64,000 bases of DNA from Desulforapulum autotrophicum (GTDB lineage Bacteria > Desulfobacterota > Desulfobacteria > Desulfobacterales > Desulfolunaceae): assembly GCA_020723285.1 (NCBI GenBank), contig DYJE01000024.1, positions 1-64,000 of the forward strand, in the 5' to 3' direction. A program made the position numbers and the translations under genes. Position 1 is the stretch's first letter. The number at the start of each line of letters is the position of its first letter. This document shows, in pieces, positions 1 through 64,000 of the stretch. The notes under the pieces were generated by a model, which did no database searches, was not told where the DNA came from, and was given only the letters and a program-made list of their open reading frames with translations.

Positions 1-209
1 TTCCATGCCTTGCCCTCCGTTCTTGTCATTCCGGGCGGGGGCTTTTTCCCGACCCGGAATCCATGCCTGTTTGTGTTTCACCGCTAACTTCATACCACCA
101 TGGATTCCGGGTCGGCTTGCTTTTCAACCTGAACGACACGACGGTGCTTATTTACGACGCAAACATCGTCTCACCGATACCAGCCGCCCGGAATGACAAA
201 ACGAGACGG
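1..209. repeat. Palindrome-rich intergenic repeat, copy 1
   Basis: This stretch is repeated base for base at 358-566, an offset of 357; it may extend left beyond the window. It contains a 16-base inverted repeat at 23-38 and 184-199 and an inner 15-base inverted repeat at 51-65 and 99-113. Each half resembles the short TCATTCC...GGAATCCA palindromes dispersed in many proteobacterial genomes, here arranged head to head. Open frames across it are long only because of the repeat and show no protein family, so I treat it as non-coding. Confidence 0.85.
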
Positions 210-270
210 ATCGGGCAATTTGTCGGGTTTCGTTCCAAGAAACTGCCCTACGACAGCCTGACGCATTCTT
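208..270. repeat. Short dispersed repeat, member A (degenerate)
   Basis: Shares the core TTGTCGGGTTT...CCTACGA and the following AGCCTGACGCA segment with the members at 43312-43370 and 51564-51602. In this member the right palindrome arm is altered, so the hairpin is imperfect. Located between the two copies of the longer repeat. Confidence 0.55.
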
Positions 271-357
271 GCCGTGCACAAACCATATCAGTCAGAAGCA
301 GTAGATTGCATTCCATGTGCCAGAACATGGTTCGTTTACCTGCCACCTTAATGTCTT

Positions 358-566
358 TTCCATGCCTTGCCCTCCGTTCTTGTCATTCCGGGCGGGGGCT
401 TTTTCCCGACCCGGAATCCATGCCTGTTTGTGTTTCACCGCTAACTTCATACCACCATGGATTCCGGGTCGGCTTGCTTTTCAACCTGAACGACACGACG
501 GTGCTTATTTACGACGCAAACATCGTCTCACCGATACCAGCCGCCCGGAATGACAAAACGAGACGG
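358..566. repeat. Palindrome-rich intergenic repeat, copy 2
   Basis: Second copy of the 209-base unit at 1-209, in the same orientation and apparently identical. The 148 bases between the copies are unique and include one copy of the short dispersed repeat at 208-270. Two identical copies this close suggest a recent duplication or a currently mobile element. Bases 567-678 after it show no gene. Confidence 0.85.
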
Positions 567-678
567 TTTAGCACAGTAAAAACATATGGGGTATTAGCAG
601 CACCCAGCGGCAGGTCACCCGGATCGGCGGTGAACGCATCATTCCCATGCTGACCGGAGAACAGTTGACCCGGATTTG

Positions 679-1056
679 TTAAGGTTTGAAAATGCTCAGC
701 TGAAGTTCTTTGATCGGTTTAAAATGCTTGGCGTTGCTTGAGGCGAGAACCTTGTGATTTTCGACGGCCGTTGCCGCGATAATGGCATCGCCAGCCCTCA
801 AACCGGAGGAGAGGGCGTATTCTTCCAGATAAATCGAGGCGCGGTGACCGATGTTTTCAGTGAGGGGAAGAACGGAAAATCCGAAAGACGAAAGAAAGTC
901 TTTGACGTATGTGTGCTGAACCTTGTTTTTTGCACCCTGTAGAAGCTCCATGTACGTTTGCACTGAAAGATACCGTTCTTCGGACTTTTCCATCAGATCC
1001 ACGGCTTTTTCATTTCCCCTCTGAGCAAAGATGAAGATGTCCGTATCAAAGATCAC
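679..1056 (-). CDS. PIN-domain ribonuclease toxin (VapC-like)
   Basis: Probable type II toxin: a PIN-domain, metal-dependent ribonuclease of about 125 residues. The start is taken as the GTG at 1056 because the protein then opens with the usual PIN N-terminus (IFDTDIFIF) and GGAAGG lies four bases upstream; longer readings give an atypical leader. The acidic positions of the family are present: Asp in FDTD, Glu in YMELL, Asp in AGDAIIAA, and an Asn in the SSNAKHF motif. It overlaps the 3' end of the antitoxin gene upstream by 11 bases, the usual antitoxin-toxin layout. Unlike the vapC at 37484-37855, this frame is intact. Confidence 0.85.
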   Translation of the reverse strand: MIFDTDIFIFAQRGNEKAVDLMEKSEERYLSVQTYMELLQGAKNKVQHTYVKDFLSSFGFSVLPLTENIGHRASIYLEEYALSSGLRAGDAIIAATAVENHKVLASSNAKHFKPIKELQLSIFKP

Positions 1057-1288
1057 TGTACCTTCCCCCCCGCAATGCAGCCATTTCAGCTTCAACAGAT
1101 GTTTCATCAACGGCTTTGAACATGCCGAAAAAAGGGTGTTCTTTCATTCCCATACTGGCTTTGGTTCCTGAAGGGACAAGAATTCCTTTGATCTTGCCCC
1201 GGTAAAGAACCGTCACCTGTTCATTCCGGTCAAGGGCCTTGAGCACGTCGTTCATTTTATACCTCAAATCGATAATACTGGCTTTCAT
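1046..1288 (-). CDS. Antitoxin of PIN toxin, Phd/YefM-like
   Basis: About 80 residues. The N-terminus (MKASIIDLRYKMNDVLKAL) resembles Phd/YefM-type DNA-binding antitoxins that bind their own operator through the N-terminal domain and wrap the toxin with the C-terminal tail. The ATG at 1288 is chosen over one seven codons upstream because GGAG sits eight bases before it. It overlaps the PIN toxin start, so the two are likely translationally coupled. The exact antitoxin family is inferred from size, context and the N-terminal pattern rather than a clear motif. Confidence 0.75.
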   Translation of the reverse strand: MKASIIDLRYKMNDVLKALDRNEQVTVLYRGKIKGILVPSGTKASMGMKEHPFFGMFKAVDETSVEAEMAALRGGRYSDL

Positions 1289-1319
1289 AGGCATTTCTCC
1301 CTGCTTCATGTCTATATCC

Positions 1320-1349
1320 TATATACATGACAGGTGAAAACAATGTCAA
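1320..1349 (-). promoter_or_regulatory. Predicted promoter of the antitoxin/PIN operon
   Basis: On the minus strand there is a consensus -35 TTGACA (1344-1349) and a -10 TATATA (1320-1325) with an 18-base spacer, about 30 bases upstream of the antitoxin start at 1288. The palindromic AT-rich stretch around the -10 could be the antitoxin operator. Confidence 0.55.
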
Positions 1350-1393
1350 AATCATTTTCGACTCCATCGCCAGCATGGCAGACACGTATCAAA

Positions 1394-1427
1394 AGCACAG
1401 ACCATTGATCAGCACAGACCATTGATC
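1394..1427. repeat. 17-base tandem duplication
   Basis: The 17 bases AGCACAGACCATTGATC occur twice in a row (1394-1410 and 1411-1427). It lies in the roughly 390-base stretch 1289-1679 between the toxin-antitoxin promoter and the GIY-YIG gene, where I find no convincing gene. Confidence 0.7.
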
Positions 1428-1620
1428 CTGCGAAGCGTCTCTTTGAAAAACGATGATGGATTGAAGAAACATGCATTTTTTCACTCAAAACCTTGTCTCG
1501 CCGACACATTCGTTCCATCAAGGGTCATCCGTCCTCTTGATATTCCATGACCGAGCAGATCAAGGCCTGATCAAATCCCCATCATACAGAAGACCTTCTC
1601 AACGAACCGTCCAACATAGC

Positions 1621-1721
1621 TTTATTAAGCATCCCCTTGATATTTGTGTTGATTTTTCATTGAATACCTGCAAGAAAATATGAACAACTTTAACTGTCCG
1701 TTACTGGGGATGCTTAATAAA
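1621..1721. repeat. 16-base inverted repeat around the GIY-YIG gene start
   Basis: TTTATTAAGCATCCCC (1621-1636) and its exact reverse complement (1706-1721) flank the start codon at 1680. In the transcript the arms could pair and place the start codon in a 69-base loop, or they could be an operator pair. Perfect pairing over 16 bases with mixed composition is unlikely by chance. Confidence 0.65.
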
Positions 1722-2588
1722 CTCTATACGTTCTGCCAACAAAGTGACATGATCACCATATTCAAAATATTTGGAATATACGGTATCGATCCAGCCACGA
1801 TAAAACTGGTTCGTCATGGCAATAAAGAAATTCCAATTTATGAGACGTTTCTAAACAATCTCAAGCGGTTCGAAGTGTATCAGAGTTTTCAGAATCCGAA
1901 TAAATTTGGAAAATCCAAATCAATCGCCGTCTTTGCTCCATATTATAAAACGACTGGTCTTTTTCTTGGCCTGTGGGACATTCAAGGGTGCACTGCAAAT
2001 TCAAATTTTTCGGAAGAAACTCGAGTTCTCTTGAAAAGGCATCAATTACCGGAGGACTGGTTCAACCATGTCGTAAGATATGACTTAAGAAGAAACCATA
2101 TTCTCGATGAGTTATCGGAACGATTAGTCATCGAATGGGGTGCCGCGACTGTCGCATGGGTTCAATCGAAGGATAAAGAAGTGGTAGAATTAAAAGGGAA
2201 AAAATCAATTGGAGATTTTCAATCATTCAGTTTAGTTGACTTGGACTATCAAGACCTGAAAAAATTAATACAATTCCCTGACACAAACCTTACTTGGTTG
2301 AAGGCGCTATCTTCCGTTAATGGCGTTTACCTAATCAAAGACAAAATATCAGGGAAGCTTTACGTCGGCTCTGCATATGGTGAGCAAGGAATTTATGGTA
2401 GATGGTCTGCCTATGCAAAAAATGGTCATGGAGACAACTTGGAATTAAAAGGTATAGACCCATCTGCCTTTCAGTTCTCAATACTTGAGATAGTACCAGC
2501 TACCACAACAGCTGATGGGGTAATTGAATGTGAGAACAGGTGGAAAGAGAAACTTGGTACTATACAATTCGGATTAAACAAGAATTGA
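1680..2588 (+). CDS. GIY-YIG nuclease family protein
   Basis: A 302-residue protein whose last ~90 residues form a GIY-YIG nuclease domain. The signature is GVYLIKD followed by KLYVGSAYG, then IYGRW (the conserved Arg), His in GHGDN, FQFSILE, and a metal-binding Glu in ECENRWKEKLGT near the C-terminus. The N-terminal ~200 residues match no family I recognise and contain an aromatic-rich stretch (SIAVFAPYYKTTGLFLGLWDI). Stand-alone proteins of this plan are scattered in bacteria next to mobile DNA; the substrate is unknown. The gene is markedly AT-richer than the metabolic genes nearby, which suggests transfer. The start is uncertain because no good ribosome binding site precedes 1680. Confidence 0.8.
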   Translation: MNNFNCPLLGMLNKLYTFCQQSDMITIFKIFGIYGIDPATIKLVRHGNKEIPIYETFLNNLKRFEVYQSFQNPNKFGKSKSIAVFAPYYKTTGLFLGLWDIQGCTANSNFSEETRVLLKRHQLPEDWFNHVVRYDLRRNHILDELSERLVIEWGAATVAWVQSKDKEVVELKGKKSIGDFQSFSLVDLDYQDLKKLIQFPDTNLTWLKALSSVNGVYLIKDKISGKLYVGSAYGEQGIYGRWSAYAKNGHGDNLELKGIDPSAFQFSILEIVPATTTADGVIECENRWKEKLGTIQFGLNKN

Positions 2589-2678
2589 TGACGGCAGAAC
2601 CATGCCTTACACTATAATGGCAATTCCGCTACGCTACATTGCCACTTGTGAAGGCCGCGTTCGGCAGTAAGGAATGTT

Positions 2679-2903
2679 ATGGCAAAAGCAACTTCATGTA
2701 TGTTCATAAATAGTCTGATTGATATATCTGAGGCTCTTGAACTTAGGGCTTCTGCCAAAAAACATCATGAAGCTATACCAGACTTCAGATGCACCCAATG
2801 TGATGAACCAGTTCGGGCTCATAAAGCAAGTCAGTACGGCCAAGCCCATTTTGAGCATAAAATCAGGAATCCCAATTGTCCTTTGAGTGATCCAAATAGG
2901 TGA
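2679..2903 (+). CDS. Small Cys/His protein, possible zinc finger
   Basis: A 74-residue protein with a C-x2-C pair (CTQC) followed by HFEH and a further Cys in NPNCPLS. This spacing resembles the zinc-binding segment at the front of CoiA-like and related nuclease proteins, but no nuclease domain follows, so the protein may be a fragment or a free zinc ribbon. It starts 90 bases after the GIY-YIG gene; the start codon is preceded by AAGGAATGTT. The region between the two genes forms several small inverted repeats (for example TGGCAAT at 2619-2625 with ATTGCCA at 2638-2644). No firm function. Confidence 0.5.
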   Translation: MAKATSCMFINSLIDISEALELRASAKKHHEAIPDFRCTQCDEPVRAHKASQYGQAHFEHKIRNPNCPLSDPNR

Positions 2904-2970
2904 GATATAAATACATAGGCAATATATATTATTGATTTTACAGAGCATGATTTGTTGAATTGGTTTTGCC

Positions 2971-3240
2971 GAATCTGGTAACCAGGTTTTTTTCTCCCCC
3001 AGTCCCCACACCACCCGGCATGCGGGGCCGCACCGGCGGTTCACGAAGATCACCGGGCCGTATCCAGATCGTGAATGTTGACCCACCGTTGTTTGATGGA
3101 TACCAGTCCCTGTTTCTCAAACCATTTGCCGTTCATCACAAGTTCCGTGGCGCAGGTTCTCGATAAGTGCCACGGTCCTTAGCGGCTCATGCCGACGGCA
3201 ATCGCCATGTCGAGGGCAGCCCGGCCGGTGAAGGGTACGT
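2971..3240 (-). pseudogene. Group II intron remnant 1: 3' end of reverse transcriptase/maturase plus intron tail
   Basis: Read on the minus strand, bases about 3240 to 3057 translate to the C-terminal end of a group II intron reverse transcriptase/maturase (GMSR-stop-GPWHLSRTCATELVMN, then KWFEKQGLVSIKQRWVNIH, ending TAR and a stop). An in-frame TAA interrupts it where RKG is expected. After the stop comes a GC-rich hairpin region ending in a tail like the domain V-VI and 3' boundary of bacterial introns (... ACC AGATTC). The 5' part of the intron and most of the maturase are missing, so it cannot splice alone. A second copy of the same segment lies at 3881-4128 in the same orientation. Bases 2904-2970 hold nothing recognisable. 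Confidence 0.8.
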
Positions 3241-3257
3241 TCTGTTTTTGAAAAAGT

Positions 3258-3286
3258 GTTGCGCATTGCGCAACATGCTATATAAT
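3258..3286 (+). promoter_or_regulatory. higBA promoter and palindromic operator
   Basis: A perfect palindrome GTTGCGCATTGCGCAAC (3258-3274) overlaps a -35 element TTGCGC (3259-3264); a consensus -10 TATAAT lies at 3281-3286 with a 16-base spacer. This sits just upstream of the toxin start at 3294. HigA-type antitoxins repress such promoters by binding palindromes, so this is the likely operator. Confidence 0.65.
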
Positions 3287-3293
3287 ATCATTT

Positions 3294-3572
3294 ATGATAC
3301 ATTCATTTAAACATAAAGGGCTGCGTAAATTTTTCGAGACGGGTTGCGTATCAGGGATTCAGCCGGACCATAAACAAAAGCTGAGAATCCGCCTAATTGC
3401 GCTTGACACAGCGACATGTATTGAAGATATGAATACTCCGGGCTGGCGGCTCCATAGTTTAAAAGGTGATCGTCAAGGATTGTGGGCGATTGATGTTAAC
3501 CGTAATTGGCGAATCGTTTTTGAATTTAAAGAAGGTAACGCCTAAATTGTAGACTATGAGGATTATCACTGA
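3294..3572 (+). pseudogene. higB: HigB-type mRNA-cleaving toxin, broken by one ochre codon
   Basis: RelE-superfamily HigB toxin. The first 83 residues (MIHSFKHKGLRKFFETG ... NWRIVFEFKEGNA) are intact and colinear with the family, then codon 84 is TAA (3543-3545). Reading on in the same frame gives IVDYEDYH and a TGA at 3570-3572 that overlaps the antitoxin ATG by one base. Without the stop the protein would be 92 residues, the usual HigB length, and would end in the conserved DYH. In characterised HigB these C-terminal Asp-Tyr-His residues take part in mRNA cleavage, so the truncated protein is probably inactive. A single substitution at the third codon base (for example TAT to TAA) would explain it. 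Promoter and antitoxin look functional. Confidence 0.85.
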
Positions 3573-3862
3573 TGACTATGTATAACCCTCCCCATCCAGG
3601 GGAATTTATTCAAGAAGTTTATTTGGAGCCGCTGGGTATTTCGCCTCGAAATGTCGCACTGCGGCTTAAAGTCTCCCCTTCAACATTTTTAAGAATATTG
3701 AGGGGGCAAAGTTCTATAAGCCCGGCAATGGCTCTTCGTTTATCCAAGTGTTTAGGCCGTAGCCCTGAAAGCTGGCTCCACATGCAGGATAGTTATGACC
3801 TTTGGCATGCAAAACAAACTGTTGATCTTTCTGAGATAACTCCCATTCAAGTCTCTGCTTAA
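3572..3862 (+). CDS. higA: HigA-type antitoxin, Xre-family DNA-binding protein
   Basis: A 96-residue helix-turn-helix antitoxin with the diagnostic HigA opening NPPHPGEFIQEVYLEPLG, followed by the HTH (VALRLKVSPSTFLRILRG) and the family pattern SPAMALRLSKCLGRSPESW. It normally binds HigB and represses the shared operon. Its ATG overlaps the ancestral HigB stop (TGATG), so it was translationally coupled to the toxin; the ochre codon at 3543 now ends toxin translation 26 bases earlier. The gene is intact although its partner is broken. Confidence 0.92.
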   Translation: MTMYNPPHPGEFIQEVYLEPLGISPRNVALRLKVSPSTFLRILRGQSSISPAMALRLSKCLGRSPESWLHMQDSYDLWHAKQTVDLSEITPIQVSA

Positions 3863-3880
3863 TAATATTAAGAATCAACA

Positions 3881-4128
3881 GAATCGGATAACCGGGGGTT
3901 TTTCTCCCCCAGTCCCCACACCACACGGCATGCGGGGCCGTGCCGGGCGGTCAACGAAGATCACCGGGCCGTAGCCGGGTCGTGAATGTTGACCCACCGT
4001 TGTTTGATGGATGTCAGCCCCTGTTTCTCAAACCATTTGTCGTTCATCGCAAGTTGCGTGACGCAGGTTCTCTATAAGTGCCACGGTCCTTTGCGACTTA
4101 TGCCGACGGGAATCGCCATGCCGAGGGG
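3881..4128 (-). pseudogene. Group II intron remnant 2: 3' end of reverse transcriptase/maturase plus intron tail
   Basis: Second copy of the segment at 2971-3217, same orientation, diverged at scattered positions. On the minus strand it encodes LGMAIPVGISRKGPWHL-stop-RTC, then TQLAMNDKWFEKQGL and SIKQRWVNIHDPATAR before the maturase stop. The in-frame stop here (TAG) is at a different codon than in copy 1, so the two decayed independently. The intron 3' boundary reads ...GGTTATCCGATTC. The remnant begins 18 bases beyond the 3' end of the dehydratase activase gene, consistent with introns that settle just after genes. It is the 284-base stretch 3863-4146 that otherwise has no gene. Confidence 0.8.
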
Positions 4129-4146
4129 GCACACTATCGGTGCTTA

Positions 4147-7100
4147 TCAAATCACTAAGGCCTGTTCCCGGTTCCGGTGAAGACGCTGGGCAAAACTGTT
4201 GACGCGCCGTTCGTCCAGGGGTTCGCCGTCGTCATAGAAAAAGTGGAACGGTATGTCTTTCCGGTGACGCAAAAGGCTTTCCTCCACCAGGCTGTTGTCG
4301 CAGCCCCAGCAGCTGGTCATCAGAACACCGTCGGGTTTCAGGCGGTCCCAGTAATGGAGCACACTTCCCACGGCGTAGCCGGAGCCGCCCACAGTTTCCG
4401 GGTCGATGATCTGTTTCGACCGTCTCAGAACCTCGGGCATGTCGGGCATGGGAAGCCAGGGCTGTTTTTTCCGCGCCATGGTGTAAAGACTGTTCCTGAT
4501 CAGGTCCATGACATAGACATAGGCTTTCTGTTTGTTCCGTGACGCCCCGCGCCCGAATATCAGCTCCGGGTGGACCCGGGTGGAATAGTCGATGAAATCC
4601 GCGCCGGGCTCCACCACAAGCCGGACATTTTTGCCGCCCAGATAGTCATAAATCCCGGCGTTGGCCACATCGTTGCCTTTGGTCATCATGTCGCCGGAAA
4701 CAAACACCACGGGACAGGATGCGGCCGCTTTTCCGTTTTCCGCCATGGAGAGAAACGATTCCGATGCCTCGGTCACTATGTCTTTCAGCTGTTTCCAGTG
4801 TTTTCGTTTAAGGGCCGCGCCTCGGAATCCCGAAACATCGGAAGGTTCTTCGATCAGCGCGATGATCCGGTCGCTGAATGTTTTGTAAAGTTCACGGGCA
4901 CGCCCCGGCCAGGGTTCCACAACCAGATGGTACACGTAAAACTGCCGGACGATATCGAGGGCGGTGAGACCGGCCATCACCCGCGCCGCCATGCCCGCGC
5001 CACCGGCGATTTTGAGGGATGCCACACTCACCTGGCCGTCAAGCCCCATGCGCTCGATGGACATCCGGTCTTTGATGCCGAACATGCCCCCCCGGCACAT
5101 CCGCCCGGAAATCTGGACAAGACGGGTTTCCCTTCCGTCGTCCTTTAAACCGTCAAGATATTCCCGAAACGCCCCCCAGACGCATTGATACGACAGACAC
5201 TCCTTGCCTGTGCAGTCGGATTTCCCCAGGGCCATGTTCGCCTTGGTCACCGGGGGAGCGCACACCGCGTCGTACCCGTAGGACCGGTAAACCGCGGCGA
5301 ACAGTTCGCCCAGATATTCGATGCTGCTCAAAAACACGTAACGGACGTTTCTATCGAGATACGGCCCTTTGGGTTTGCCGCTTTCGATGTATTCCCTGAT
5401 CTTCGACGCCTCACCTGCCCTTTCCGTATCACCGTCTTTCATGAAACGGTTCACGGAATTCAGGAAACTCTGGATTCGGGTGACGAAACCGGCTGTCCCG
5501 CCGTGGCCGTCGCTTTCGAGAATGGTGTGGGGATACCCGGATAGAAGACTCTGGAAAACCTGCTCGGTAAACGATGCCGGTCCGCAGCCGAAAGACGAGA
5601 TCATCAGGGGAAAAGCCCTTTTCGTCCGCATGGCCGATTCGGCGGCCCGGAGGTAGCGGTTGGCGTCCGCCCAGTATATTTTGTTCATGGACCCCACGTC
5701 CGGTGAAACGGGATAACAGTCCATGGGAACGGCCATGGCCCCGTTGCGCCTTAAAAGTTCAGGGATGTGGGAATGGGCGGCCGGATCATGAATCACATGG
5801 AGTGAGCCGCAGACCACCACAGAAGGAAATCCATGGTTTTTCGCATAGTCAAGGGCTCTTTCGCCGATTTCGCGAAGCTGCCTTTCGGCGCGTTCCTGAA
5901 CGTCCGCCGCAGTGGCCAGCGCTTTTGAAACGAGGGCCGCGTCAGCATCAAGGTCCTTCACAAGAAGCGCCATGGCTTTTTCCATACGCGGCCCTTTCAG
6001 GCCTTTCTGGAAATACAGCCGCGGCCTCAGCACCGTCGCCGCTTTGTTGCGGGCCTTGAACGACTGCTCGATGATTTCCGGCATGGCCTGTTCGGTGACG
6101 CAGGTCATGCCGCCCGGTCCTTCGCGGTCCGGCATATCCATGATCTTGGGGAAGAACAGAAACGGGATGTCCGTTTCACAGATGGCATGGGCGATTTTCA
6201 CAGGGCCGCAGGAATCGAAGCTGTTGCACAGGTACTCGCCCCTGGCCAGTGAGTTTTTCTCCGATTTGAGCAGGGTCACCGAATATCCCAGTTCGGAAAG
6301 CAGTGTGGAAAAATAAGGAATGTAACTTCCCACAGCACCGGTCACGGGAATGGCGACGTTTTTCCCTGACCGTGATTTTTTTTCGAAAGACGCCATCAGC
6401 TCCGCCCTTTCCCTGAACGGATCCGGCGCGTCTTTGGGCAGTTTCGCCCGGCCATGGGACGCCCCTTCATATTTGGGGCAGGCTCCGCCGGACAAAGCCG
6501 TTTTCGATACGCCGTCGTACATCAGGGTGGTCCGCTCAATGGGGCAGTGGGTTTTGCAGTCTGAATCATTGCAGACAAATTCGTCACGCCCCGTGATTTC
6601 AGCCTGAAGCATCAGACCCGGATCCAGTGCGGCCGCATTTTGAAGTTCATCTTTTCCCAGGTCGCTCACAGTCAGAAGCCCGATTCCCCAGGCACCCATG
6701 GCACCGGGATCCGCGGGAACGACGATATGTCTGCCTGTGACCGCCGAAAGGGTCCAGGCCAGGGAGGGATTGGACGCGGGTTTGCCCTGGAAAAAAATTT
6801 TTCGTCCAAGACGCCTCTGGCCCATGACCCGGTTCAGGTAATTCTGGATCACGGAATACTGGAATCCTGCAAACACTTCGGAACGGCTGAACCCTTCCTT
6901 CAGGGCTTCGGCCCCGGATTCGGCAATGAACACCGTGCACATCTGGCCCAGGTCCGGCGCGCGTTCCGCCGACATGGCCATGTCCACAAAAGCGCCGATA
7001 TCCCGGACATCGTAAACCAGGGCCTGCTCTTCGAGAAACGATCCCGTTCCCGCGCTGCACGCCTTGTTCATATCGCTTTCGATAATCCGGCCGGAGCTGA

Positions 7101-8424
7101 TACGGATGTACTTGGCGTCCTGGCCTCCGATCTCGATCACCGACAGATCGTCACCGCCATCAGGATCGCAGTGGATCGCAGCCGTGGCATGAGCCACGAT
7201 TTCGTTTTCCACAAACACCCTGTCAGAGTCGGAATACACCGCACGAGCAAGAACAGACGCCGCCTCCCTTCCCGATCCTGTGAAAGCCACGGCTTTGACA
7301 TCCGGCGTTCCTTTTTCAAGAATGGCGGTCACAAGCCGCCTTGCCGCATCCACAGGATTGCCCCGGGTGGTGTCGTAAACGCTCAGAAGGGGCAGGCCGG
7401 TGCCGATGTCGGTCAGAACGGCCTTGGCACCTGTTGAACCCAGATCGAAACCCAGCACTGCCGGAGTATTCCGCCAGTCCGTTATTCCATCGCCCTGGCC
7501 GGGCATCACGGTCACTTTTTCCCGGTGGGCCGCTGCGGACCCCATAACCCTGAATTTCTTTTTATCCCGCCTTCTCAGCCCTGAAGGATCTGCGGGAAGT
7601 TCCATGACAGCACCTGACATACCTTTTTCCGCAGCCGCCTGGATCGCGCCACGCACGTCAAAACCCATGGCGTCTTCAGGAACGATGAGATCCGCCCCCA
7701 GTTCTTGCTGAAAAACCTCCACCAGTGCGGATAATTTCGTACATCCGCCGATCAGGTACACCGGCCCGTCCACCCTGTTCTTGGCGAGAAGGCTAAGGGT
7801 GTTTCCGGCCACGGACCTGAAATATCCTGAAAGCAGATCCGGGACGGGTTTTCCCTGATTGGCGTAATGGGTCATTTCGCTTTTGGCGAAAACCGAACAC
7901 CGGGCGGTGATGGGAATGGCGTTATCCGCTGTCCGGGCCATAAGGTCCGCATTATCAAGTTCAAGCCCGAAACGCCGGACGATTTTCTGAATATTCTCTC
8001 CGGTCCCCGACGAACACTTGTCGTTTTCGCTGAACCGGTAGAACTTTCGTCTTCCACGTCCAGCGATGCCGTCAGAGTCCGTGGTCCGGGACAGCACACT
8101 GTACCCCCTTGCGCCCAGACTGACGAGATTCATGGAACCCGGAAACGCGGGGTCGGCATCCAGAAGGGCTTCCCGGCATGTGTCTTCGGGAAGGACTGTC
8201 ACACCGTCCGTAAACTGTTCCGAATAAAGACCGGTGGCCGTGAGTATGCGGCATGAGGCCACCTGTTTTTCAAGATACCAGGCTTCAAACAACTCGAACA
8301 CGCGGCCCTCATGGCAGACCATGCGGATATCGTCCAGTGTGATTTTCCCGGAATCCGAAACCGTGGCCAGGGCGAATTTCGCCCAGATTTTGCCCAGATC
8401 ACAGGCGGCGATGCGGAAGGTCAT
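4147..8424 (-). CDS. Acyl-CoA dehydratase activase fusion (two BadF/BadG ATPase domains, DUF2229, HgdB-like)
   Basis: A 1425-residue fusion related to the activators and subunits of 2-hydroxyacyl-CoA dehydratases. ASKHA-fold activase domain 1 spans roughly residues 3-300 (KCSSGTGEN cluster motif), and domain 2 about 320-610 ([25 protein letters not shown]). A Cys-rich linker follows near 618 ([15 protein letters not shown], then GGACPKYEG), then a DUF2229-type domain from ~685 and an HgdB-like iron-sulfur region to the end. In the family, activases hydrolyse ATP to push one electron onto the dehydratase through a bridging 4Fe-4S cluster. This all-in-one protein is widespread in anaerobes but its substrate is not established. 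The ATG at 8424 is preferred because AGGAG lies six bases upstream, 19 codons inside the longest frame. It is divergent from a GlxA-type regulator. Confidence 0.85.
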
Positions 8425-8560
8425 GACTGTCTCCTTGGCTTGGGGTTGACAACATGTGATTCGTTCTCGTGAGATGATCATTCATACATCATTGACACGG
8501 CCAAGAGAAACAGGCATACATGACTTATTTCATGCCAATAACGCCACAGAGGATTCAAAC

Positions 8561-9556
8561 ATGGCTCATCTTACCTTTCTGATCGACCAGGGCTGTCTGT
8601 CATCGGCTGTCTGCGGTTCGGTGGACGCTTTTTCCATCGCCAACATGATGTGGCTCTTTTTGCGGGGGGGAACCGGGGCCCCCCTGTTCAGGACGAGCAT
8701 CACATCCGCTGACGGGAAACCGGTGCTGGCCAACGGCGGCATCATGCTCCAGCCCGATTCGTCCATCACGGATGCACGGGATCTCGATATCATCGTCATT
8801 CCGGCGTATCTTCCCCCTTTCGATCTTGAAAACCAGCGCACGGAAACCCTCTGCGCCTGGTTAAGGGAACAGCATGAAAAAGGCGTGACCATCGCCGCCA
8901 CCTGCACCGGCACCTTCCTTCTCGCCAGATCAGGCCTTCTTGACGGAAAAACCGCCACCACCAACTGGCAGTTCGCCCCGATGTTCAAGCGGATGTTCCC
9001 TTCGGTTGATCTGAGGGCTGACAGGATCCTCACCGAAGATCATGGAATATATTGCACCGGCGCGGCCACGGCGTTCATGGATCTCTGCCTCCACCTCATC
9101 GAGAAATTCGGTTCCGAAGACCTGGCAAGGATCTGTTCCAAAACACTGCTCATCGACCCGGACCGTCAGAGTCAAAGCCCTTACATCATGTACGACTTCT
9201 GGAAAAACCACACCGACGACGCCGTGCTGAAATCCCAGAACTGGATGGAGGCCCACTACGCCAGCCCCATCACCCTTGACGACATCGCCGGGGCCGCCGG
9301 GCTGAGCCCGCGGCATTTCATCCGGCGCTTCAAGAAGGCCACCGGTGAACCGCCCATTGCCTATCTTCAGCTTCTTCGCATTGAAAACGCCAAACGGAAA
9401 CTCGAAAGCACCCGGGACTCTGTCAACGAAATCACATGGAACGTGGGCTACGAGGATATCAACTCGTTTCGCCGGCTGTTCAAAAAACACACGGGGCTTT
9501 CTCCCAAGGAGTACAGAAACAAGTTTGCCCGTCAGCCGATGGCCCCGTACAGATAA
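8561..9556 (+). CDS. GlxA-family transcriptional regulator (DJ-1/PfpI-like domain plus AraC HTH)
   Basis: A 331-residue regulator. The N-terminal ~190 residues form a DJ-1/PfpI-like domain (LTFLIDQGCLSSAVCGSVDA; ATCTGTFLLARSGLLDG, with Cys at the nucleophile-elbow position; TTNWQFAP). The C-terminal ~100 residues are an AraC/XylS double helix-turn-helix (ITLDDIAGAAGLSPRHFIRRFKK; VNEITWNVGYEDINSFRRLFKK). Related proteins sense small amine or amide metabolites and activate catabolic genes. The ATG at 8561 is chosen for its AGAGGA site seven bases upstream; a longer frame from 8456 has no such site. It is divergent from the activase fusion across a 136-base gap, so that gene is the natural candidate target. 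Confidence 0.88.
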   Translation: MAHLTFLIDQGCLSSAVCGSVDAFSIANMMWLFLRGGTGAPLFRTSITSADGKPVLANGGIMLQPDSSITDARDLDIIVIPAYLPPFDLENQRTETLCAWLREQHEKGVTIAATCTGTFLLARSGLLDGKTATTNWQFAPMFKRMFPSVDLRADRILTEDHGIYCTGAATAFMDLCLHLIEKFGSEDLARICSKTLLIDPDRQSQSPYIMYDFWKNHTDDAVLKSQNWMEAHYASPITLDDIAGAAGLSPRHFIRRFKKATGEPPIAYLQLLRIENAKRKLESTRDSVNEITWNVGYEDINSFRRLFKKHTGLSPKEYRNKFARQPMAPYR

Positions 9557-9789
9557 CGTTATCGCATTTTCCCTGCAAACCCTGACGGTTCATGGTGAAA
9601 AACAGTCCGGACGTTCTGTGCTGTTTACACTGCCACAATTTTCATATAAAATAACATCCTAAACTAACCGTATTTAAAAGCATTTCATCATCAAGATCCG
9701 ATCAGAATAACGTGTGAAACCAACAAGCAAGATCGTGAATCCCGCTTCATAAGTTCTGCGACAACTGTGTCACTCTGAGGATTGAAACG

Positions 9790-12700
9790 ATGCCGAAAAG
9801 CCACAACCAGGCTCACGATAAAAAAAAATTGCCCCGCTTATACCCGGTTGTTCTGGTTTTTGCCATTCTTGCCACAGGTTCGGGCATGATATGGAAAACA
9901 GCTGTCAACACCGACAGGAAAGTCCGGTCGGATCTCATTCATCAGGCCACCATGGCGGCACGGGCAATCAATGTGGAGCACCTGAAATCCCTCGCGGGAA
10001 CTTCGGCAGACCTTGAAAACCCCAGTTATCTTCGGCTTAAAGACCAGTCTGTCGCTTATAAAAACGCACAGACTGCGTCACTTTCCGTGTATTTTCTCAG
10101 CCGTAATTCCAAAGGAGGGATTTTCTATTACCTGAACAGCGAGCCTTCATCCTCACGGGAACATGTAAAACCCGGTCAGCCTTACAACGAACCCACGGAT
10201 GGAATCCGTCAGGTTTTCGCAAAGAGAATCCCCTGGGTCAGGGGACCTTATTCGTCACATTATGGCAGCAGGATGTCGGTATTTATCCCCATTCATGATC
10301 CCAAGACAGTTCTTCAGGATTTTTCCGCCCCCGATGACGCCAAAAACATGGTGGACAAAGCCATTTCATTTTACCGGGCCCATGGAAAAGCGAGGTTCCT
10401 CGAAGAAATCAACAACCCCAACGGGCTTTTCAGACAAGGGGATCTCTACGCCTTTGTCTATGACCGAAACATGACCATGCTGGCCCATCCGGTGAAACCG
10501 GGTCTGGTTGGCGAGAATCTTCTCAATAAAAAAGACTGGCCGGGCGGCAAGTATTTCAGGCGGGAAATCCGGGATGTGGTCCTGACCCATAACCAAGGCT
10601 GGGTGGATTACGAATACGACAATCCGGCCAATGGCCAGAAAGAACCGAAAACAACCTATGCCGAAGCTGTGGACGGCATGATTGTCTGTTCCGGAGCTTA
10701 CAAGGGAACCGGGGCCATCGTGGCCATTCTCGGGATCGACGCGGATGCGGGAATCTGGATCCGTGAAATCCTGAAATCGGTGATCCCTCCGGGCCTTCTG
10801 ACATTCGGTCTTGTTTTCATCGTCATATCCTACCGCTTGTCATTGTCACGAAAGAATCGGCAAACCACACAAAGAAAAATTCGGTCCCTGCCGCTGGAAT
10901 CCCGTGCCGTCTTGTCCGCCGGGATTCTGCTGTCCATCGTATTTGCATGGTACATCCACCAGAACGGACTCCGGGATCGCTCGGAAGCGTTCATGAAGCT
11001 GTCTGAAAGCCGGGTACGGCAGATCACCGACAGCCTACACAACTTAAGAGATATCGAACTGACCGGCCTCTCGCAGTTCTTTGAAAGCTGTAAGGCCGTA
11101 TCCTCTTACGAATTCGCTCATTTTTCTCAATACCTGACCCCGAATCCCATGATCCGGGCATGGGCCTTTGTACCCATTGTCCATTCCCGCGACGCGGCGC
11201 GTTTTGAAAAAATCACCAGGGACTCGGGCCTTAAGGATTTCATGATTTACCGGGATCAGTTCCCAGCAACCTCAGCCCCGGCCCAGGAGCAGACTCTGCT
11301 TTACCCTGTTCTCCATATCGCCCCGTCTCATCCGGAAAATCAGAAACTTATCGGTCTCAATATCGGCTCGATCCCCCTTTTCAACGCTGTTCTGTCTGAA
11401 GTGGAACGTTCCGGTTTCCCCACTTCAACCCCGCCCTTTCTTATGGAGACAGTCACCGGACGGCGCAAAGGTCTCATGATTTTTCATCCGATTCATTCAC
11501 CCGGTCCTGCCGAAGCGCTTCAAGGATTCGCCATGGCCGTTCTCAACATCGACACCCTGCTTTGGAGTGCCATACCGGACAATTCGATCATCATGGATCT
11601 GTCGTTCATTCACGGCAACGGGGAATGCGAACCCATTGTTTCGTCATGGGACAAAACCAGCGAACGGAATGACGATCTGGCCTGTTCCTTTCCCGTTTTC
11701 GCCTTCGGGAAAGTATACCTGATCACAACCCATGCCGGACCGGAATTCACCAGCCTGTACTCGGTGTGGCAAGGCTGGACAGCCCTTTTGACCGGCATCA
11801 TGATTTCCTGCGGCATCACCCTGATCATGGGCCTGTTTTTAAAAAGACGCGAAGAGCTTGAACGGCTGATTGTCGAAAGAACCGAAGCACTCCGTGAAAG
11901 CGAAACCATGCACCGGCAGCTTTTCGAATGCTCGCCGGATGCTTACCTCCTTCTGGACAACCATGTGTTCACCGCCTGCAACGATTCAGCCCTGGCCATG
12001 CTGGGTATGAACAGGGCTCAGCTTGTGGGCCTTAAACCTGCGGATCTGTCTCCCCTTCGTCAGCCTGACGGTTCCCTGTCCTCCGACAAAGCGCAAACCA
12101 TCCTCAAAACGGCCCTCGAAAAAGGTTCGACCCGTTTTGAATGGGTTCATACAAAACAATCGGGGGAACCGTTCTGGGTCGATGTTTCACTGGCCGTCAT
12201 TCCCAAACAGGGTCTTCAGCGTTTTCTTGTGGCCTGGCGAGACATCACGGAACGAAAGCACACGGAAAATGCTTTACTTGAAAACGAAGCCCTCCAGCGC
12301 CTGCTTCTGGCCAACCTTCCCGTGGGGGTCATGATCATCGATCCCGACACGAGGACCATCGAGAAGGTCAACGAACATCTTGTAAAACTGTTTGGTTATT
12401 CGGAAAAGAATCTTGTGGGTCAGCGTTGCCATTCCATTCTTTGTCCTGCCAGTGAAAAGGAATGCCCGGTCTGCGATCTTGGGATCACCGTCGAAAACTC
12501 TGAGCGCGGCATACTGCGCCATGACGGCTCATGCCTTCAGGTCCTTAAAACCGTCAAACGGATTCAGATGGGCGGCAAAGAAAAGCTCCTGGAATGCCTG
12601 CTGGACATTTCCGAACGGAAAAAAGCCGAAGCGGAACTTCAGGAAACGAACCGGCAGCTTGAAGAAGCCATTTCACGGGCCAATGACATGGCCTTGCGGG

Positions 12701-14670
12701 CCGAGATGGCAAGCATTGCCAAAGGTGAGTTTCTGGCCAACATGAGTCATGAAATACGAACCCCCATGAACGGTGTGATCGGCATGACGCGTCTTCTTCT
12801 GGACACCCGGCTTGACGAAGAGCAGAGAACCTTCACCGAAACCGTGATGAACAGCGCGGAATCCCTTTTGGCCCTTTTGAACGACATCCTTGATTTTTCA
12901 AAAATCGAAGCCGGAAAAATCGAAATGGAGATTATTGATTTTGATTTAAGACGGTTTCTCGAAGATTTTTCAGGCATCATGGGCATGCGGGCCCTTGAAA
13001 AAAATCTGGAAATGATCTGCTCCGTTGCTCCGGAAGTCCCTAACCTTCTTAAGGGTGATCCCGGACGCCTGAGACAGATTCTCCTCAACCTGACGGGCAA
13101 CGCGCTGAAATTCACACAAAAGGGTGAAGTGACCGTCCATGTTCAGTGTATCACCCAAACCGAACATTCCGTTGTGCTGCGCTTCTCGGTCAAAGACACC
13201 GGAATCGGCATTCCCAATGACAGAATCCCCCATCTTTTCAGCAAATTCACCCAGGCCGACGCCTCCACCACACGCAAATACGGTGGAACAGGACTGGGAT
13301 TGGCCATTTCCAAAGAACTGGTCAAGCTCATGAACGGAGACATCGGCGTCGACAGCCAGGAAAATCAGGGTTCCGAATTCTGGTTCACCGCCTGTTTCGT
13401 AAGACAACCCGTCCATGGAGCCGATACAGATTCACGGCCGGAAAACCTGGAGGGGGTTCGCGTCCTTGTGGTGGATGATAACCGCTCCTGCCGGACAGCG
13501 ATTGTGGATCAGTGCAAGACCTGGGGACTGGATGCCGAAGATGCGCCGGATGGCCCCATGGGAATCAAGGCCATATACCGGGCCAGGGAAGAAGGCTCTC
13601 CATTCAGACTTGTCCTTGCGGATCTTCATATGCCCGGAATGGACGGCATCACCTTTTCAAGGGCTGTCAAAACCGACGAGAGTCTCAAATCCATGGATCT
13701 TGTGCTGATGGTGGCCATGGGCAAGCGACTGGACGCCATCAAGCCTGAAGACGCCGGAATCAAGGCGTTCATCACCAAGCCCGTCAGGCCGTCGGATCTT
13801 CTGGCATGCCTCCAGGCTGTGATCGCAGGAGTTCAGTTCGATGAACCTGAAAACCCGTCAATCAAAAGCTCTGCACTTTACGCCGCAAAGACTCGGCCGG
13901 TAAGGGTTCTAATCGCGGAAGACAATGAAACGAATCAGAAAGTGGCCATGGGTGTTCTCTCCAAAATGGGCATCCAGGCCGACACTGTGGACAACGGCGT
14001 CAAAGCCCTGAAAGCCCTTGAACTTGTATCTTACGATCTCGTTCTGATGGATGTGCAGATGCCGGACATGGACGGCCTGAAAACAACCCGTATCATCCGC
14101 GATATCAAATCCAAGGTAAAAAACCATGATATTCCCATCATCGCCATGACGGCCAGCGCCATGAAAGGCGACAGGGCGCGGTGCATAGAGTCGGGCATGA
14201 ACGATTACATCACTAAGCCCATCGATCCTTTGGCTCTCAATCATGCCCTTCAAAAATGGCTGCCGCCGGACGTCCTGGTTCCAGCCCGTGCACCAGCCCC
14301 ACCCTTTCCCGATCTCAAGGGCGACCGATCGGGTTCACCGGAGATCTGGGACCGTAAAGATCTCTTTTCCCGCATGATGAACGACCCGGATCTTGTGTCA
14401 ACGATCACCCTCGCTTTTTTGAGATGCACCCCCAAAGAATTGGAGTCCCTGTCCCAAGATCTTGAGACAGGGAATGTGGAAGGCTCGTTCCGTCTGACTC
14501 ACATGCTCAAAGGATCATCAGCCAACGTGGGAGGCAAAGCCATGAGCGCCGTTGCGGGAAAAATGGAATCGTACTGTGAACAGAATCTCCTCAAGGACGC
14601 CCTGGCACTCCTGCCCCAATTAAATGAGCAGTTCGGCCTTCTGAAAGAAGCCCTGGAGAATGACAGGTGA
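9790..14670 (+). CDS. Hybrid sensor histidine kinase with Cache, CHASE, two PAS, two receivers and HPt
   Basis: A 1626-residue membrane phosphorelay protein. Transmembrane segments lie near residues 18-36, 330-352, 372-390 and 660-682. Between the first two is a periplasmic Cache-like sensor; between the last two a CHASE-like sensor ([13 protein letters not shown]). Cytoplasmic order: PAS (~706-820), PAS (~834-950), dimerisation domain with phospho-acceptor His987 in [10 protein letters not shown], ATPase domain (~1090-1210; [16 protein letters not shown]), receiver 1 (Asp1278), receiver 2 (Asp1421 in [10 protein letters not shown]) and a C-terminal HPt with His1571 in [13 protein letters not shown]. 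Two stacked extracytoplasmic sensors in one chain are unusual. No output regulator is adjacent; the protein ends 14 bases from a convergent thioesterase gene. Confidence 0.9.
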
Positions 14671-14684
14671 CGGCCACTGGTCAT

Positions 14685-15218
14685 CTATTCGTCGGTCAGT
14701 TTTTCAGCGATCAGTTTCTGTTTCAAGAGTTCACGGGCTTTCTGATCGTTTTCATGAATTTTCTTGAGGGCCAGCCAGGCCTTTTTTCTCATCAGGGCAT
14801 CCTTGTTTCTTCTTTTTTCGTCGTCCGTTTCAAAGATGATCTCAGGGACCGATTCGTTTTCAGCCACGCCCAAAGCCACAAATGTGAGATAGGCCGATGC
14901 AACATGGCGTTTTTCTCCGGTCAGGAGGTCTTCGGCGTCTACCCGTGCGCCGATTTCCATGGATGTACGTCCTGCATGGTTGATACTGGCCTTCACTGTG
15001 ACAAAGTTACCCACATACACTTTGTTGTGAAAATCAATGCGGTCGATGGATGCCGTCACAGGAATTTTCCGGGAATGACGTGCCGCGACGACTCCCGCCG
15101 CATTGTCGATTTCCTTCATGATGGCCCCGCCGTGCACGAGTCCGGCGGGGTTTGCGTCCTGGGGCTGCATGAGAAGGGAAATGGTCACTGAAGTTTCCTG
15201 TACTGTTTTTGCGCTCAT
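14685..15218 (-). CDS. Acyl-CoA thioesterase, hotdog fold (YciA/BACH type)
   Basis: A 177-residue hotdog-fold thioesterase that hydrolyses acyl-CoA to free acid and CoA. The family motif is clear: MQPQDANPAGLVHGGAIMKEIDNAAG, with the catalytic Asp in the helix after VHGG, then the HRIDFHNKVYVGNFVTVKA-like strand pair (here DRIDFHNKVYVGN). The last ~50 residues are a charged helical extension beyond the core (DDEKRRNKDALMRKKAWLALKK), also seen in some homologues. The start at 15218 is supported by GGAGAG just upstream; the longer frame adds 52 atypical residues. Substrate range is not visible from sequence. Confidence 0.88.
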   Translation of the reverse strand: MSAKTVQETSVTISLLMQPQDANPAGLVHGGAIMKEIDNAAGVVAARHSRKIPVTASIDRIDFHNKVYVGNFVTVKASINHAGRTSMEIGARVDAEDLLTGEKRHVASAYLTFVALGVAENESVPEIIFETDDEKRRNKDALMRKKAWLALKKIHENDQKARELLKQKLIAEKLTDE

Positions 15219-15453
15219 CGTCTCTCCAATTCGTTGTTGCTGTGGTTGACACACTGTTTTAAGGGCCTTCTTACAAATGATGACCCGGATCAAATCCGTT
15301 TTCAAGAATCCGCTTGGGACAGCATAATTCATGCCATGCCTTTGTTTGCCCACCGGTGACTCAGAATAAAACAATGATTTGATTTAAGTCAATGAACCGG
15401 TTCATCAGGGGGTGTATGATTCAGATCTAACATGAAAACAAACGAGGGGAAAG

Positions 15454-16284
15454 ATGATGAAATGGACGGATGAAGCGGAAGCGGCACTGGGCAAAGTTCC
15501 TTTTTTTGTAAGGAAAAAAGTCAGGGCCCGGGTCGAAAAAGAAGCCCACGAAGAAAACAAGACAACGGTCACCCTCTCTGAAGTCAGGGCCACACAGTCC
15601 CGGTTCCTGTCAAACATGAAATCGGACATCAAGGGTTATCAGATCGAAACCTGTTTCGGACAGACCGGCTGCCCCAACAGATGTGTCTCAGGAGACACCC
15701 TGATGGAACGCCTTGAGCACCTTTTCAAAAGCCAGGATCTTCTGGGATTTCTGAGGAAAAACGTCAAAGGGGACCTCAAGTACCATCATGAATTCCGTGT
15801 GGGTATCGCCGAATGCCCCAACGCCTGCTCCCAACCCCAGATCCGTGACATTTCCATTATCGGCGCATCAGTCCCCAGGGTGTCCGATACTCCGTGCACC
15901 CGTTGCATGGCCTGTGTGGAAACGTGTAAAGAATCGTCCATCCGCTTTGAACCCTCTTCCATAAAACCTGACATAGACATGATGTCCTGCGTCACATGCG
16001 GTGCCTGCGTCGAGGTTTGCCCCACAGGCACCCTCGCATGCCGTGAATCCGGCTACAGGGTTCAGCTGGGCGGACGGCTTGGTCGTCATCCACGGCTGGC
16101 CCAGGAAATTCCCGGTATTTTTTCGGAAGACCAGGTCGTCGAACTGGTTCGTTGCTGCATCCTTTTCTATAAAAAACACAGCCTCAACGGCGAACGCTTC
16201 GCCCGGATTTTCAACTTGGAAACCGATCTTGATTCCGATATTTTCTCTTCTTTCACGTCGCATCTTACCCGGAAAGCACCTTGA
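15454..16284 (+). CDS. Small siroheme sulfite/nitrite-reductase-like protein with two 4Fe-4S clusters
   Basis: A 276-residue iron-sulfur hemoprotein. The first ~50 residues match the PCP_red-like module (WTDEAEAALGKVPFFVRKKVR). Then comes a nitrite/sulfite reductase half-domain with the siroheme-4Fe-4S ligand pattern C-x5-C (CFGQTGC) and C-x3-C (CPNAC). A ferredoxin insert gives two more clusters (CTRCMACVETC; CVTCGACVEVCPTG). The layout recalls AsrC, the catalytic subunit of anaerobic sulfite reductase, and the low-molecular-weight sulfite reductases of anaerobes, but no asrA or asrB is beside it, so the electron donor and true substrate are unknown. The start has GAGGGG a few bases upstream. 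A cytoplasmic location is likely, since no signal peptide is seen. Confidence 0.85.
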   Translation: MMKWTDEAEAALGKVPFFVRKKVRARVEKEAHEENKTTVTLSEVRATQSRFLSNMKSDIKGYQIETCFGQTGCPNRCVSGDTLMERLEHLFKSQDLLGFLRKNVKGDLKYHHEFRVGIAECPNACSQPQIRDISIIGASVPRVSDTPCTRCMACVETCKESSIRFEPSSIKPDIDMMSCVTCGACVEVCPTGTLACRESGYRVQLGGRLGRHPRLAQEIPGIFSEDQVVELVRCCILFYKKHSLNGERFARIFNLETDLDSDIFSSFTSHLTRKAP

Positions 16285-16413
16285 CATCCACTTCATTCAC
16301 AGCCTCAGGTAATCATTCGATCAGGAAATCCATGTATTGAATTTACCATCAACATCTTCCTGGTTTCGTTCGGTAAGCGGCACAATTGAAATCCCCACTG
16401 GGGTGTGTGAGTA

Positions 16414-16450
16414 TTGACATAAATCATACCATTGATTATACTTTTGGTAT
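16414..16450 (+). promoter_or_regulatory. Promoter and operator of the mazEF-like operon
   Basis: A near-perfect promoter: TTGACA (16414-16419), 17 bases, TATACT (16437-16442). An inverted repeat ATACCA (16426-16431) and TGGTAT (16445-16450) straddles the -10, as expected for autorepression by the antitoxin. GGAGG at 16461-16465 is the ribosome binding site of the first gene. Confidence 0.7.
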
Positions 16451-16473
16451 AATTTTTTTTGGAGGAACAATAA

Positions 16474-16722
16474 ATGCCAAATATCAAAACAGCAATTTCA
16501 ATTGAAAAACCAATTTATGAAAAAATGGATATGCTCGCTAAAAACTTCAAAGTGTCAAGAAGCTTCATTTTTTCTTTAGCTGCCAAGGAATTTATTCAGC
16601 GGCATCAAAACGATGAATTGTTTCAACAAATTAACAAGGCTTATGATGACCAATCAGAACCTGAACCCTTGGTTTCCAAAATGCGCTCAAAACACTATGA
16701 ATTGGTGAAAGAACAATGGTAA
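16474..16722 (+). CDS. Ribbon-helix-helix antitoxin of MazF/PemK-like toxin
   Basis: An 82-residue protein with a CopG/Arc-like ribbon-helix-helix N-terminus (KTAISIEKPIYEKMDMLAKNFKVSRS), a fold that binds DNA as a dimer, and an acidic C-terminal half that would neutralise the toxin. The last codons overlap the toxin gene by seven bases, giving translational coupling. A strong ribosome binding site (GGAGG) is eight bases before the ATG. The pair is AT-richer than the genes on either side, a sign of transfer. It is not the canonical MazE fold (AbrB-like), so only 'MazF-associated RHH antitoxin' is claimed. Confidence 0.85.
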   Translation: MPNIKTAISIEKPIYEKMDMLAKNFKVSRSFIFSLAAKEFIQRHQNDELFQQINKAYDDQSEPEPLVSKMRSKHYELVKEQW

Positions 16723-17072
16723 TTAAACAAGGTGAAATATATTGGATTGAATTAAATGAGCCAAAAGGTTCAGAACCTGGTTATCGTCATCCGCACCTTG
16801 TTTTGCAAAACAATCTGTTTAATCAAAGCCGAATCAATACAGTTGTTGTTTGTGCCTTAACGTCGAATCTTAAAAGAGGCAGTGCTCCAGGAAATGTAAT
16901 TTTAAAAAAAGGTGAGGCCAATATCTCGAAAAAAAGTGTCATTAACATATCTCAAATATTTACAGTTAATAAAAATGATCTGATCGAAAAGATAGGTATT
17001 TTGTCAAAAGAGCGGTTTTCCCAGGTTTTAGAAGGGGTAAATCTTTTAATGGAGCCAAGAGAAATGGACTAA
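16716..17072 (+). CDS. MazF/PemK-family endoribonuclease toxin
   Basis: A 118-residue type II toxin. The opening KQGEIYWIELNEPKGSEPGYRHPHLVLQN is the MazF/PemK signature: a beta-strand, then GSE-x-GYRHPHLV, whose conserved basic residue lies at the RNA cleavage site in the family. The following strand (INTVVVCALTSNL) is also typical. The family cleaves mRNA at short sequence motifs; the motif for this one cannot be read from sequence. The frame is full length and uninterrupted, unlike the higB and vapC toxins in this window. It overlaps the antitoxin by seven bases. Confidence 0.9.
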   Translation: MVIKQGEIYWIELNEPKGSEPGYRHPHLVLQNNLFNQSRINTVVVCALTSNLKRGSAPGNVILKKGEANISKKSVINISQIFTVNKNDLIEKIGILSKERFSQVLEGVNLLMEPREMD

Positions 17073-17211
17073 CGATCCGGTGTCCAACAAGCCCCTTGCA
17101 CACCGTTTTCGCTCATCGCGCCAGCCGGGTGAAGGCCAGCGTTACTTTCGCATTTCAATCTGATAACATCCGGCAACACTCATTTTAACACATACGGATG
17201 AAGGAGACCCC

Positions 17212-18369
17212 ATGCTAAACTTCAGTTTTCACAACCCCACCCGGATACACTTCGGCAAGAACCAGATCAGAAAATTATCCCATGAAATCCCCAGAGACGC
17301 ACGGGTGCTCATCATGTACGGGGGCGGTTCCGTAAAAAAAACAGGGCTTCTCGATAAAATAAAGATTGTTCTTAAAGATTACGATATCGGCGAATTCGAA
17401 GGCATCGAGCCCAATCCGTCCTATGAAACCCTGATGCACTGCGTGGATAAAGTCAGAAATGAAAACTATGATTTTCTTCTGGCCGTGGGCGGGGGGTCTG
17501 TCATCGACGGTACGAAATTCGTGGCGGCCGCGGCTCTTTACAACGGGGAACCCTGGGACATCCTGAAAACCTTCGGTTCCGGAATCACGGAAGCCCTTCC
17601 CTTCGGAACCGTCCTCACCATTCCGGCCACAGGTTCGGAGATGAACAGCGGGTCCGTGATCACACGCCATTCGGAACAATCCAAACTATTCTTTACAAAT
17701 CCCCATGTTTTTCCCTTTTTTTCCATTCTCGATCCAGAGCTTACCTTCACCCTGCCGAAAAAACAGATCGGCAACGGCGTGGTGGACGCCTTCACCCATG
17801 TCATGGAACAGTACATGACCTATCCCGTGAACGCCCACATTCAGGACCGTTTTTCCGAAGGACTGCTGCTCACCCTCATCGACCAGGGGCCCAAAGCGCT
17901 CAAAGAGCCGGAAAACTACCACCTCAGGGCCAACATCATGTGGTGCGCCACCCTGGCTCTGAACGGGCTTATCGGGTCAGGTGTTCCCCAGGACTGGTCA
18001 ACCCATATGATCGGCCATGAAATCACGGCCCTGTACGGCCTGGACCACGCCCAGACCCTGGCCATTGTCCTTCCTGCCATGCTTACAGTGAGAAAAGCCG
18101 ATAAAAAAGAAAAACTCCTCCAGTATGGTGAACGGATCTGGCGAATAACTCAGGGAGATGACGAATCGAGAATGGACGATACCATTGAAAAAACGAAAGA
18201 GTTTTTCCATGTCATGGGGTTGAAAACAAGACTGTCCGATTATGAGATCCCGCACGAAGGCATTGATGCCATCATGACCCAGCTGGGCCGTCACGGCATG
18301 GTTCTTTTAGGGGAAAGACAGGATGTTAACCCGGCTGTTTGCCGGAAAGTCCTTGAACTGTGTTATTGA
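17212..18369 (+). CDS. Iron-containing alcohol dehydrogenase, YqhD/butanol dehydrogenase type
   Basis: A 385-residue group III alcohol dehydrogenase that interconverts aldehydes and primary alcohols with NAD(P)H. The nucleotide-binding motif GGGSVID is near residue 97 and the family's FSFHNPTRIHFGK opening is present. Metal ligands are the Asp and His of VVDAFTHVMEQ and the two His of HMIGHEITALYGLDHAQTLAI. The sequence resembles the YqhD/BDH subgroup, usually NADPH-preferring with broad aldehyde range. It is monocistronic, following a 140-base gap after mazF; an AAGGAG site precedes the ATG. Role inferred: disposal of reducing equivalents or aldehydes during fermentation. Confidence 0.9.
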   Translation: MLNFSFHNPTRIHFGKNQIRKLSHEIPRDARVLIMYGGGSVKKTGLLDKIKIVLKDYDIGEFEGIEPNPSYETLMHCVDKVRNENYDFLLAVGGGSVIDGTKFVAAAALYNGEPWDILKTFGSGITEALPFGTVLTIPATGSEMNSGSVITRHSEQSKLFFTNPHVFPFFSILDPELTFTLPKKQIGNGVVDAFTHVMEQYMTYPVNAHIQDRFSEGLLLTLIDQGPKALKEPENYHLRANIMWCATLALNGLIGSGVPQDWSTHMIGHEITALYGLDHAQTLAIVLPAMLTVRKADKKEKLLQYGERIWRITQGDDESRMDDTIEKTKEFFHVMGLKTRLSDYEIPHEGIDAIMTQLGRHGMVLLGERQDVNPAVCRKVLELCY

Positions 18370-18396
18370 TGGATTGTTTTTATAAAAAAAAAGGAA

Positions 18397-18580
18397 CTTG
18401 CGGAAAACGGCACTGAACTTTCACACCGGCTCTCTGCTTCCGATGGGAAAAATCCAGCGACGAATTTCCGCAAGCTCTTCACTCTCAGGTATCTGTGATG
18501 ATTTTCTGTGAGGTGTGGGCTCTGAGCCCGCAAGAAGTCACATCGTTAAGGAGACACACCGGCTCTGCGTTTCCGGTGTG
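18397..18580. other. Structured intergenic region between convergent genes
   Basis: The 281-base gap between the alcohol dehydrogenase and the convergent OFA transporter has no gene but much pairing potential. A 10-base inverted repeat (18397-18406 with 18465-18474) would close a long hairpin; CACACCGG/CCGGTGTG (18555-18562, 18573-18580) forms a second hairpin; and CACACCGGCTCT occurs twice (18422-18433, 18555-18566). It may be a terminator cluster or a small RNA. There is no long T-run directly after either stem. Confidence 0.4.
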
Positions 18581-18650
18581 GGGTGGTCTTTACGGACGTT
18601 GAAAGCTTCTTGCAGACTCTTCACCACTAGCAATCGTTAAAGAAAAGGGA

Positions 18651-19982
18651 TTATTTTCCGCTTTCCTCCTGTATTTTTTCACCACCATCAGCCATGGTCA
18701 AACCGAGACCGGGCTGAAAAATCGCTTCTTCCGGAGCTTCTTCCTTGTCTTTCTTCGTGATCAATGTGACGGTCATCATGGAACTGATGGTCAGAAGAAT
18801 GGCCGCGACGATAAACGAAGATGTCATGCTGCCGGTCAGAGCGTTCATCATCTGGGACACGCGGCTGAGAACAAAACCACCCACGCCCCAGGCTGTAAAG
18901 AGAATGCCGTAATTGACACCGTAACCTTTGAAGCCCCAGAGATCCTTGGCGATGGATGGGAAAAGGGCAAGGTTCGCGCCGTAATTGAAGCCGATAAAGG
19001 TTGCAAGAAGGACGATAACCACGGCTGCGGTGTGTTCACCGCCCACAAGGGGAATGGAGGCCAGCATCAGAACGGCCTGGAACAGATGAACACCCAGGAT
19101 GGTCTGGTTTCTGCCGAACTTGTCGGACAGAACGCCCGTGATGATGCGTCCGCCGGCGTTACCCACAGCCATGATGGCCACGGCGATAAAGGCCAGATCG
19201 CCCATGCTGTGCTTCGCAATGCCCGCCACGCTTGAAATCACCATCAATCCGGCACCGGCACCGACAAAATAAATGACCCAGAGTTTCCAGAAGGTCATGG
19301 TTTTTAAAATTTCATTCCAGGGGACATCGTTATATGCAGCTTTTTTTCCAGCGGCATTTTTGGCTGTTTCAACAGGAACATACCCTTCGGGAGGATTCAC
19401 AAGCAGCATGGCGAGACCGCATACCACCACGATAAAAGCCACACCGTATATAAACATGGCCTGATTGACACCGAAGTTCTTGATCAGGTAGCCTGAAAGA
19501 GGTGCGATATAGACAGGGGCAAGGCCGAAACCCGCAACGATGATACCGGCGATAAGGCCGGTTTTTGAAGAGGGAAACCATTTAAGCCCCGGAGGCGTGG
19601 TGGCGGAATAGCCAAAACCCATCCCGGTTCCGGCCAGAAGTCCGAAACCCAGAACCCATGCCCAGTAGCTGGTTGTGGTTGAAATCCATATCAGTCCCAG
19701 GCCGACCATCAGCCCCCCCGCGAATGCGGTCAGCCTGGGGCCGAATTTATCCTGGCATTTGCCCGCGATGATCATAGAGAATGCAAAGGCCAGGCAACAC
19801 AGCGAATAAGGGTCGTTGAGATTGGCAGTATTCCAGGAGAAAGCGCCCTCACCGCCAGTTTTGATGGATGTTTCGATGGCAGCTTTGAAAATACTCCAGG
19901 CATAAAGAATCCCAAGGGCAAGATTGATTCCCACACCCGCCCAGGTTACAGTCCATCCTTTATTTTTCACTGATTCTGCCAT
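18651..19982 (-). CDS. OFA-family (oxalate/formate antiporter-like) MFS transporter
   Basis: A 443-residue membrane protein with 12 predicted helices. The opening WTVTWAGVGINLALGILYAWSIFK and the following FAFSMIIAGKCQDKFGPRL match the OFA family of the major facilitator superfamily, whose members exchange or import small carboxylates such as oxalate, formate and lactate. The loop between helices 2 and 3 carries the GKCQDKFGPR variant of the MFS motif. In strict anaerobes such genes are common single units; the substrate cannot be assigned. GGAGGA lies just before the ATG. The 303-base upstream region (19983-20285) is shared with the divergent mrp gene. Confidence 0.85.
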   Translation of the reverse strand: MAESVKNKGWTVTWAGVGINLALGILYAWSIFKAAIETSIKTGGEGAFSWNTANLNDPYSLCCLAFAFSMIIAGKCQDKFGPRLTAFAGGLMVGLGLIWISTTTSYWAWVLGFGLLAGTGMGFGYSATTPPGLKWFPSSKTGLIAGIIVAGFGLAPVYIAPLSGYLIKNFGVNQAMFIYGVAFIVVVCGLAMLLVNPPEGYVPVETAKNAAGKKAAYNDVPWNEILKTMTFWKLWVIYFVGAGAGLMVISSVAGIAKHSMGDLAFIAVAIMAVGNAGGRIITGVLSDKFGRNQTILGVHLFQAVLMLASIPLVGGEHTAAVVIVLLATFIGFNYGANLALFPSIAKDLWGFKGYGVNYGILFTAWGVGGFVLSRVSQMMNALTGSMTSSFIVAAILLTISSMMTVTLITKKDKEEAPEEAIFQPGLGLTMADGGEKIQEESGK

Positions 19983-20285
19983 GCGTCCTCCAAAACCATT
20001 TCGTGTTACGTGTAAATTTTTTATTCATTCCACCTTTGGAATAAATCAAAAAGTCCTTTTTTATACGGGTTCGGTGTTAGTTTTGTCAACATTTTCTTTT
20101 CACAAAATCTAACAATGTTTATTTTATTTACACTCCACCCATTCATTCAGTGAAATGAAAAAACAAGTGACAGAAACCCAAAATGTTTTATATTGTGTCA
20201 CCTTTTTAAAATGTTTAAGATAACCCTCCTTGATTGAAGGATTATCCCCTGATCATAAAACCGTTTGTATAATGAGGAGTAAATA
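19983..20285. other. Divergent promoter region, AT-rich
   Basis: Gene-free 303 bases between the OFA transporter and mrp. It is strongly AT-rich, with small inverted repeats such as ATTCCA(CCTT)TGGAAT near 20036-20051 and CCTTGATTGAAGG near 20228. Promoters in both directions are expected; I cannot place -10/-35 elements with confidence. Confidence 0.35.
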
Positions 20286-21143
20286 ATGATTCACGACAGT
20301 ATGGACAGCGCAAAGAAAAAAACAGCCTGTGGTGGCGGCATGGCCTCGGCAGCGGACAAGCAGCAGGACATGATCCGCGAAACCCTATCGAAAATCAAAA
20401 ACAAGATTTTCATCATGAGCGGAAAAGGCGGCGTGGGAAAAAGCAGTATCGCCGCAAATATCGCCACAGGCCTTGCCGACAAGGGATTCAAGACCGGTCT
20501 TATGGACGTGGACCTCCATGGCCCGAGTATCGCAAAAATCATGGGTCTTGACGGTATGCTCGGGATTTCTCCCAATCGCAAGCTCCTTCCATATAAACAC
20601 AGCGAGAACCTCGGTGTGGTCTCCATGCAGTCCCTCATGCAGGACGCCGATCAGGCCGTGATCTGGAGAGGCCCGGCAAAAGCCGGAATGATTCAGCAGT
20701 TTGTGGGCCAGGTTGAATGGGGAAACCTTGACTTTCTTATCATCGACGCCCCTCCAGGCACCGGTGACGAACCCCTCACCGTGGTCCAGACCGTCACCGA
20801 CGCCCAGGCCATCGTGGTGACCACTCCCCAGGAAGTGGCGCTTTCCGACGTTCGGAAATCCATCAATTTCTGTGAAACCGTCAAACTGCCGGTCATCGGC
20901 CTCATTGAAAACATGGGTCCGTTCAAATGCCCCGGCTGCGACCACGTCATCGCCCTGTTCAAAAGCGGCGGCGGAATCAAAACAGCCGAAGCCATGAACA
21001 TCAAGTTTCTTGGGACTCTTCCCTTCAGCCCGGAAGTGGTGATCGCCTCCGATGACGGAACCCCCATCATCACCAAAAACCGAAACAACGATTTCTCCAT
21101 GGCCCTTGATGCGATCATCGGAAACATTGTGGCTTCACTGTAA
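20286..21143 (+). CDS. Mrp/NBP35-family iron-sulfur cluster carrier ATPase
   Basis: A 285-residue P-loop ATPase of the Mrp/NBP35 family, cytoplasmic scaffolds that carry 4Fe-4S clusters to apo-proteins. Residues ~38-50 hold the deviant Walker A SGKGGVGKSS, with MDVDLHGPS next and IIDAPPGTGDE as the Walker B region. The cluster-binding CPGC (C-x2-C) is near residue 215. A lone Cys-Gly-Gly stretch sits in the N-terminal tail (TACGGGM), somewhat like NBP35 tails. GAGGAG precedes the ATG. Consistent with a cell rich in iron-sulfur enzymes; it stands alone, 250 bases ahead of the next gene. Confidence 0.9.
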   Translation: MIHDSMDSAKKKTACGGGMASAADKQQDMIRETLSKIKNKIFIMSGKGGVGKSSIAANIATGLADKGFKTGLMDVDLHGPSIAKIMGLDGMLGISPNRKLLPYKHSENLGVVSMQSLMQDADQAVIWRGPAKAGMIQQFVGQVEWGNLDFLIIDAPPGTGDEPLTVVQTVTDAQAIVVTTPQEVALSDVRKSINFCETVKLPVIGLIENMGPFKCPGCDHVIALFKSGGGIKTAEAMNIKFLGTLPFSPEVVIASDDGTPIITKNRNNDFSMALDAIIGNIVASL

Positions 21144-21281
21144 TCCCGATGCCGTTTTCCTTGAGGACTTTTTTTGCACAGGGCTTTCAAACGCCGGTAA
21201 CGCGGCGAATGAAAGCCCGCCCCACAGCGCTAATTCCATGTTGCAATCAAGATGAAACCCATGGTTTTTTGGCAGCGTGGT

Positions 21282-21313
21282 GCAGCAGGTCGGGCTCACG
21301 CCCGACCTGCTGC
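21282..21313. repeat. 14-base perfect palindrome (GCAGCAGGTCGGGC stem)
   Basis: GCAGCAGGTCGGGC (21282-21295), four-base loop, exact complement (21300-21313). It lies in the 250-base gap after mrp. There is no T-run after it on the plus strand, so it is not a textbook terminator; the inner TCGGG...CCCGACCT half matches the dispersed repeat members at 43312 and 51564, suggesting a REP-like element. Confidence 0.65.
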
Positions 21314-21393
21314 GTTAAAATCCCGGTAAAGAGCCATCCTGAAAGCGAACCGTTTGATATGACGGGACTAAAAAAACCAGAGGAGCGCGGATA

Positions 21394-22566
21394 TTGAAAC
21401 CCGACACACACGCGGTCGATCCGGCAAGGATCAGAAAACGCCTGGAAGAAAAAGAGCGGGTCACCCTTTCACCCCATGGTGCATTCAGCTGTGATGCGTT
21501 GCGGTCCCGGCCTGACGAGACAGCCGGAAAGGGTTACCGTCTCCCCTATTCCATCGACACCGACCGGATACTCCACTCCCACGCCTTTACCCGGTACATC
21601 GACAAAACCCAGGTTTTTTCGCTGATCCCTAACGACCACATCACCCACCGGGTTCTCCATGTCCAGCTGGTTTCACGCATCGCGAGGACCATCGGCCGAG
21701 CCCTTGACCTGAACGAAGACCTTATCGAAGCGGTGGCGCTGGGTCACGACATCGGGCACACCCCCTTCGGCCATGACGGAGAGCGTTATCTTTCAGCACT
21801 CTGCACCGAACATGGCATTGGTGAATTTCACCACAATATCCAAAGCGTCCGGTTTCTGGACCGGATAGAGAACCATGGAAAAGGATGGAACCTCTGTGTT
21901 CAGACCCTGGACGGGATATTCTGTCACAACGGGGAAATCCACGACACCTGTCTTGAACCCGCCACCGATAAAACCCCTGATGATCTCAGACGGGAAATAG
22001 ACGACCAGAACCGGGGGATGATCGTCCGTCCACGGCCCATGACCCTTGAAAGCTGCGTGGTCAGAATGGCGGACACCATCAGTTATCTTGGAAGAGACAT
22101 AGACGATGCCATCCGTCTGGGTCTTCTTCAACGTTCCGATCTGCCCAGAGAAGCCACGGATGTCCTGGGTGACACCAACGGAACCATGGTCTACACCATG
22201 GTGACGGATATCATCCACAACAGCCTTGACCGGAATGCCATCGCGTATTCGGAAGATATTTCACGGGCCATCCGCATCCTGAAGGCGTTCAACTTAAGAA
22301 CCATCTACAAAAACCCCAAAGCCAAGCAGCATCTGTCAAACATCGAAGATCTTTTCAAGCGCCTTTTTTCCACATACATGGAAGACCTGGAAAAAGAGAA
22401 CGGAGCCTCGGCCATTCATGCCGGCTACCTTTCACACATGGATGACGCATATATTCATGAAACACCCCATGCGGCCAAAGTCCGTGATTTTATCGCCGGC
22501 ATGACGGACAGGTACTTTATCCAGCAGTGTCCGGCCCATCTTCGGCCTGAACAGGCGGGTGCGTGA
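21394..22566 (+). CDS. dgt: Deoxyguanosinetriphosphate triphosphohydrolase-like (HD domain)
   Basis: A 390-residue dNTP triphosphohydrolase-like protein that removes triphosphate from dGTP or other dNTPs. The Dgt order is visible: YRLPYSIDTDRILHSHAFTRYIDKTQVF (the RI.HS.AFRRL-type motif), HRVLHVQLVSRIAR, then the metal-binding HD pair GHDIGHTPFGHDGE. The later motif ESCVVRMADTISYLGRDIDDA supplies the last metal Asp. The start is a TTG at 21394 with AGGAG nine bases upstream; no ATG or GTG alternative fits as well. It is followed after three bases by the UPF0280 gene, probably in one operon. The family protects nucleotide pool balance. Confidence 0.85.
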   Translation: MKPDTHAVDPARIRKRLEEKERVTLSPHGAFSCDALRSRPDETAGKGYRLPYSIDTDRILHSHAFTRYIDKTQVFSLIPNDHITHRVLHVQLVSRIARTIGRALDLNEDLIEAVALGHDIGHTPFGHDGERYLSALCTEHGIGEFHHNIQSVRFLDRIENHGKGWNLCVQTLDGIFCHNGEIHDTCLEPATDKTPDDLRREIDDQNRGMIVRPRPMTLESCVVRMADTISYLGRDIDDAIRLGLLQRSDLPREATDVLGDTNGTMVYTMVTDIIHNSLDRNAIAYSEDISRAIRILKAFNLRTIYKNPKAKQHLSNIEDLFKRLFSTYMEDLEKENGASAIHAGYLSHMDDAYIHETPHAAKVRDFIAGMTDRYFIQQCPAHLRPEQAGA

Positions 22567-22569
22567 TAT

Positions 22570-23307
22570 ATGTTCAACTCCAGAGATTCATACAGAAAGT
22601 GCGTTGAACGAAACGGTCTTATCTCGTTCATCGTCACCGCCTGCCAGACCAATCTCCAGATTCTGGCAGACCATGATCTCACAGCGGAAGCCATGGAAAG
22701 CCTTCTGATGTACCGTGGCCATCTTGAATCTTATATCCATGACCATCCCGAATTCGCCACAACCCTTGTGCCTTATCCCATGGCCGGACCGGCTCCGAAA
22801 ATCGTGCGGGATATGGCGGCGGCCGCAGAACGGGCCGGCGTGGGTCCCATGGCGGCGGTGGCGGGTGCCGTGGCCGAATACGTGGGGCGTGATCTGTCCA
22901 AACATTCCGGAGAAGTAATCATTGAAAATGGCGGTGACACATACATCCATGTCAAAGAACCCCTCACCGTGGCCATTGCCGCCGGCGACTCCCCTTTGAG
23001 CATGAATGTGGGCCTCCGCTTCAACCGGACTGAAAAGCCTTTTTCAGTGTGCACATCTTCCGGAACCGTCGGTCACTCCTTGAGTTTCGGAAAAGCCGAC
23101 GCCGTCTGCATCGTCTCCGATTCAGCCCTGATTGCCGATGCGGCGGCCACAGCCGTGGGCAACCGAGTCCGTACCGGACGTGACATTGACCATGCCATCC
23201 GTTTCGGCAGGGGCATCAACGGAGTGGATGGCATCGTGATCATCCAAGGAAAGGACATGGGACTCTGGGGAGACGTGGAGCTGGTCCGCCTGGCAAAAAA
23301 ACCTTGA
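22570..23307 (+). CDS. UPF0280 family protein (ApbE-like fold)
   Basis: A 245-residue protein with the UPF0280 pattern: YHR-like opening, MAGPAPKIVRDMAAAAERAGVGPMAAVAGAVAEYVGRDL, then IIENGGDTYI and CTSSGTVGHSLSFGKADAVCIVS. These segments resemble the substrate site of ApbE/thiamine-biosynthesis lipoproteins, which attach FMN, but no reaction is established for UPF0280. It has no signal peptide. It lies four bases after the dGTPase-like gene, so both are probably co-transcribed; the functional link, if any, is unknown. Members are common in anaerobic and methanogenic genomes. Confidence 0.85.
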   Translation: MFNSRDSYRKCVERNGLISFIVTACQTNLQILADHDLTAEAMESLLMYRGHLESYIHDHPEFATTLVPYPMAGPAPKIVRDMAAAAERAGVGPMAAVAGAVAEYVGRDLSKHSGEVIIENGGDTYIHVKEPLTVAIAAGDSPLSMNVGLRFNRTEKPFSVCTSSGTVGHSLSFGKADAVCIVSDSALIADAAATAVGNRVRTGRDIDHAIRFGRGINGVDGIVIIQGKDMGLWGDVELVRLAKKP

Positions 23308-23368
23308 TATTTGCCGTTGAAAAGCGTAATTCAAACACCATCAAAAGCACCCGAATTCCAGACAAAAT

Positions 23369-23392
23369 CCTGCAAGCGGGCCTGTTTTTTTT
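23369..23392 (+). terminator. Possible weak intrinsic terminator after UPF0280 gene
   Basis: A short CCTG...CGGG stem followed by GCCTG and eight T residues (to 23392), 62 bases past the UPF0280 stop. The stem is short and partly wobble-paired, so this is only a candidate. Confidence 0.3.
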
Positions 23393-23529
23393 AATCACCG
23401 GCATTTTTTACATGCATAAAAAAACAATGAGCCCCTCTTGAAGTGCTTGTATAATTTTATTATGGTGGCTATAAAAAAAGACCGGTTGATATTAAACTCG
23501 AATGCAATTGACTCAGGGAGACTTCACGA

Positions 23530-23964
23530 ATGAATAAAATAAAATACCTGCTTTATCTTGTATTGATCATTGCACTCGCCATTCTTGTGGCTGAGAACTT
23601 CGCTTTTTTCAGTGCCAAACAGGCTCTTGTTTTCAACCTTAAATACAAAGTCTACAACCTGCCGGCCATCCCTGCCGGGCTTTTCATTTTCGGCGCTTTT
23701 GTTGTGGGGTATTTCTTCGCCTACATCAACGGACTTTTCCTCCGCTTCCATACAAACCGTACCGTCAAGACGCTGAACGCACGCATGAAAGCTCAGCTTG
23801 CCGAACTGGCCTCTCTGAGAAAGGAAGTGGAATTCCTTCAGAGGAATCCTGCAAAAAAGGCTGAACCCCCAAGAAAAGAAAAAGACGAACAACCGGTGGA
23901 AACAAAATCCGAAAAGACCGAACCCGCCGCTGATGTCATCAGTCAGGCCGTCGCTCAGAACTGA
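23530..23964 (+). CDS. LapA-domain inner-membrane protein (DUF1049)
   Basis: A 144-residue inner-membrane protein. Two transmembrane helices (roughly residues 5-22 and 45-67) frame a short loop, as in LapA/DUF1049 proteins, where the second segment here is IPAGLFIFGAFVVGYFFAY. After it comes a coiled-coil helix (VKTLNARMKAQLAELASLRKEVEFLQ) and a charged, Lys/Glu/Pro-rich tail of ~40 residues. In E. coli LapA, with LapB, is linked to control of lipopolysaccharide synthesis; here the gene stands alone, so that role is only a family inference. It precedes mutS by 156 bases. Confidence 0.8.
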   Translation: MNKIKYLLYLVLIIALAILVAENFAFFSAKQALVFNLKYKVYNLPAIPAGLFIFGAFVVGYFFAYINGLFLRFHTNRTVKTLNARMKAQLAELASLRKEVEFLQRNPAKKAEPPRKEKDEQPVETKSEKTEPAADVISQAVAQN

Positions 23965-24120
23965 CGCGACTTTTTTTCATCACGGCCTGGCGTGCCATAC
24001 CCAGGCAGCCCATTGCCACTCATCATCCCGGTCGGAGCCGTCTCCGGCCGGACGCGATCACCCTAAACGGCGTTTCGTTAAACGAATCAGCCATTTCATG
24101 TACGCACCATTTTGATTCCT

Positions 24121-26811
24121 ATGACCCAGCCCCCCGCAACCCCCATGATGGCCCAATACCTGAGAATCAAGGACAAGCATCCGGATTCCATATTGTTTTA
24201 CCGGATGGGCGATTTTTACGAGATGTTTTTCGACGACGCGGTGGCCGCTTCGGAAATCCTTGAAATCACGCTGACATCCAGAGACAAAAAATCCGACAAT
24301 CCCGTTCCCATGTGCGGGGTGCCGGTCAAAGCCGCCGACGCCTATATCGCCAAACTCATCGGAAACGGCCGGAAAGTGTCCGTATGCGAACAGGTGGAAG
24401 ACCCTTCGGCAGCCAAAGGGCTTGTCAAGCGGGAGGTGGTGCGAATCATCACACCGGGCATGATTCTCGACAACACCCTTCTGGACGCCCGGTCCAACAA
24501 TTACATTGTAAGCTACAACAGGAAAAACAGCGTCACCGGTCTCGCCTGCCTGGATATTTCAACCGGAACATTCAGGCTCTGCGAATCCCAGGACGCCAAA
24601 TCCATTCTTGACGAAGCCCTGAAGCTTTCTCCCAGCGAGCTCCTGCTGCCCGAATCCTGGAAACACGACCCGTCGTACCGAAGGTTGATGGACGCCTTTT
24701 CAGGCACGGCCGTGACGTACATCGACGACCGGGAATTTGAATACCGCAAAAGCCGTGAGCGGCTCATCGAGCAGTTCAACACAAGGTCCCTGGAGGGCTT
24801 CGGGTGTGAAGACCTGAAAGCGGGAGTCGGCGCTGCCGGGGCCCTGATATACTATGTTCTTGAAACCCAGCTGAGAAAAATCGAACACATCGAGGGCATC
24901 GAGACCTACACCCTGGGACGCAGCCTGATCCTTGACGACACCAGCCTCAGAAACCTTGAACTGACCCAGAACATCCGTAACGGAACCCGCGCGGGAACCC
25001 TCATCGGCGTCCTTGACAAAACCGCCACCTCCATGGGCGGGCGACTTCTGAAATCCTGGCTGACCTATCCCCTGATCAGCATGGATGAAATCACCCGGCG
25101 CCTGGACGCCGTTGAAGAAGCCAAAGACAGGATGACCGAACGCGAGGCCATACGGAACCATCTCAAAGCTGTGTACGACCTTGAACGCCTGTCCAGCAAG
25201 ATTTCCATGGGCCAGTCCAACGCCCGGGATCTCACCGCCATGAAGCAGAGCCTTTCCGTGGTGCCCGAGATCTTCGAGCAGCTCAGCCTGTTCGCATCTT
25301 CCATGTATTTCAGCCCGGTACAGCTTGAACCCCTGATGGACCTGACGGACCTCATCGAACGGGCGATCCGTGAAGACGCACCTCCCCTGCTCACCGAAGG
25401 CGGGATCATCAAAACAGGATATGACGAGGATCTGGACGAGCTGATCCGCCTGAGCCGAGACGGCCGAAGCTATATCGCCGAGTTGGAAGTCCGTGAAAAA
25501 AAGAATACGGGCCTCAGCTCCCTTAAAGTGCGGTACAACAAGGTTTTCGGCTATTACATCGAGCTGTCCAAAGGCCAGGCCAAAGACGCACCGGACCATT
25601 ACATCCGCAAGCAGACCCTGGTGAACGCGGAGAGGTACATCACCGAAGACCTGAAACATTTCGAAACCCGTGTCCTCGAAGCCCAGGAGAAACGCGCGAC
25701 TCGGGAGTACGAGATCTATTCCACCGTCAAGGACAGGGTTGTGGACAACATTCCCGCTATCCAGGCCGTGGCCAGACATCTGGCCCAGGTGGATGTGCTC
25801 CTGACCTTTGCGGACATCGCCGACCACAACGGATACACGCGGCCAGCTATCACCGATGACGGAATCATCCACATCGAGGACGGTCGCCATCCCGTGGTGG
25901 AGCAGATGATCAAAGGCGAACGTTATGTTCCCAACACCATCCACCTGGACAACCAGGAAAACCAAGTCCTTCTGATCACCGGCCCCAACATGGCCGGAAA
26001 ATCCACCGTACTGCGCCAGGTGGCGCTGATCACCCTGATGGCCCAGACCGGCTGCTTTGTTCCGGCCTCTTCCGCGTCCATTTCCGTGACGGACAGGATC
26101 TTCACCCGGGTCGGGGCTCTGGACAATCTGTCCCAGGGCCAGAGCACATTCATGGTGGAAATGGAGGAGACAGCCAACATCCTGAACAACGCCACACCCA
26201 ACAGCCTGATCATCATGGATGAAATCGGACGTGGCACCAGCACCTTCGACGGTCTTTCCATTGCCTGGGCCGTGGCGGAATACCTTCACGATCTTGAGGG
26301 CAAAGGGGTTAAAACCCTGTTCGCCACCCACTACCACGAACTGACGGAGCTGGCACGTTCCAAACCCAGGGTCAAAAATTTCAACATCGCCGTCAAGGAA
26401 TGGAACGAAACCATCATCTTTCTCCGTAAACTCGCGGAAGGAGCCACCAACAGGAGTTACGGTATTCAGGTGGCCAGACTGGCCGGTGTGCCCGGCTCCA
26501 TTATTTCCAGGGCCAAAAAAGTACTGACCACACTGGAGGAGGATTCCGAAGGATTAAACCGCTGTCTCGGCCAGAGTCTTGACAGCCTGTCCTCAGAATC
26601 TGGCCGCTCAAAAGGAGTTTCGTCATCCAAAGACAGGGACGGCCGGAAAAAACCTGTTCAGCTCAGCCTTTTCAAAAAACCTCAGCATCCGGTGATACAA
26701 CGGTTGCAAAATATCGATATTTCTGCAATGACACCTCTTGAAGCGTTGAACCTGCTCCATGAACTGTCGGAAAAGGCCGCTGACGTTCTTGATGAAAATG
26801 GCGGATATTGA
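24121..26811 (+). CDS. mutS: DNA mismatch repair protein MutS
   Basis: An 896-residue mismatch-recognition ATPase. The N-terminal F-x-E wedge that stacks on mismatched bases is present (LFYRMGDFYEMF). The C-terminal ATPase has Walker A GPNMAGKSTVLRQ, the Q/D-loop region (RVGALDNLSQGQSTFMVEM) and Walker B with signature DEIGRGTSTFDG, then ATHYHEL. Near residue 847 is QLSLF, a match to the sliding-clamp binding pentapeptide, in a Lys-rich region as in many MutS tails. The ATG at 24121 is used; a TTG nine bases upstream is possible, since neither has a good Shine-Dalgarno site. Confidence 0.97.
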   Translation: MTQPPATPMMAQYLRIKDKHPDSILFYRMGDFYEMFFDDAVAASEILEITLTSRDKKSDNPVPMCGVPVKAADAYIAKLIGNGRKVSVCEQVEDPSAAKGLVKREVVRIITPGMILDNTLLDARSNNYIVSYNRKNSVTGLACLDISTGTFRLCESQDAKSILDEALKLSPSELLLPESWKHDPSYRRLMDAFSGTAVTYIDDREFEYRKSRERLIEQFNTRSLEGFGCEDLKAGVGAAGALIYYVLETQLRKIEHIEGIETYTLGRSLILDDTSLRNLELTQNIRNGTRAGTLIGVLDKTATSMGGRLLKSWLTYPLISMDEITRRLDAVEEAKDRMTEREAIRNHLKAVYDLERLSSKISMGQSNARDLTAMKQSLSVVPEIFEQLSLFASSMYFSPVQLEPLMDLTDLIERAIREDAPPLLTEGGIIKTGYDEDLDELIRLSRDGRSYIAELEVREKKNTGLSSLKVRYNKVFGYYIELSKGQAKDAPDHYIRKQTLVNAERYITEDLKHFETRVLEAQEKRATREYEIYSTVKDRVVDNIPAIQAVARHLAQVDVLLTFADIADHNGYTRPAITDDGIIHIEDGRHPVVEQMIKGERYVPNTIHLDNQENQVLLITGPNMAGKSTVLRQVALITLMAQTGCFVPASSASISVTDRIFTRVGALDNLSQGQSTFMVEMEETANILNNATPNSLIIMDEIGRGTSTFDGLSIAWAVAEYLHDLEGKGVKTLFATHYHELTELARSKPRVKNFNIAVKEWNETIIFLRKLAEGATNRSYGIQVARLAGVPGSIISRAKKVLTTLEEDSEGLNRCLGQSLDSLSSESGRSKGVSSSKDRDGRKKPVQLSLFKKPQHPVIQRLQNIDISAMTPLEALNLLHELSEKAADVLDENGGY

Positions 26812-26843
26812 ATAACACTGCCATGTAAAACCCTGGGGGATGA

Positions 26844-28802
26844 TTGAAACACGTGACGAAAAAAACGAAACATGACGTTTTACATTTCAGACGCCATGCC
26901 CGAATAATGGCTGTATTGATCCTTACAGCCTTCATTATGATGCCTTTTCACGCCTTTGCGGCTTCAGACTGCAAGACAGGCGAATGCCAGTATTACAAAG
27001 CCGAAAAAAGTTATAACGAACTGAAAAAAAATCCAAAAACCATGAAGCGAAGAGATAAATGGCTTTCGGTGATTGAGGAGTACAAAAAAGTGGCGGCGCT
27101 TGAACCCAAAGGGTCATTCGCCGCCGTGGGTCTCTACAAAACAGGGACGCTGTACAACGAGCTTTACAAAGTATCCAAAAACCGCAACGATCTGGCCAAC
27201 GCCCGGGAATACCTCGAAAAGGCCGGAGATTTCAAAAAAAGCCGTATCCGCTTTGAGGCCGAACAATTGCTCAAGGCCCTCCCCGGTGCTCCGGACGCCA
27301 AAGCATCCAAAGATGAAAAAGCGGACATCAAAGAATCGGATAAAAAAACGGTTGTTGAAAAGAAGGACCCCAAAGGTAAAAAGCTTAAAAAAGACAGCGA
27401 AAAAAAGACGACTGAAGATAAAAAACTGAATGCCTCCAAAGACGAGGGCAAAAACAAAAAAGAGACGGAAAAAAGTGGCGATCCTGTCCGTAAGGATGAT
27501 GTCAAAGCCAACGATCCCAAAAAAAACGGTAAAGGATCAAAAAATAAGAAAACGCCCGCTTCGGCTGATCCGAAACCGGATACGACGATCAAACCTGATC
27601 CGGCATTTCCACCAGTCGTTACCCCGGCCCATGACGATCGTAAATCCCTGAAGGTCCCGCCCCACATGGCTATGGTCAAGGGATTGAGATTCGGTTCTCT
27701 TCCCACCCGGACCCGCATCGTCATCGACACGGACAAAGCCGTCACATTCAAACACGGCATCCTTGGAAAAAGCGAAACAGACCCCGCCGTCAAACTCCTG
27801 TACATCGATATCAAAAACAGCCTTCTCATGGGTGTCTCCAAATCGGAACTTTGCATCGATGACGAACGTGTGAAATTTCTAAGGGCTTCACACAAAGACG
27901 ACGATACGGTCCGTATCCTCGTGGAAACAAAAACATACAAGGATTACAAAGTCTTTTCCCTTCGAAGCCCTTCACGGGTGGTGGTGGATGTCTGGGGTCA
28001 ATCATCGGCTCCGGCCCACGAAGAAGAGCAGGATGAAGGCGACGGAGCCAGCCCAGGTGCCATCATCGAAGCCACGGACCTTGCCAGCCAGCTTCACCTT
28101 GGCGTCAAACGTATCGTCATCGATCCCGGTCATGGCGGCCAGGACGCCGGAGCGCCCGGTTTTGAAAAAGGCGTGTATGAAAAGGATGTGGTCCTTGCCA
28201 TAGGCAATATTCTTGCAGATAAAATCAGGAAGGAACTGGGCATCGAGGTGCTCATGACACGCTCGGACGACACCTTCATCACCCTGGAGGAACGGACGCG
28301 CATTGCCAACAAGAACAAAGCCGATCTGTTCATCTCCATCCATACCAACGCCACACTGAACAAGAACGCCTACGGTATCGAAACCTATTTCCTGAACCTC
28401 GCAAGAGACAAGGACTCCATGGCCGTTGCCGCCAGGGAAAACGCCACGTCTGAAAAGAACATCAGCGATCTCCAGTCCATCCTGGACAGCCTGATGCGGA
28501 ATACGAAAATCACCGAATCCAGCAAGCTGGCCACTTACGTTCAGGACTCCATGGTGAAAAACATGAGCCGGTCCTACGACCAGATCAAAAGCAAAGGTGT
28601 CAAGCAGGCGCCGTTCTATGTCCTTCTGGGTGCCCGCATGCCGGCCATCCTGGTTGAAACGTCCTTCATCAGCAATGAAAGGGAGTGCAAACGCCTGACA
28701 GAAACCGAGTATCAGAACAAGCTCTGTGATTCCATCACAGACGGAATCAAGGCTTACATCCGTAAAACAAGCCCCATGAAAGACATGAAAAAAAGAAAAT
28801 AA
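26844..28802 (+). CDS. N-acetylmuramoyl-L-alanine amidase with AMIN domain (AmiC-like)
   Basis: A 652-residue exported cell-wall amidase that cuts the amide bond between MurNAc and the peptide stem. An N-terminal basic region and hydrophobic stretch (MAVLILTAFIMMPFHAFA) form a signal peptide. A TPR-like helical segment spans ~35-135, followed by an unusually long Lys/Asp/Glu-rich linker (~150-255). An AMIN domain (~275-365) would hold the enzyme at septal peptidoglycan, and Amidase_3 occupies ~420-640. Zinc ligands and catalysis: DPGHGGQD His, VYEKDV Glu, SIHTNA His, VETSFISN Glu. The start is a TTG at 26844 (GGGGGA just upstream); GTG 26853 is an alternative. Confidence 0.92.
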   Translation: MKHVTKKTKHDVLHFRRHARIMAVLILTAFIMMPFHAFAASDCKTGECQYYKAEKSYNELKKNPKTMKRRDKWLSVIEEYKKVAALEPKGSFAAVGLYKTGTLYNELYKVSKNRNDLANAREYLEKAGDFKKSRIRFEAEQLLKALPGAPDAKASKDEKADIKESDKKTVVEKKDPKGKKLKKDSEKKTTEDKKLNASKDEGKNKKETEKSGDPVRKDDVKANDPKKNGKGSKNKKTPASADPKPDTTIKPDPAFPPVVTPAHDDRKSLKVPPHMAMVKGLRFGSLPTRTRIVIDTDKAVTFKHGILGKSETDPAVKLLYIDIKNSLLMGVSKSELCIDDERVKFLRASHKDDDTVRILVETKTYKDYKVFSLRSPSRVVVDVWGQSSAPAHEEEQDEGDGASPGAIIEATDLASQLHLGVKRIVIDPGHGGQDAGAPGFEKGVYEKDVVLAIGNILADKIRKELGIEVLMTRSDDTFITLEERTRIANKNKADLFISIHTNATLNKNAYGIETYFLNLARDKDSMAVAARENATSEKNISDLQSILDSLMRNTKITESSKLATYVQDSMVKNMSRSYDQIKSKGVKQAPFYVLLGARMPAILVETSFISNERECKRLTETEYQNKLCDSITDGIKAYIRKTSPMKDMKKRK

Positions 28803-28915
28803 AAGATGGGCGGATGACCGGGACGCGTGGTTTCACGAAGTATCCGGACTGTCCGCTTCACCCACACGGCATATCAAACCGAATCACATAATTTAAAAAA
28901 ACCAGGAGGGCTATC

Positions 28916-30601
28916 ATGGCCAACGAACCCAATAATAAGATCATCTATTCCATGATCAGGGTAAGCAAATTTTATGACAAGAAACCTGTATTGAAGGACA
29001 TCTCCCTGTCCTATTTCTATGGAGCCAAAATCGGCGTCCTGGGTCTGAACGGCTCGGGTAAAAGTTCGCTCCTTCGCATTCTTGCCGGTGTCGACAAGGA
29101 ATTCAACGGCGAAACCATTCTGTCCCAGGGCATGACCGTGGGTTATCTGGAGCAGGAACCGGCCCTTGACCCTGAAAAAACCGTCCGGGACATCGTTGAG
29201 GAAGGGGTCAAGGATGTGGTGGACCTGCTCAAGGAATACGAAAAAGTGAACGAGCGGTTCGCCGAACCCATGGACGATGACGCCATGGACAAACTCATCG
29301 CAAAGCAGGGCGACCTTCAGGAAAAACTGGACCACCTGGACGCCTGGGATCTCGACTCCCGGCTTGAAATGGCCATGGACGCTCTGCGCTGCCCGCCCGG
29401 CGACGTCAAAACCGGTGTTCTCTCAGGCGGTGAAAAGCGCCGGGTGGCCCTCTGCCGCCTGCTTCTCAAAAAACCGGACATCCTGCTTCTCGACGAACCC
29501 ACCAACCACCTCGACGCCGAAACCGTCAGCTGGCTGGAACAGCACCTTCAACGTTACGAAGGCACCGTCATCGCCGTCACCCACGACCGGTATTTCCTGG
29601 ACAACGTGGCCGGCTGGATTCTGGAACTTGACCGTGGCGAGGGCATTCCCTGGAAAGGCAATTACTCCTCCTGGCTCGACCAGAAAAGCAAACGCCTGAA
29701 GCAGGAGGAAAAAACCCAGAGCCAGCGCCAGAAAACCCTGGAACGGGAGCTGGAATGGATCAGCATGTCCCCCAAAGGCCGTCACACCAAATCCAAGGCC
29801 CGTATCAACACCTATGAAAAAATGCTGAACGAGGACGTGGCCAGCCGCGAACGTGAAATCGAAATCTACATTCCCCCCGGACCCCGTCTGGGAGACACGG
29901 TCATTGAAGCCACCAACCTGACCAAAGCCTATGAAGGCAAGCTGCTTTTCGAAAACATGAATTTCGCACTGCCCCCCGGCGGCATCATCGGTGTCATCGG
30001 CCCCAACGGTGCCGGTAAAACCACCTTGTTCCGCCTGATCACCGGTCAGGACACCGCGGATTCCGGCGACATCAAAATCGGGCAGACCGCCAAACTGGCC
30101 TATGTGGACCAGAGCCGTGACGCGCTCGATCCGGAAAAATCCATCTGGGAAGTGATTGCCGATGGCCAGGACACCGTGGTTCTGGGCAACCGGGAAGTAA
30201 ACTCCCGGGCTTACGTGGCCAAATTCAATTTCTCCGGGTCGGATCAGCAGCAGAAAACCGGAACCCTCTCAGGCGGTATGCGGAACCGTGTCCATCTGGC
30301 ACGGATGCTGAAAACCGGGGCCAACGTCCTTCTTCTTGACGAACCCACCAACGATCTGGATGTGAACACCATGCGTGCGCTGGAGGAAGCCCTTGAGAAT
30401 TTCGCGGGATGCGCCGTGGTGATCAGCCACGACCGCTGGTTCCTGGACAGGATTGTCACCCACATCCTGGCTTTCGAAGGAGACAGCCAGGTGGTCTGGT
30501 TTGACGGAAACTATTCGGAATACGAAAAAGACAGAAAAAAACGTCTGGGCATCGCGGCGGACCAGCCTCACCGCATCAAATACAGACAGATGACCCGTTA
30601 A
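28916..30601 (+). CDS. ettA: Energy-dependent translational throttle protein EttA (ABC-F)
   Basis: A 561-residue ABC-F protein with two ATPase cassettes and no membrane domain. Walker A motifs are GLNGSGKSSLL and GPNGAGKTTLF; signatures LSGGEKRRVALCR and LSGGMRNRVHLAR; Walker B LLLDEPTNHLDAE and LLLDEPTNDLDVN. The first half carries the EttA arm region (LDAWDLDSRLEMAMDALRCPP) and the two cassettes are joined by the basic interdomain linker (KQEEKTQSQRQKTLERELEW). The family binds the ribosomal E site and gates entry to elongation according to the ATP/ADP ratio. AGGAGG precedes the ATG. The length matches E. coli EttA closely. Confidence 0.93.
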   Translation: MANEPNNKIIYSMIRVSKFYDKKPVLKDISLSYFYGAKIGVLGLNGSGKSSLLRILAGVDKEFNGETILSQGMTVGYLEQEPALDPEKTVRDIVEEGVKDVVDLLKEYEKVNERFAEPMDDDAMDKLIAKQGDLQEKLDHLDAWDLDSRLEMAMDALRCPPGDVKTGVLSGGEKRRVALCRLLLKKPDILLLDEPTNHLDAETVSWLEQHLQRYEGTVIAVTHDRYFLDNVAGWILELDRGEGIPWKGNYSSWLDQKSKRLKQEEKTQSQRQKTLERELEWISMSPKGRHTKSKARINTYEKMLNEDVASREREIEIYIPPGPRLGDTVIEATNLTKAYEGKLLFENMNFALPPGGIIGVIGPNGAGKTTLFRLITGQDTADSGDIKIGQTAKLAYVDQSRDALDPEKSIWEVIADGQDTVVLGNREVNSRAYVAKFNFSGSDQQQKTGTLSGGMRNRVHLARMLKTGANVLLLDEPTNDLDVNTMRALEEALENFAGCAVVISHDRWFLDRIVTHILAFEGDSQVVWFDGNYSEYEKDRKKRLGIAADQPHRIKYRQMTR

Positions 30602-30631
30602 ATTCAGTCATGACCGGTTTAAATCTATCTT

Positions 30632-30662
30632 TCCGGGGCAAGGGAGTTATCCCTGCCCCGGA
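30632..30662. other. Hairpin after ettA
   Basis: CCGGGGCAAGGG...CCCTGCCCCGG forms an 11-pair stem with one bulge, 31 bases after the ettA stop. It may end transcription or protect the 3' end. No T-run follows. The rest of the 317-base gap to the response regulator (30602-30918) shows no other structure or gene. Confidence 0.4.
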
Positions 30663-30918
30663 TACGAAAGCCTTATCTTGCCATGGCCTGTCTGAAAGTC
30701 TTCGTTACACGCTCCACCACGCCGGGAGAAGGAGCCACCTCTCTGATACATTTTCCCCATTGAAAAACATCGTTCTCCTTGCTAAACTATACCCACTTTT
30801 TTATAGTCCGGCGTTCATCCGATGATTCTCGATCAATCTGACCCCAAGGCCTCAATCAGAAGAAGCATTTGCCGGTTTGCCCCTGACAACCTTGAAATAA
30901 CGTATTTCGGATTATAAC

Positions 30919-32442
30919 ATGGCGAAAGTACTTATCATTGACGACGACCCTGTGATCTGCGACATTCTTTGCGAAATCGTCAGACGCAACGGCCAGACCG
31001 CCGTAACCGAACAGACTCTGAAAACAGCGGTTGAACGAATCCACAACGATATGTTCGACGTGGTGTTTCTTGATGTGGGTATGCCGGACGGAAACGGTCT
31101 TCAAACCATCGGTGCGCTGAGAAACGCGGCTTCGAAACCTGAAGTCATCATCATCACCGGGGCGGGAGACCCGGACAGTGCGGAAATGGCCATTAAAAAC
31201 GGGGCCTGGGACTACCTCCAGAAGCCCGTATCCCTGAACGACATCACCCTGACCCTGACCCGTGTTCTTCAATACCGTGAAAACCTGACCGCATCGTCAG
31301 TTCCCACCGTTGTCCTTAAACACGACGGCATCATCGGCAGCAGCGAACCCATGCACGAATGCCTGAAAATTCTGGCCCAGGCGTCACAAAACGACGCCAA
31401 CGTCCTCATCACCGGTGAAACAGGCACGGGCAAAGAGCTTTTCGCCCGTGCCCTTCATAACAACAGCCGAAGGGCCAAAGGGAATTTCGTGGTGGTCGAC
31501 TGTGCGGCCCTTCCCGAATCGTTGAAGGAAAGCGCGTTGTTCGGTCATGCCAAAGGCGCGTTCACCGGAGCGGACAACGCGGCGGAGGGTCTTGTCAAGC
31601 AGGCGGACGGTGGAACCCTGTTTCTGGACGAGGTGGGAGAGCTGAACCCCACGCTCCAGAAAGTCTTTCTCAGGGTCCTTCAGGAAAGACGGTTCCGCCC
31701 CGTGGGAGCAAAGCATGAAATCACCAGTGATTTCAGACTGGTCGCGGCAACCAACAGAGACCTTGAGGCCATGGTCAAAGAAGACCGTTTCAGAAGCGAT
31801 ATCCTGTACCGCCTGAAAACCATCTCCATCGAACTGCCGTCGCTGCGAACCCATTCCGAGGATATCAACGAAATCGTCCTTTTCCATATCAAACGGATCT
31901 GTAAAACCTTATCCATTGAAACCAAAGGGTTTTCCCCTGATTTCATCAAAACCCTGACACGGTATTCCTGGCCCGGAAACATCCGGGAACTTGTGAACAC
32001 CCTTGAAGGCGCTGTGATCAAGGCCTTGAATGAACCGATCCTTTTCCCGCAACACCTGCCGGACAACATCCGCGTCAATGCCATCCGATCCGCCGTTGAC
32101 CGGAAAACACCCCGTCCGCAGACCGATCAGCAGGCTTATTATGTGACCCGGTCCCATGAAGATGAAAAAAACGACAGCTCTCAGGTATTCCGTGACCCGG
32201 TGTCTGAAATCGGCGACAAAATCCTCCATTCCGTCATCGGCGGCCAGACCTTGTGCACCCGTGACGAAGCCCTGGAGCAGGCGGACATCCGCTACCTTAA
32301 AAACCTGATGATGATGACCAAAGGAAACATCAAGGAATCCTGCCGCATTTCCGGACTGGGCAGGACACGTCTTTACACGCTGATGAAGAAATACAACATT
32401 TCCCGGCTCGGCTGGGGACCGGACGACAGCCTTCATTTATGA
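30919..32442 (+). CDS. Sigma-54-dependent response regulator (NtrC family)
   Basis: A 507-residue activator. The receiver occupies ~3-120 with phospho-acceptor Asp52 ([13 protein letters not shown]). The AAA+ domain (~145-375) has Walker A GETGTGKE, the sigma-54 contact loop GAFTGAD, Walker [13 protein letters not shown] and the arginine-finger region. A Fis-type HTH closes the protein ([23 protein letters not shown]). It activates RNA polymerase with sigma-54 when phosphorylated. The ~75 residues between the AAA+ and HTH domains are long and poorly conserved. Its kinase partner is not obvious; the nearest kinase (33056-35821) is convergent. Confidence 0.93.
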
Positions 32443-32636
32443 TCCGATGAACATTTTTCCACTTTAGTGAACACTTGGCCCGGAAAATGTGTCCACCCGG
32501 AGCCAAACACCGAATACGATCTTATAACATCCTGAATTTCATAGTCCTTGAACGAATCGTTCTATTGGCATGTTTCTTGATAAACCTTAGGTACAGAAAA
32601 ACGTTTCACCGGTTATGATCACGAAAGGAGTCACTC

Positions 32637-32915
32637 ATGGAACAAAGAGAAAATATAAATACGGCTGAAATCTGCTCAACCCTTTTCTGGCATCTTTCTG
32701 ACCAGGGCCTCAAACCCACCCAGGTCAACCAGCTTGTGAAGGATGTGTTCAATATCCTGAGAAACGGCGGTGTTTTCACTGTGGGTTACATCAACAAAGA
32801 ACTTCAGACTCTGGGCTGGAGTGAAAAAGCCGTGGACGATTATATCCTTGAATTGATTCTCACCATCCTTGAAAAAGAGTTCAAATACACCGTCAGCTCT
32901 CACACCGTTCACTAA
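32637..32915 (+). CDS. Hypothetical 92-residue protein
   Basis: A small soluble protein, mostly helical by composition (NTAEICSTLFWHLSDQGLK, VNQLVKDVFNILRNGG, then a possible strand FTVGYINKEL). It has a strong start (AAGGAG seven bases before ATG) and normal codon use, so it is probably expressed. I recognise no family. It lies 194 bases after the sigma-54 activator; the gap contains a loose -24/-12-like element near 32566-32580 (TGGCATG...TTGA) that lacks the canonical GC at -12. Transcription runs toward the strong inverted repeat at 32976-33055. Confidence 0.6.
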   Translation: MEQRENINTAEICSTLFWHLSDQGLKPTQVNQLVKDVFNILRNGGVFTVGYINKELQTLGWSEKAVDDYILELILTILEKEFKYTVSSHTVH

Positions 32916-32975
32916 AACGTACCTGACCCGATTCTATTCAAACGCTCTGTGACATTTCATATACCCCGTGTGTGA

Positions 32976-33055
32976 GGGGTTACTCTGTACCTCACCCCCA
33001 CCCATCTTTTCATGTTGCGCTGCATGCAAAGATGGGTGAGGTACAGCGCAACCCC
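32976..33055. terminator. Large inverted repeat, likely bidirectional terminator between convergent genes
   Basis: Left arm 32976-33010 (GGGGTTACTCTGTACCTCACCC...ATCTTTT) pairs with right arm 33028-33055 (AAAGATGGGTGAGGTACAGCGCAACCCC); the left arm carries a six-base CCACCC insertion. The T-run TTTT at the end of the left arm and the AAA opening the right arm lie at the stem apex. It separates the 92-residue gene from the convergent kinase gene, whose stop codon directly abuts it. The length and exactness exceed an ordinary terminator. Confidence 0.5.
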
Positions 33056-35821
33056 TTACTCATCCAGAACCTTCCTGACAACCTCACCGAGTTCCCTCAT
33101 CCCCACAGGCTTCATCAACACCTGCCGGATACCGATTTCACCGGCCTTGTCAACGGTCATCCCTTCGGTGTATCCGGTGCAGACGATGATGGGAAGATCC
33201 GGCCTGATTTCAAGGATAGCTGCGGCCAGTCGATCCCCGGTCATGCCGGGCATGCTCAAATCCGAGATGACCAGATCCACCGCGTGCGGCTGATTTTTGA
33301 TGAAATCATAAACCCTCAAGGGATCTGTTTCCGCCATGACATGATAACCCATGCGTTGAAGCATCGAACTGCACAGATCGACGATGGATTTTTCATCATC
33401 GACAAACAGAATCCTCTCTTTACCCCGTATCTGCTCGCTGTCACTCTGGTCTTCCACGACGTCCACTTTTTCCGTGGCCGGCAGGTACACATGAAACACC
33501 GTTCCCTTTCCCCAGGTACTTTCCACGCGAATGGACCCCAGATGATCTTTCACAATGCCGTGCACCACTGCAAGCCCCATACCGGTTCCTTTTCCCACCT
33601 CCTTGGTGGTAAAATACGGATCAAAGATCCTTCGGATCAGTTCTTGCGGAATCCCCGTCCCTGAATCCTTCACGCTGATCCGGACGTACTCTCCGGCCTT
33701 TAGCTCCAGTGATTCAAGCATCTCTTTGTGATCAAGGGTTTCATTGCACATTTCAATGACCAGCTCACCGCCGGAAGAACCCATGGCATGCACGGCGTTG
33801 TTGCACAAATTGATCAGCAGCTGGTGGATCTGTGTTGAATCGGCCATGACGCCATGAACCGACGACGGAAGGATTTCACGCACAATGACATGCGACGGAA
33901 TGGACGCCTTGAGAAGTTTCAAAGCCTCTTTGACCACCCTGACGATGTCCGTGGGTTTTTTGTCTGCGGCGCTTTTCCTGCTGAAATTGAGAAGCTGACG
34001 AACCACATCCCTGGCCCGTAAACCGGCCCCCAGAATTTCATTGACATGGTTGTACAATGGATCGTGTCTGTCCACTTCACCGAGGATCAGTTCCACATTG
34101 CCGATGATGATGGCAAGCACATTGTTGAATTCATGAGCCACGCCGCCAGCCAGATTCCCCACAGCCTCCATTTTCCTGGCCTGGATCAGGTCCCCCTCCA
34201 TTTTTTTCAGTTGGGTGATGTCCGTGGAAATCTGAAGACGGACAAGCCGTCCGTCGATCCAGTCAATGGCTCTGTCGTAATTGATATACCATTTCCCCTG
34301 ACTGTGATTTCCGGCCTGCCAGACATAAACTCCCGCAGGTTTGCCCTCAGCATCCACAAGCCGGTCATTGGTGCATTGATGACAGGGGGCATCCGCTGAC
34401 CTGAACGCTTTGAAACAGACTTCCCCGATGAAATCCCCTCCGTATTCGTCTTTCATGTGTTTGTTCATGAACAGAATCTCGTGGGTACTCAAGTCCGCCA
34501 CATAAATATTTGCATCGATGCTGTCAAGAACGGTCAGAAAAAGTTCATGGGACATGGAAAGCGCTTTTTCCGTTTTTATCCGCTCGTCGATCATATGGTT
34601 GGCCGACCGTGCAAGATTCGCGAACTCTGTAAAATGGAGCGAGGTTTCATCGATCTTGATGGAATCAACGGCGGCGCTGCCGAAAAACTGCGCAAACCTC
34701 GTCATGTTGTTTCGTATCCGTGACACCAGTGAATTGGACAGAAAAAGCAAGAACATCATCAGGGATGCAAGAATGATCGCGATGGTCATAATGGCCTGCC
34801 TGATCCGCCGGTCCAGCTCCTTTTCCTTGATGGCAACGTCCTTTTCTATCTCATCCGCGTAAACCCCGGCACCCACATACCACTGCCAGTCGTCCAGCCC
34901 AACGGCGTAACTCAGTTTTGTTGCCTGCCGCACACCTTCGAATGCCGGGATGACGTACTTAACAAAGCCTCCCCCGGATCTTGCAGCCTTGATCAGTTCC
35001 TGAACGATCCTGACGCCGTTTTTATCCTCGACATGCATCATGTTCTTTCCCGCCTGGGGGCCTGAGAGGCTCAATCCGTCGTAGCGACCGGCAAACACAT
35101 ACCCGTCCTTGTCAAAGTGGATATTGGAAATCCAGGTGATGCATTCTTTCTGAATGTCTTCTTCCACATCCTTGACATACTCTCCTGTTCCAAACACCCA
35201 GCCTGCGGGTTTGAAGGCTTTGACAAAGGCAATTTTCGGATAGAATCCATCACTTTCTGGCTTGGGCCAGGTGTATGAATAAAAACCTTCCCCCTTTTCA
35301 TGGACCAGACTGATCATATCCGCCACGACCCGTTCACCGTTGCCGCCGCGTACATCCAGCATGTTTTTACCTTCCATGTCCGGCCTGACCGCAAACAAAG
35401 TCTCCGTGCCGTTCATGTCGAATGCGAAATAGTATCCACGGTTGTGGCTGAAGCGAATGGGGCGCAGGGCGTCCTTGATGATTTTAAAGATATTCCCGTC
35501 TGACAACCGGCCCTGATGCTGACGATAAATATTTCCAGCTATGGCGTTGGCTTCATACACACGGCTTCTGATCGTGTCCCGCAAACGTGCTTCTGTCAGC
35601 GATTGCTTGTACCTGATAAACTGAACAGCCTGATTGACCTCCAGCTCAAGAAGAGATTTCCGGCCTTCCATATACGAATCCCGGAGATGACGAATTTCAG
35701 AACCAAACCGCGACCGTTCAGAAAGAATCCAGAAATATCCCACGGAAACAACAGCGATGAAACTGATCAGGACATGATAAATCATGATGGTCTTTTCAAG
35801 GCTCAGTTTAGGCCATCGCAT
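33056..35821 (-). CDS. Double-Cache sensor histidine kinase with C-terminal receiver
   Basis: A 921-residue membrane kinase. A first helix (~11-32) precedes a large periplasmic sensor of two Cache modules (~50-340; NRGYYFAFDMNGTETLFAVRP and DKDGYVFAGRYDGLSLSGPQAGKN are typical repeats), then a second helix (~345-365) and a HAMP-like link. A PAS domain follows (~440-545) with a Cys-x2-Cys pair (CHQC) that could bind a metal or sense redox. The kinase core has His563 in GGVAHEFNNVLA, the ATPase region ends in GTGMGLAVVHG, and a receiver closes the protein with Asp854 in SDLSMPGMTG. Cache sensors often bind small organic acids or amino acids. Confidence 0.9.
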   Translation of the reverse strand: MRWPKLSLEKTIMIYHVLISFIAVVSVGYFWILSERSRFGSEIRHLRDSYMEGRKSLLELEVNQAVQFIRYKQSLTEARLRDTIRSRVYEANAIAGNIYRQHQGRLSDGNIFKIIKDALRPIRFSHNRGYYFAFDMNGTETLFAVRPDMEGKNMLDVRGGNGERVVADMISLVHEKGEGFYSYTWPKPESDGFYPKIAFVKAFKPAGWVFGTGEYVKDVEEDIQKECITWISNIHFDKDGYVFAGRYDGLSLSGPQAGKNMMHVEDKNGVRIVQELIKAARSGGGFVKYVIPAFEGVRQATKLSYAVGLDDWQWYVGAGVYADEIEKDVAIKEKELDRRIRQAIMTIAIILASLMMFLLFLSNSLVSRIRNNMTRFAQFFGSAAVDSIKIDETSLHFTEFANLARSANHMIDERIKTEKALSMSHELFLTVLDSIDANIYVADLSTHEILFMNKHMKDEYGGDFIGEVCFKAFRSADAPCHQCTNDRLVDAEGKPAGVYVWQAGNHSQGKWYINYDRAIDWIDGRLVRLQISTDITQLKKMEGDLIQARKMEAVGNLAGGVAHEFNNVLAIIIGNVELILGEVDRHDPLYNHVNEILGAGLRARDVVRQLLNFSRKSAADKKPTDIVRVVKEALKLLKASIPSHVIVREILPSSVHGVMADSTQIHQLLINLCNNAVHAMGSSGGELVIEMCNETLDHKEMLESLELKAGEYVRISVKDSGTGIPQELIRRIFDPYFTTKEVGKGTGMGLAVVHGIVKDHLGSIRVESTWGKGTVFHVYLPATEKVDVVEDQSDSEQIRGKERILFVDDEKSIVDLCSSMLQRMGYHVMAETDPLRVYDFIKNQPHAVDLVISDLSMPGMTGDRLAAAILEIRPDLPIIVCTGYTEGMTVDKAGEIGIRQVLMKPVGMRELGEVVRKVLDE

Positions 35822-36052
35822 GATTCACCTCTCGTTTTTTTTAGTTTTAGTGAACTTAAAAAACGTCATAAACGCTGTGCCCCCGCCAGCGTCACGTCAT
35901 TCCTTGAAAAGCGGTTTTTTATTTTGATATCGGAAATGATTTAACATTTTAAACCAAAAGAGGTAAAAAATCGATACTTAATAAACAGGGGTTTTCGCAC
36001 GTCCACCTGAAATGGAACCGAATGGCGAAACCGTGAACACCATCGCATCAAC

Positions 36053-37414
36053 ATGGACATTATGGACCAACAGTATCGACTCCAGAAATCTGACAATGAA
36101 GAACCGGATGACCTGCCGGACATGGATGACGGCATGAACTCCTGCTGCCTGGGTGATCTCGTGGTCATCGTCAACACCCGGGGGGCCATAGCCATGGCCA
36201 GGGGCGACTATCCGGCACGTTACGGTCTTTACGGTGAAATAAGAACCCGTGAATTCGCCTTTCACTTCAATCCCACCGGCGAGATCCGCTACATTCGGGG
36301 CCTGACCCGGTCCTGGCCCCACCCTTGGGAATGGCTGAAACGGACCTGGGGCAACGACTGGGTTTATTACACTGTGGGACTGAACGCGGGTATGGGGCGG
36401 GTGTCGGACTGGGTGGGCGAAAGCTATATTCCCTGTCTGTCCTATGAGAGCAACGCCATCCGGGAAGGAACGCCCTACTCCGATCCCGGAACGGCGGCCG
36501 GATTTTCCGCCTGGTCCCAGGTGTACGGAACGCTGTGCTGCACCAGCCTTGACGGTCTTTCCGAAGATATCCGGGAATTCGTGAACCGTGTGATCGAAAC
36601 CAACAACGACAGCACCCTCATCGCCCAGGCCGAAAAACTTCACAGCATCTTCGGAAGCCGGATCTCCGTCCTTCCGCCGGACACGCGCCATGTGGATTAC
36701 GAAGTGATTCCCGTCAACATCGCCGACGGCTGCCTTTACCGCTGCACCTTCTGCAGCGTCAAATCAGGCATGCATTTCAGGCCCAGGACCGAAACCGACA
36801 TTCTTAAGCAGATTGACAGCCTGAAATCCTTTTTCGGAATCAACACCGGCAATTTCAACGCGGTGTTCATCGGCAATCACGACGCGCTGGCCGCCGGGAT
36901 CTCCCTTTTGAATTTCGCCGCGTTAAAATCCTTCGACGCTTTTGGATTCGGTCAGGCCCACAAAGGCGTCCCCCACATGTTCCTCTTTGGAAGCGCCGGT
37001 TCATTTCTGAAATCGGACAGCCGGGTGTTTGAAACCCTCGCCCGCCTGCCCTACAAAACCTTCATCAACCTGGGCCTGGAATCATACGACGGCCCCACGC
37101 TGAAAAAACTGGGCAAACCCATCGATAAAACCATGGTCAAGGATTCGCTCCAAAAAATGATGGACATCAACCGGTCATACCCGAACCTTGAAATCTCCGC
37201 GAATTTTCTTCTGGGAACCACCTTTTCATCGGAACACCACACATCCCTTGTATCCCTTCTGGGCGATATCCCCAAAGATCCGTCAAACAAGGGCTGCATC
37301 TACCTCTCCCCTCTGATCGAAACCGTTCACCGGGACAAGGTCCTGCCCATGTTTTACGACATCAAAAACCGGTGCGGGATTCCCGTTTACATTTATCTAA
37401 TTCAGAGGCTTTAG
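36053..37414 (+). CDS. Radical SAM protein with unrecognised N-terminal domain
   Basis: A 453-residue protein. The C-terminal half (about 215-450) is a radical S-adenosylmethionine domain with the cluster motif C-x3-C-x2-C in DGCLYRCTFCSV, followed by a TIM-barrel-like pattern (NLGLESYDGPTLKKLGKPID resembles the motif where radical SAM enzymes contact SAM). The N-terminal ~210 residues (for example DYPARYGLYGEIRTREFAFHFNPTGEIRYIRGL, then HPWEWLKRTWGNDWVYYTVG) fit no family known to me and are rich in Trp and Tyr. Substrate unknown. The ribosome binding site is weak, but no earlier start exists in frame. It stands alone. Confidence 0.75.
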   Translation: MDIMDQQYRLQKSDNEEPDDLPDMDDGMNSCCLGDLVVIVNTRGAIAMARGDYPARYGLYGEIRTREFAFHFNPTGEIRYIRGLTRSWPHPWEWLKRTWGNDWVYYTVGLNAGMGRVSDWVGESYIPCLSYESNAIREGTPYSDPGTAAGFSAWSQVYGTLCCTSLDGLSEDIREFVNRVIETNNDSTLIAQAEKLHSIFGSRISVLPPDTRHVDYEVIPVNIADGCLYRCTFCSVKSGMHFRPRTETDILKQIDSLKSFFGINTGNFNAVFIGNHDALAAGISLLNFAALKSFDAFGFGQAHKGVPHMFLFGSAGSFLKSDSRVFETLARLPYKTFINLGLESYDGPTLKKLGKPIDKTMVKDSLQKMMDINRSYPNLEISANFLLGTTFSSEHHTSLVSLLGDIPKDPSNKGCIYLSPLIETVHRDKVLPMFYDIKNRCGIPVYIYLIQRL

Positions 37415-37483
37415 AACCATCCGGCTCCGGCGTGCTGCCAGGATACGATAAGTTAAAATAGCTAAAACGTCACCCAGGAACCT

Positions 37484-37855
37484 TTAGTTCCTTGAACTTG
37501 AATAAGATGCGCCCAATTCCGTTGCCACTTTATGAAGACGCTGATCATAGGTCCAAAAAGCTAAATTACCTTTAATTGCAGACGCTAATAAATGTATGTC
37601 AACATATCCGAGACCACGTCCCATTAGTGAATGATTTTCAATAAATTCCAAGATTTATGTAGCATCAACAACAGATGTCGAAGGTAATGCTTGTATAAGC
37701 TCAAGAATTTCTGATCTATTTCCCAAGTTGCCACATGCCAATTCACCGACAATATATGGGTGGCATGCCACAAATCCAATATTCAGATGAGAGATAAGTT
37801 CTGCATCAGATTCTCTAAAGTGTTTTATCCAAACATTTGTATCTGCAAGAATCAT
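37484..37855 (-). pseudogene. vapC: VapC-type PIN toxin, broken by one ochre codon
   Basis: Minus-strand frame of 123 codons from ATG 37855 to TAA 37484-37486, with one internal TAA at codon 67 (37655-37657). The first 66 residues (MILADTNVWIKHFRESD...) have the first PIN Asp and the conserved Glu of YIVGELACG. After the stop the frame continues with ILEFIENHSLMGRGLGYVDIHLL, ASAIKGNLAFWTYDQRLHKVA and TELGASY, the rest of a normal VapC, including the Asp of GYVDIHLLAS and WTYDQRL. One substitution (for example CAA or GAA to TAA) accounts for the break. Start overlaps in the usual way with vapB. The domain is split between catalytic residues, so the toxin should be inactive. Confidence 0.85.
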
Positions 37856-37858
37856 TTA

Positions 37859-38050
37859 TTACTCCGATCTTCGGCGGTGTGGCATCTTAATTTCTTTCTC
37901 CGTTCCGCCAAGTACCGCCAAACGCTTACTGCTCTCAAGGCTAATTAGTGTTTCAAGCCCCATACGCACAAGTGCTGTCTTTTCGTTTATGCCTGTAAGT
38001 TTTGATGCTCTTTCGACAAGGGAGTCTTCAATATTTAACGTTGTACGCAT
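37859..38050 (-). CDS. vapB: VapB-type antitoxin (ribbon-helix-helix)
   Basis: A 63-residue antitoxin. MRTTLNIEDSLVERASKLTGINEKTALVRMGLETL is the classic VapB/DUF2191 ribbon-helix-helix opening. It would dimerise, bind the operator and hold the toxin with its C-terminal tail. GAGGATGG lies just upstream of the start. The upstream DNA (38051-38110) carries ATGCATA motifs repeated around TATAAT-like elements, likely promoter and operator. The antitoxin frame is intact although its partner toxin is broken at codon 67. Confidence 0.88.
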   Translation of the reverse strand: MRTTLNIEDSLVERASKLTGINEKTALVRMGLETLISLESSKRLAVLGGTEKEIKMPHRRRSE

Positions 38051-38157
38051 TTATCCATCCTCATTATATGCATTAATTATACATATCAATATGCATCAAA
38101 TCCAAAAACTTATCAAGAAAACCATGGTTATTATTCATCCAAACAACTCACCGGCCA

Positions 38158-41100
38158 TCAGGACCCGGCCATGTCAAGAGCGGCTCTGACCTTGATCGCC
38201 AGGGTTTCACGGTTAAACGGTTTTTCGATAAACATGATCCCCTCGTCGAGAATGCCGTGAGGTGCTATGTGTTCCGCCGTATAACCGGACATGTACAAGC
38301 ATCTGACCATAGGATGGAACGCCTTGATTTTTTCTGCCAGATCCCGCCCGTTCATATCCGGCATGATCACGTCGGTGATCAGCAGATCGATGTCGCCTTG
38401 AAATTTTCTTGCAATCACTGCCGCATCAAGGGGATTTCCGGAAGGAATCACACGATAACCCTGCTGTTCGAGCATTCTTTGAGTCACTTTGAGAATGGAT
38501 GCCTCATCCTCGACAAGCAGAATGGTTTCCCCACCGTCCTGCACGTTTATGTTTAGTCCACGGTCATCCACACCGGTTGTCCCAGGTATGAGTTTCGGGA
38601 TATAAATCGTAAACAATGTGCCTTCCCCAGGTTCACTTTCAACTTTGACAAAGCCGTTGTTCTGCCTGACGATTCCATACACCGTGGCCAGGCCGAGACC
38701 TGTTCCCTCGCCCACCTTTTTAGTCGTGAAGTAGGGTTCAAAAATCTTTCCAAGTGTTTCCCCATCCATGCCGCACCCATCGTCACGCACGGATAGAACC
38801 GCGTATTCTCCGGGCTCCATTTCCAGCAGATCGTCACAGTCAGCTTCACTGACCACCGTGTTGTATGTCGCGATGGTGATATGGCCCAGGTTTGAGATTG
38901 CAGACCTTGCATTCACACAGAGGTTGGCCAGGAGCTGGTCAATCTGACCGGGATCCATTTTGATCGGCCACAATTCTTTCCCCGGAATCCACTCCAGCTC
39001 AACGTTTTCCCCGATGAGCCGATTCAACATTCTCAGCATTCCCTCAACGGCCGTGTTTAAATCAATTACCCTGGGGGCCACGGTCTGTTTCCGAGCAAAA
39101 GCCAGCAGCTGACGGGTCACGTCCGCCGACCTCTGGGCGGCTTTGAATATCTCCATCAGATCGTCATAGATCGGATCGGTTTCATTGACGCGTTCAAGGG
39201 ACAGTTCCGTAAAACCCAGAATCACGTTTAACATGTTATTGAAATCATGGGCCACACCACCGGCGAGACGTCCCACGGATTCCATTTTCTGGGATTGGTT
39301 CAGCTTTTCCTGCAATTGTTCACGTTCTTCCTCCGCCTGCTTCAGCCCGGTCACATCTTCGGAAAAAATGATGATGCCGCCAATATCGCCATTGGGATCG
39401 GTCCATGGCCGGGATTCCCAGTTCACCCATTGAACAGATCCATCAAGCCGTTCAAACCGCTCGAATTTTCCTGAAAGAATCTCTCCGTTCAGGGACCGTC
39501 GGTGAATATCCTTCAGAGGTTCGGGAAGTTCAGGAAAAATGTCGTAATGCGACATCCCGACGATATCCCGGTTTCCGAGATTGTAATCGTCCATCCAGCG
39601 ATGACTGCAACTCACATATCGCATGTCCCGGTCGAACATGGCAATCGAGACCGGTGCATTCTCGATGAAAAGAGTCAGTCGCTGTTCATTTGTCTTGAGA
39701 GCAAGTTCTGCATTTTTGCGTTCAGAGATATCCTCGACAGTCCCCACAAAATTCACGGCTCTGCGATGATTGCCTTCCCCTTCAAATGTGGCGATGCCGT
39801 GCGCCTCGATCCATCTGAGTTCGCCGTCAGGGCGGATGATGCGGTACGTCACCATGAACGGGGCTGGAGAAGACGGCTCCAAAGCCGCCTCGACCTTTTT
39901 CCAGAGTTCCGGCAAATCGTCCTGATGAATGATTCGCTGAAGAATCTCGTCATTGGGTTTTATGTAACCGCTGACCCCTAAAATGGTTTTGTATCTTTCA
40001 TCCCATTCGGCCATGCGTGTCACCGGATCGTACTGCCACCAGCCCATCCGTGCCGCGTCCAATGCAAGCTGACGCTGTTCAGACAAGGCTTTCAGTTCTT
40101 CTTCGGCCTTTTTCCTCGCTGTGATATCCTGGGCCGCACCCCAGATCCCCACGATTTTTCCCGATGGATCTTTTGAGGCCTCACCCCTCACCCACATCCA
40201 GCCGTTTGTCCCGTCGTCTTTCAACGTTTCCAGCTCAAGCTCATAGGGTTCACCTGTATCGATGGTTCGCGAAAGTGATACGGACAAGACATCCCAGCTT
40301 TTCGGGGTGAACAGTTTCATATGCTCAGTATAGGGTGGCGGCGGAAGTGAAGGATCGAATCCGTACATTTTATACAGCTCTTCCGTCCAGAAAACCTCGT
40401 TGGTTTGAATATCCAGCCTCCAGCTTCCAAGCCTCGCGATTTTCTGGGATTCCCTGAGATCTTTTTCATTTTTCTCAAGGAGGTCTTCACTGCGTTTCCT
40501 CTCGGTTATGTCTGTTCCCACCGCAAGAATTTCAATGACCTGCCCATCGTCGCCCAGAATCGGCTTGTTTGTCCACGTCATCCAGACTCTGCGTCCATCC
40601 CGGCAGATATTTTCATTGATTGAATTTATGTAACAATCCGGGCGCAAGACGATATCATTGGCCAGACTTCTCAGATCACGGCCCAGGGAATCCAGATCAG
40701 GCACCAGAATCCCCACATTTTTCCCGATCACATCTTCATGCCGGTAACCGAAAAAATTTTGGGCGTATTCGTTGAAAAAACTGAGGGTTCCATCGGCTTT
40801 CCATCGGATGATGGCGCTGTTGGCGTTCTGGACCAGTTCGCGGTAACGTTTTTCGCTCTCTTCAAGACCATTAAGAACCTGGGTCAGCTCGTCGGATTTG
40901 GTTCGAAGCTCTTCGTTGACGGTGTTCAGCTCCTCGTTGCTGGCCTCAAGCTCCTCGTTGCTTGTACCCAGCTCCTCGATGGACGCCCGAAGCTCCTCGT
41001 TGGAGGACTGAAGTTCTTCGTTGAGCGCCTGTAATTCTTCGCTTTTGGTCTCAAGCTCCTCGATCATGTCCTGAACATATTCCCGGGTCGACGCCAGTTC

Positions 41101-43116
41101 ATGTTCCAGTTCGTCGATCCTCTGGGTTGGCCGGTCCTGGGATTTACAGGCGGGTCGCTCTTTCCTGCCGACCTCGGCTTCATTTACCCGTTCAAATATG
41201 ATGAGAAACTGTGGATCGGGGGTCATTCCCGCAGGTCCCACCCGAATCCGCACCAGCCTTGACATATCCGCATCAACAAGCCGAATATCCATTCCCAGAA
41301 CGGTTCTGTTTTCCTTTTTTGAACGGTTTAAAAGAGTCTGCAAGGCAAATCGGATTTCATGGCGCGCCATACTTATCGCGTTAAGATTTTCCTTGACAAT
41401 GCCTTCAGGAAATTTCAGATACGCATTCACATCACCACGCACATAGATAATGTTCCCCTGTTCGTCCGTGAGAATGGCACTGCATTCCAGCACGTTCAGC
41501 AACGTGCTTGCAAACTCGCGTTCTTTAAAAATTTCTTTCTTATCAAGCTTCACCGTCGATGCGGGTGCACGGTGCATGTGAACCGCAGGCCTGCTGTTAA
41601 ACAACTGAGGAATTTGGGCGGACGGAGACTCTTTACGTTTGTAGATTTTCCATTTGCTGTCCACCGGTACAAACAGATCCGGCTTCTTGTTCACGGATTC
41701 GGATTTACCCAGAAAAAGAGTGCCGCCTGAATCAATGCAGAAATGAAACAGGGTCAGGAGTCTTTTCTGAAGATCACTGTCCAGATAGATGAGAAGGTTT
41801 CTGCAACTGATCAGATCCATGTGCAAAAACGGCGTATCTTTGAGAACATCCTGACGAGCCAGGATCACCATGTCCCTCACATCCCTCCGGATGGACACCA
41901 TGCGATCCGCCGGGATGAAATACTTCTCGAAACGTTTCATGTGGGGCGTCATCAGCATGGCCGCCGGATAAACCCCTTTTCGCGCCCTCTGGATCGAATC
42001 GTCATCGATATCCGTGGCAAAAATATGTATCCTGTATCTGGTCACCTCACTTCCCAGAATATCGGAGATCAGCATGGCAATGGAATACGCCTCCTCCCCC
42101 GTGGAGCAGGCTGGAACCCAGACACGAAAGGTATCTCCGGGTTTTTTGGTTTTGAACCTGCCCTGAAGTTCTTTGGAAAGAACGTCAAAGGCCTCCCTGT
42201 CCCTGAAAAAACCGGTGACCGATATCAGGAAATCCTTGAAAAGAACATCCAGCTCCGAAGGATGTTCTTGAATATACCCCAGATAGTCGTCAAGGGAATT
42301 CAAACGGTGGAACATCGCCCGACGGCTGATCCGCCTGAGGATGGTGCCGAGTTTGTACCCGGACATATCCACCTGCTGCCGTTTTTCAAGCATATCGAGG
42401 ATTTCATGAATAATATCTTTATTCGAACCTCCGGCGTATTCTTTTTCAAAGGCAGTCAGACAGTTTCTGACCGACTCGAGAACCGGGCCTATATTTTCAG
42501 GCATGAGAACCAGATCAATGTGTTCCGTATCCATGGTATCATGCGGTTGGTCATGATCATGGGAGCTATCTGAATCCTGGGCAATGGTGAGTCCGTCGTG
42601 AGATTTTATGGCGCGGATACCAAAAGTTCCGTCTCCCCCCGTTCCTGAAAGAAGGATACCCACAGCCTGGGGGCCTTTGTTTTCAGCAAGCGATGAAAAA
42701 AAATAGTCGATGGAGGGTTTCGGGCCGAAAAACGAGGGTTCGGAAAGTTTGAAGTTCCCCTGGATGATCGAGGCATCCTTGTCATCCGGCGTGATGTATA
42801 GCGTGTCCGGCCTGATCTCGCTTCCGTCCTGAACGATTTCTACCCTTAGGCCGGTATGTTCGTCAATCAGACTTGCCATGATTCCCGGATGTTCGGTAGC
42901 ATGATGCATGACAATGACATACGCCATCATCCTCTGAGCTGGGAGCCCCGGGAGCATTTTCTTTAGGTCTTCAAGACCTGCTGACGATGCTCCTATGCCG
43001 ACAATGATCAGCGGATCTTCACCGTGTGCGTTAATCGGGTTTTGATGTCCTTCATGAATCAGGTTACGGTCAGTCCGGGAAACCGGCCCGTCGGGGAATT
43101 CCTTGTCATCGGTCAT
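38158..43116 (-). CDS. CheB-CheR-PAS hybrid histidine kinase fusion
   Basis: A 1652-residue cytoplasmic protein without transmembrane segments. Order: CheB-like methylesterase (~35-225; GIGASSAGL with the nucleophile Ser, HHATEHPG, LSGTGGDGT), CheR-like methyltransferase (~250-510), a long coiled coil of EEL repeats (~660-760), about four PAS domains (~770-1265), kinase core with His1290 in GGVAHDFNNMLN, ATPase domain (GTGLGLATVYG), and a C-terminal receiver with Asp1582 in TDVIMPDMNG. It would link receptor-style methyl addition and removal to a phosphorelay; CheB-CheR-PAS fusions are known, but what is methylated is not. No cheA, cheW or receptor gene lies nearby. Confidence 0.9.
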   Translation of the reverse strand: MTDDKEFPDGPVSRTDRNLIHEGHQNPINAHGEDPLIIVGIGASSAGLEDLKKMLPGLPAQRMMAYVIVMHHATEHPGIMASLIDEHTGLRVEIVQDGSEIRPDTLYITPDDKDASIIQGNFKLSEPSFFGPKPSIDYFFSSLAENKGPQAVGILLSGTGGDGTFGIRAIKSHDGLTIAQDSDSSHDHDQPHDTMDTEHIDLVLMPENIGPVLESVRNCLTAFEKEYAGGSNKDIIHEILDMLEKRQQVDMSGYKLGTILRRISRRAMFHRLNSLDDYLGYIQEHPSELDVLFKDFLISVTGFFRDREAFDVLSKELQGRFKTKKPGDTFRVWVPACSTGEEAYSIAMLISDILGSEVTRYRIHIFATDIDDDSIQRARKGVYPAAMLMTPHMKRFEKYFIPADRMVSIRRDVRDMVILARQDVLKDTPFLHMDLISCRNLLIYLDSDLQKRLLTLFHFCIDSGGTLFLGKSESVNKKPDLFVPVDSKWKIYKRKESPSAQIPQLFNSRPAVHMHRAPASTVKLDKKEIFKEREFASTLLNVLECSAILTDEQGNIIYVRGDVNAYLKFPEGIVKENLNAISMARHEIRFALQTLLNRSKKENRTVLGMDIRLVDADMSRLVRIRVGPAGMTPDPQFLIIFERVNEAEVGRKERPACKSQDRPTQRIDELEHELASTREYVQDMIEELETKSEELQALNEELQSSNEELRASIEELGTSNEELEASNEELNTVNEELRTKSDELTQVLNGLEESEKRYRELVQNANSAIIRWKADGTLSFFNEYAQNFFGYRHEDVIGKNVGILVPDLDSLGRDLRSLANDIVLRPDCYINSINENICRDGRRVWMTWTNKPILGDDGQVIEILAVGTDITERKRSEDLLEKNEKDLRESQKIARLGSWRLDIQTNEVFWTEELYKMYGFDPSLPPPPYTEHMKLFTPKSWDVLSVSLSRTIDTGEPYELELETLKDDGTNGWMWVRGEASKDPSGKIVGIWGAAQDITARKKAEEELKALSEQRQLALDAARMGWWQYDPVTRMAEWDERYKTILGVSGYIKPNDEILQRIIHQDDLPELWKKVEAALEPSSPAPFMVTYRIIRPDGELRWIEAHGIATFEGEGNHRRAVNFVGTVEDISERKNAELALKTNEQRLTLFIENAPVSIAMFDRDMRYVSCSHRWMDDYNLGNRDIVGMSHYDIFPELPEPLKDIHRRSLNGEILSGKFERFERLDGSVQWVNWESRPWTDPNGDIGGIIIFSEDVTGLKQAEEEREQLQEKLNQSQKMESVGRLAGGVAHDFNNMLNVILGFTELSLERVNETDPIYDDLMEIFKAAQRSADVTRQLLAFARKQTVAPRVIDLNTAVEGMLRMLNRLIGENVELEWIPGKELWPIKMDPGQIDQLLANLCVNARSAISNLGHITIATYNTVVSEADCDDLLEMEPGEYAVLSVRDDGCGMDGETLGKIFEPYFTTKKVGEGTGLGLATVYGIVRQNNGFVKVESEPGEGTLFTIYIPKLIPGTTGVDDRGLNINVQDGGETILLVEDEASILKVTQRMLEQQGYRVIPSGNPLDAAVIARKFQGDIDLLITDVIMPDMNGRDLAEKIKAFHPMVRCLYMSGYTAEHIAPHGILDEGIMFIEKPFNRETLAIKVRAALDMAGS

Positions 43117-43311
43117 GATTTCAACCTTGATTAATGAGATAATTCAATCAGCAATTCTAAGACTTGAACACACAATGATTCTAACGGCTTCAGATATGAA
43201 GGCCAGTCTATTATTATTATATCCAAAAGACAATGCGAAAATGCCTATCGCGGAAACGGTTTTGTTCCATTCAAAATTGACCAATGACACAGAATAAACG
43301 ACCGATTATTT

Positions 43312-43370
43312 AAAGGATCGGGCCATTGTCGGGTTTTGGAACCCGACCTACGAGAGCCTGACGCACTCCG
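43312..43370. repeat. Short dispersed repeat, member B
   Basis: TTGTCGGGTTTTGGAACCCGACCTACGA with an imperfect stem (GTCGGGTT/AACCCGAC) followed by GAGCCTGACGCACTCCG, which is shared with member A at 208-270. It lies in the 316-base gene-free stretch between the CheB-CheR kinase start (43116) and the dnaE stop (43433). The rest of that stretch, AT-rich near 43130-43300, probably holds the kinase promoter. Confidence 0.65.
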
Positions 43371-43432
43371 TTCAAAAATATATCGGGAATAAGCAGGGCT
43401 CTCCGGCCCGCTGCGGATATCGGAGTCGGTAC

Positions 43433-46400
43433 TTATTTGACACGTTTGAGAAATGATTTCTTGCCGTTGTTTTTCTGTGCGAGCATGGCGGGTTTGCAGG
43501 CGGTGTCCACGGCGTTTCTGCCGAGAAGGGCCCGGAGTTCCCGGAGGAGTTCGGGGCAGACGTTGACACGGGATTTGTCCGGCAGTTCGATGTTCACTTC
43601 CGTTTTTCCGGGGACCACCATTTTGATAAACACTTTGCAGGAGCCGGGATAACGGGCGAGAATCTCTTTGACCAACGCCGGTTTGTCTTTATCTGAAGGA
43701 TCTGTGCCGAGAATGATCAGGAGGTTGGCGGTCCACTCCTCCTCGGCACGTTCCAGGGGCACGACTTTTTCAGCGAGAATGCTCAAGCCCTTTTCTTTGA
43801 CCTGGGCTTCGCCTTCCACGATCAGGGCCGCATCTTCCATGAAAAGGTCGCCGTCGGTTTCATAGACCGAGGGAAAAACCACCACTTCCACGGCACCGTA
43901 CATGTCTTCGAGGGTCACAAAGGCCATCTGGTCGTTTTTCTTGGTCCGGATGACTTTTTTGGCGGTGACGATGCCGCCGAACCGCACAGCCCGGTTGGCC
44001 GTGATCTCCTGGACGGTCATGCCGTTCACATCGGAGAATTTTTCAAGAAGGGCCGAGTAACGGTCCAGGGGATGGCCTGAAATGTAAAAACCCAGGGATT
44101 CCTTTTCCAGACTGAGTCTGTATTTGTCGTCCCATTCCTCCATGGACGGAAGGCTGGGGGCGTTGATGGACGTGCCTCCGCCTTCCATTTCACCGAACAG
44201 GCTCATCTGACGGTCGTTTTTTTCCTTCTGGACACGCTGTCCATGTTCCAGGGCGTCTTCCACGGCTGTCATCATCTGGTTCCGGTTGTGTCCGGTGGAG
44301 TCGAAGGCCCCGCATTTGATCAGGGCCTCGATAACCCGTTTGTTCACTTTACGAAGATCCACCTGCTCGCAGAAGTCGAAAATCGACGTGAAGCGTCCGT
44401 GGGCTTTGCGCACCTCGATGATGGAGTCGATGGCCGCCTCACCCACATTTTTCACCGCCACCAGGCCGAAACGGATCTGGCCGCTCACCACGGAAAAGGC
44501 CTTGCTGCTTTCGTTGACGTCCGGCGGAAGCACCTTGATGTCGTGGCTTTTGCATTCGGCGATGAACTTCACCACCCCGTCCACCGAATCCATTTCACTG
44601 GTCAGAAGGGCGGCCATGAATTCCACGGGGTAATGGGCCTTGAGGTACGCGGTCTGGAAACAGATCAGGGCGTAGGCCGCGCTGTGGGACTTGTTGAAAC
44701 CGTAGCCGCCGAAAGTTTCGATGAGGTCGAACAGCTCACCGGCCTTTTTTTCGTCATGGTTGTTGGCCACAGCCCCTTTCATGAAGAGGTCCCGGTGTTT
44801 GGCCATGTCTTCGGCCAGTTTCTTGCCCATGGCTTTTCGAAGACCGTCCGCGTCGGACATGGAATAACTGGCGATGACGCTGGCGATTCTCATGGCCTGT
44901 TCCTGATACAGAACAACGCCGTACGTTTCCTTCAGAATGTCTTCAAGCCCCGGAAGCAGGTATTCCACGGGCTCGCGGCCGTTTTTCCGGTTGACGTAGG
45001 CGTCGGCCATGCCGCTGTCCAGAGGTCCGGGCCGGTATAATGCCACAAGGGCCGTGATGTCGTTGAAACATTCGGGTTTCAGACGCACCAGAAGGTCTTT
45101 CATTCCCGAGCTTTCAAGCTGGAACACGCCGGTGGTGTCGCCGGAAGAAAGCAGTTTGAACGTTTCCGGGTCGTTGAAATCCACTTCAAGAAGGTTGGGC
45201 GGCTCCTTGCCCTGGTCCTTGATAAGGCGGAGGGCGTCGTCGATGACCGTGAGGTTCCGTAGTCCCAGAAAATCGAATTTCACCAGCCCGATTTTCTCCA
45301 CGCGCTTCATGTCGAACTGGGTCACGATTTCGCCGTTTTTACCTTTGTACAGCGGCAGGTATTCCACAAGTTTCGTGTCGCCCACCACAACCCCGGCGGC
45401 GTGAACCGAGGCGTGGCGTGTGAGGCCTTCCAGAACCTTGCAGATGGAGATCAGCTCCCTGTATTCCGGGCTTTCCGCCAGTGCCGCAAGTTCCGGCTCC
45501 TGTTCCAGGGCGTCCTTGAGCTTGATGTTGAGCACATCGGGCACCAGTTTGGCGATACGGTCCACTTCAGGCAAGGGGATTTCCAGGGCGCGCCCCACGT
45601 CACGGATCACGGCCTTGGTTTTCATGGTTCCGAAAGTGGTGATCTGGGATACGTAATCTCCGCCGCCGTAGCGTTCGGACACGTACTTGAACACTTTTTC
45701 ACGGCCGTTGATGCAGAAATCCACGTCGATATCCGGCATGCTGATACGTGCGGGGTTCAGGAACCGCTCAAAGATCAGCCCGTGTTCGATGGGATCCAGG
45801 TCCGTGATGTTCATGGAATAGGCCACCATGCTTCCGGCAGCAGACCCCCTGCCCGGTCCGATGGGAATGCCGTTTTCCTTGCCGTAGCGGATGAAGTCCG
45901 CGACGATGAGGAAGTAACCGGGAAACCCCATGTTGATGATGGTCTTGATTTCGTAGTCCAGACGGTCTTCGTAAACCTTCCGGTCAAGGTCCGGATGTTT
46001 GGAAAGAAGATACGCCATCCGTTTTTCAAAACCGGCCCGGGCCTGCTGTTCGAATATCTCTTCCGGTTTGTTGCCGGACCCGTCGTCGAACCTTGGGAAA
46101 TGGTAGGTCTTGAAATCGAATTCCACGTGGCAGCGGCTGGCGATGTCCACGGTGTTCGACAGGGATTCGGGATGCTTTGAGAACGCGGCGGCCATTTCTT
46201 CACGGGGCTTGAAATAAAGCTGGTCCGTGTTGAATTTGAACCGCTTGGGATCGTTGATGGTTCTTCCGGTCTGGACACAGAGAAGGATTTCATGGGCCCT
46301 GACATCCGCCTTGTCCAGGTAGTGACAGTCGTTGGTGGCCACCAGGGGGATGGACAGGCGCTTGGCCATGTCGTACAGGACATCGTTCACAAAATTCTGC

Positions 46401-46960
46401 TCGGGGATGCTGTTGTCCTGGACCTCCAGGTAGAAATTCCGTTCTCCGAACACTTTCTGGTAGAATCGGGCGGCCTGGTCCGCCTCCTCCAGCCGTCCTC
46501 TTTCGATGAGCCTCGGGATTTCACCGGCGAGACAGGCGGACAGTGCGATAATTCCCTGGCTGTGCTCTTGAAGGATGTCCTTGTCGATGCGGGGTTTGTA
46601 GTAAAAACCTTCGGTCTGAGCGATGGTGGCCAGTTTGCAGAGGTTTTTGTAACCCTCGTTGTTTTCAGCAAGAAGAACCAGATGGTGGGATTTTTCGCCG
46701 TCTTCCGACGACGAACGGTCGGTCATCTTCCGCGGTGCCACATAGGCTTCACAGCCGATGATGGGTTTGATTCCGGCTTTCGCCGCATATTCATAGAACT
46801 CCAGGACCCCGTACATGGTTCCGTGATCCGTGATGGCCACGGAAGACATGTTGTATTCCTTGGCCCGCTTGAACAGATTGTCAAGCCGTATGGCCCCGTC
46901 CAGCAGACTGTACTGGGTGTGGAGATGGAGGTGGACGAAATCCGGAACGGACGGGGTCAT
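43433..46960 (-). CDS. dnaE: DNA polymerase III alpha subunit
   Basis: A 1175-residue replicative polymerase. An N-terminal PHP domain opens with FVHLHLHTQYSLLDGA; the polymerase region contains GPGRGSAAGS and the catalytic PDIDVDF carboxylates. Further on are the FNKSHSAAYA motif of the fingers and tandem helix-hairpin-helix. An OB-fold spans ~985-1060 (VRFGGIVTAKKVIRTKKNDQMAFVTLED). The ATG at 46960 is preferred over one 29 codons upstream because MTPSVPDFVHLH is the usual DnaE start and the extra leader is Cys-rich and atypical. It lies 98 bases downstream of guaB on the same strand. Confidence 0.97.
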   Translation of the reverse strand: MTPSVPDFVHLHLHTQYSLLDGAIRLDNLFKRAKEYNMSSVAITDHGTMYGVLEFYEYAAKAGIKPIIGCEAYVAPRKMTDRSSSEDGEKSHHLVLLAENNEGYKNLCKLATIAQTEGFYYKPRIDKDILQEHSQGIIALSACLAGEIPRLIERGRLEEADQAARFYQKVFGERNFYLEVQDNSIPEQNFVNDVLYDMAKRLSIPLVATNDCHYLDKADVRAHEILLCVQTGRTINDPKRFKFNTDQLYFKPREEMAAAFSKHPESLSNTVDIASRCHVEFDFKTYHFPRFDDGSGNKPEEIFEQQARAGFEKRMAYLLSKHPDLDRKVYEDRLDYEIKTIINMGFPGYFLIVADFIRYGKENGIPIGPGRGSAAGSMVAYSMNITDLDPIEHGLIFERFLNPARISMPDIDVDFCINGREKVFKYVSERYGGGDYVSQITTFGTMKTKAVIRDVGRALEIPLPEVDRIAKLVPDVLNIKLKDALEQEPELAALAESPEYRELISICKVLEGLTRHASVHAAGVVVGDTKLVEYLPLYKGKNGEIVTQFDMKRVEKIGLVKFDFLGLRNLTVIDDALRLIKDQGKEPPNLLEVDFNDPETFKLLSSGDTTGVFQLESSGMKDLLVRLKPECFNDITALVALYRPGPLDSGMADAYVNRKNGREPVEYLLPGLEDILKETYGVVLYQEQAMRIASVIASYSMSDADGLRKAMGKKLAEDMAKHRDLFMKGAVANNHDEKKAGELFDLIETFGGYGFNKSHSAAYALICFQTAYLKAHYPVEFMAALLTSEMDSVDGVVKFIAECKSHDIKVLPPDVNESSKAFSVVSGQIRFGLVAVKNVGEAAIDSIIEVRKAHGRFTSIFDFCEQVDLRKVNKRVIEALIKCGAFDSTGHNRNQMMTAVEDALEHGQRVQKEKNDRQMSLFGEMEGGGTSINAPSLPSMEEWDDKYRLSLEKESLGFYISGHPLDRYSALLEKFSDVNGMTVQEITANRAVRFGGIVTAKKVIRTKKNDQMAFVTLEDMYGAVEVVVFPSVYETDGDLFMEDAALIVEGEAQVKEKGLSILAEKVVPLERAEEEWTANLLIILGTDPSDKDKPALVKEILARYPGSCKVFIKMVVPGKTEVNIELPDKSRVNVCPELLRELRALLGRNAVDTACKPAMLAQKNNGKKSFLKRVK

Positions 46961-47058
46961 GAATCTGCCTTTGCATTCATCGGTTGCGCATGCCAAAAAA
47001 CACGGCAAACGACAGGCCGGTGCAGGCGCGAAAGCCTGCCCCGGCATCGTATTTCAAA

Positions 47059-48588
<1,530 letters not shown>

Positions 48589-48709
48589 TCATCCAGGCAG
48601 AATATCCGTTTCAATCAGGTAAGCTGATGATTGTCAAAAAGTTAAAGGCTCTATTACTAAAAACAAAGCCTTTAATCAATCCAAAAACTTAAAATTCAAT
48701 ACCGGCGCT

Positions 48710-49975
48710 TCAGTGCTTGAAGCTGCGCTGCCCGGTGAACACCATGGTTGCGTTCACTTCGTTGCAGGCTTCGATGGCCTGGTAGTCGTTCAGGGACCCG
48801 CCGGAATGAACGATGGCGGACACACCCTGACAAAGTCCCACGTCGGCTCCGTCCCTGAACGGGAAAAAGGCGTCGCTGATCATGGACGCACCGATGAGGC
48901 CTCCTTTTTCCGTGGCGACCCTTTTGTCGATTTCGGCTTTTTTGTCCGGGTCCTTGAGGTCATGGTAGGCCGTGGCGTATGCCTCGTAGGCGTAACGATC
49001 CGCCAGTTTCCGGTAGGCCTTGTCCACGGCGATTTCCGCCACGCCCACGCGGTCCTGTTCACCGGTGCCAATCCCCACGGTGACCTGATCCTTGACATAG
49101 ATCACCGAATTGGATGTAATGCCCGATTCCACCAGCCATCCGAACAGCATGTCCTCGTATTCCGCATCGGTGGGCTTGCGGTTCACCGTGTAGAGTTTTC
49201 CGTTGTATTCGCAGCTTGCGAGAATCAGGTCCTCTTTTTTCCGGGCTTCGGGGACAAAGGAAAGCTGGGCGATGATCCCGCCGTCAATGAGGCTTTTAAG
49301 GTCCACGAATCGCTGACCCACAAAACTCAATAGTTTGTCCATGTTGCCGATGCGCATGACCCGGAGGTTTTTCTTTTTCTCGAAAAGAGCCATGACCCCG
49401 TCCTCGAAATCCGGGGCCACCACCACTTCGGCGTACTGGTTCGACACAGCTTCCGCCGTGGCCAGGTCCACCGTCCTGTTGAGGGCGATGCAGCCGCCGA
49501 ATGCCGCCACGCGGTCGGCCATGTAGGCGGTGCTGTACGCCGATTCCAGCGTGTCGCGACGGGCCACGCCGCAGGGGTTGTTGTGCTTGACGATGACCGC
49601 CGTGGGCCGGTCCGTGAAATACCTTAAGATATTCAGCGCGTTGTCCGCGTCGGTCACATTGGTTTTTCCCGGATGTTTGCCCGACTGAAGCAGTTCGATA
49701 TCGGACGCCAGGTACTTTCCGGGTAAAATGGTTTTCGTGTCGCCCACGGTCAGGTTCCCGTTCACCAGTTTGTACAGGGCCGCTTCCTGGCCGGGGTTTT
49801 CTCCGTACCTGAGCCCCTTGCGCACCCCGTCGATAACCCAGGCCGCCTTCTCGAAAAACAGGGTCTGCCGTTTTTCGCCGTCCACGAAACTCAGTTCCAT
49901 GTTCGGCGCAAAGTGATCGTCCATGATGGTTTTATACATGTCTTTCAGTGAATCTTTTTTCGTGTTGTCCGTCAT
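48710..49975 (-). CDS. purH: AICAR formyltransferase (separate second half of PurH)
   Basis: A 421-residue enzyme that transfers a formyl group from 10-formyl-tetrahydrofolate to AICAR, the ninth step toward IMP. The active-site motif KHNNPCGVA and the RYGENPGQEAALY segment of the AICARFT domain are intact, as are AAFGGCIALNR and GGLIGASMISDAFFPFRDG. In most bacteria this domain is fused after IMP cyclohydrolase in PurH; here it is its own gene. The start is the ATG at 49975 (AGGAG six bases before), which overlaps the upstream TGA as ATGA, giving coupled translation. It is somewhat longer than the fused domain because of insertions. Confidence 0.9.
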   Translation of the reverse strand: MTDNTKKDSLKDMYKTIMDDHFAPNMELSFVDGEKRQTLFFEKAAWVIDGVRKGLRYGENPGQEAALYKLVNGNLTVGDTKTILPGKYLASDIELLQSGKHPGKTNVTDADNALNILRYFTDRPTAVIVKHNNPCGVARRDTLESAYSTAYMADRVAAFGGCIALNRTVDLATAEAVSNQYAEVVVAPDFEDGVMALFEKKKNLRVMRIGNMDKLLSFVGQRFVDLKSLIDGGIIAQLSFVPEARKKEDLILASCEYNGKLYTVNRKPTDAEYEDMLFGWLVESGITSNSVIYVKDQVTVGIGTGEQDRVGVAEIAVDKAYRKLADRYAYEAYATAYHDLKDPDKKAEIDKRVATEKGGLIGASMISDAFFPFRDGADVGLCQGVSAIVHSGGSLNDYQAIEACNEVNATMVFTGQRSFKH

Positions 49976-50655
49976 GAGCGGCTCCTGTAGCATGAAGCGA
50001 TATCATCATACGTTTTTCCCGCAAGATAAGCGGAAATCTCCCGGTCGTAGTCCGCCGTATGGGCAAAAGCCTTCTTCGCCAGTTCAAAGCGGCGCTTGAG
50101 GGTGAGGTGGCCGTCGTCCTCCGCCAGATCGCTGATGATCCCCTGATAATCGGAAGGGTCCACCACCGAGGCCACGCGGATGAAATTCTTCGCCGAGGCC
50201 CTGACCATGGTGGGGCCGCCGATGTCGATGTTGCTTCGGGCCGCTTCCGCGGTGGTGTCCGCTTTCGCGATGGTTTCCTTGAACGGATAGAGGTTTACCA
50301 CCACCATGTCGATGGGACGGGCGGAAAGCCGTTTCAGATCGTCCTGGTGGGACGTGTTGTAAGTTTCAGTGAGAAGGCCCAGATAGATTTTGAAATCCAG
50401 GGTTTTGACCAGTCCCCCTTGGGTTTCAGGCTGTCCGGTGTAATCGGAAACCTGGATCAGGTTTTTTCCGGCATCAGCGCCGAGGATGTCCGAAATGGTC
50501 TTGAATGTTCCGCCGGTGGAGAGAATCCTTATACCGGGGTTGATCCGGACAAGTTCCGGAATCAAGGCATCGAGCCCGGTTTTATCCGAAACGCTGACCA
50601 GAACGGTTTCAATTTTCACACGGTCGTCGATGTTTTCAACTCTGTTTGTCGTCAT
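49972..50655 (-). CDS. purH: IMP cyclohydrolase (separate first half of PurH)
   Basis: A 227-residue enzyme closing the purine ring from FAICAR to IMP, the last step. It covers only the methylglyoxal-synthase-like domain: LVSVSDKTGLDALIPELV, ILSTGGTFKTI, the YTGQPETQGGLVKTLDFKIYLGLL signature and MVVVNLYPF, followed by IGGPTMVRASAKN. The reading frame ends in its own TGA four bases into the AICARFT gene (ATGA overlap), and there is no frameshift signal such as a run of identical bases, so this is a true two-gene arrangement rather than a sequencing error. Confidence 0.9.
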   Translation of the reverse strand: MTTNRVENIDDRVKIETVLVSVSDKTGLDALIPELVRINPGIRILSTGGTFKTISDILGADAGKNLIQVSDYTGQPETQGGLVKTLDFKIYLGLLTETYNTSHQDDLKRLSARPIDMVVVNLYPFKETIAKADTTAEAARSNIDIGGPTMVRASAKNFIRVASVVDPSDYQGIISDLAEDDGHLTLKRRFELAKKAFAHTADYDREISAYLAGKTYDDIASCYRSRS

Positions 50656-50747
50656 ACGGTTTTATTCCATTTTATAAGTGTCATGATCGCTTGATACGTG
50701 GCCCGCATCCTAAAACAGAGATGCCCTCACGTCAAGACACTGTTTAA

Positions 50748-51536
50748 TCAATCCCCGTCGATGATCCGGCCCAGGGCACCCAAGACAGATCCTTCGCCTT
50801 TACTGCTGCCGCCCATGGACGGGGCGTGCTGGATAATCCGGTCCGCCATGCGGGAAAACGGAAGGCTCTGGAGATACACGGTTCCGGTACCTGAAAGAGT
50901 GGCGAGAAAAAGCCCTTCACCGCCGAAAAACATGGATTTCAGGTTTCCCGCCCGTTCGATGCTGTAATCGATGCCCGACGTGAACGCCGCGATGCAGCCG
51001 GTGTCCACCCTGAGGGTTTCGTTGTTCAGGTGTTTTTCCACCACGGTGCCACCCACGTGAATGAACGCCATGCCGTCGCCCTTGAGGCTCTGGAGAATGA
51101 AGCCCTCACCGCCGAAAAACCCAGCGCCCAGTCGTTTGGTGAAGGCGATGCCGATTTTCGTGCCGTAAGCCGCGCAAAGAAAGGCGTCCTTCTGACACAG
51201 AAGCTCGCCGTTCAGCCGGCTCATGTCCATGGGAATGATCTTGCCGGGATAGGGGGCGGCAAAGGCCACGCATTTTTTCCCGGCCCCCCGGTTGGTGAAA
51301 TGGGTCATGAAAATGGATTCGCCGGTAAGCACACGTTTCCCAACCCCCAGAAGTTTCCCGAAAAGCCCTGAATCGGTTTCCGATCCGTCACCCATGCGGG
51401 CCTCGAACATGATGCCGTCTTCCATGTAGTTCATGGCTCCCGCTTCCGCCACCACGGTCTCTCCGGGATCAAGCTCCACTTCCACAATCTGCATATCGTC
51501 ACCGATGATTCGATAGTCCACTTCATGGCATTGCAT
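50748..51536 (-). CDS. AIM24/TIGR00266 family protein
   Basis: A 262-residue beta-rich protein of the AIM24/TIGR00266 family ([43 protein letters not shown]; then [27 protein letters not shown] repeats, and a matching [22 protein letters not shown]). The family forms internally repeated beta structures of unclear role. AAGGAG lies six bases before the ATG. It is on the same strand as purH but 93 bases upstream with no clear functional tie. Confidence 0.85.
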
Positions 51537-51563
51537 AACGTTCTCCTTTGGTCAGTTTTGATG

Positions 51564-51602
51564 ATCGTGGCATTTGTCGGGTTTTTGAACCCGACCTACG
51601 AT
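51564..51602. repeat. Short dispersed repeat, member C
   Basis: TTTGTCGGGTTTTTGAACCCGACCTACGA with a GTCGGGTT(TTTG)AACCCGAC stem, close to member B at 43312-43370. Located in the 408-base gap 51537-51944 between AIM24 and tolC. Confidence 0.65.
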
Positions 51603-51692
51603 GTGTTGTAAATGCGCCAAACCGGGATTTACACGTTTCAAAGTCAAAATACCTAAATGTAAAAAAAATGTGTCCGATTATCGGAAAATTCG

Positions 51693-51914
51693 GTGTCCTT
51701 GTCAAGAAACCATCCCGAGAATAACCGATATATCCATGAATTACTGGAAACTTACGATGCTGTCCATGCACACCGCGTTATTTTGATCACCCGTACCAAT
51801 CTTGACAGAGGACAGGGCGCCACGTATAGTTCCGGACATTTCAACACACATAAAAATAATGATGAACGTTGGCTTTCCCAAGGCATTGGCCGGGAAGATC
51901 TGATCATCCTTTGA
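51693..51914 (+). CDS. Possible small protein, 73 residues
   Basis: An open frame from GTG 51693 to TGA with codon use that looks genuinely coding: LETYDAVHAHRVILITRT, then NLDRGQGATYSSGHFNTHKNN and a closing IGREDLIIL. It has no family I recognise and no clear Shine-Dalgarno site. It lies 31 bases before tolC on the same strand. It could be a real gene or a remnant of a longer one. It would otherwise leave a 408-base gap. Confidence 0.35.
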   Translation: MSLSRNHPENNRYIHELLETYDAVHAHRVILITRTNLDRGQGATYSSGHFNTHKNNDERWLSQGIGREDLIIL

Positions 51915-51944
51915 TTTTTTACCCATTGAAACATTGGAGCCCCT

Positions 51945-53315
51945 ATGGGAATGAACCGTATTTTTCTCCCGACATGCCTTGCTGTCCTGATGTTTTCATT
52001 ATTTCTGCCGTTCACGGTTTCCACCGCCGCTGAAAAAGAACCCCCAAACAACGCCTATTCGCTGAACGATTTGTACCGACTGAGCCTAGACCAATCGGAA
52101 CAGATCCGGATCGCCAGGGAAGACCTGGACATCGCACAAAAAGACAAAAGCCGGGCTCTGTCCGTCCTCATTCCCCGGCTCACCGCCTTCGGCAGTTATT
52201 CCACAAGCGCAACGGATCAGGTCATGGACCCCGATGTGATTCCCGGTGAAACCTACGATGTGAAAACCAGTTCCCTGGCATGGGGTGTCCGCCTCGATCA
52301 GTCCTTCACCCTGAACGGCAGGGAGCTGTCCGCCTTGAGCATCAGCGAGGACAACATCGCCCGAAGCGGACAGGACCTGAACTCCGTAAGGGAAAGCGTC
52401 CTTCTCGATGTGGCTGCCGCATACTACAATGCCCTTCGTGCACAGAAAGGCTGGGAAATCGCCAAAGCCAATGTGGCACGCCTTGAGCGGCACAGGGATT
52501 CGGTCAGGGCACGGCTGAAGGTGGACGATGTGACGAAAACCGATATGTACCGGGCAGAATCCGAACTGTCCGACGCCAGGGCCAACCTCATCGAAGACAG
52601 CAACCGCTTCATCCTCAGCAAGTCAGCCCTTCGCACCCTTGTGACGCTTCCAAAGGATTTCACACTGAAAGAATCCCCTGAAAAAGACGATGAAATCCAG
52701 AACATGGAACGAGAAAGCCTGATCCAGGAAGGACTGATCCGAAGGCCTGAAATCCGTGCGGCGGAACTGAATCAGAATGCCGCTGAAAAAAGCATCCGCG
52801 TGGCCCAAGGCGACCGCTGGCCCGTTCTGTCCATCGAAGGTCAATATGCAGAATCAGCGGACAACAATGACGGCACCATGAATTCCATCTCCATGGAATA
52901 CGACAAGGATATTTCAGGCTACATGATCGCCGCAAAACTCAGCTTCACCCTGTTCGACGGAGGCCTTAGAAATGCTGAAATCGGCCAGGCGCGGTCCCGG
53001 GAACATCAGGCACGCCTCGCCCTTTCCGGCCTCAGAAAAAAAATCGCCTTTGAAATCGAGGATGCCAGCCTCAATGTATCCACGGAACAGGGCCGCCTGA
53101 AATCCCTCACCGACAAACTGGCCTTTGCACAGCAGAATTACAACGCGGTCTCCGATCTGTTCAGGCACGGCCTTGCCAACAGCGTGGACATGATGGACGC
53201 CAACACCCTTCTTGTGGCTTCGGAACGTCAGCTTTCCGAGGCACGATACGGATACCGGCTGGCGGTTCTGAAACTGCGAAGGGCCACGGGAAATCTGGTG
53301 GCGGAAAAGCCATGA
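51945..53315 (+). CDS. TolC-family outer-membrane channel protein
   Basis: A 456-residue outer-membrane efflux protein. A signal peptide (MGMNRIFLPTCLAVLMFSLFLPFTVSTAA) is followed by two internally repeated helical-barrel halves; the second begins around residue 255 (LIRRPEIRAAELNQNAAEKSIRVAQGDRWP). The repeated pattern of alternating long helices and short beta strands (LFDGGLRNAEIGQARSREHQA) is that of TolC channels, which pair with an inner-membrane pump and an adaptor. No pump or adaptor gene lies beside it. Its last four bases (ATGA) overlap the guanine deaminase start. Confidence 0.9.
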   Translation: MGMNRIFLPTCLAVLMFSLFLPFTVSTAAEKEPPNNAYSLNDLYRLSLDQSEQIRIAREDLDIAQKDKSRALSVLIPRLTAFGSYSTSATDQVMDPDVIPGETYDVKTSSLAWGVRLDQSFTLNGRELSALSISEDNIARSGQDLNSVRESVLLDVAAAYYNALRAQKGWEIAKANVARLERHRDSVRARLKVDDVTKTDMYRAESELSDARANLIEDSNRFILSKSALRTLVTLPKDFTLKESPEKDDEIQNMERESLIQEGLIRRPEIRAAELNQNAAEKSIRVAQGDRWPVLSIEGQYAESADNNDGTMNSISMEYDKDISGYMIAAKLSFTLFDGGLRNAEIGQARSREHQARLALSGLRKKIAFEIEDASLNVSTEQGRLKSLTDKLAFAQQNYNAVSDLFRHGLANSVDMMDANTLLVASERQLSEARYGYRLAVLKLRRATGNLVAEKP

Positions 53316-54640
53316 GCGAATCCCTCCACGGTTTCAGGGGATCCATTTTTCATTTCGTGTGCCCGGCAGACGCCGGGACGGCTCCCACCTTTGAATTTGT
53401 CCAGGATGGCCTGCTGCTGGTTGAAAACGGGCATGTGAAACAGATGGGGGATTTCAGGTCACTGAAGAATTCCCTGCCGTCCAGAGTCCCCATCGCCGAT
53501 CATTCCGGGCGTATCATCATGCCCGGTTTCGTGGACGCCCACATTCACTACGCCCAGACAGACATCATCGCGTCCTTCGGCAGACAGCTTCTCAACTGGC
53601 TGACAGAATACACCTACCCTGCGGAAACCCTTTTCGCCGATGAGCAGCACGGACGCAACACCGCCCGGTTCTTTCTCAATGAACTGCTCCTAAACGGCAC
53701 CACCTCGGCCCTTGTTCTTCCCACGGTCCATGCGCTTTCCGTTCACACGCTTTTCGAAACGGCCGATGCCATGAACCTGCGGATTGTGTCAGGAAAAATC
53801 ATGATGGACAGAAACTGCCCGGAACAGCTCAGGGACACGGCCGAACGTGGAATCACAGACATGCGAGCCATCATCCATCGCTGGCACTTAAAAAACCGAC
53901 TGTCCTGCGCCGTGATCCCAAGATTCGCCCTGACGTCCTCGGAAAGGCAGCTTGAAGCCGCATCCGATCTGTTGAAAGACCATCCCGGCCTTCTTTTTCA
54001 CACCCATCTCGCCGAAAACACAAACGAAACAGCCTCGGTGGCCTCCTTTTTTCCTAAACGCCGGAGTTATTTCGATGTCTACGACCATTATGGGCTTGCC
54101 GGAAAAAACGCTGTGTTCGCCCATGGAATCCATCTTGATGAAACCGATGTTCAGCGTCTGGCCGAAACCGGCTCCGCCATCGTCCATTGCCCCACGTCCA
54201 ATCTTTTTCTTGGCAGCGGCCTTTTCAGCCTGCGTGACATGAACACCCACGGAATCCGCACCGGTTTAGGCACGGATGTGGGGGCCGGGACCTCCTTTTC
54301 CATGTTCAAAACCATGGCGGAGGCCTACAAGGTCTCCCAGCTCAAAGGCACAAGCCTTTCACCTGTCGAGGCGTTTTACATGGCCACCCTGGGCGGTGCT
54401 CATATTCTGGGCCTGGAAGAAAAAATCGGGAATTTCGCCATGGGGAAAGAAGCGGATTTCATCGTGATCAACCCGGACAGGCTCCCCATACTCTCAAGGC
54501 GTATCAGAAGGGCCGGAAAACTGGAGGACACCCTCTTCGCCCTGATGATTCTGGGCGATGACAGGATCGTGGAACGCACTTACATTCTGGGAGAGGACAT
54601 GACGCCCTCCCCCATGGATTCTTCAGATCCCGATGTTTGA
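53312..54640 (+). CDS. guaD: Guanine deaminase (amidohydrolase family)
   Basis: A 442-residue zinc amidohydrolase that converts guanine to xanthine and ammonia. PGFVDAHIHYAQTD holds the first metal-binding His-x-His and the guanine deaminase-type Gln; further ligands are in HTHLAEN and GTDVGAGTSFSMF. The pattern HYAQ and the length fit guanine deaminase rather than other amidohydrolases. It begins by an ATGA overlap with tolC, an odd pairing that may only reflect compact packing. It sits beyond the guaB/purH cluster, so both purine synthesis and guanine salvage or degradation are represented locally. Confidence 0.85.
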   Translation: MSESLHGFRGSIFHFVCPADAGTAPTFEFVQDGLLLVENGHVKQMGDFRSLKNSLPSRVPIADHSGRIIMPGFVDAHIHYAQTDIIASFGRQLLNWLTEYTYPAETLFADEQHGRNTARFFLNELLLNGTTSALVLPTVHALSVHTLFETADAMNLRIVSGKIMMDRNCPEQLRDTAERGITDMRAIIHRWHLKNRLSCAVIPRFALTSSERQLEAASDLLKDHPGLLFHTHLAENTNETASVASFFPKRRSYFDVYDHYGLAGKNAVFAHGIHLDETDVQRLAETGSAIVHCPTSNLFLGSGLFSLRDMNTHGIRTGLGTDVGAGTSFSMFKTMAEAYKVSQLKGTSLSPVEAFYMATLGGAHILGLEEKIGNFAMGKEADFIVINPDRLPILSRRIRRAGKLEDTLFALMILGDDRIVERTYILGEDMTPSPMDSSDPDV

Positions 54641-54955
54641 CAACATGGTACAGAACGAATTGACAATGGAAACCAGCCTCGGATTGGAGGTTTCAAACCC
54701 TTCCACCGATTTTTTAAAACCATCGATGGAGATATCAAGGAGAACCTTACCCACGTCCTGACGGCTGGCTTCATGGGTGGACAGACCCGCAAACCCCGTG
54801 ATGGACAGGGCCTGATCTTTTTCCGTTTTCGACAGTTCTCCGATCTCCTCCTTGAGGGTCTTGAAAAGATCCAGGTATTCCTTTTTATGGTTATCGGAGA
54901 TATTGGCTGATTCACTGATCTTCTTCTCGATTTTATTCATGGTCTCTTTGATCAT
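54623..54955 (-). CDS. Hypothetical helical 110-residue protein
   Basis: A 110-residue protein, almost entirely helical by sequence (MIKETMNKIEKKISESANIS; EYLDLFKTLKEEIGELSKTEKDQ; LLDISIDGFKKSVEGFETS), with a strong start (GGAGG seven bases upstream). It resembles small DUF4404-type helical proteins, but the match is loose. It converges on the guanine deaminase gene with an 18-base tail-to-tail overlap and is transcribed from the same direction as the CBS-ACT gene upstream, 25 bases away, so it may be the second gene of that operon. Confidence 0.7.
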   Translation of the reverse strand: MIKETMNKIEKKISESANISDNHKKEYLDLFKTLKEEIGELSKTEKDQALSITGFAGLSTHEASRQDVGKVLLDISIDGFKKSVEGFETSNPRLVSIVNSFCTMLSNIGI

Positions 54956-54980
54956 GTTTCACCTCCGCTTGGGTTGAGTG

Positions 54981-55628
54981 TCATTCCATATACGCCGTTC
55001 TCACATCATAGTCCGCCGCAGCAAGACAGCTTTTCGCCGTTTCACCGTCCTTTTTAAGTACGCGGACCACCACCTGGAACATGTCATTTTTAACATTGTC
55101 AGGCCAAGTGAATAGGCTCTGAATATTGATGCCGCTGTCTCGCATCAGGTTTGAGACCTCCGCGATGGCTCCGATTCTGTTCTGTACGTAAATCACCAGC
55201 CGCATGGTATCATCGCCCATGCCGATGGCCGTCAGAAGCACACCCATCACATCGGTGCTGGTGACGATGCCCAGGGTCTTTTCGCCCTCCATCACGGGAA
55301 GGGCGCTGATCTTCTTCGTCTGCATGATATAAGCCGCCCGTTCCACCGTGGTTCCCGGCGTCACTGTGGTGACATTTTTTTTCATGAAAGACCCCACAGT
55401 GATCTTATCGAGAAGGTAGTTGAGTTCATGGGCCGAAAGGGACGTGGCCGGAGACGCCAGAGTCTGGTTGATGTCGTGACTCGATACGATGCCCGTAAGA
55501 CGGCCTCCAGCGTCAAACACCAGAAGATGCCGTATGTTATGCCGTTTTGTCGTTTCCATGGCGTCGTACAGCGTCGTTTCAGGTGTCACGGAGATGATGT
55601 CCCGATGCATGATGTTTCCAACGTACAT
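54981..55628 (-). CDS. CBS-pair and ACT domain protein
   Basis: A 215-residue soluble protein. Two CBS domains occupy ~2-130 (MYVGNIMHRDIISVTPETTL; VGSFMKKNVTTVTPGTTVERAAYIMQTKKISALPV) and an ACT domain follows (~145-210; RLVIYVQNRIGAIAEVSNLMRDSGINIQSL). CBS pairs bind adenosine nucleotides; ACT domains bind amino acids. It is divergent from the livKHMGF operon across ~260 bases, so a role in sensing branched-chain amino acids is attractive but unproven. GGAGG lies just before the ATG at 55628. Downstream is the 110-residue gene. Confidence 0.85.
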   Translation of the reverse strand: MYVGNIMHRDIISVTPETTLYDAMETTKRHNIRHLLVFDAGGRLTGIVSSHDINQTLASPATSLSAHELNYLLDKITVGSFMKKNVTTVTPGTTVERAAYIMQTKKISALPVMEGEKTLGIVTSTDVMGVLLTAIGMGDDTMRLVIYVQNRIGAIAEVSNLMRDSGINIQSLFTWPDNVKNDMFQVVVRVLKKDGETAKSCLAAADYDVRTAYME

Positions 55629-55777
55629 AATGCCCTCCATGTTCATCGATTGATGGTTTCACATTACCATGATTCACTAAAAAAACAAACGTGTATCACG
55701 CAGGATTCCCGCCTGTTCAGCACACGATTCTTCAATCAGTTAAATAACATACCCTGTACATGTCTCAAGGAATTCAA

Positions 55778-55804
55778 TTGACTTTGACGGCTTTTTTTTA
55801 TAAT
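55778..55804 (+). promoter_or_regulatory. Possible promoter of the liv operon
   Basis: TTGACT (55778-55783) and TATAAT (55799-55804) with a short 15-base spacer, about 90 bases upstream of livK. A nearby TTGACG (55784-55789) is too close to the -10. Plausible but not certain. Confidence 0.4.
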
Positions 55805-55890
55805 TAACGTAAACATTCAATTCGTTCGTGGCACTCAATCCTTACCAGACAAATAAAAACCAGACAATGACCCACCATGAAAGGAAAGGT

Positions 55891-57114
55891 ATGAAATTCC
55901 ATTCCAGATTCATCACTCCATTGTTCGTCCTGATGATCCTCACAGCGTTAATGCTGATTTCATGCGAAAAATCCAAAGAGGAAACCCCTGAAAAACCGGC
56001 GGAAACAACCGAAAACCAAGGCTCATCCGATTCCCACGGCGCACCGACTGCGGCCCCCCCGGAACCGTCGGACACCATCAAAATCGGCGTGGCCGGAGCC
56101 CACAGCGGTGAACTGGCGTCTTACGGCCTGCCCACGGTCAATGCCGTCAACATGGTGGTGGATGAGATCAACAGCAAAGGAGGCCTCAACGGCAAGAAAC
56201 TCCAGGTGGTCGCCGAAGACGATGTCTGCAAACCCGAAGTGGCCACCAACACCGCGACAAAGCTGGTGACTGAAAAAGTGGCCGCCGTTATCGGCCATAT
56301 CTGCAGCGGGGCCACCAAGTCCGCCATTGGCATTTACAAAGACGCCAACATCATCTGCATATCCCCTTCGGCCACCAACGCGGAACTGACCCTTTCCGGC
56401 CAGTATCCGAACTTTTTCAGAACCATTGCCAACGACGCGGCCCAGGCCAAACTTCAGGTGGACTACGCCCTGCACAAACTCCACGTCAAGAAAGTGGCCA
56501 TTCTCCATGACAAAGGAGATTACGGGAAAGGGTCCGCCACCCTGGCCAAACAGTATTTCGAGGAATCCGGCCTTGCCGCCATCGCCCTTTTCGAAGGCGT
56601 GACGGCCGGGGCCGTGGATTATTCGGCCATTGTCCAGAAAGTGAAGCAGTCCGGCGCGGAACTGGTGGTCTGGGGCGGTTATCATCCCGAGGCATCACGT
56701 ATCGTCAAACAGATGCGGACGAAAAAGATGAGCACACTGCTGATGGGTTCCGACGGCCTTAAAGATGAAACATTCATCAAAACTGCCGGAGAATTCGCCG
56801 AGGGCGTTTACGTCAGCGGTCCCCAGGACGCTTCGAAAAACATCCTGAACATCAAGGCCATCAACGATCACAAATCCCGCTTCGGCACTGAGCCGGGTGC
56901 TTTCTTCATCAACGCCTATTCTGCGGCCATGGCGCTGACCAACGCCATCGCCAAAGCCGAATCCACCGATTTCCAGGCCCTTTCCACCACGCTTAAGAAA
57001 GAAAGCATCGACACGCCCCTTGGCCGGATCAGCTTTGATGAACACGGCGATGTGGTCGGATCGGGTTTTTCCATATACCAGGTTAAAAACGGTGCGTTCA
57101 AGGAGATCAAATAG
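55891..57114 (+). CDS. livK: Branched-chain amino-acid-binding lipoprotein (LivK-type)
   Basis: A 407-residue periplasmic binding protein of the Leu/Ile/Val family. The signal ends in a lipobox (LMLISC, Cys25), so the mature protein is anchored by lipid, unlike the free E. coli LivK. A Glu/Thr/Pro-rich linker of ~40 residues follows, then the binding domain (IKIGVAGAHSGELASYGLPTVNAVNMVVDEINSKGG; VIGHICSGATKSAIGIYKDANII). The ATG at 55891 is preferred over two upstream ATGs because of AAGGAAAGG directly before it. First gene of livKHMGF. Confidence 0.9.
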   Translation: MKFHSRFITPLFVLMILTALMLISCEKSKEETPEKPAETTENQGSSDSHGAPTAAPPEPSDTIKIGVAGAHSGELASYGLPTVNAVNMVVDEINSKGGLNGKKLQVVAEDDVCKPEVATNTATKLVTEKVAAVIGHICSGATKSAIGIYKDANIICISPSATNAELTLSGQYPNFFRTIANDAAQAKLQVDYALHKLHVKKVAILHDKGDYGKGSATLAKQYFEESGLAAIALFEGVTAGAVDYSAIVQKVKQSGAELVVWGGYHPEASRIVKQMRTKKMSTLLMGSDGLKDETFIKTAGEFAEGVYVSGPQDASKNILNIKAINDHKSRFGTEPGAFFINAYSAAMALTNAIAKAESTDFQALSTTLKKESIDTPLGRISFDEHGDVVGSGFSIYQVKNGAFKEIK

Positions 57115-57122
57115 GATCGCAC

Positions 57123-58043
57123 ATGTTTCACGACAAGGCCGGATATTTTTTCGAGCTTTTCATCGGCGGTCTGACCAAGGGCAGCATCTACGCCCTGATC
57201 GCCCTTGGATACACCATGGTCTACGGCATCATCGAACTGATCAACTTCGCGCACGGTGAAATATACATGATCGGGGCCTTCACGGCCCTGATCACCGCTG
57301 CGGCCCTTACCGCCTTCGGCGTGACCCACCCTCTTGTGCTGGTGTCGGTTTCAGGGATCACCGCGGTGGTTTACGCATCGGCATACGGGTACACCCTCGA
57401 AAAAGTGGCCTACAAACCCCTTCGAAACGCGCCCAGGCTTTCGCCTTTGATCAGCGCCATCGGCATGTCGATTTTTCTCCAGAATTTTGTGCTCCTGGCC
57501 CAGACGTCCAACTACATCCCGTTTCCGAACCTGATCCCGCCTTTACCGTTCCTGGAACCCGTGTCCCACATCATGGGCACTGTGGATTTCATCATTCTCT
57601 GCACCACGGCCGTCATCATGATCCTTCTGACCTTTCTCATCAGAAAAACAAGGATCGGCACGGCCATGAGGGCCACAGCTCAGGATAAAACCATGGCAAG
57701 GCTTCTGGGTATCGATGTGGACCGGATCATCTCGTTCACCTTCATCACCGGCAGTGCCCTGGCCGCCGTGGGCGGGGTCATGGTGGGTTCCAAAATGGGT
57801 CAGATCAATTTTTACATCGGATTCATTGCCGGGATCAAAGCGTTTACAGCCGCTGTTCTGGGAGGGATCGGAAGCATTCCCGGAGCTGTTCTCGGCGGTC
57901 TTATTCTCGGCTGGACGGAAAGTTTCGGAACAGGGTATCTCACCAGCGATTACGAAGATGTTTTCGCCTTTTCCCTCCTGGTTCTGATTCTGATTTTCAA
58001 ACCTTCCGGACTTCTGGGGCGCAACACCACCCCCAAAGTTTGA
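57123..58043 (+). CDS. livH: Branched-chain amino-acid ABC permease LivH
   Basis: A 306-residue inner-membrane permease with eight or nine helices. The LivH opening is clear (FIGGLTKGSIYALIALGYTMVYGIIELINFAHGEIYMIGAF), and the cytoplasmic EAA-type loop that contacts the ATPases is in RATAQDKTMARLLGIDVDRIISFTF. It lies eight bases after livK with AGGA before the ATG, in the livKHMGF operon. It pairs with LivM to form the pore. Confidence 0.93.
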   Translation: MFHDKAGYFFELFIGGLTKGSIYALIALGYTMVYGIIELINFAHGEIYMIGAFTALITAAALTAFGVTHPLVLVSVSGITAVVYASAYGYTLEKVAYKPLRNAPRLSPLISAIGMSIFLQNFVLLAQTSNYIPFPNLIPPLPFLEPVSHIMGTVDFIILCTTAVIMILLTFLIRKTRIGTAMRATAQDKTMARLLGIDVDRIISFTFITGSALAAVGGVMVGSKMGQINFYIGFIAGIKAFTAAVLGGIGSIPGAVLGGLILGWTESFGTGYLTSDYEDVFAFSLLVLILIFKPSGLLGRNTTPKV

Positions 58044-58045
58044 AC

Positions 58046-59296
58046 ATGGACAAGGACAACCGGATCATGATCGACACTCTGCTGAAATCCTTACGAACAG
58101 CCCTGTGGTTCATGTTCCTCACGTTTCCCATCCTGGCCGTCCGCATCGACAGCCTGAAGAACGCGGTGACGGTAAGATGGCCCGCTGTTATCATTCTCGG
58201 AGCCGTCATATTCCTGATCTCCGTTCTGTGGCATACGGCAGGCCTTGTGAAACGCTCCTGGTTTTTCAGGTTTGACGGATTCAAACAGTTTATTCAGAGA
58301 TTGCCGGATCAGGATGCCTTGTCGCCATTCATGATACGAACAACACTTGGTGCAGCGGCTGTTTTCATGATCTCTCTGCCCTTTTTCGCGTCATCGTACC
58401 AGACCAACGTCATGATCAACGCCCTGCTGTACGTGATGCTCGGCCTTGGGCTCAACATCGTGGTGGGGCTGGCCGGTCTCCTTGACCTGGGGTACGTGGC
58501 GTTTTACGCCGTTGGGGCTTATCTTTACGCCCTTCTGAACCTCCATCTGGGTATCGGTTTCTGGATTGCCCTCCCCATGGGAGCAGCCCTTGCAGCATTT
58601 TTCGGAATCCTTCTGGGCATCCCCGTGCTTCGACTCAAAGGAGATTATCTGGCCATCGTGACCCTGGGTTTCGGGGAAATCATCCGCCTGATCCTCGAAA
58701 ACTGGGACCGCGTGTTCAAAGGCCCCAGCGGGATCTCCCACATTTCACGCCCTTCACTCTTCGGCATCGGCATCATGGAGTCCTCGGTGCATCACGCCAT
58801 CATTTACATGTATTACATCGTGGTCGTTCTTGTTCTCAGCACCTTCTTTTTCGTGTCACGGCTCAAGCATTCCCGCATCGGACGAGCGCTCCTGGCTCTT
58901 AAGGAAGACGAAATCGCCTGTCAGGCCATGGGCATCGACAAAATGAAAACCAAACTCACCGCCTTTGCCCTGGGTGCCACCTGGGCCGGAATGGCCGGCG
59001 TCATTTTCGCCGCCAAAACCACCTTCATCAACCCCGCCAGCTTCACGTTCATGGAGTCGGCCATCATCCTTTCCATTGTGGTCATAGGCGGCATGGGTTC
59101 CATACCCGGTGTGGTCCTCGGGGCGTTTTTCCTTGTGCTGCTTCCCGAATATTTCAGGGAACTTGGGGATTACCGCATGCTTGTCTTCGGGGGAGCCATG
59201 ATCCTCGTCATGGTGTTCAAACCCCGGGGGCTTCTTGAGAACACCAAGCCAACGGTCACTTATGTCTCTCAACAAACAGGGCCGGACACGCCATGA
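58046..59296 (+). CDS. livM: Branched-chain amino-acid ABC permease LivM
   Basis: A 416-residue permease, longer than LivH because of an N-terminal extension with two extra helices (~18-35 and ~45-65), as in E. coli LivM. The core has the GLGLNIVVGLAGLLDLGYVAFYAVGAY signature and the EAA-like loop ALLALKEDEIACQAMGIDKMK. Start: ATG 58046 is used; a TTG at 58040 overlapping the livH stop and an ATG at 58067 (AAGGA upstream) are alternatives. It overlaps livG by four bases (ATGA), so all are coupled. Confidence 0.9.
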   Translation: MDKDNRIMIDTLLKSLRTALWFMFLTFPILAVRIDSLKNAVTVRWPAVIILGAVIFLISVLWHTAGLVKRSWFFRFDGFKQFIQRLPDQDALSPFMIRTTLGAAAVFMISLPFFASSYQTNVMINALLYVMLGLGLNIVVGLAGLLDLGYVAFYAVGAYLYALLNLHLGIGFWIALPMGAALAAFFGILLGIPVLRLKGDYLAIVTLGFGEIIRLILENWDRVFKGPSGISHISRPSLFGIGIMESSVHHAIIYMYYIVVVLVLSTFFFVSRLKHSRIGRALLALKEDEIACQAMGIDKMKTKLTAFALGATWAGMAGVIFAAKTTFINPASFTFMESAIILSIVVIGGMGSIPGVVLGAFFLVLLPEYFRELGDYRMLVFGGAMILVMVFKPRGLLENTKPTVTYVSQQTGPDTP

Positions 59297-60081
59297 ATCC
59301 CATCCTCAACGTCAGACAGCTCACCATGGATTTCGGAGGCATCAGAGCCCTCGCCCGGCTCGATCTCACCGTCAACCATGGTGAGATCGCGGCACTCATC
59401 GGTCCCAACGGCGCGGGAAAAACCACATTTTTCAACTGCGTCACCGGCCTTTATGTCCCGACTTCGGGCGATGTGTTCATTCATGCAACGCCGGAGAAAT
59501 CCGTCCGGATCAACGGAATGAAACCCCATCGCGTCACCCGGGCCGGCCTGTCCAGAACGTTCCAAAACATCCGCCTGTTCAAGGAGATGACCGCCCTTGA
59601 AAATGTCATGATCGGGCGTCACTGCCGGACACATGCCGGAATATTCGGAGCCTTTTTCAGAAACAGGGCTACCCGGGATGAAGAACAGCGGATCATCCAT
59701 GACAGTTACCGTCTTCTTGAAATCGTGGGTCTTGAGGACCAGGTGAACTTCCGGGCTCTGAACCTGCCCTACGGGGATCAGCGGAAACTTGAAATCGCAA
59801 GGGCCCTTGCCGCAGAACCGCGTCTTCTTCTCCTGGATGAACCGGCTGCGGGAATGAACAGTCAGGAAACACGGGATCTTACCAGTCTGATACTCAAAAT
59901 CCGAGACGAATTCAACATCGCCATCCTTCTCATCGAACATGACATGAAACTGGTCATGACCTTGTCCGAACGGATCTTCGTCATGGATTACGGCCGTAAA
60001 ATAGCTGAAGGCACTCCCGAGGACATCCGGACCAACCCCGACGTGATCAGGGCGTATCTGGGAGAAGACAGCCATGCTTGA
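59293..60081 (+). CDS. livG: Branched-chain amino-acid ABC ATPase LivG
   Basis: A 262-residue ABC ATPase. Walker A GPNGAGKTTFFN, LivG-type insertion after it (GLYVPTSGDVFI ... HRVTRAGLSRTFQNIRLFKEMTALENVMIG), signature LPYGDQRKLEIARALA, Walker B LLLLDEPAAGMNSQE and the switch His in LIEHDMK. The RTFQN-RLF phrase is diagnostic for LivG. The signature GDQRKLE replaces the usual LSGGQ, as is typical of the family. ATGA overlap with livM. Confidence 0.95.
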   Translation: MNPILNVRQLTMDFGGIRALARLDLTVNHGEIAALIGPNGAGKTTFFNCVTGLYVPTSGDVFIHATPEKSVRINGMKPHRVTRAGLSRTFQNIRLFKEMTALENVMIGRHCRTHAGIFGAFFRNRATRDEEQRIIHDSYRLLEIVGLEDQVNFRALNLPYGDQRKLEIARALAAEPRLLLLDEPAAGMNSQETRDLTSLILKIRDEFNIAILLIEHDMKLVMTLSERIFVMDYGRKIAEGTPEDIRTNPDVIRAYLGEDSHA

Positions 60082-60781
60082 ACTCAGAGGCATCAACACG
60101 TATTACGGAAAAATCCACGCCTTAAGGGATGTGAGTCTTTCGGTTCAGGAAGGTGAAATTATCGCCCTCATCGGCTCGAACGGAGCCGGAAAAACAACCA
60201 CGCTGATGAGCGTTTCAGGAATCATCCCGCCTTCTTCCGGAGAAATCTTATTCAAAGGCAGGGCCATCCATGATTCGTCACCGGAAGCCATCGTCCGCCT
60301 TGGCATCGCCCATGTCCCCGAAGGCCGGAGGATCTTCCCTTTTCTCACCGTCATGGAAAACCTGTCCCTTGGAGCTTTTCTCAGAAAAGACAGACAGAAC
60401 ATCAAAAAAGACCTCGATACGGTTTTCGATCTGTTCCCTATTTTAAAGAACCGTAAAGACCAGCCCGGAGGCAACCTGAGCGGCGGTGAACAGCAGATGC
60501 TCGCCATTTCACGCGCCTTTATGGCCCGGCCCGGGCTTCTGCTCCTCGATGAACCGTCTTTGGGGCTTGCGCCCCTTGTGATCAAACAGATTTTCGAAAT
60601 CATCACAGAATTGAACACGACAAAAGGAACCACCCTTCTTCTTGTGGAACAGAATGCCAACCTCGCCCTTAAAACTGCGCACCGGGCCTATGTGATTGAA
60701 AACGGGTGCATTACATTAACAGGAAAGGGCCGTGAACTCCTGGTTCACGACGATGTCAGGAAAGCCTATCTGGGCCTTTGA
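60074..60781 (+). CDS. livF: Branched-chain amino-acid ABC ATPase LivF
   Basis: A 235-residue second ATPase of the importer. Walker A GSNGAGKTTTLM, signature LSGGEQQMLAISRA, Walker B LLLLDEPSLGLAPL (the SLGLAP phrase marks LivF), switch region LLVEQNANLALKTAHRAYVIENG. It begins eight bases inside the livG end. The heterodimer LivG-LivF powers the LivHM pore. Followed after 98 bases by azlC. Confidence 0.95.
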   Translation: MLELRGINTYYGKIHALRDVSLSVQEGEIIALIGSNGAGKTTTLMSVSGIIPPSSGEILFKGRAIHDSSPEAIVRLGIAHVPEGRRIFPFLTVMENLSLGAFLRKDRQNIKKDLDTVFDLFPILKNRKDQPGGNLSGGEQQMLAISRAFMARPGLLLLDEPSLGLAPLVIKQIFEIITELNTTKGTTLLLVEQNANLALKTAHRAYVIENGCITLTGKGRELLVHDDVRKAYLGL

Positions 60782-60879
60782 CGGTTTCAAAACACCCCTT
60801 TCCACTTTCAAAAAAAATCTTCCCTGCGAATCTCCGGGCTGATAAAACGTTCGCTGACATAAAACAATGGGAGCCGACC

Positions 60880-61587
60880 ATGAACGAACCACTGAAATCA
60901 GACATCCTTTCAGGGCTGTCCGCCGCACTTCCGATCTGTCTGGGCTATATTCCCCTGGGGCTTACATTTGGTGTCCTTGCCCAGAAAGCCGGCCTCTCTC
61001 CCCTGGACGTGGCATTCATGTCCTTTATCGTTTTCGCCGGGGGTTCCCAGTTTATCGCCGTGGCCATGTATTCCGGGGGAGCGGCCATGATGTCCATCGT
61101 GTTCACGACCTTCATGGTAAACCTTCGGCATTTTCTTATGGGTTCGTCCCTGTCGGTTTTTCTCAAAGGGAAAAACCGATGGACCCTGACCTTGTTCGCA
61201 CACACCATCACCGATGAATCGTTTGTCGTCAATTCCCAGCAGTATACAAAAAAAGACTGGAACATGCGTCGGGCCCTGGTGGTCAATTATGCCGCTTACG
61301 TCTCATGGTTCATCAGTACCGTCACCGGTGCCCTGACAGGGCGATTCATTCCCGAAAACGCTTTGGGTATGGACTACGCTCTGACAGCCATGTTCATCGG
61401 ACTTCTTGTGTTCCAGATGAAACACGCCGTGCATCTGGTCACGGCCATTGCTGCCGGATTCATCGCCTGCGCCATGGCCTCCCGTTTCAAGGGAAACGGA
61501 TACATCATCGTTGCATCGGTATCCGCTGCTGTTTTCGGTGCGATGTTGAACAGAATGTTCGAACGGAAGGAAAATCATGATGCATGA
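60880..61587 (+). CDS. azlC: AzlC-family branched-chain amino-acid exporter large subunit
   Basis: A 235-residue inner-membrane protein. The AzlC pattern is clear: LSAALPICLGYIPLGLTFGVLAQKAGLSPLDVAFMSFIVFAGGSQFIAV, with HFLMGSSLS later. AzlC and AzlD together export branched-chain amino acids (BrnFE in Corynebacterium). The ATG at 60880 follows GGGAG by six bases and is preferred over an in-frame start at 60778 that would overlap livF with an atypical leader. Likely in the same transcript as livKHMGF or just after it. It overlaps azlD by 11 bases. Confidence 0.9.
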   Translation: MNEPLKSDILSGLSAALPICLGYIPLGLTFGVLAQKAGLSPLDVAFMSFIVFAGGSQFIAVAMYSGGAAMMSIVFTTFMVNLRHFLMGSSLSVFLKGKNRWTLTLFAHTITDESFVVNSQQYTKKDWNMRRALVVNYAAYVSWFISTVTGALTGRFIPENALGMDYALTAMFIGLLVFQMKHAVHLVTAIAAGFIACAMASRFKGNGYIIVASVSAAVFGAMLNRMFERKENHDA

Positions 61588-61894
61588 GGACCTGGCTCTG
61601 ACAGTCATAGGGATGTGGGCCGTCACGTTTTTCCCGAGGTGGCTGCCGGTTTTTGCTCTTTCAAACCGTAAACTTCCGGAACCATTGATAAAAGTCCTTG
61701 AAATGATTCCTGTGGCACTCCTCAGCGCCATTGTGTTTCCATCGATTTTTGTCTCGGAAGGCTCTCTGGATGTGACAAATACACACTGTTTCACTGCTGT
61801 TCCGACCATTCTGATCGCTTATGTGACCCGGTCTCTCATTGGAACCATTGTCGGGGGAATGCTTGTGTACTGGCTGGCGGGTTATCTTGGATAA
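61577..61894 (+). CDS. azlD: AzlD-family branched-chain amino-acid exporter small subunit
   Basis: A 105-residue membrane protein with about four helices; ALTVIGMWAVTFFPRWLPVFALSNRKLPEPLIKVLEMIPVALLSAIVFPSIF is typical AzlD, including the RWLPF-like loop. It overlaps azlC by 11 bases, so the two subunits are coupled. It ends the amino-acid transport cluster; a stem-loop terminator follows at 61923. Confidence 0.9.
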   Translation: MMHEDLALTVIGMWAVTFFPRWLPVFALSNRKLPEPLIKVLEMIPVALLSAIVFPSIFVSEGSLDVTNTHCFTAVPTILIAYVTRSLIGTIVGGMLVYWLAGYLG

Positions 61895-61922
61895 ATCGGG
61901 AAGAATACAGGACTGAAATATC

Positions 61923-61966
61923 TGGCGGAACATCATCCTGTCACAGATGAGGTTCCGCCATGTTTT
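61923..61966. terminator. Stem-loop terminator after azlD
   Basis: TGGCGGAAC-A-TCATC pairs with AGATGA-G-GTTCCGCCA (61923-61960), about 14 pairs with one mismatch, followed by TGTTTTCC. Convergent with the PilZ gene, so it may act for both. Confidence 0.6.
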
Positions 61967-61980
61967 CCGTCTCATTCATA

Positions 61981-62454
61981 TCAGTTGACCGTCTTTCCTA
62001 TGTGTTTGTCGATGAAGTTTCTGACCATGGTTTTCTGATCGTCTGAAAGACCTGAGAATTCAATGCACGCGATCCTTTTTTCAAATCGCCCTTTCTGATC
62101 TTCCCCGGCCTTGTAATCATTCACCTTTTTATAAGGAATTTTTTCAAGACAGAATCCGAAGCCTGTGACAAGGATATCCAGGGATTCCGACTCAGCCAGA
62201 CATTCTCCATCGGTAAAATAAACATAAGACATTCCGGTCTCACCCATATCCCTGATCTGGCAGGCCTGGGGGGCGAGAGTTTCGATCACCGCGTAAATCC
62301 CTTCGCTGACGGCAAGGCGGTCTTCAATCCGTCTGTCGATATTCATTTCACGGTAAAGGTATTCCGTGTTGTTCTGTGCCACAACGGGTGTGGTCCGGGT
62401 TGATTTGAACCATACAGCATCGCTTTTTTTCGTTCGTGTCATCGTACTTTGCAT
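61981..62454 (-). CDS. PilZ-domain protein
   Basis: A 157-residue protein with the PilZ N-terminal c-di-GMP motif (DRRIEDR, the RxxxR pattern) and the second part GETGMSYVYF where D/N-x-S-x-x-G is expected; the latter is loose, so c-di-GMP binding is likely but not certain. The last segment (KGRFEKRIACIEFSGLSDDQKTMVRNFID) matches the end of a PilZ beta-barrel plus helix. GGAGG precedes the ATG. No flagellar or cyclase gene is beside it. Confidence 0.75.
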   Translation of the reverse strand: MQSTMTRTKKSDAVWFKSTRTTPVVAQNNTEYLYREMNIDRRIEDRLAVSEGIYAVIETLAPQACQIRDMGETGMSYVYFTDGECLAESESLDILVTGFGFCLEKIPYKKVNDYKAGEDQKGRFEKRIACIEFSGLSDDQKTMVRNFIDKHIGKTVN

Positions 62455-62963
62455 CGTTGGCCTCCGTTGTGATTGAAAGTGTAAGTTCAGCCATAACGTG
62501 TCGAGTTAATGAATCATATCCGTCAATTGTCGTAACAGGATCAAGGGGTTTTTTCTCGGAATCGTGAGAAAAATGAAACGAGAGAATCAAACGTTAGGTG
62601 TTATATATGAAACTTGATAAACATTTGTCCATAGATCAAAACCATCATTTTCATGGGGGAACCCCCCTAACCTTCAGGTAATACATGATCATTCACCCAT
62701 TCCACCCGTCAAGTGCATTAACAGTCCGGTATCAAACAAAAAACAGCCAATATCCCATAAACATTGATCATTTGTGGTTCAGCGCGTTTTCCCACTCTTC
62801 ACCCGGTTTCCCCCAGTGAGCAGGAAAACCGGGATAATATCCTGATGAAAACCCGATATATCGCGATGAAATATCTCAAAGCCCGGAAGCATGCCCTTGA
62901 CTTGGTCAAACCTTTTTGCAATAAGGGTGTTCATGCTGACTGAAACATTGAAGGTTTAAAACC
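62455..62963. other. Gene-free intergenic region
   Basis: About 509 bases without a credible gene. It holds an inverted repeat TTGAC(TTG)GTCAA at 62897-62909 about 55 bases before the next start, which overlaps a possible -35 element, and a small GGGGG(AA)CCCCC hairpin at 62655-62666. It probably contains promoters for the PilZ gene and the 177-residue gene. I see no tRNA. Confidence 0.4.
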
Positions 62964-63497
62964 ATGAACAAACGGATTTTACTGAAATCCCAAAAAAATC
63001 TAATCCATGGAATGATCCTGGACAAGGGTCTTGATCCACGTGATTTTGAATGGGTTGAAACCTTCAGCGATCTGGACCCGGAAAAAATCATCTCACGGCT
63101 CATCAACCGTCATTCAGATTTCTTCTATTCATTTGAAATGCGCGGGGAATCCCACTTCGCCATTTTCTCCCCTGCATGCCAGTCGTATATCGGCACCGAT
63201 TATCCGGGAACCTGGGATGCTCAGCAACGTTGTTTTCTAAACTGGCTCGATCTTCTCCTGAAAGAAAAAAGTGAACCGGACCTCTGGTCCCAGGGACTGA
63301 AGAACATCAGACCGATGAAGGAGGATCAGCCCAGACAGCAGACGTATATCGCCTCCCCTTCAGCCCAAAGCCCGAACCCGGCTCAGTTTTCATCACGCCT
63401 GGAAAATCTTTTGGAAACGACACGCCTGAAAGCGGAGAGGGAAATAAATTCAACCGCCGCGCCCATTCACATCAAACGATACTACGGGAAAGCATAA
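62964..63497 (+). CDS. Hypothetical 177-residue protein
   Basis: A soluble protein with no recognised domain. It includes an aromatic-rich core (SDFFYSFEMRGESHFAIFSPACQSYIG) and TWDAQQRCFLNWLDLLLKEK, followed by a Pro/Gln/Ser-rich stretch and a basic tail. AAGG sits eight bases upstream of the ATG. The overall pattern resembles small regulatory or phage-derived proteins, but this is only an impression. A START-domain gene follows on the same strand after ~200 bases. Confidence 0.55.
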   Translation: MNKRILLKSQKNLIHGMILDKGLDPRDFEWVETFSDLDPEKIISRLINRHSDFFYSFEMRGESHFAIFSPACQSYIGTDYPGTWDAQQRCFLNWLDLLLKEKSEPDLWSQGLKNIRPMKEDQPRQQTYIASPSAQSPNPAQFSSRLENLLETTRLKAEREINSTAAPIHIKRYYGKA

Positions 63498-63637
63498 TTT
63501 AAATAGCTAATAATTCAAGCACCCTAATCACACTTTCCTCAACAAAATGATTATACCATTTGTAAAATTGTGTCACCCAAGAATCCTGTGGAATTTTAAA
63601 ATACAATATGATAATGAAAATTATCACTCAAAGTTAC

Positions 63638-63651
63638 CAATGTTTACATTG
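63638..63651. promoter_or_regulatory. Perfect palindrome upstream of START gene
   Basis: CAATGT(TT)ACATTG, with CTCAA/TTGAG arms further out (63627-63631, 63656-63660), about 46 bases before the START gene's ATG. Possibly a regulatory operator or a leader hairpin; no matching regulator is identified. Confidence 0.35.
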
Positions 63652-63696
63652 ATAATTGAGGTTTTTAAGTTTTACGTTTTGAAGAATGGGGAAAGC

Positions 63697-64000
63697 ATGG
63701 GCCGTACTGCATATGTAAAAATGACCACATCCGTTTTCCTTTGCCTTTTGCTGACCTTTTCCGGGGCTGCACGGGCAGAAGACACTTGCGGCGTCGTGGA
63801 TCTTTCCCTTCTTGGAGATGACTGGACCCTCACAAAGAAAGAAAAGGGCGTCACTCATTACTCTCAGCCTGTCAAGGGCTACGAGCTCAACGCATATAAA
63901 GGGGTCTGCACCATCAACAAATCCGTTGGCGACGTCTATTCCATGCTGACAGACGTGGCCAGTCACCCCACCTGGGTGGCCTACTGCGACTCATCATCCA
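63697..64000 (+). CDS. Secreted START-domain protein, 3' end beyond window
   Basis: Open to the end of the window (101 complete codons). A signal peptide (VKMTTSVFLCLLLTFSGAARA) precedes LLGDDWTLTKKEKGVTHYSQPV, then YELNAYKGVCTINKSVGDVYSMLTDVASHPTWVAYC, which has the START (StAR-related lipid transfer) pattern of a strand, helix and the ...HPTWVAYC... turn. START domains bind lipids or other hydrophobic ligands; secreted versions occur in Gram-negatives, but ligands are mostly unknown. The start ATG at 63697 has GGGGAAAG upstream. Its C-terminal part lies outside the window. Confidence 0.75.
   Translation, partial: MGRTAYVKMTTSVFLCLLLTFSGAARAEDTCGVVDLSLLGDDWTLTKKEKGVTHYSQPVKGYELNAYKGVCTINKSVGDVYSMLTDVASHPTWVAYCDSSS

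Follow-up and report, generated by a model that had tools for sequence, protein, structure and literature searches.

The perfect inverted repeat that lies upstream of a GIY-YIG gene in Desulforapulum autotrophicum is the end of a mobile element, rather than a control device of that gene. Its homologues point to the right terminus of an IS91-type element with an XerA-like tyrosine recombinase, and the gene, probably uzuA, encoding the protein of the Uzume phage-defence system, appears to begin a short row of cassettes that starts exactly at this end. With moderate confidence we propose that the element is mobile and cassette-like, and that its relic end was the docking site for the uzuA cassette. 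The most interesting part is, as we read it, the IS91/tyrosine-recombinase element itself, which has attC-like ends and has settled both within integrons, in the place of a cassette, and at GTT/GAT. The DNA analysed, called the window below, is a stretch of 64,000 nucleotides (contig DYJE01000024.1); the features are listed in Table 1.

Table 1. Features of the element end and of the two cassettes behind it, in window coordinates.
Feature	Position	Strand	Evidence
Relic (last ~161 bp), read as right end of IS91-type/tyrosine-recombinase element	1569..1729	+	Homology to C1, G022 and C77 copies; hairpin model R1
R''-like box GTCCAAC of attC-like end	1609..1615	+	GTT in register with the AAC box, 58/77 copies
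Left arm of inverted repeat (hairpin stem)	1621..1636	+	Complementarity; covariation in 11/17 pairs over 22 ends
Right arm of inverted repeat	1706..1721	+	Complementarity; covariation in 11/17 pairs over 22 ends
Junction G^TT and cassette start GTTCTGCC	1730..1737	+	Coordinates checked; homology to other uzuA genomes begins at 1726-1729
Cassette 1 (uzuA)	1731..2659	+	Exact closure GTTCTGCC / GGCAGAAC at 2593-2600; same unit in L011, L012
Probable uzuA, 279 aa; GIY-YIG domain residues 191-271	1749..2588	+	PADLOC PDLC03973, E 2.6e-81; PF01541; start by homology
attC-like site of uzuA cassette, GCAGAAC ... GTTCGGC	2594..2665	+	Arms GCCTTACACTATAATGGCAAT / GCCTT-CAC-A-AGTGGCAAT, score 23
Predicted cassette 2, degenerate downstream end	2660..2974	+	Start by attC-like site; end box TGCCGAAT at 2967-2974
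ORF2, 74 aa, DUF7830/CoiA_N-like Cys/His	2679..2903	+	PF25169, 37.6 bits against cut-off 27.5

The arms of the repeat are complementary at 16 of 16 positions, as originally predicted, with a spacing of 69 nt, and the region folds far better than shuffled sequence (z -4.85; as good in none of 200 shuffles). The low GC content remarked on at the outset is equally real, being 0.40-0.42 at positions 1001-3000 against mostly 0.48-0.60 in other parts of the window. The repeat had been thought to span the start codon, and the open reading frame then assumed, of 302 residues, does begin within it, at 1680. The UzuA profile, however, runs from residue 24 of this frame to its end (profile positions 2-278 of 278), and in both of the closest relatives (88-89% identical) the gene begins at the methionine equivalent to residue 24. 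The gene start is thus the ATG at 1749, and both arms therefore lie upstream of the gene. A search of window positions 1-9000 against Rfam, with E up to 5, gave no match.

Homologues of the repeat region identify its owner. Besides the window copy, this genome holds copies on contigs C77 (93% identical to the relic from position 1617) and C1 (82% over 1569-1732), together with a 39-bp fragment on C17; a copy in G022 is homologous from 1569, and a 71% copy, in a genome of the order other than this one, has a fragment of an IS91-type Y2 transposase just upstream. As a query, this fragment found a match in 42 of 242 genomes of the order. A search of the D. autotrophicum genome for a Y2 transposase found none, and its control gave no signal either. 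In many of 30 loci inspected the hairpin stands 250-450 nt behind the stop codon of an IS91-type transposase gene, and it also precedes unrelated genes. Across 22 aligned ends, 93.7% of cells are paired and 11 of 17 pairs have changed on both sides, a result reached by no shuffle. Of 389 genomes of the order, 105 contain matches to a covariance model of the hairpin that was built without the last bases and without the GTT.

Full-length copies, of 2.6-3.0 kb, encode a tyrosine recombinase and an IS91-family HUH transposase, the latter absent from the window relic. The transposase scores 410.8 bits with NF033538 (cut-off 125), whereas the recombinase stays under the cut-offs of both XerA (NF040815, 180.3 bits against 220) and IntI (TIGR02249, 171.2 bits against 265). 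The right end with its hairpin is fixed, and many copies are truncated at the 5' side, among them most of those flanked by GTT. One 481-bp copy (L149, on contig C37 of genome G334) has both element ends and no detectable recombinase or transposase, and is possibly a non-autonomous form of the element. The early suggestion that the repeat might be an insertion scar came near to the truth. A MITE-like reading was dropped once the repeat turned up behind transposases.

The element end resembles an integron attC site in its layout. At the feet of the window hairpin are GTCCAAC, a box ending in AAC, and GTTCTGC, which opens with GTT. Sixty further matched regions were joined to the earlier loci, giving 84, and removal of overlaps and two doubles left 77 copies. 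AAC and GTT occur together at the fixed place in 58 of these, so that GTT is in register in 58 of the 62 copies with an AAC box; four have AAC without GTT, two have GTT with the box altered or lost, and 13 have ATC and never GTT there. This last, second subtype is mostly full-length (L116, L117, L118, L120, L121, L131, L133, L135, L165), has right flanks such as GAT, GGT or TGT, not GTT, and perhaps reflects a different recombinase specificity. The arms are fully paired in the window, most relatives have one conserved mismatch, and the spacers are unequal; the hairpin appears to be without the paired extrahelical bases that cassette attCs show.

Among 25 copies in which both genes are nearly complete, 20 begin with 8 nt that exactly complement their own R'' box, situated 2.5-3.0 kb to the left of it. 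This holds for five different sequences in 9 genomes, the complementary pairs being GTTGAACA/TGTTCAAC, GTTGAACT/AGTTCAAC, GTTGGACT/AGTCCAAC, GATGGACG/CGTCCATC and GATGGACT/AGTCCATC; copies within each of the genomes G357, G273 and G279 are near-identical, and the independent cases number fewer than 20. A change in the box is thus matched by one in the left end, which is what a site completed on a circle requires. The five copies without the complement are L117, which has a masked stretch, L120, L135 and L136, which belong to a CACTTAT subtype, and L076, whose upstream sequence is short. To the right, the 20 copies are flanked by GTT (13), GAT (6) or another triplet (1), and the fourth base is free. 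The minimal motif reported for IntI1 is GNT, including GAT in secondary sites (PMC10127599).

Full-length copies are found inside integrons and outside them. Four in genome G279 lie directly behind an attC (scores 21-26, as good in none of 200 shuffles in each case), and for three of these the surrounding region also contains an intI gene. A half-attC to the left of the element is clear only in these four of 20 full-length copies, with weak values elsewhere. One copy in G273 begins about 0.36 kb from an intI match, at the place expected for a putative attI; another in the same genome is outside any integron, between genes whose translations read as fumarate/succinate reductase subunits. Copies outside integrons, at GTT/GAT, are present in both G357 and G273. 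IntI is present in 56 of 105 genomes with the element and in 128 of 284 without it, a difference that is not significant (p=0.09).

Directly at the end of the relic, uzuA appears to occupy an integron-type, swappable cassette, with closure and an attC-like layout as in integron cassettes. The first 8 nt of the cassette are the exact complement, 8 of 8, of GGCAGAAC behind the uzuA stop codon, and the attC-like site there has L arms with extrahelical bases and ends in GTT. Its partner box was first placed at GTTATGG (2676) and was replaced by GTTCGGC (2659) after alignment of the arms; a stricter attC scan, with a threshold of 22 and shorter arms, misses the site. The unit also recurs elsewhere: DNA homology to two other genomes is confined to 1726/1729-2589/2590, and in Desulfospira and Desulfurivibrio the cassette, 88-89% identical, follows attC-like sites of other kinds. 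The Desulfurivibrio unit is also followed by an attC-like site of its own, whereas the Desulfospira unit has lost its downstream end. The repeat is thus not conserved with uzuA, an outcome that the original prediction had named among those that would refute it.

The 74-residue Cys/His protein of the original prediction is indeed Cys/His-rich and matches DUF7830; it also matches CoiA_N, below the cut-off of that family. AAGGA at 2669-2673, read from the sequence ahead of ORF2, may be its ribosome-binding site. ORF2 appears to form a second cassette, independent of uzuA, whose downstream end is degenerate: TGCCGAAT is found where the R'' box TGCCGAAC would be expected, at the start of a 246-bp repeat. 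The window thus appears to hold a short cassette cluster without an adjacent integrase, made up of the relic end, the uzuA cassette and a DUF7830 cassette with a broken end; neither intI nor attI was found beside this cluster in the window. The genome does have an IntI gene, on contig C5 (458.5 bits against a cut-off of 265; the only IntI above it), and on the side where an array would lie the contig ends 443 bp away.

Other features of the window are recorded here for completeness. Direct repeats of ~246 bp at 2971-3216 and 3881-4127 lie on either side of a HigB/HigA-type toxin-antitoxin pair (3294-3862). The repeat is also present in part on C28, C66 and C1; Rfam has no match to it, and it may be what is left of an intron or IS. 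At 682-1309, on the minus strand, a PIN-domain toxin gene (PF01850) adjoins a short antitoxin-like frame, and a long near-identical direct repeat (1-209 and 358-566) was read from the sequence at the contig edge.

Cassette-like units behind the element end are not confined to uzuA. An exact 8-nt closure 200-1600 nt downstream of the GTT is present in 19 of 54 copies, a set that includes the window copy from which the idea of closure came, against 1.64 on average and at most 6 in 1000 permutations; upstream, the same closure words number 3. A score that combines closure and stem reached significance at 0.05 in 13 of 55 copies, a weaker result than that of the exact words. In a further set, closure was found in three of 15 GTT-flanked copies. 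In this genome, each of the three sizeable copies has a cassette-like unit behind it. Behind the C77 end (L033:8318-8968) the unit carries an LRR protein and is closed, by eye, by ATTCGAAC; behind the C1 end (L032:13312-14032, minus strand) it carries a DUF4231/SLATT membrane protein and a ThsB-like TIR protein, is closed by GGTATAAC at 7 of 8 positions, and is a candidate defence cassette.

Our main reading starts from what the sequence itself displays, namely the element family, the hairpin, the termini, the GTT/GAT junctions, the cassette closure and the UzuA family. From these we infer that a tyrosine recombinase acts on the element end, and that the uzuA cassette docked there, rather than the element inserting beside the cassette. 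The box ending in AAC, the long hairpin and G^TT would make the right end attC-like, and the element's own left end would complete the site on a circle. The element would then move as a cassette-like circle by way of this end into GTT or GAT, both at ordinary sites and in the cassette slots of integrons. Most copies would decay from the left, with the surviving right end retaining a usable G^TT; the copy in the window would have lost everything except its last ~161 bp and kept the recombination point. The uzuA cassette would have been inserted exactly at the relic G^TT, most simply by the IntI encoded elsewhere in the genome, and the addition of cassettes from an integron at the relic end would give the order seen, of relic, uzuA and ORF2. 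Counting against this reading are the distribution of IntI, which does not follow that of the element, the apparent lack of paired extrahelical bases in the hairpin, the lower rate of closure in the further set, and the search of this genome that brought up no Y2 transposase, though its control also gave no signal.

A broader and more tentative generalisation, which we regard as possible though somewhat doubtful, is that IS91/tyrosine-recombinase elements are autonomous integron cassettes, which build an attC from their own termini when circular and can use integron slots as well as ordinary GTT/GAT sites, and whose many 5'-truncated ends, scattered over the chromosome, act as attC-like docking sites or make cassettes of their neighbours. 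If this is true, such elements would explain in concrete terms how some attC sites and gene cassettes arise.

The main rival, to which we give perhaps a one-in-several hearing, dispenses with the tyrosine recombinase: the repeat would be a plain IS91-type oriIS, an HUH transposase would have inserted the element at the GTT that starts an existing cassette, and the fragment would have arisen by one-ended transposition or decay. This accords with the IS91 transposase of the full-length copies, above its cut-off, with the many 5'-truncated copies whose right end is fixed, and with the description for IS801, an IS91 relative, of one-ended transposition yielding right-end fragments of 229-679 nt and of GAAC-type tetranucleotide targets (PMC3189936). 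It does not account, however, for the GAT targets, nor for left ends that, in five sequence versions, complement R''. It also predicts a half-attC to the left of the element, and G279 is the one genome where this was found. No GAAC-type word was seen at the start of the truncated left ends in the recent pair L174/L175. That the repeat simply belongs, as attC or attI, to an ordinary cassette or integron upstream is improbable; its likeness to a transposon end would then be due only to a transposase gene that once became a cassette. Such an origin would suit the attC-like layout, which has the best attC-like score in window positions 1-6000, and the placing of the G279 full-length copies in cassette slots, but not the full-length copies at GTT/GAT outside integrons in G357 and G273; moreover, the left flank of the window copy is homologous to other element copies, and no upstream cassette gene was seen.

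The two functional proposals fare much worse. Control of translation, which the original prediction thought possible, or of transcription of the GIY-YIG gene would fit a strongly folding hairpin directly upstream, but the hairpin belongs to a mobile element, stands behind IS91-type transposase genes and before unrelated genes, and is missing from uzuA genes that are 88-89% identical; we consider such regulation highly implausible, and a leader or terminator role was dropped on finding that the repeat accompanies copies of the element, whereas uzuA occurs without it. Equally hard to sustain is a two-gene defence module in which the small protein is the partner of the nuclease. The genes are adjacent and on the same strand, but an attC-like site lies between them, a tblastn search for ORF2 in 8 other uzuA loci gave no match in any of them, and PADLOC has no match to ORF2; the two genes are therefore not a conserved pair, and the module fails the refutation test set out with the original prediction. 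Of the mobile-DNA or defence module once suggested, both themes survive, in a known defence family and in a cassette at the end of a mobile element, while the module itself does not.

The protein deserves separate comment. The predicted GIY-YIG domain is borne out by PF01541 (E 3.4e-07), whereas the N-terminus, formerly described as of unknown kind, is covered with the remainder by the profile of one known defence family, making it probable that the gene encodes UzuA. A search of genome contigs gave 8 uzuA loci, one of them partial; relatives on 389 plasmid records are all below 60% identity, and a pattern scan of IMG/VR returned 16 stretches, none confirmed as UzuA. PF01541 is present in 8 of 8 UzuA members, and R218 and E262 of the domain are invariant across the eight-member alignment, with a catalytic role for this conserved Arg/Glu pair that we assume from I-TevI. 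In a structure model (pLDDT 78.6, pTM 0.54), residues 189-278 match the I-TevI catalytic domain with Z 8.4. Residues 1-142 match residues 129-255 of PD-T4-3 (PDB 9u75, titled a 5hmC-specific restriction endonuclease) with Z 6.9 over 116 residues at 11% identity, and at lower Z the ASCH, YTH, PH1033-like and McrB N-terminal domains, values in a range (Z <8) where matches can be due to chance; low-Z PDB rows were left out as evidence for family membership. These domains belong to one PUA-like superfamily.

By this model, UzuA would combine a PUA-superfamily-like fold at its N-terminus with a GIY-YIG nuclease domain. This suggests a modification-dependent enzyme, which would cut phage DNA on recognising modified bases in it, a view we hold with moderate confidence. 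Uzume is a single-gene defence system, with UzuA as its only protein. One survey lists it among the defence systems of unknown mechanism (PMC10482375), and the PUA-like fold offers a testable proposal, the cleavage of modified phage DNA.

The locus may finally be set against known systems. It shares with Uzume the full-length profile match, the single gene and the GIY-YIG domain, and differs in that uzuA, known here from sequence, lies on an integron-type cassette. With PD-T4-3 the N-terminal domain of UzuA shares a fold, but at such low identity a shared fold is not a shared function. Integrons that carry phage-defence genes have already been published (PMC12444791, citing Darracq, Getz and Kieffer 2025). 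The uzuA unit resembles such cassettes in its closure and its attC-like site; here, in contrast, uzuA appears to be docked at a transposon-type end and not at attI, with no intI beside it in the window. Relic ends could allow Uzume and other defence genes against phages to become established away from the main integron. The formation of new gene cassettes is listed as an outstanding question (PMC8618304), and attC-like-ended elements that occupy cassette slots and leave many truncated ends would offer one answer to the origin of cassettes, which is directly testable. In the open-licence papers searched, we found no account that treats the ends of IS91-type elements as attC sites.

Recombinase genes occur in some relatives of IS91. 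The present element resembles the IS91 family and ISCR in its transposase, its fixed hairpin right end and its many 5'-truncated copies, but differs in its tyrosine recombinase gene, its left end complementary to the right-end box, its attC-like layout and its GTT/GAT targets. The target of the family is a GTTC/GAAC-type tetranucleotide; the right flanks here (n=20) are GTT or GAT with a free fourth base in all but one case. IS1111-attC is an element that targets attC. Group IIC-attC introns are likewise mobile elements at integron recombination sites (PMC7923331). Both insert into attC, whereas in the element described here it is the element's own end that appears to be built like one.
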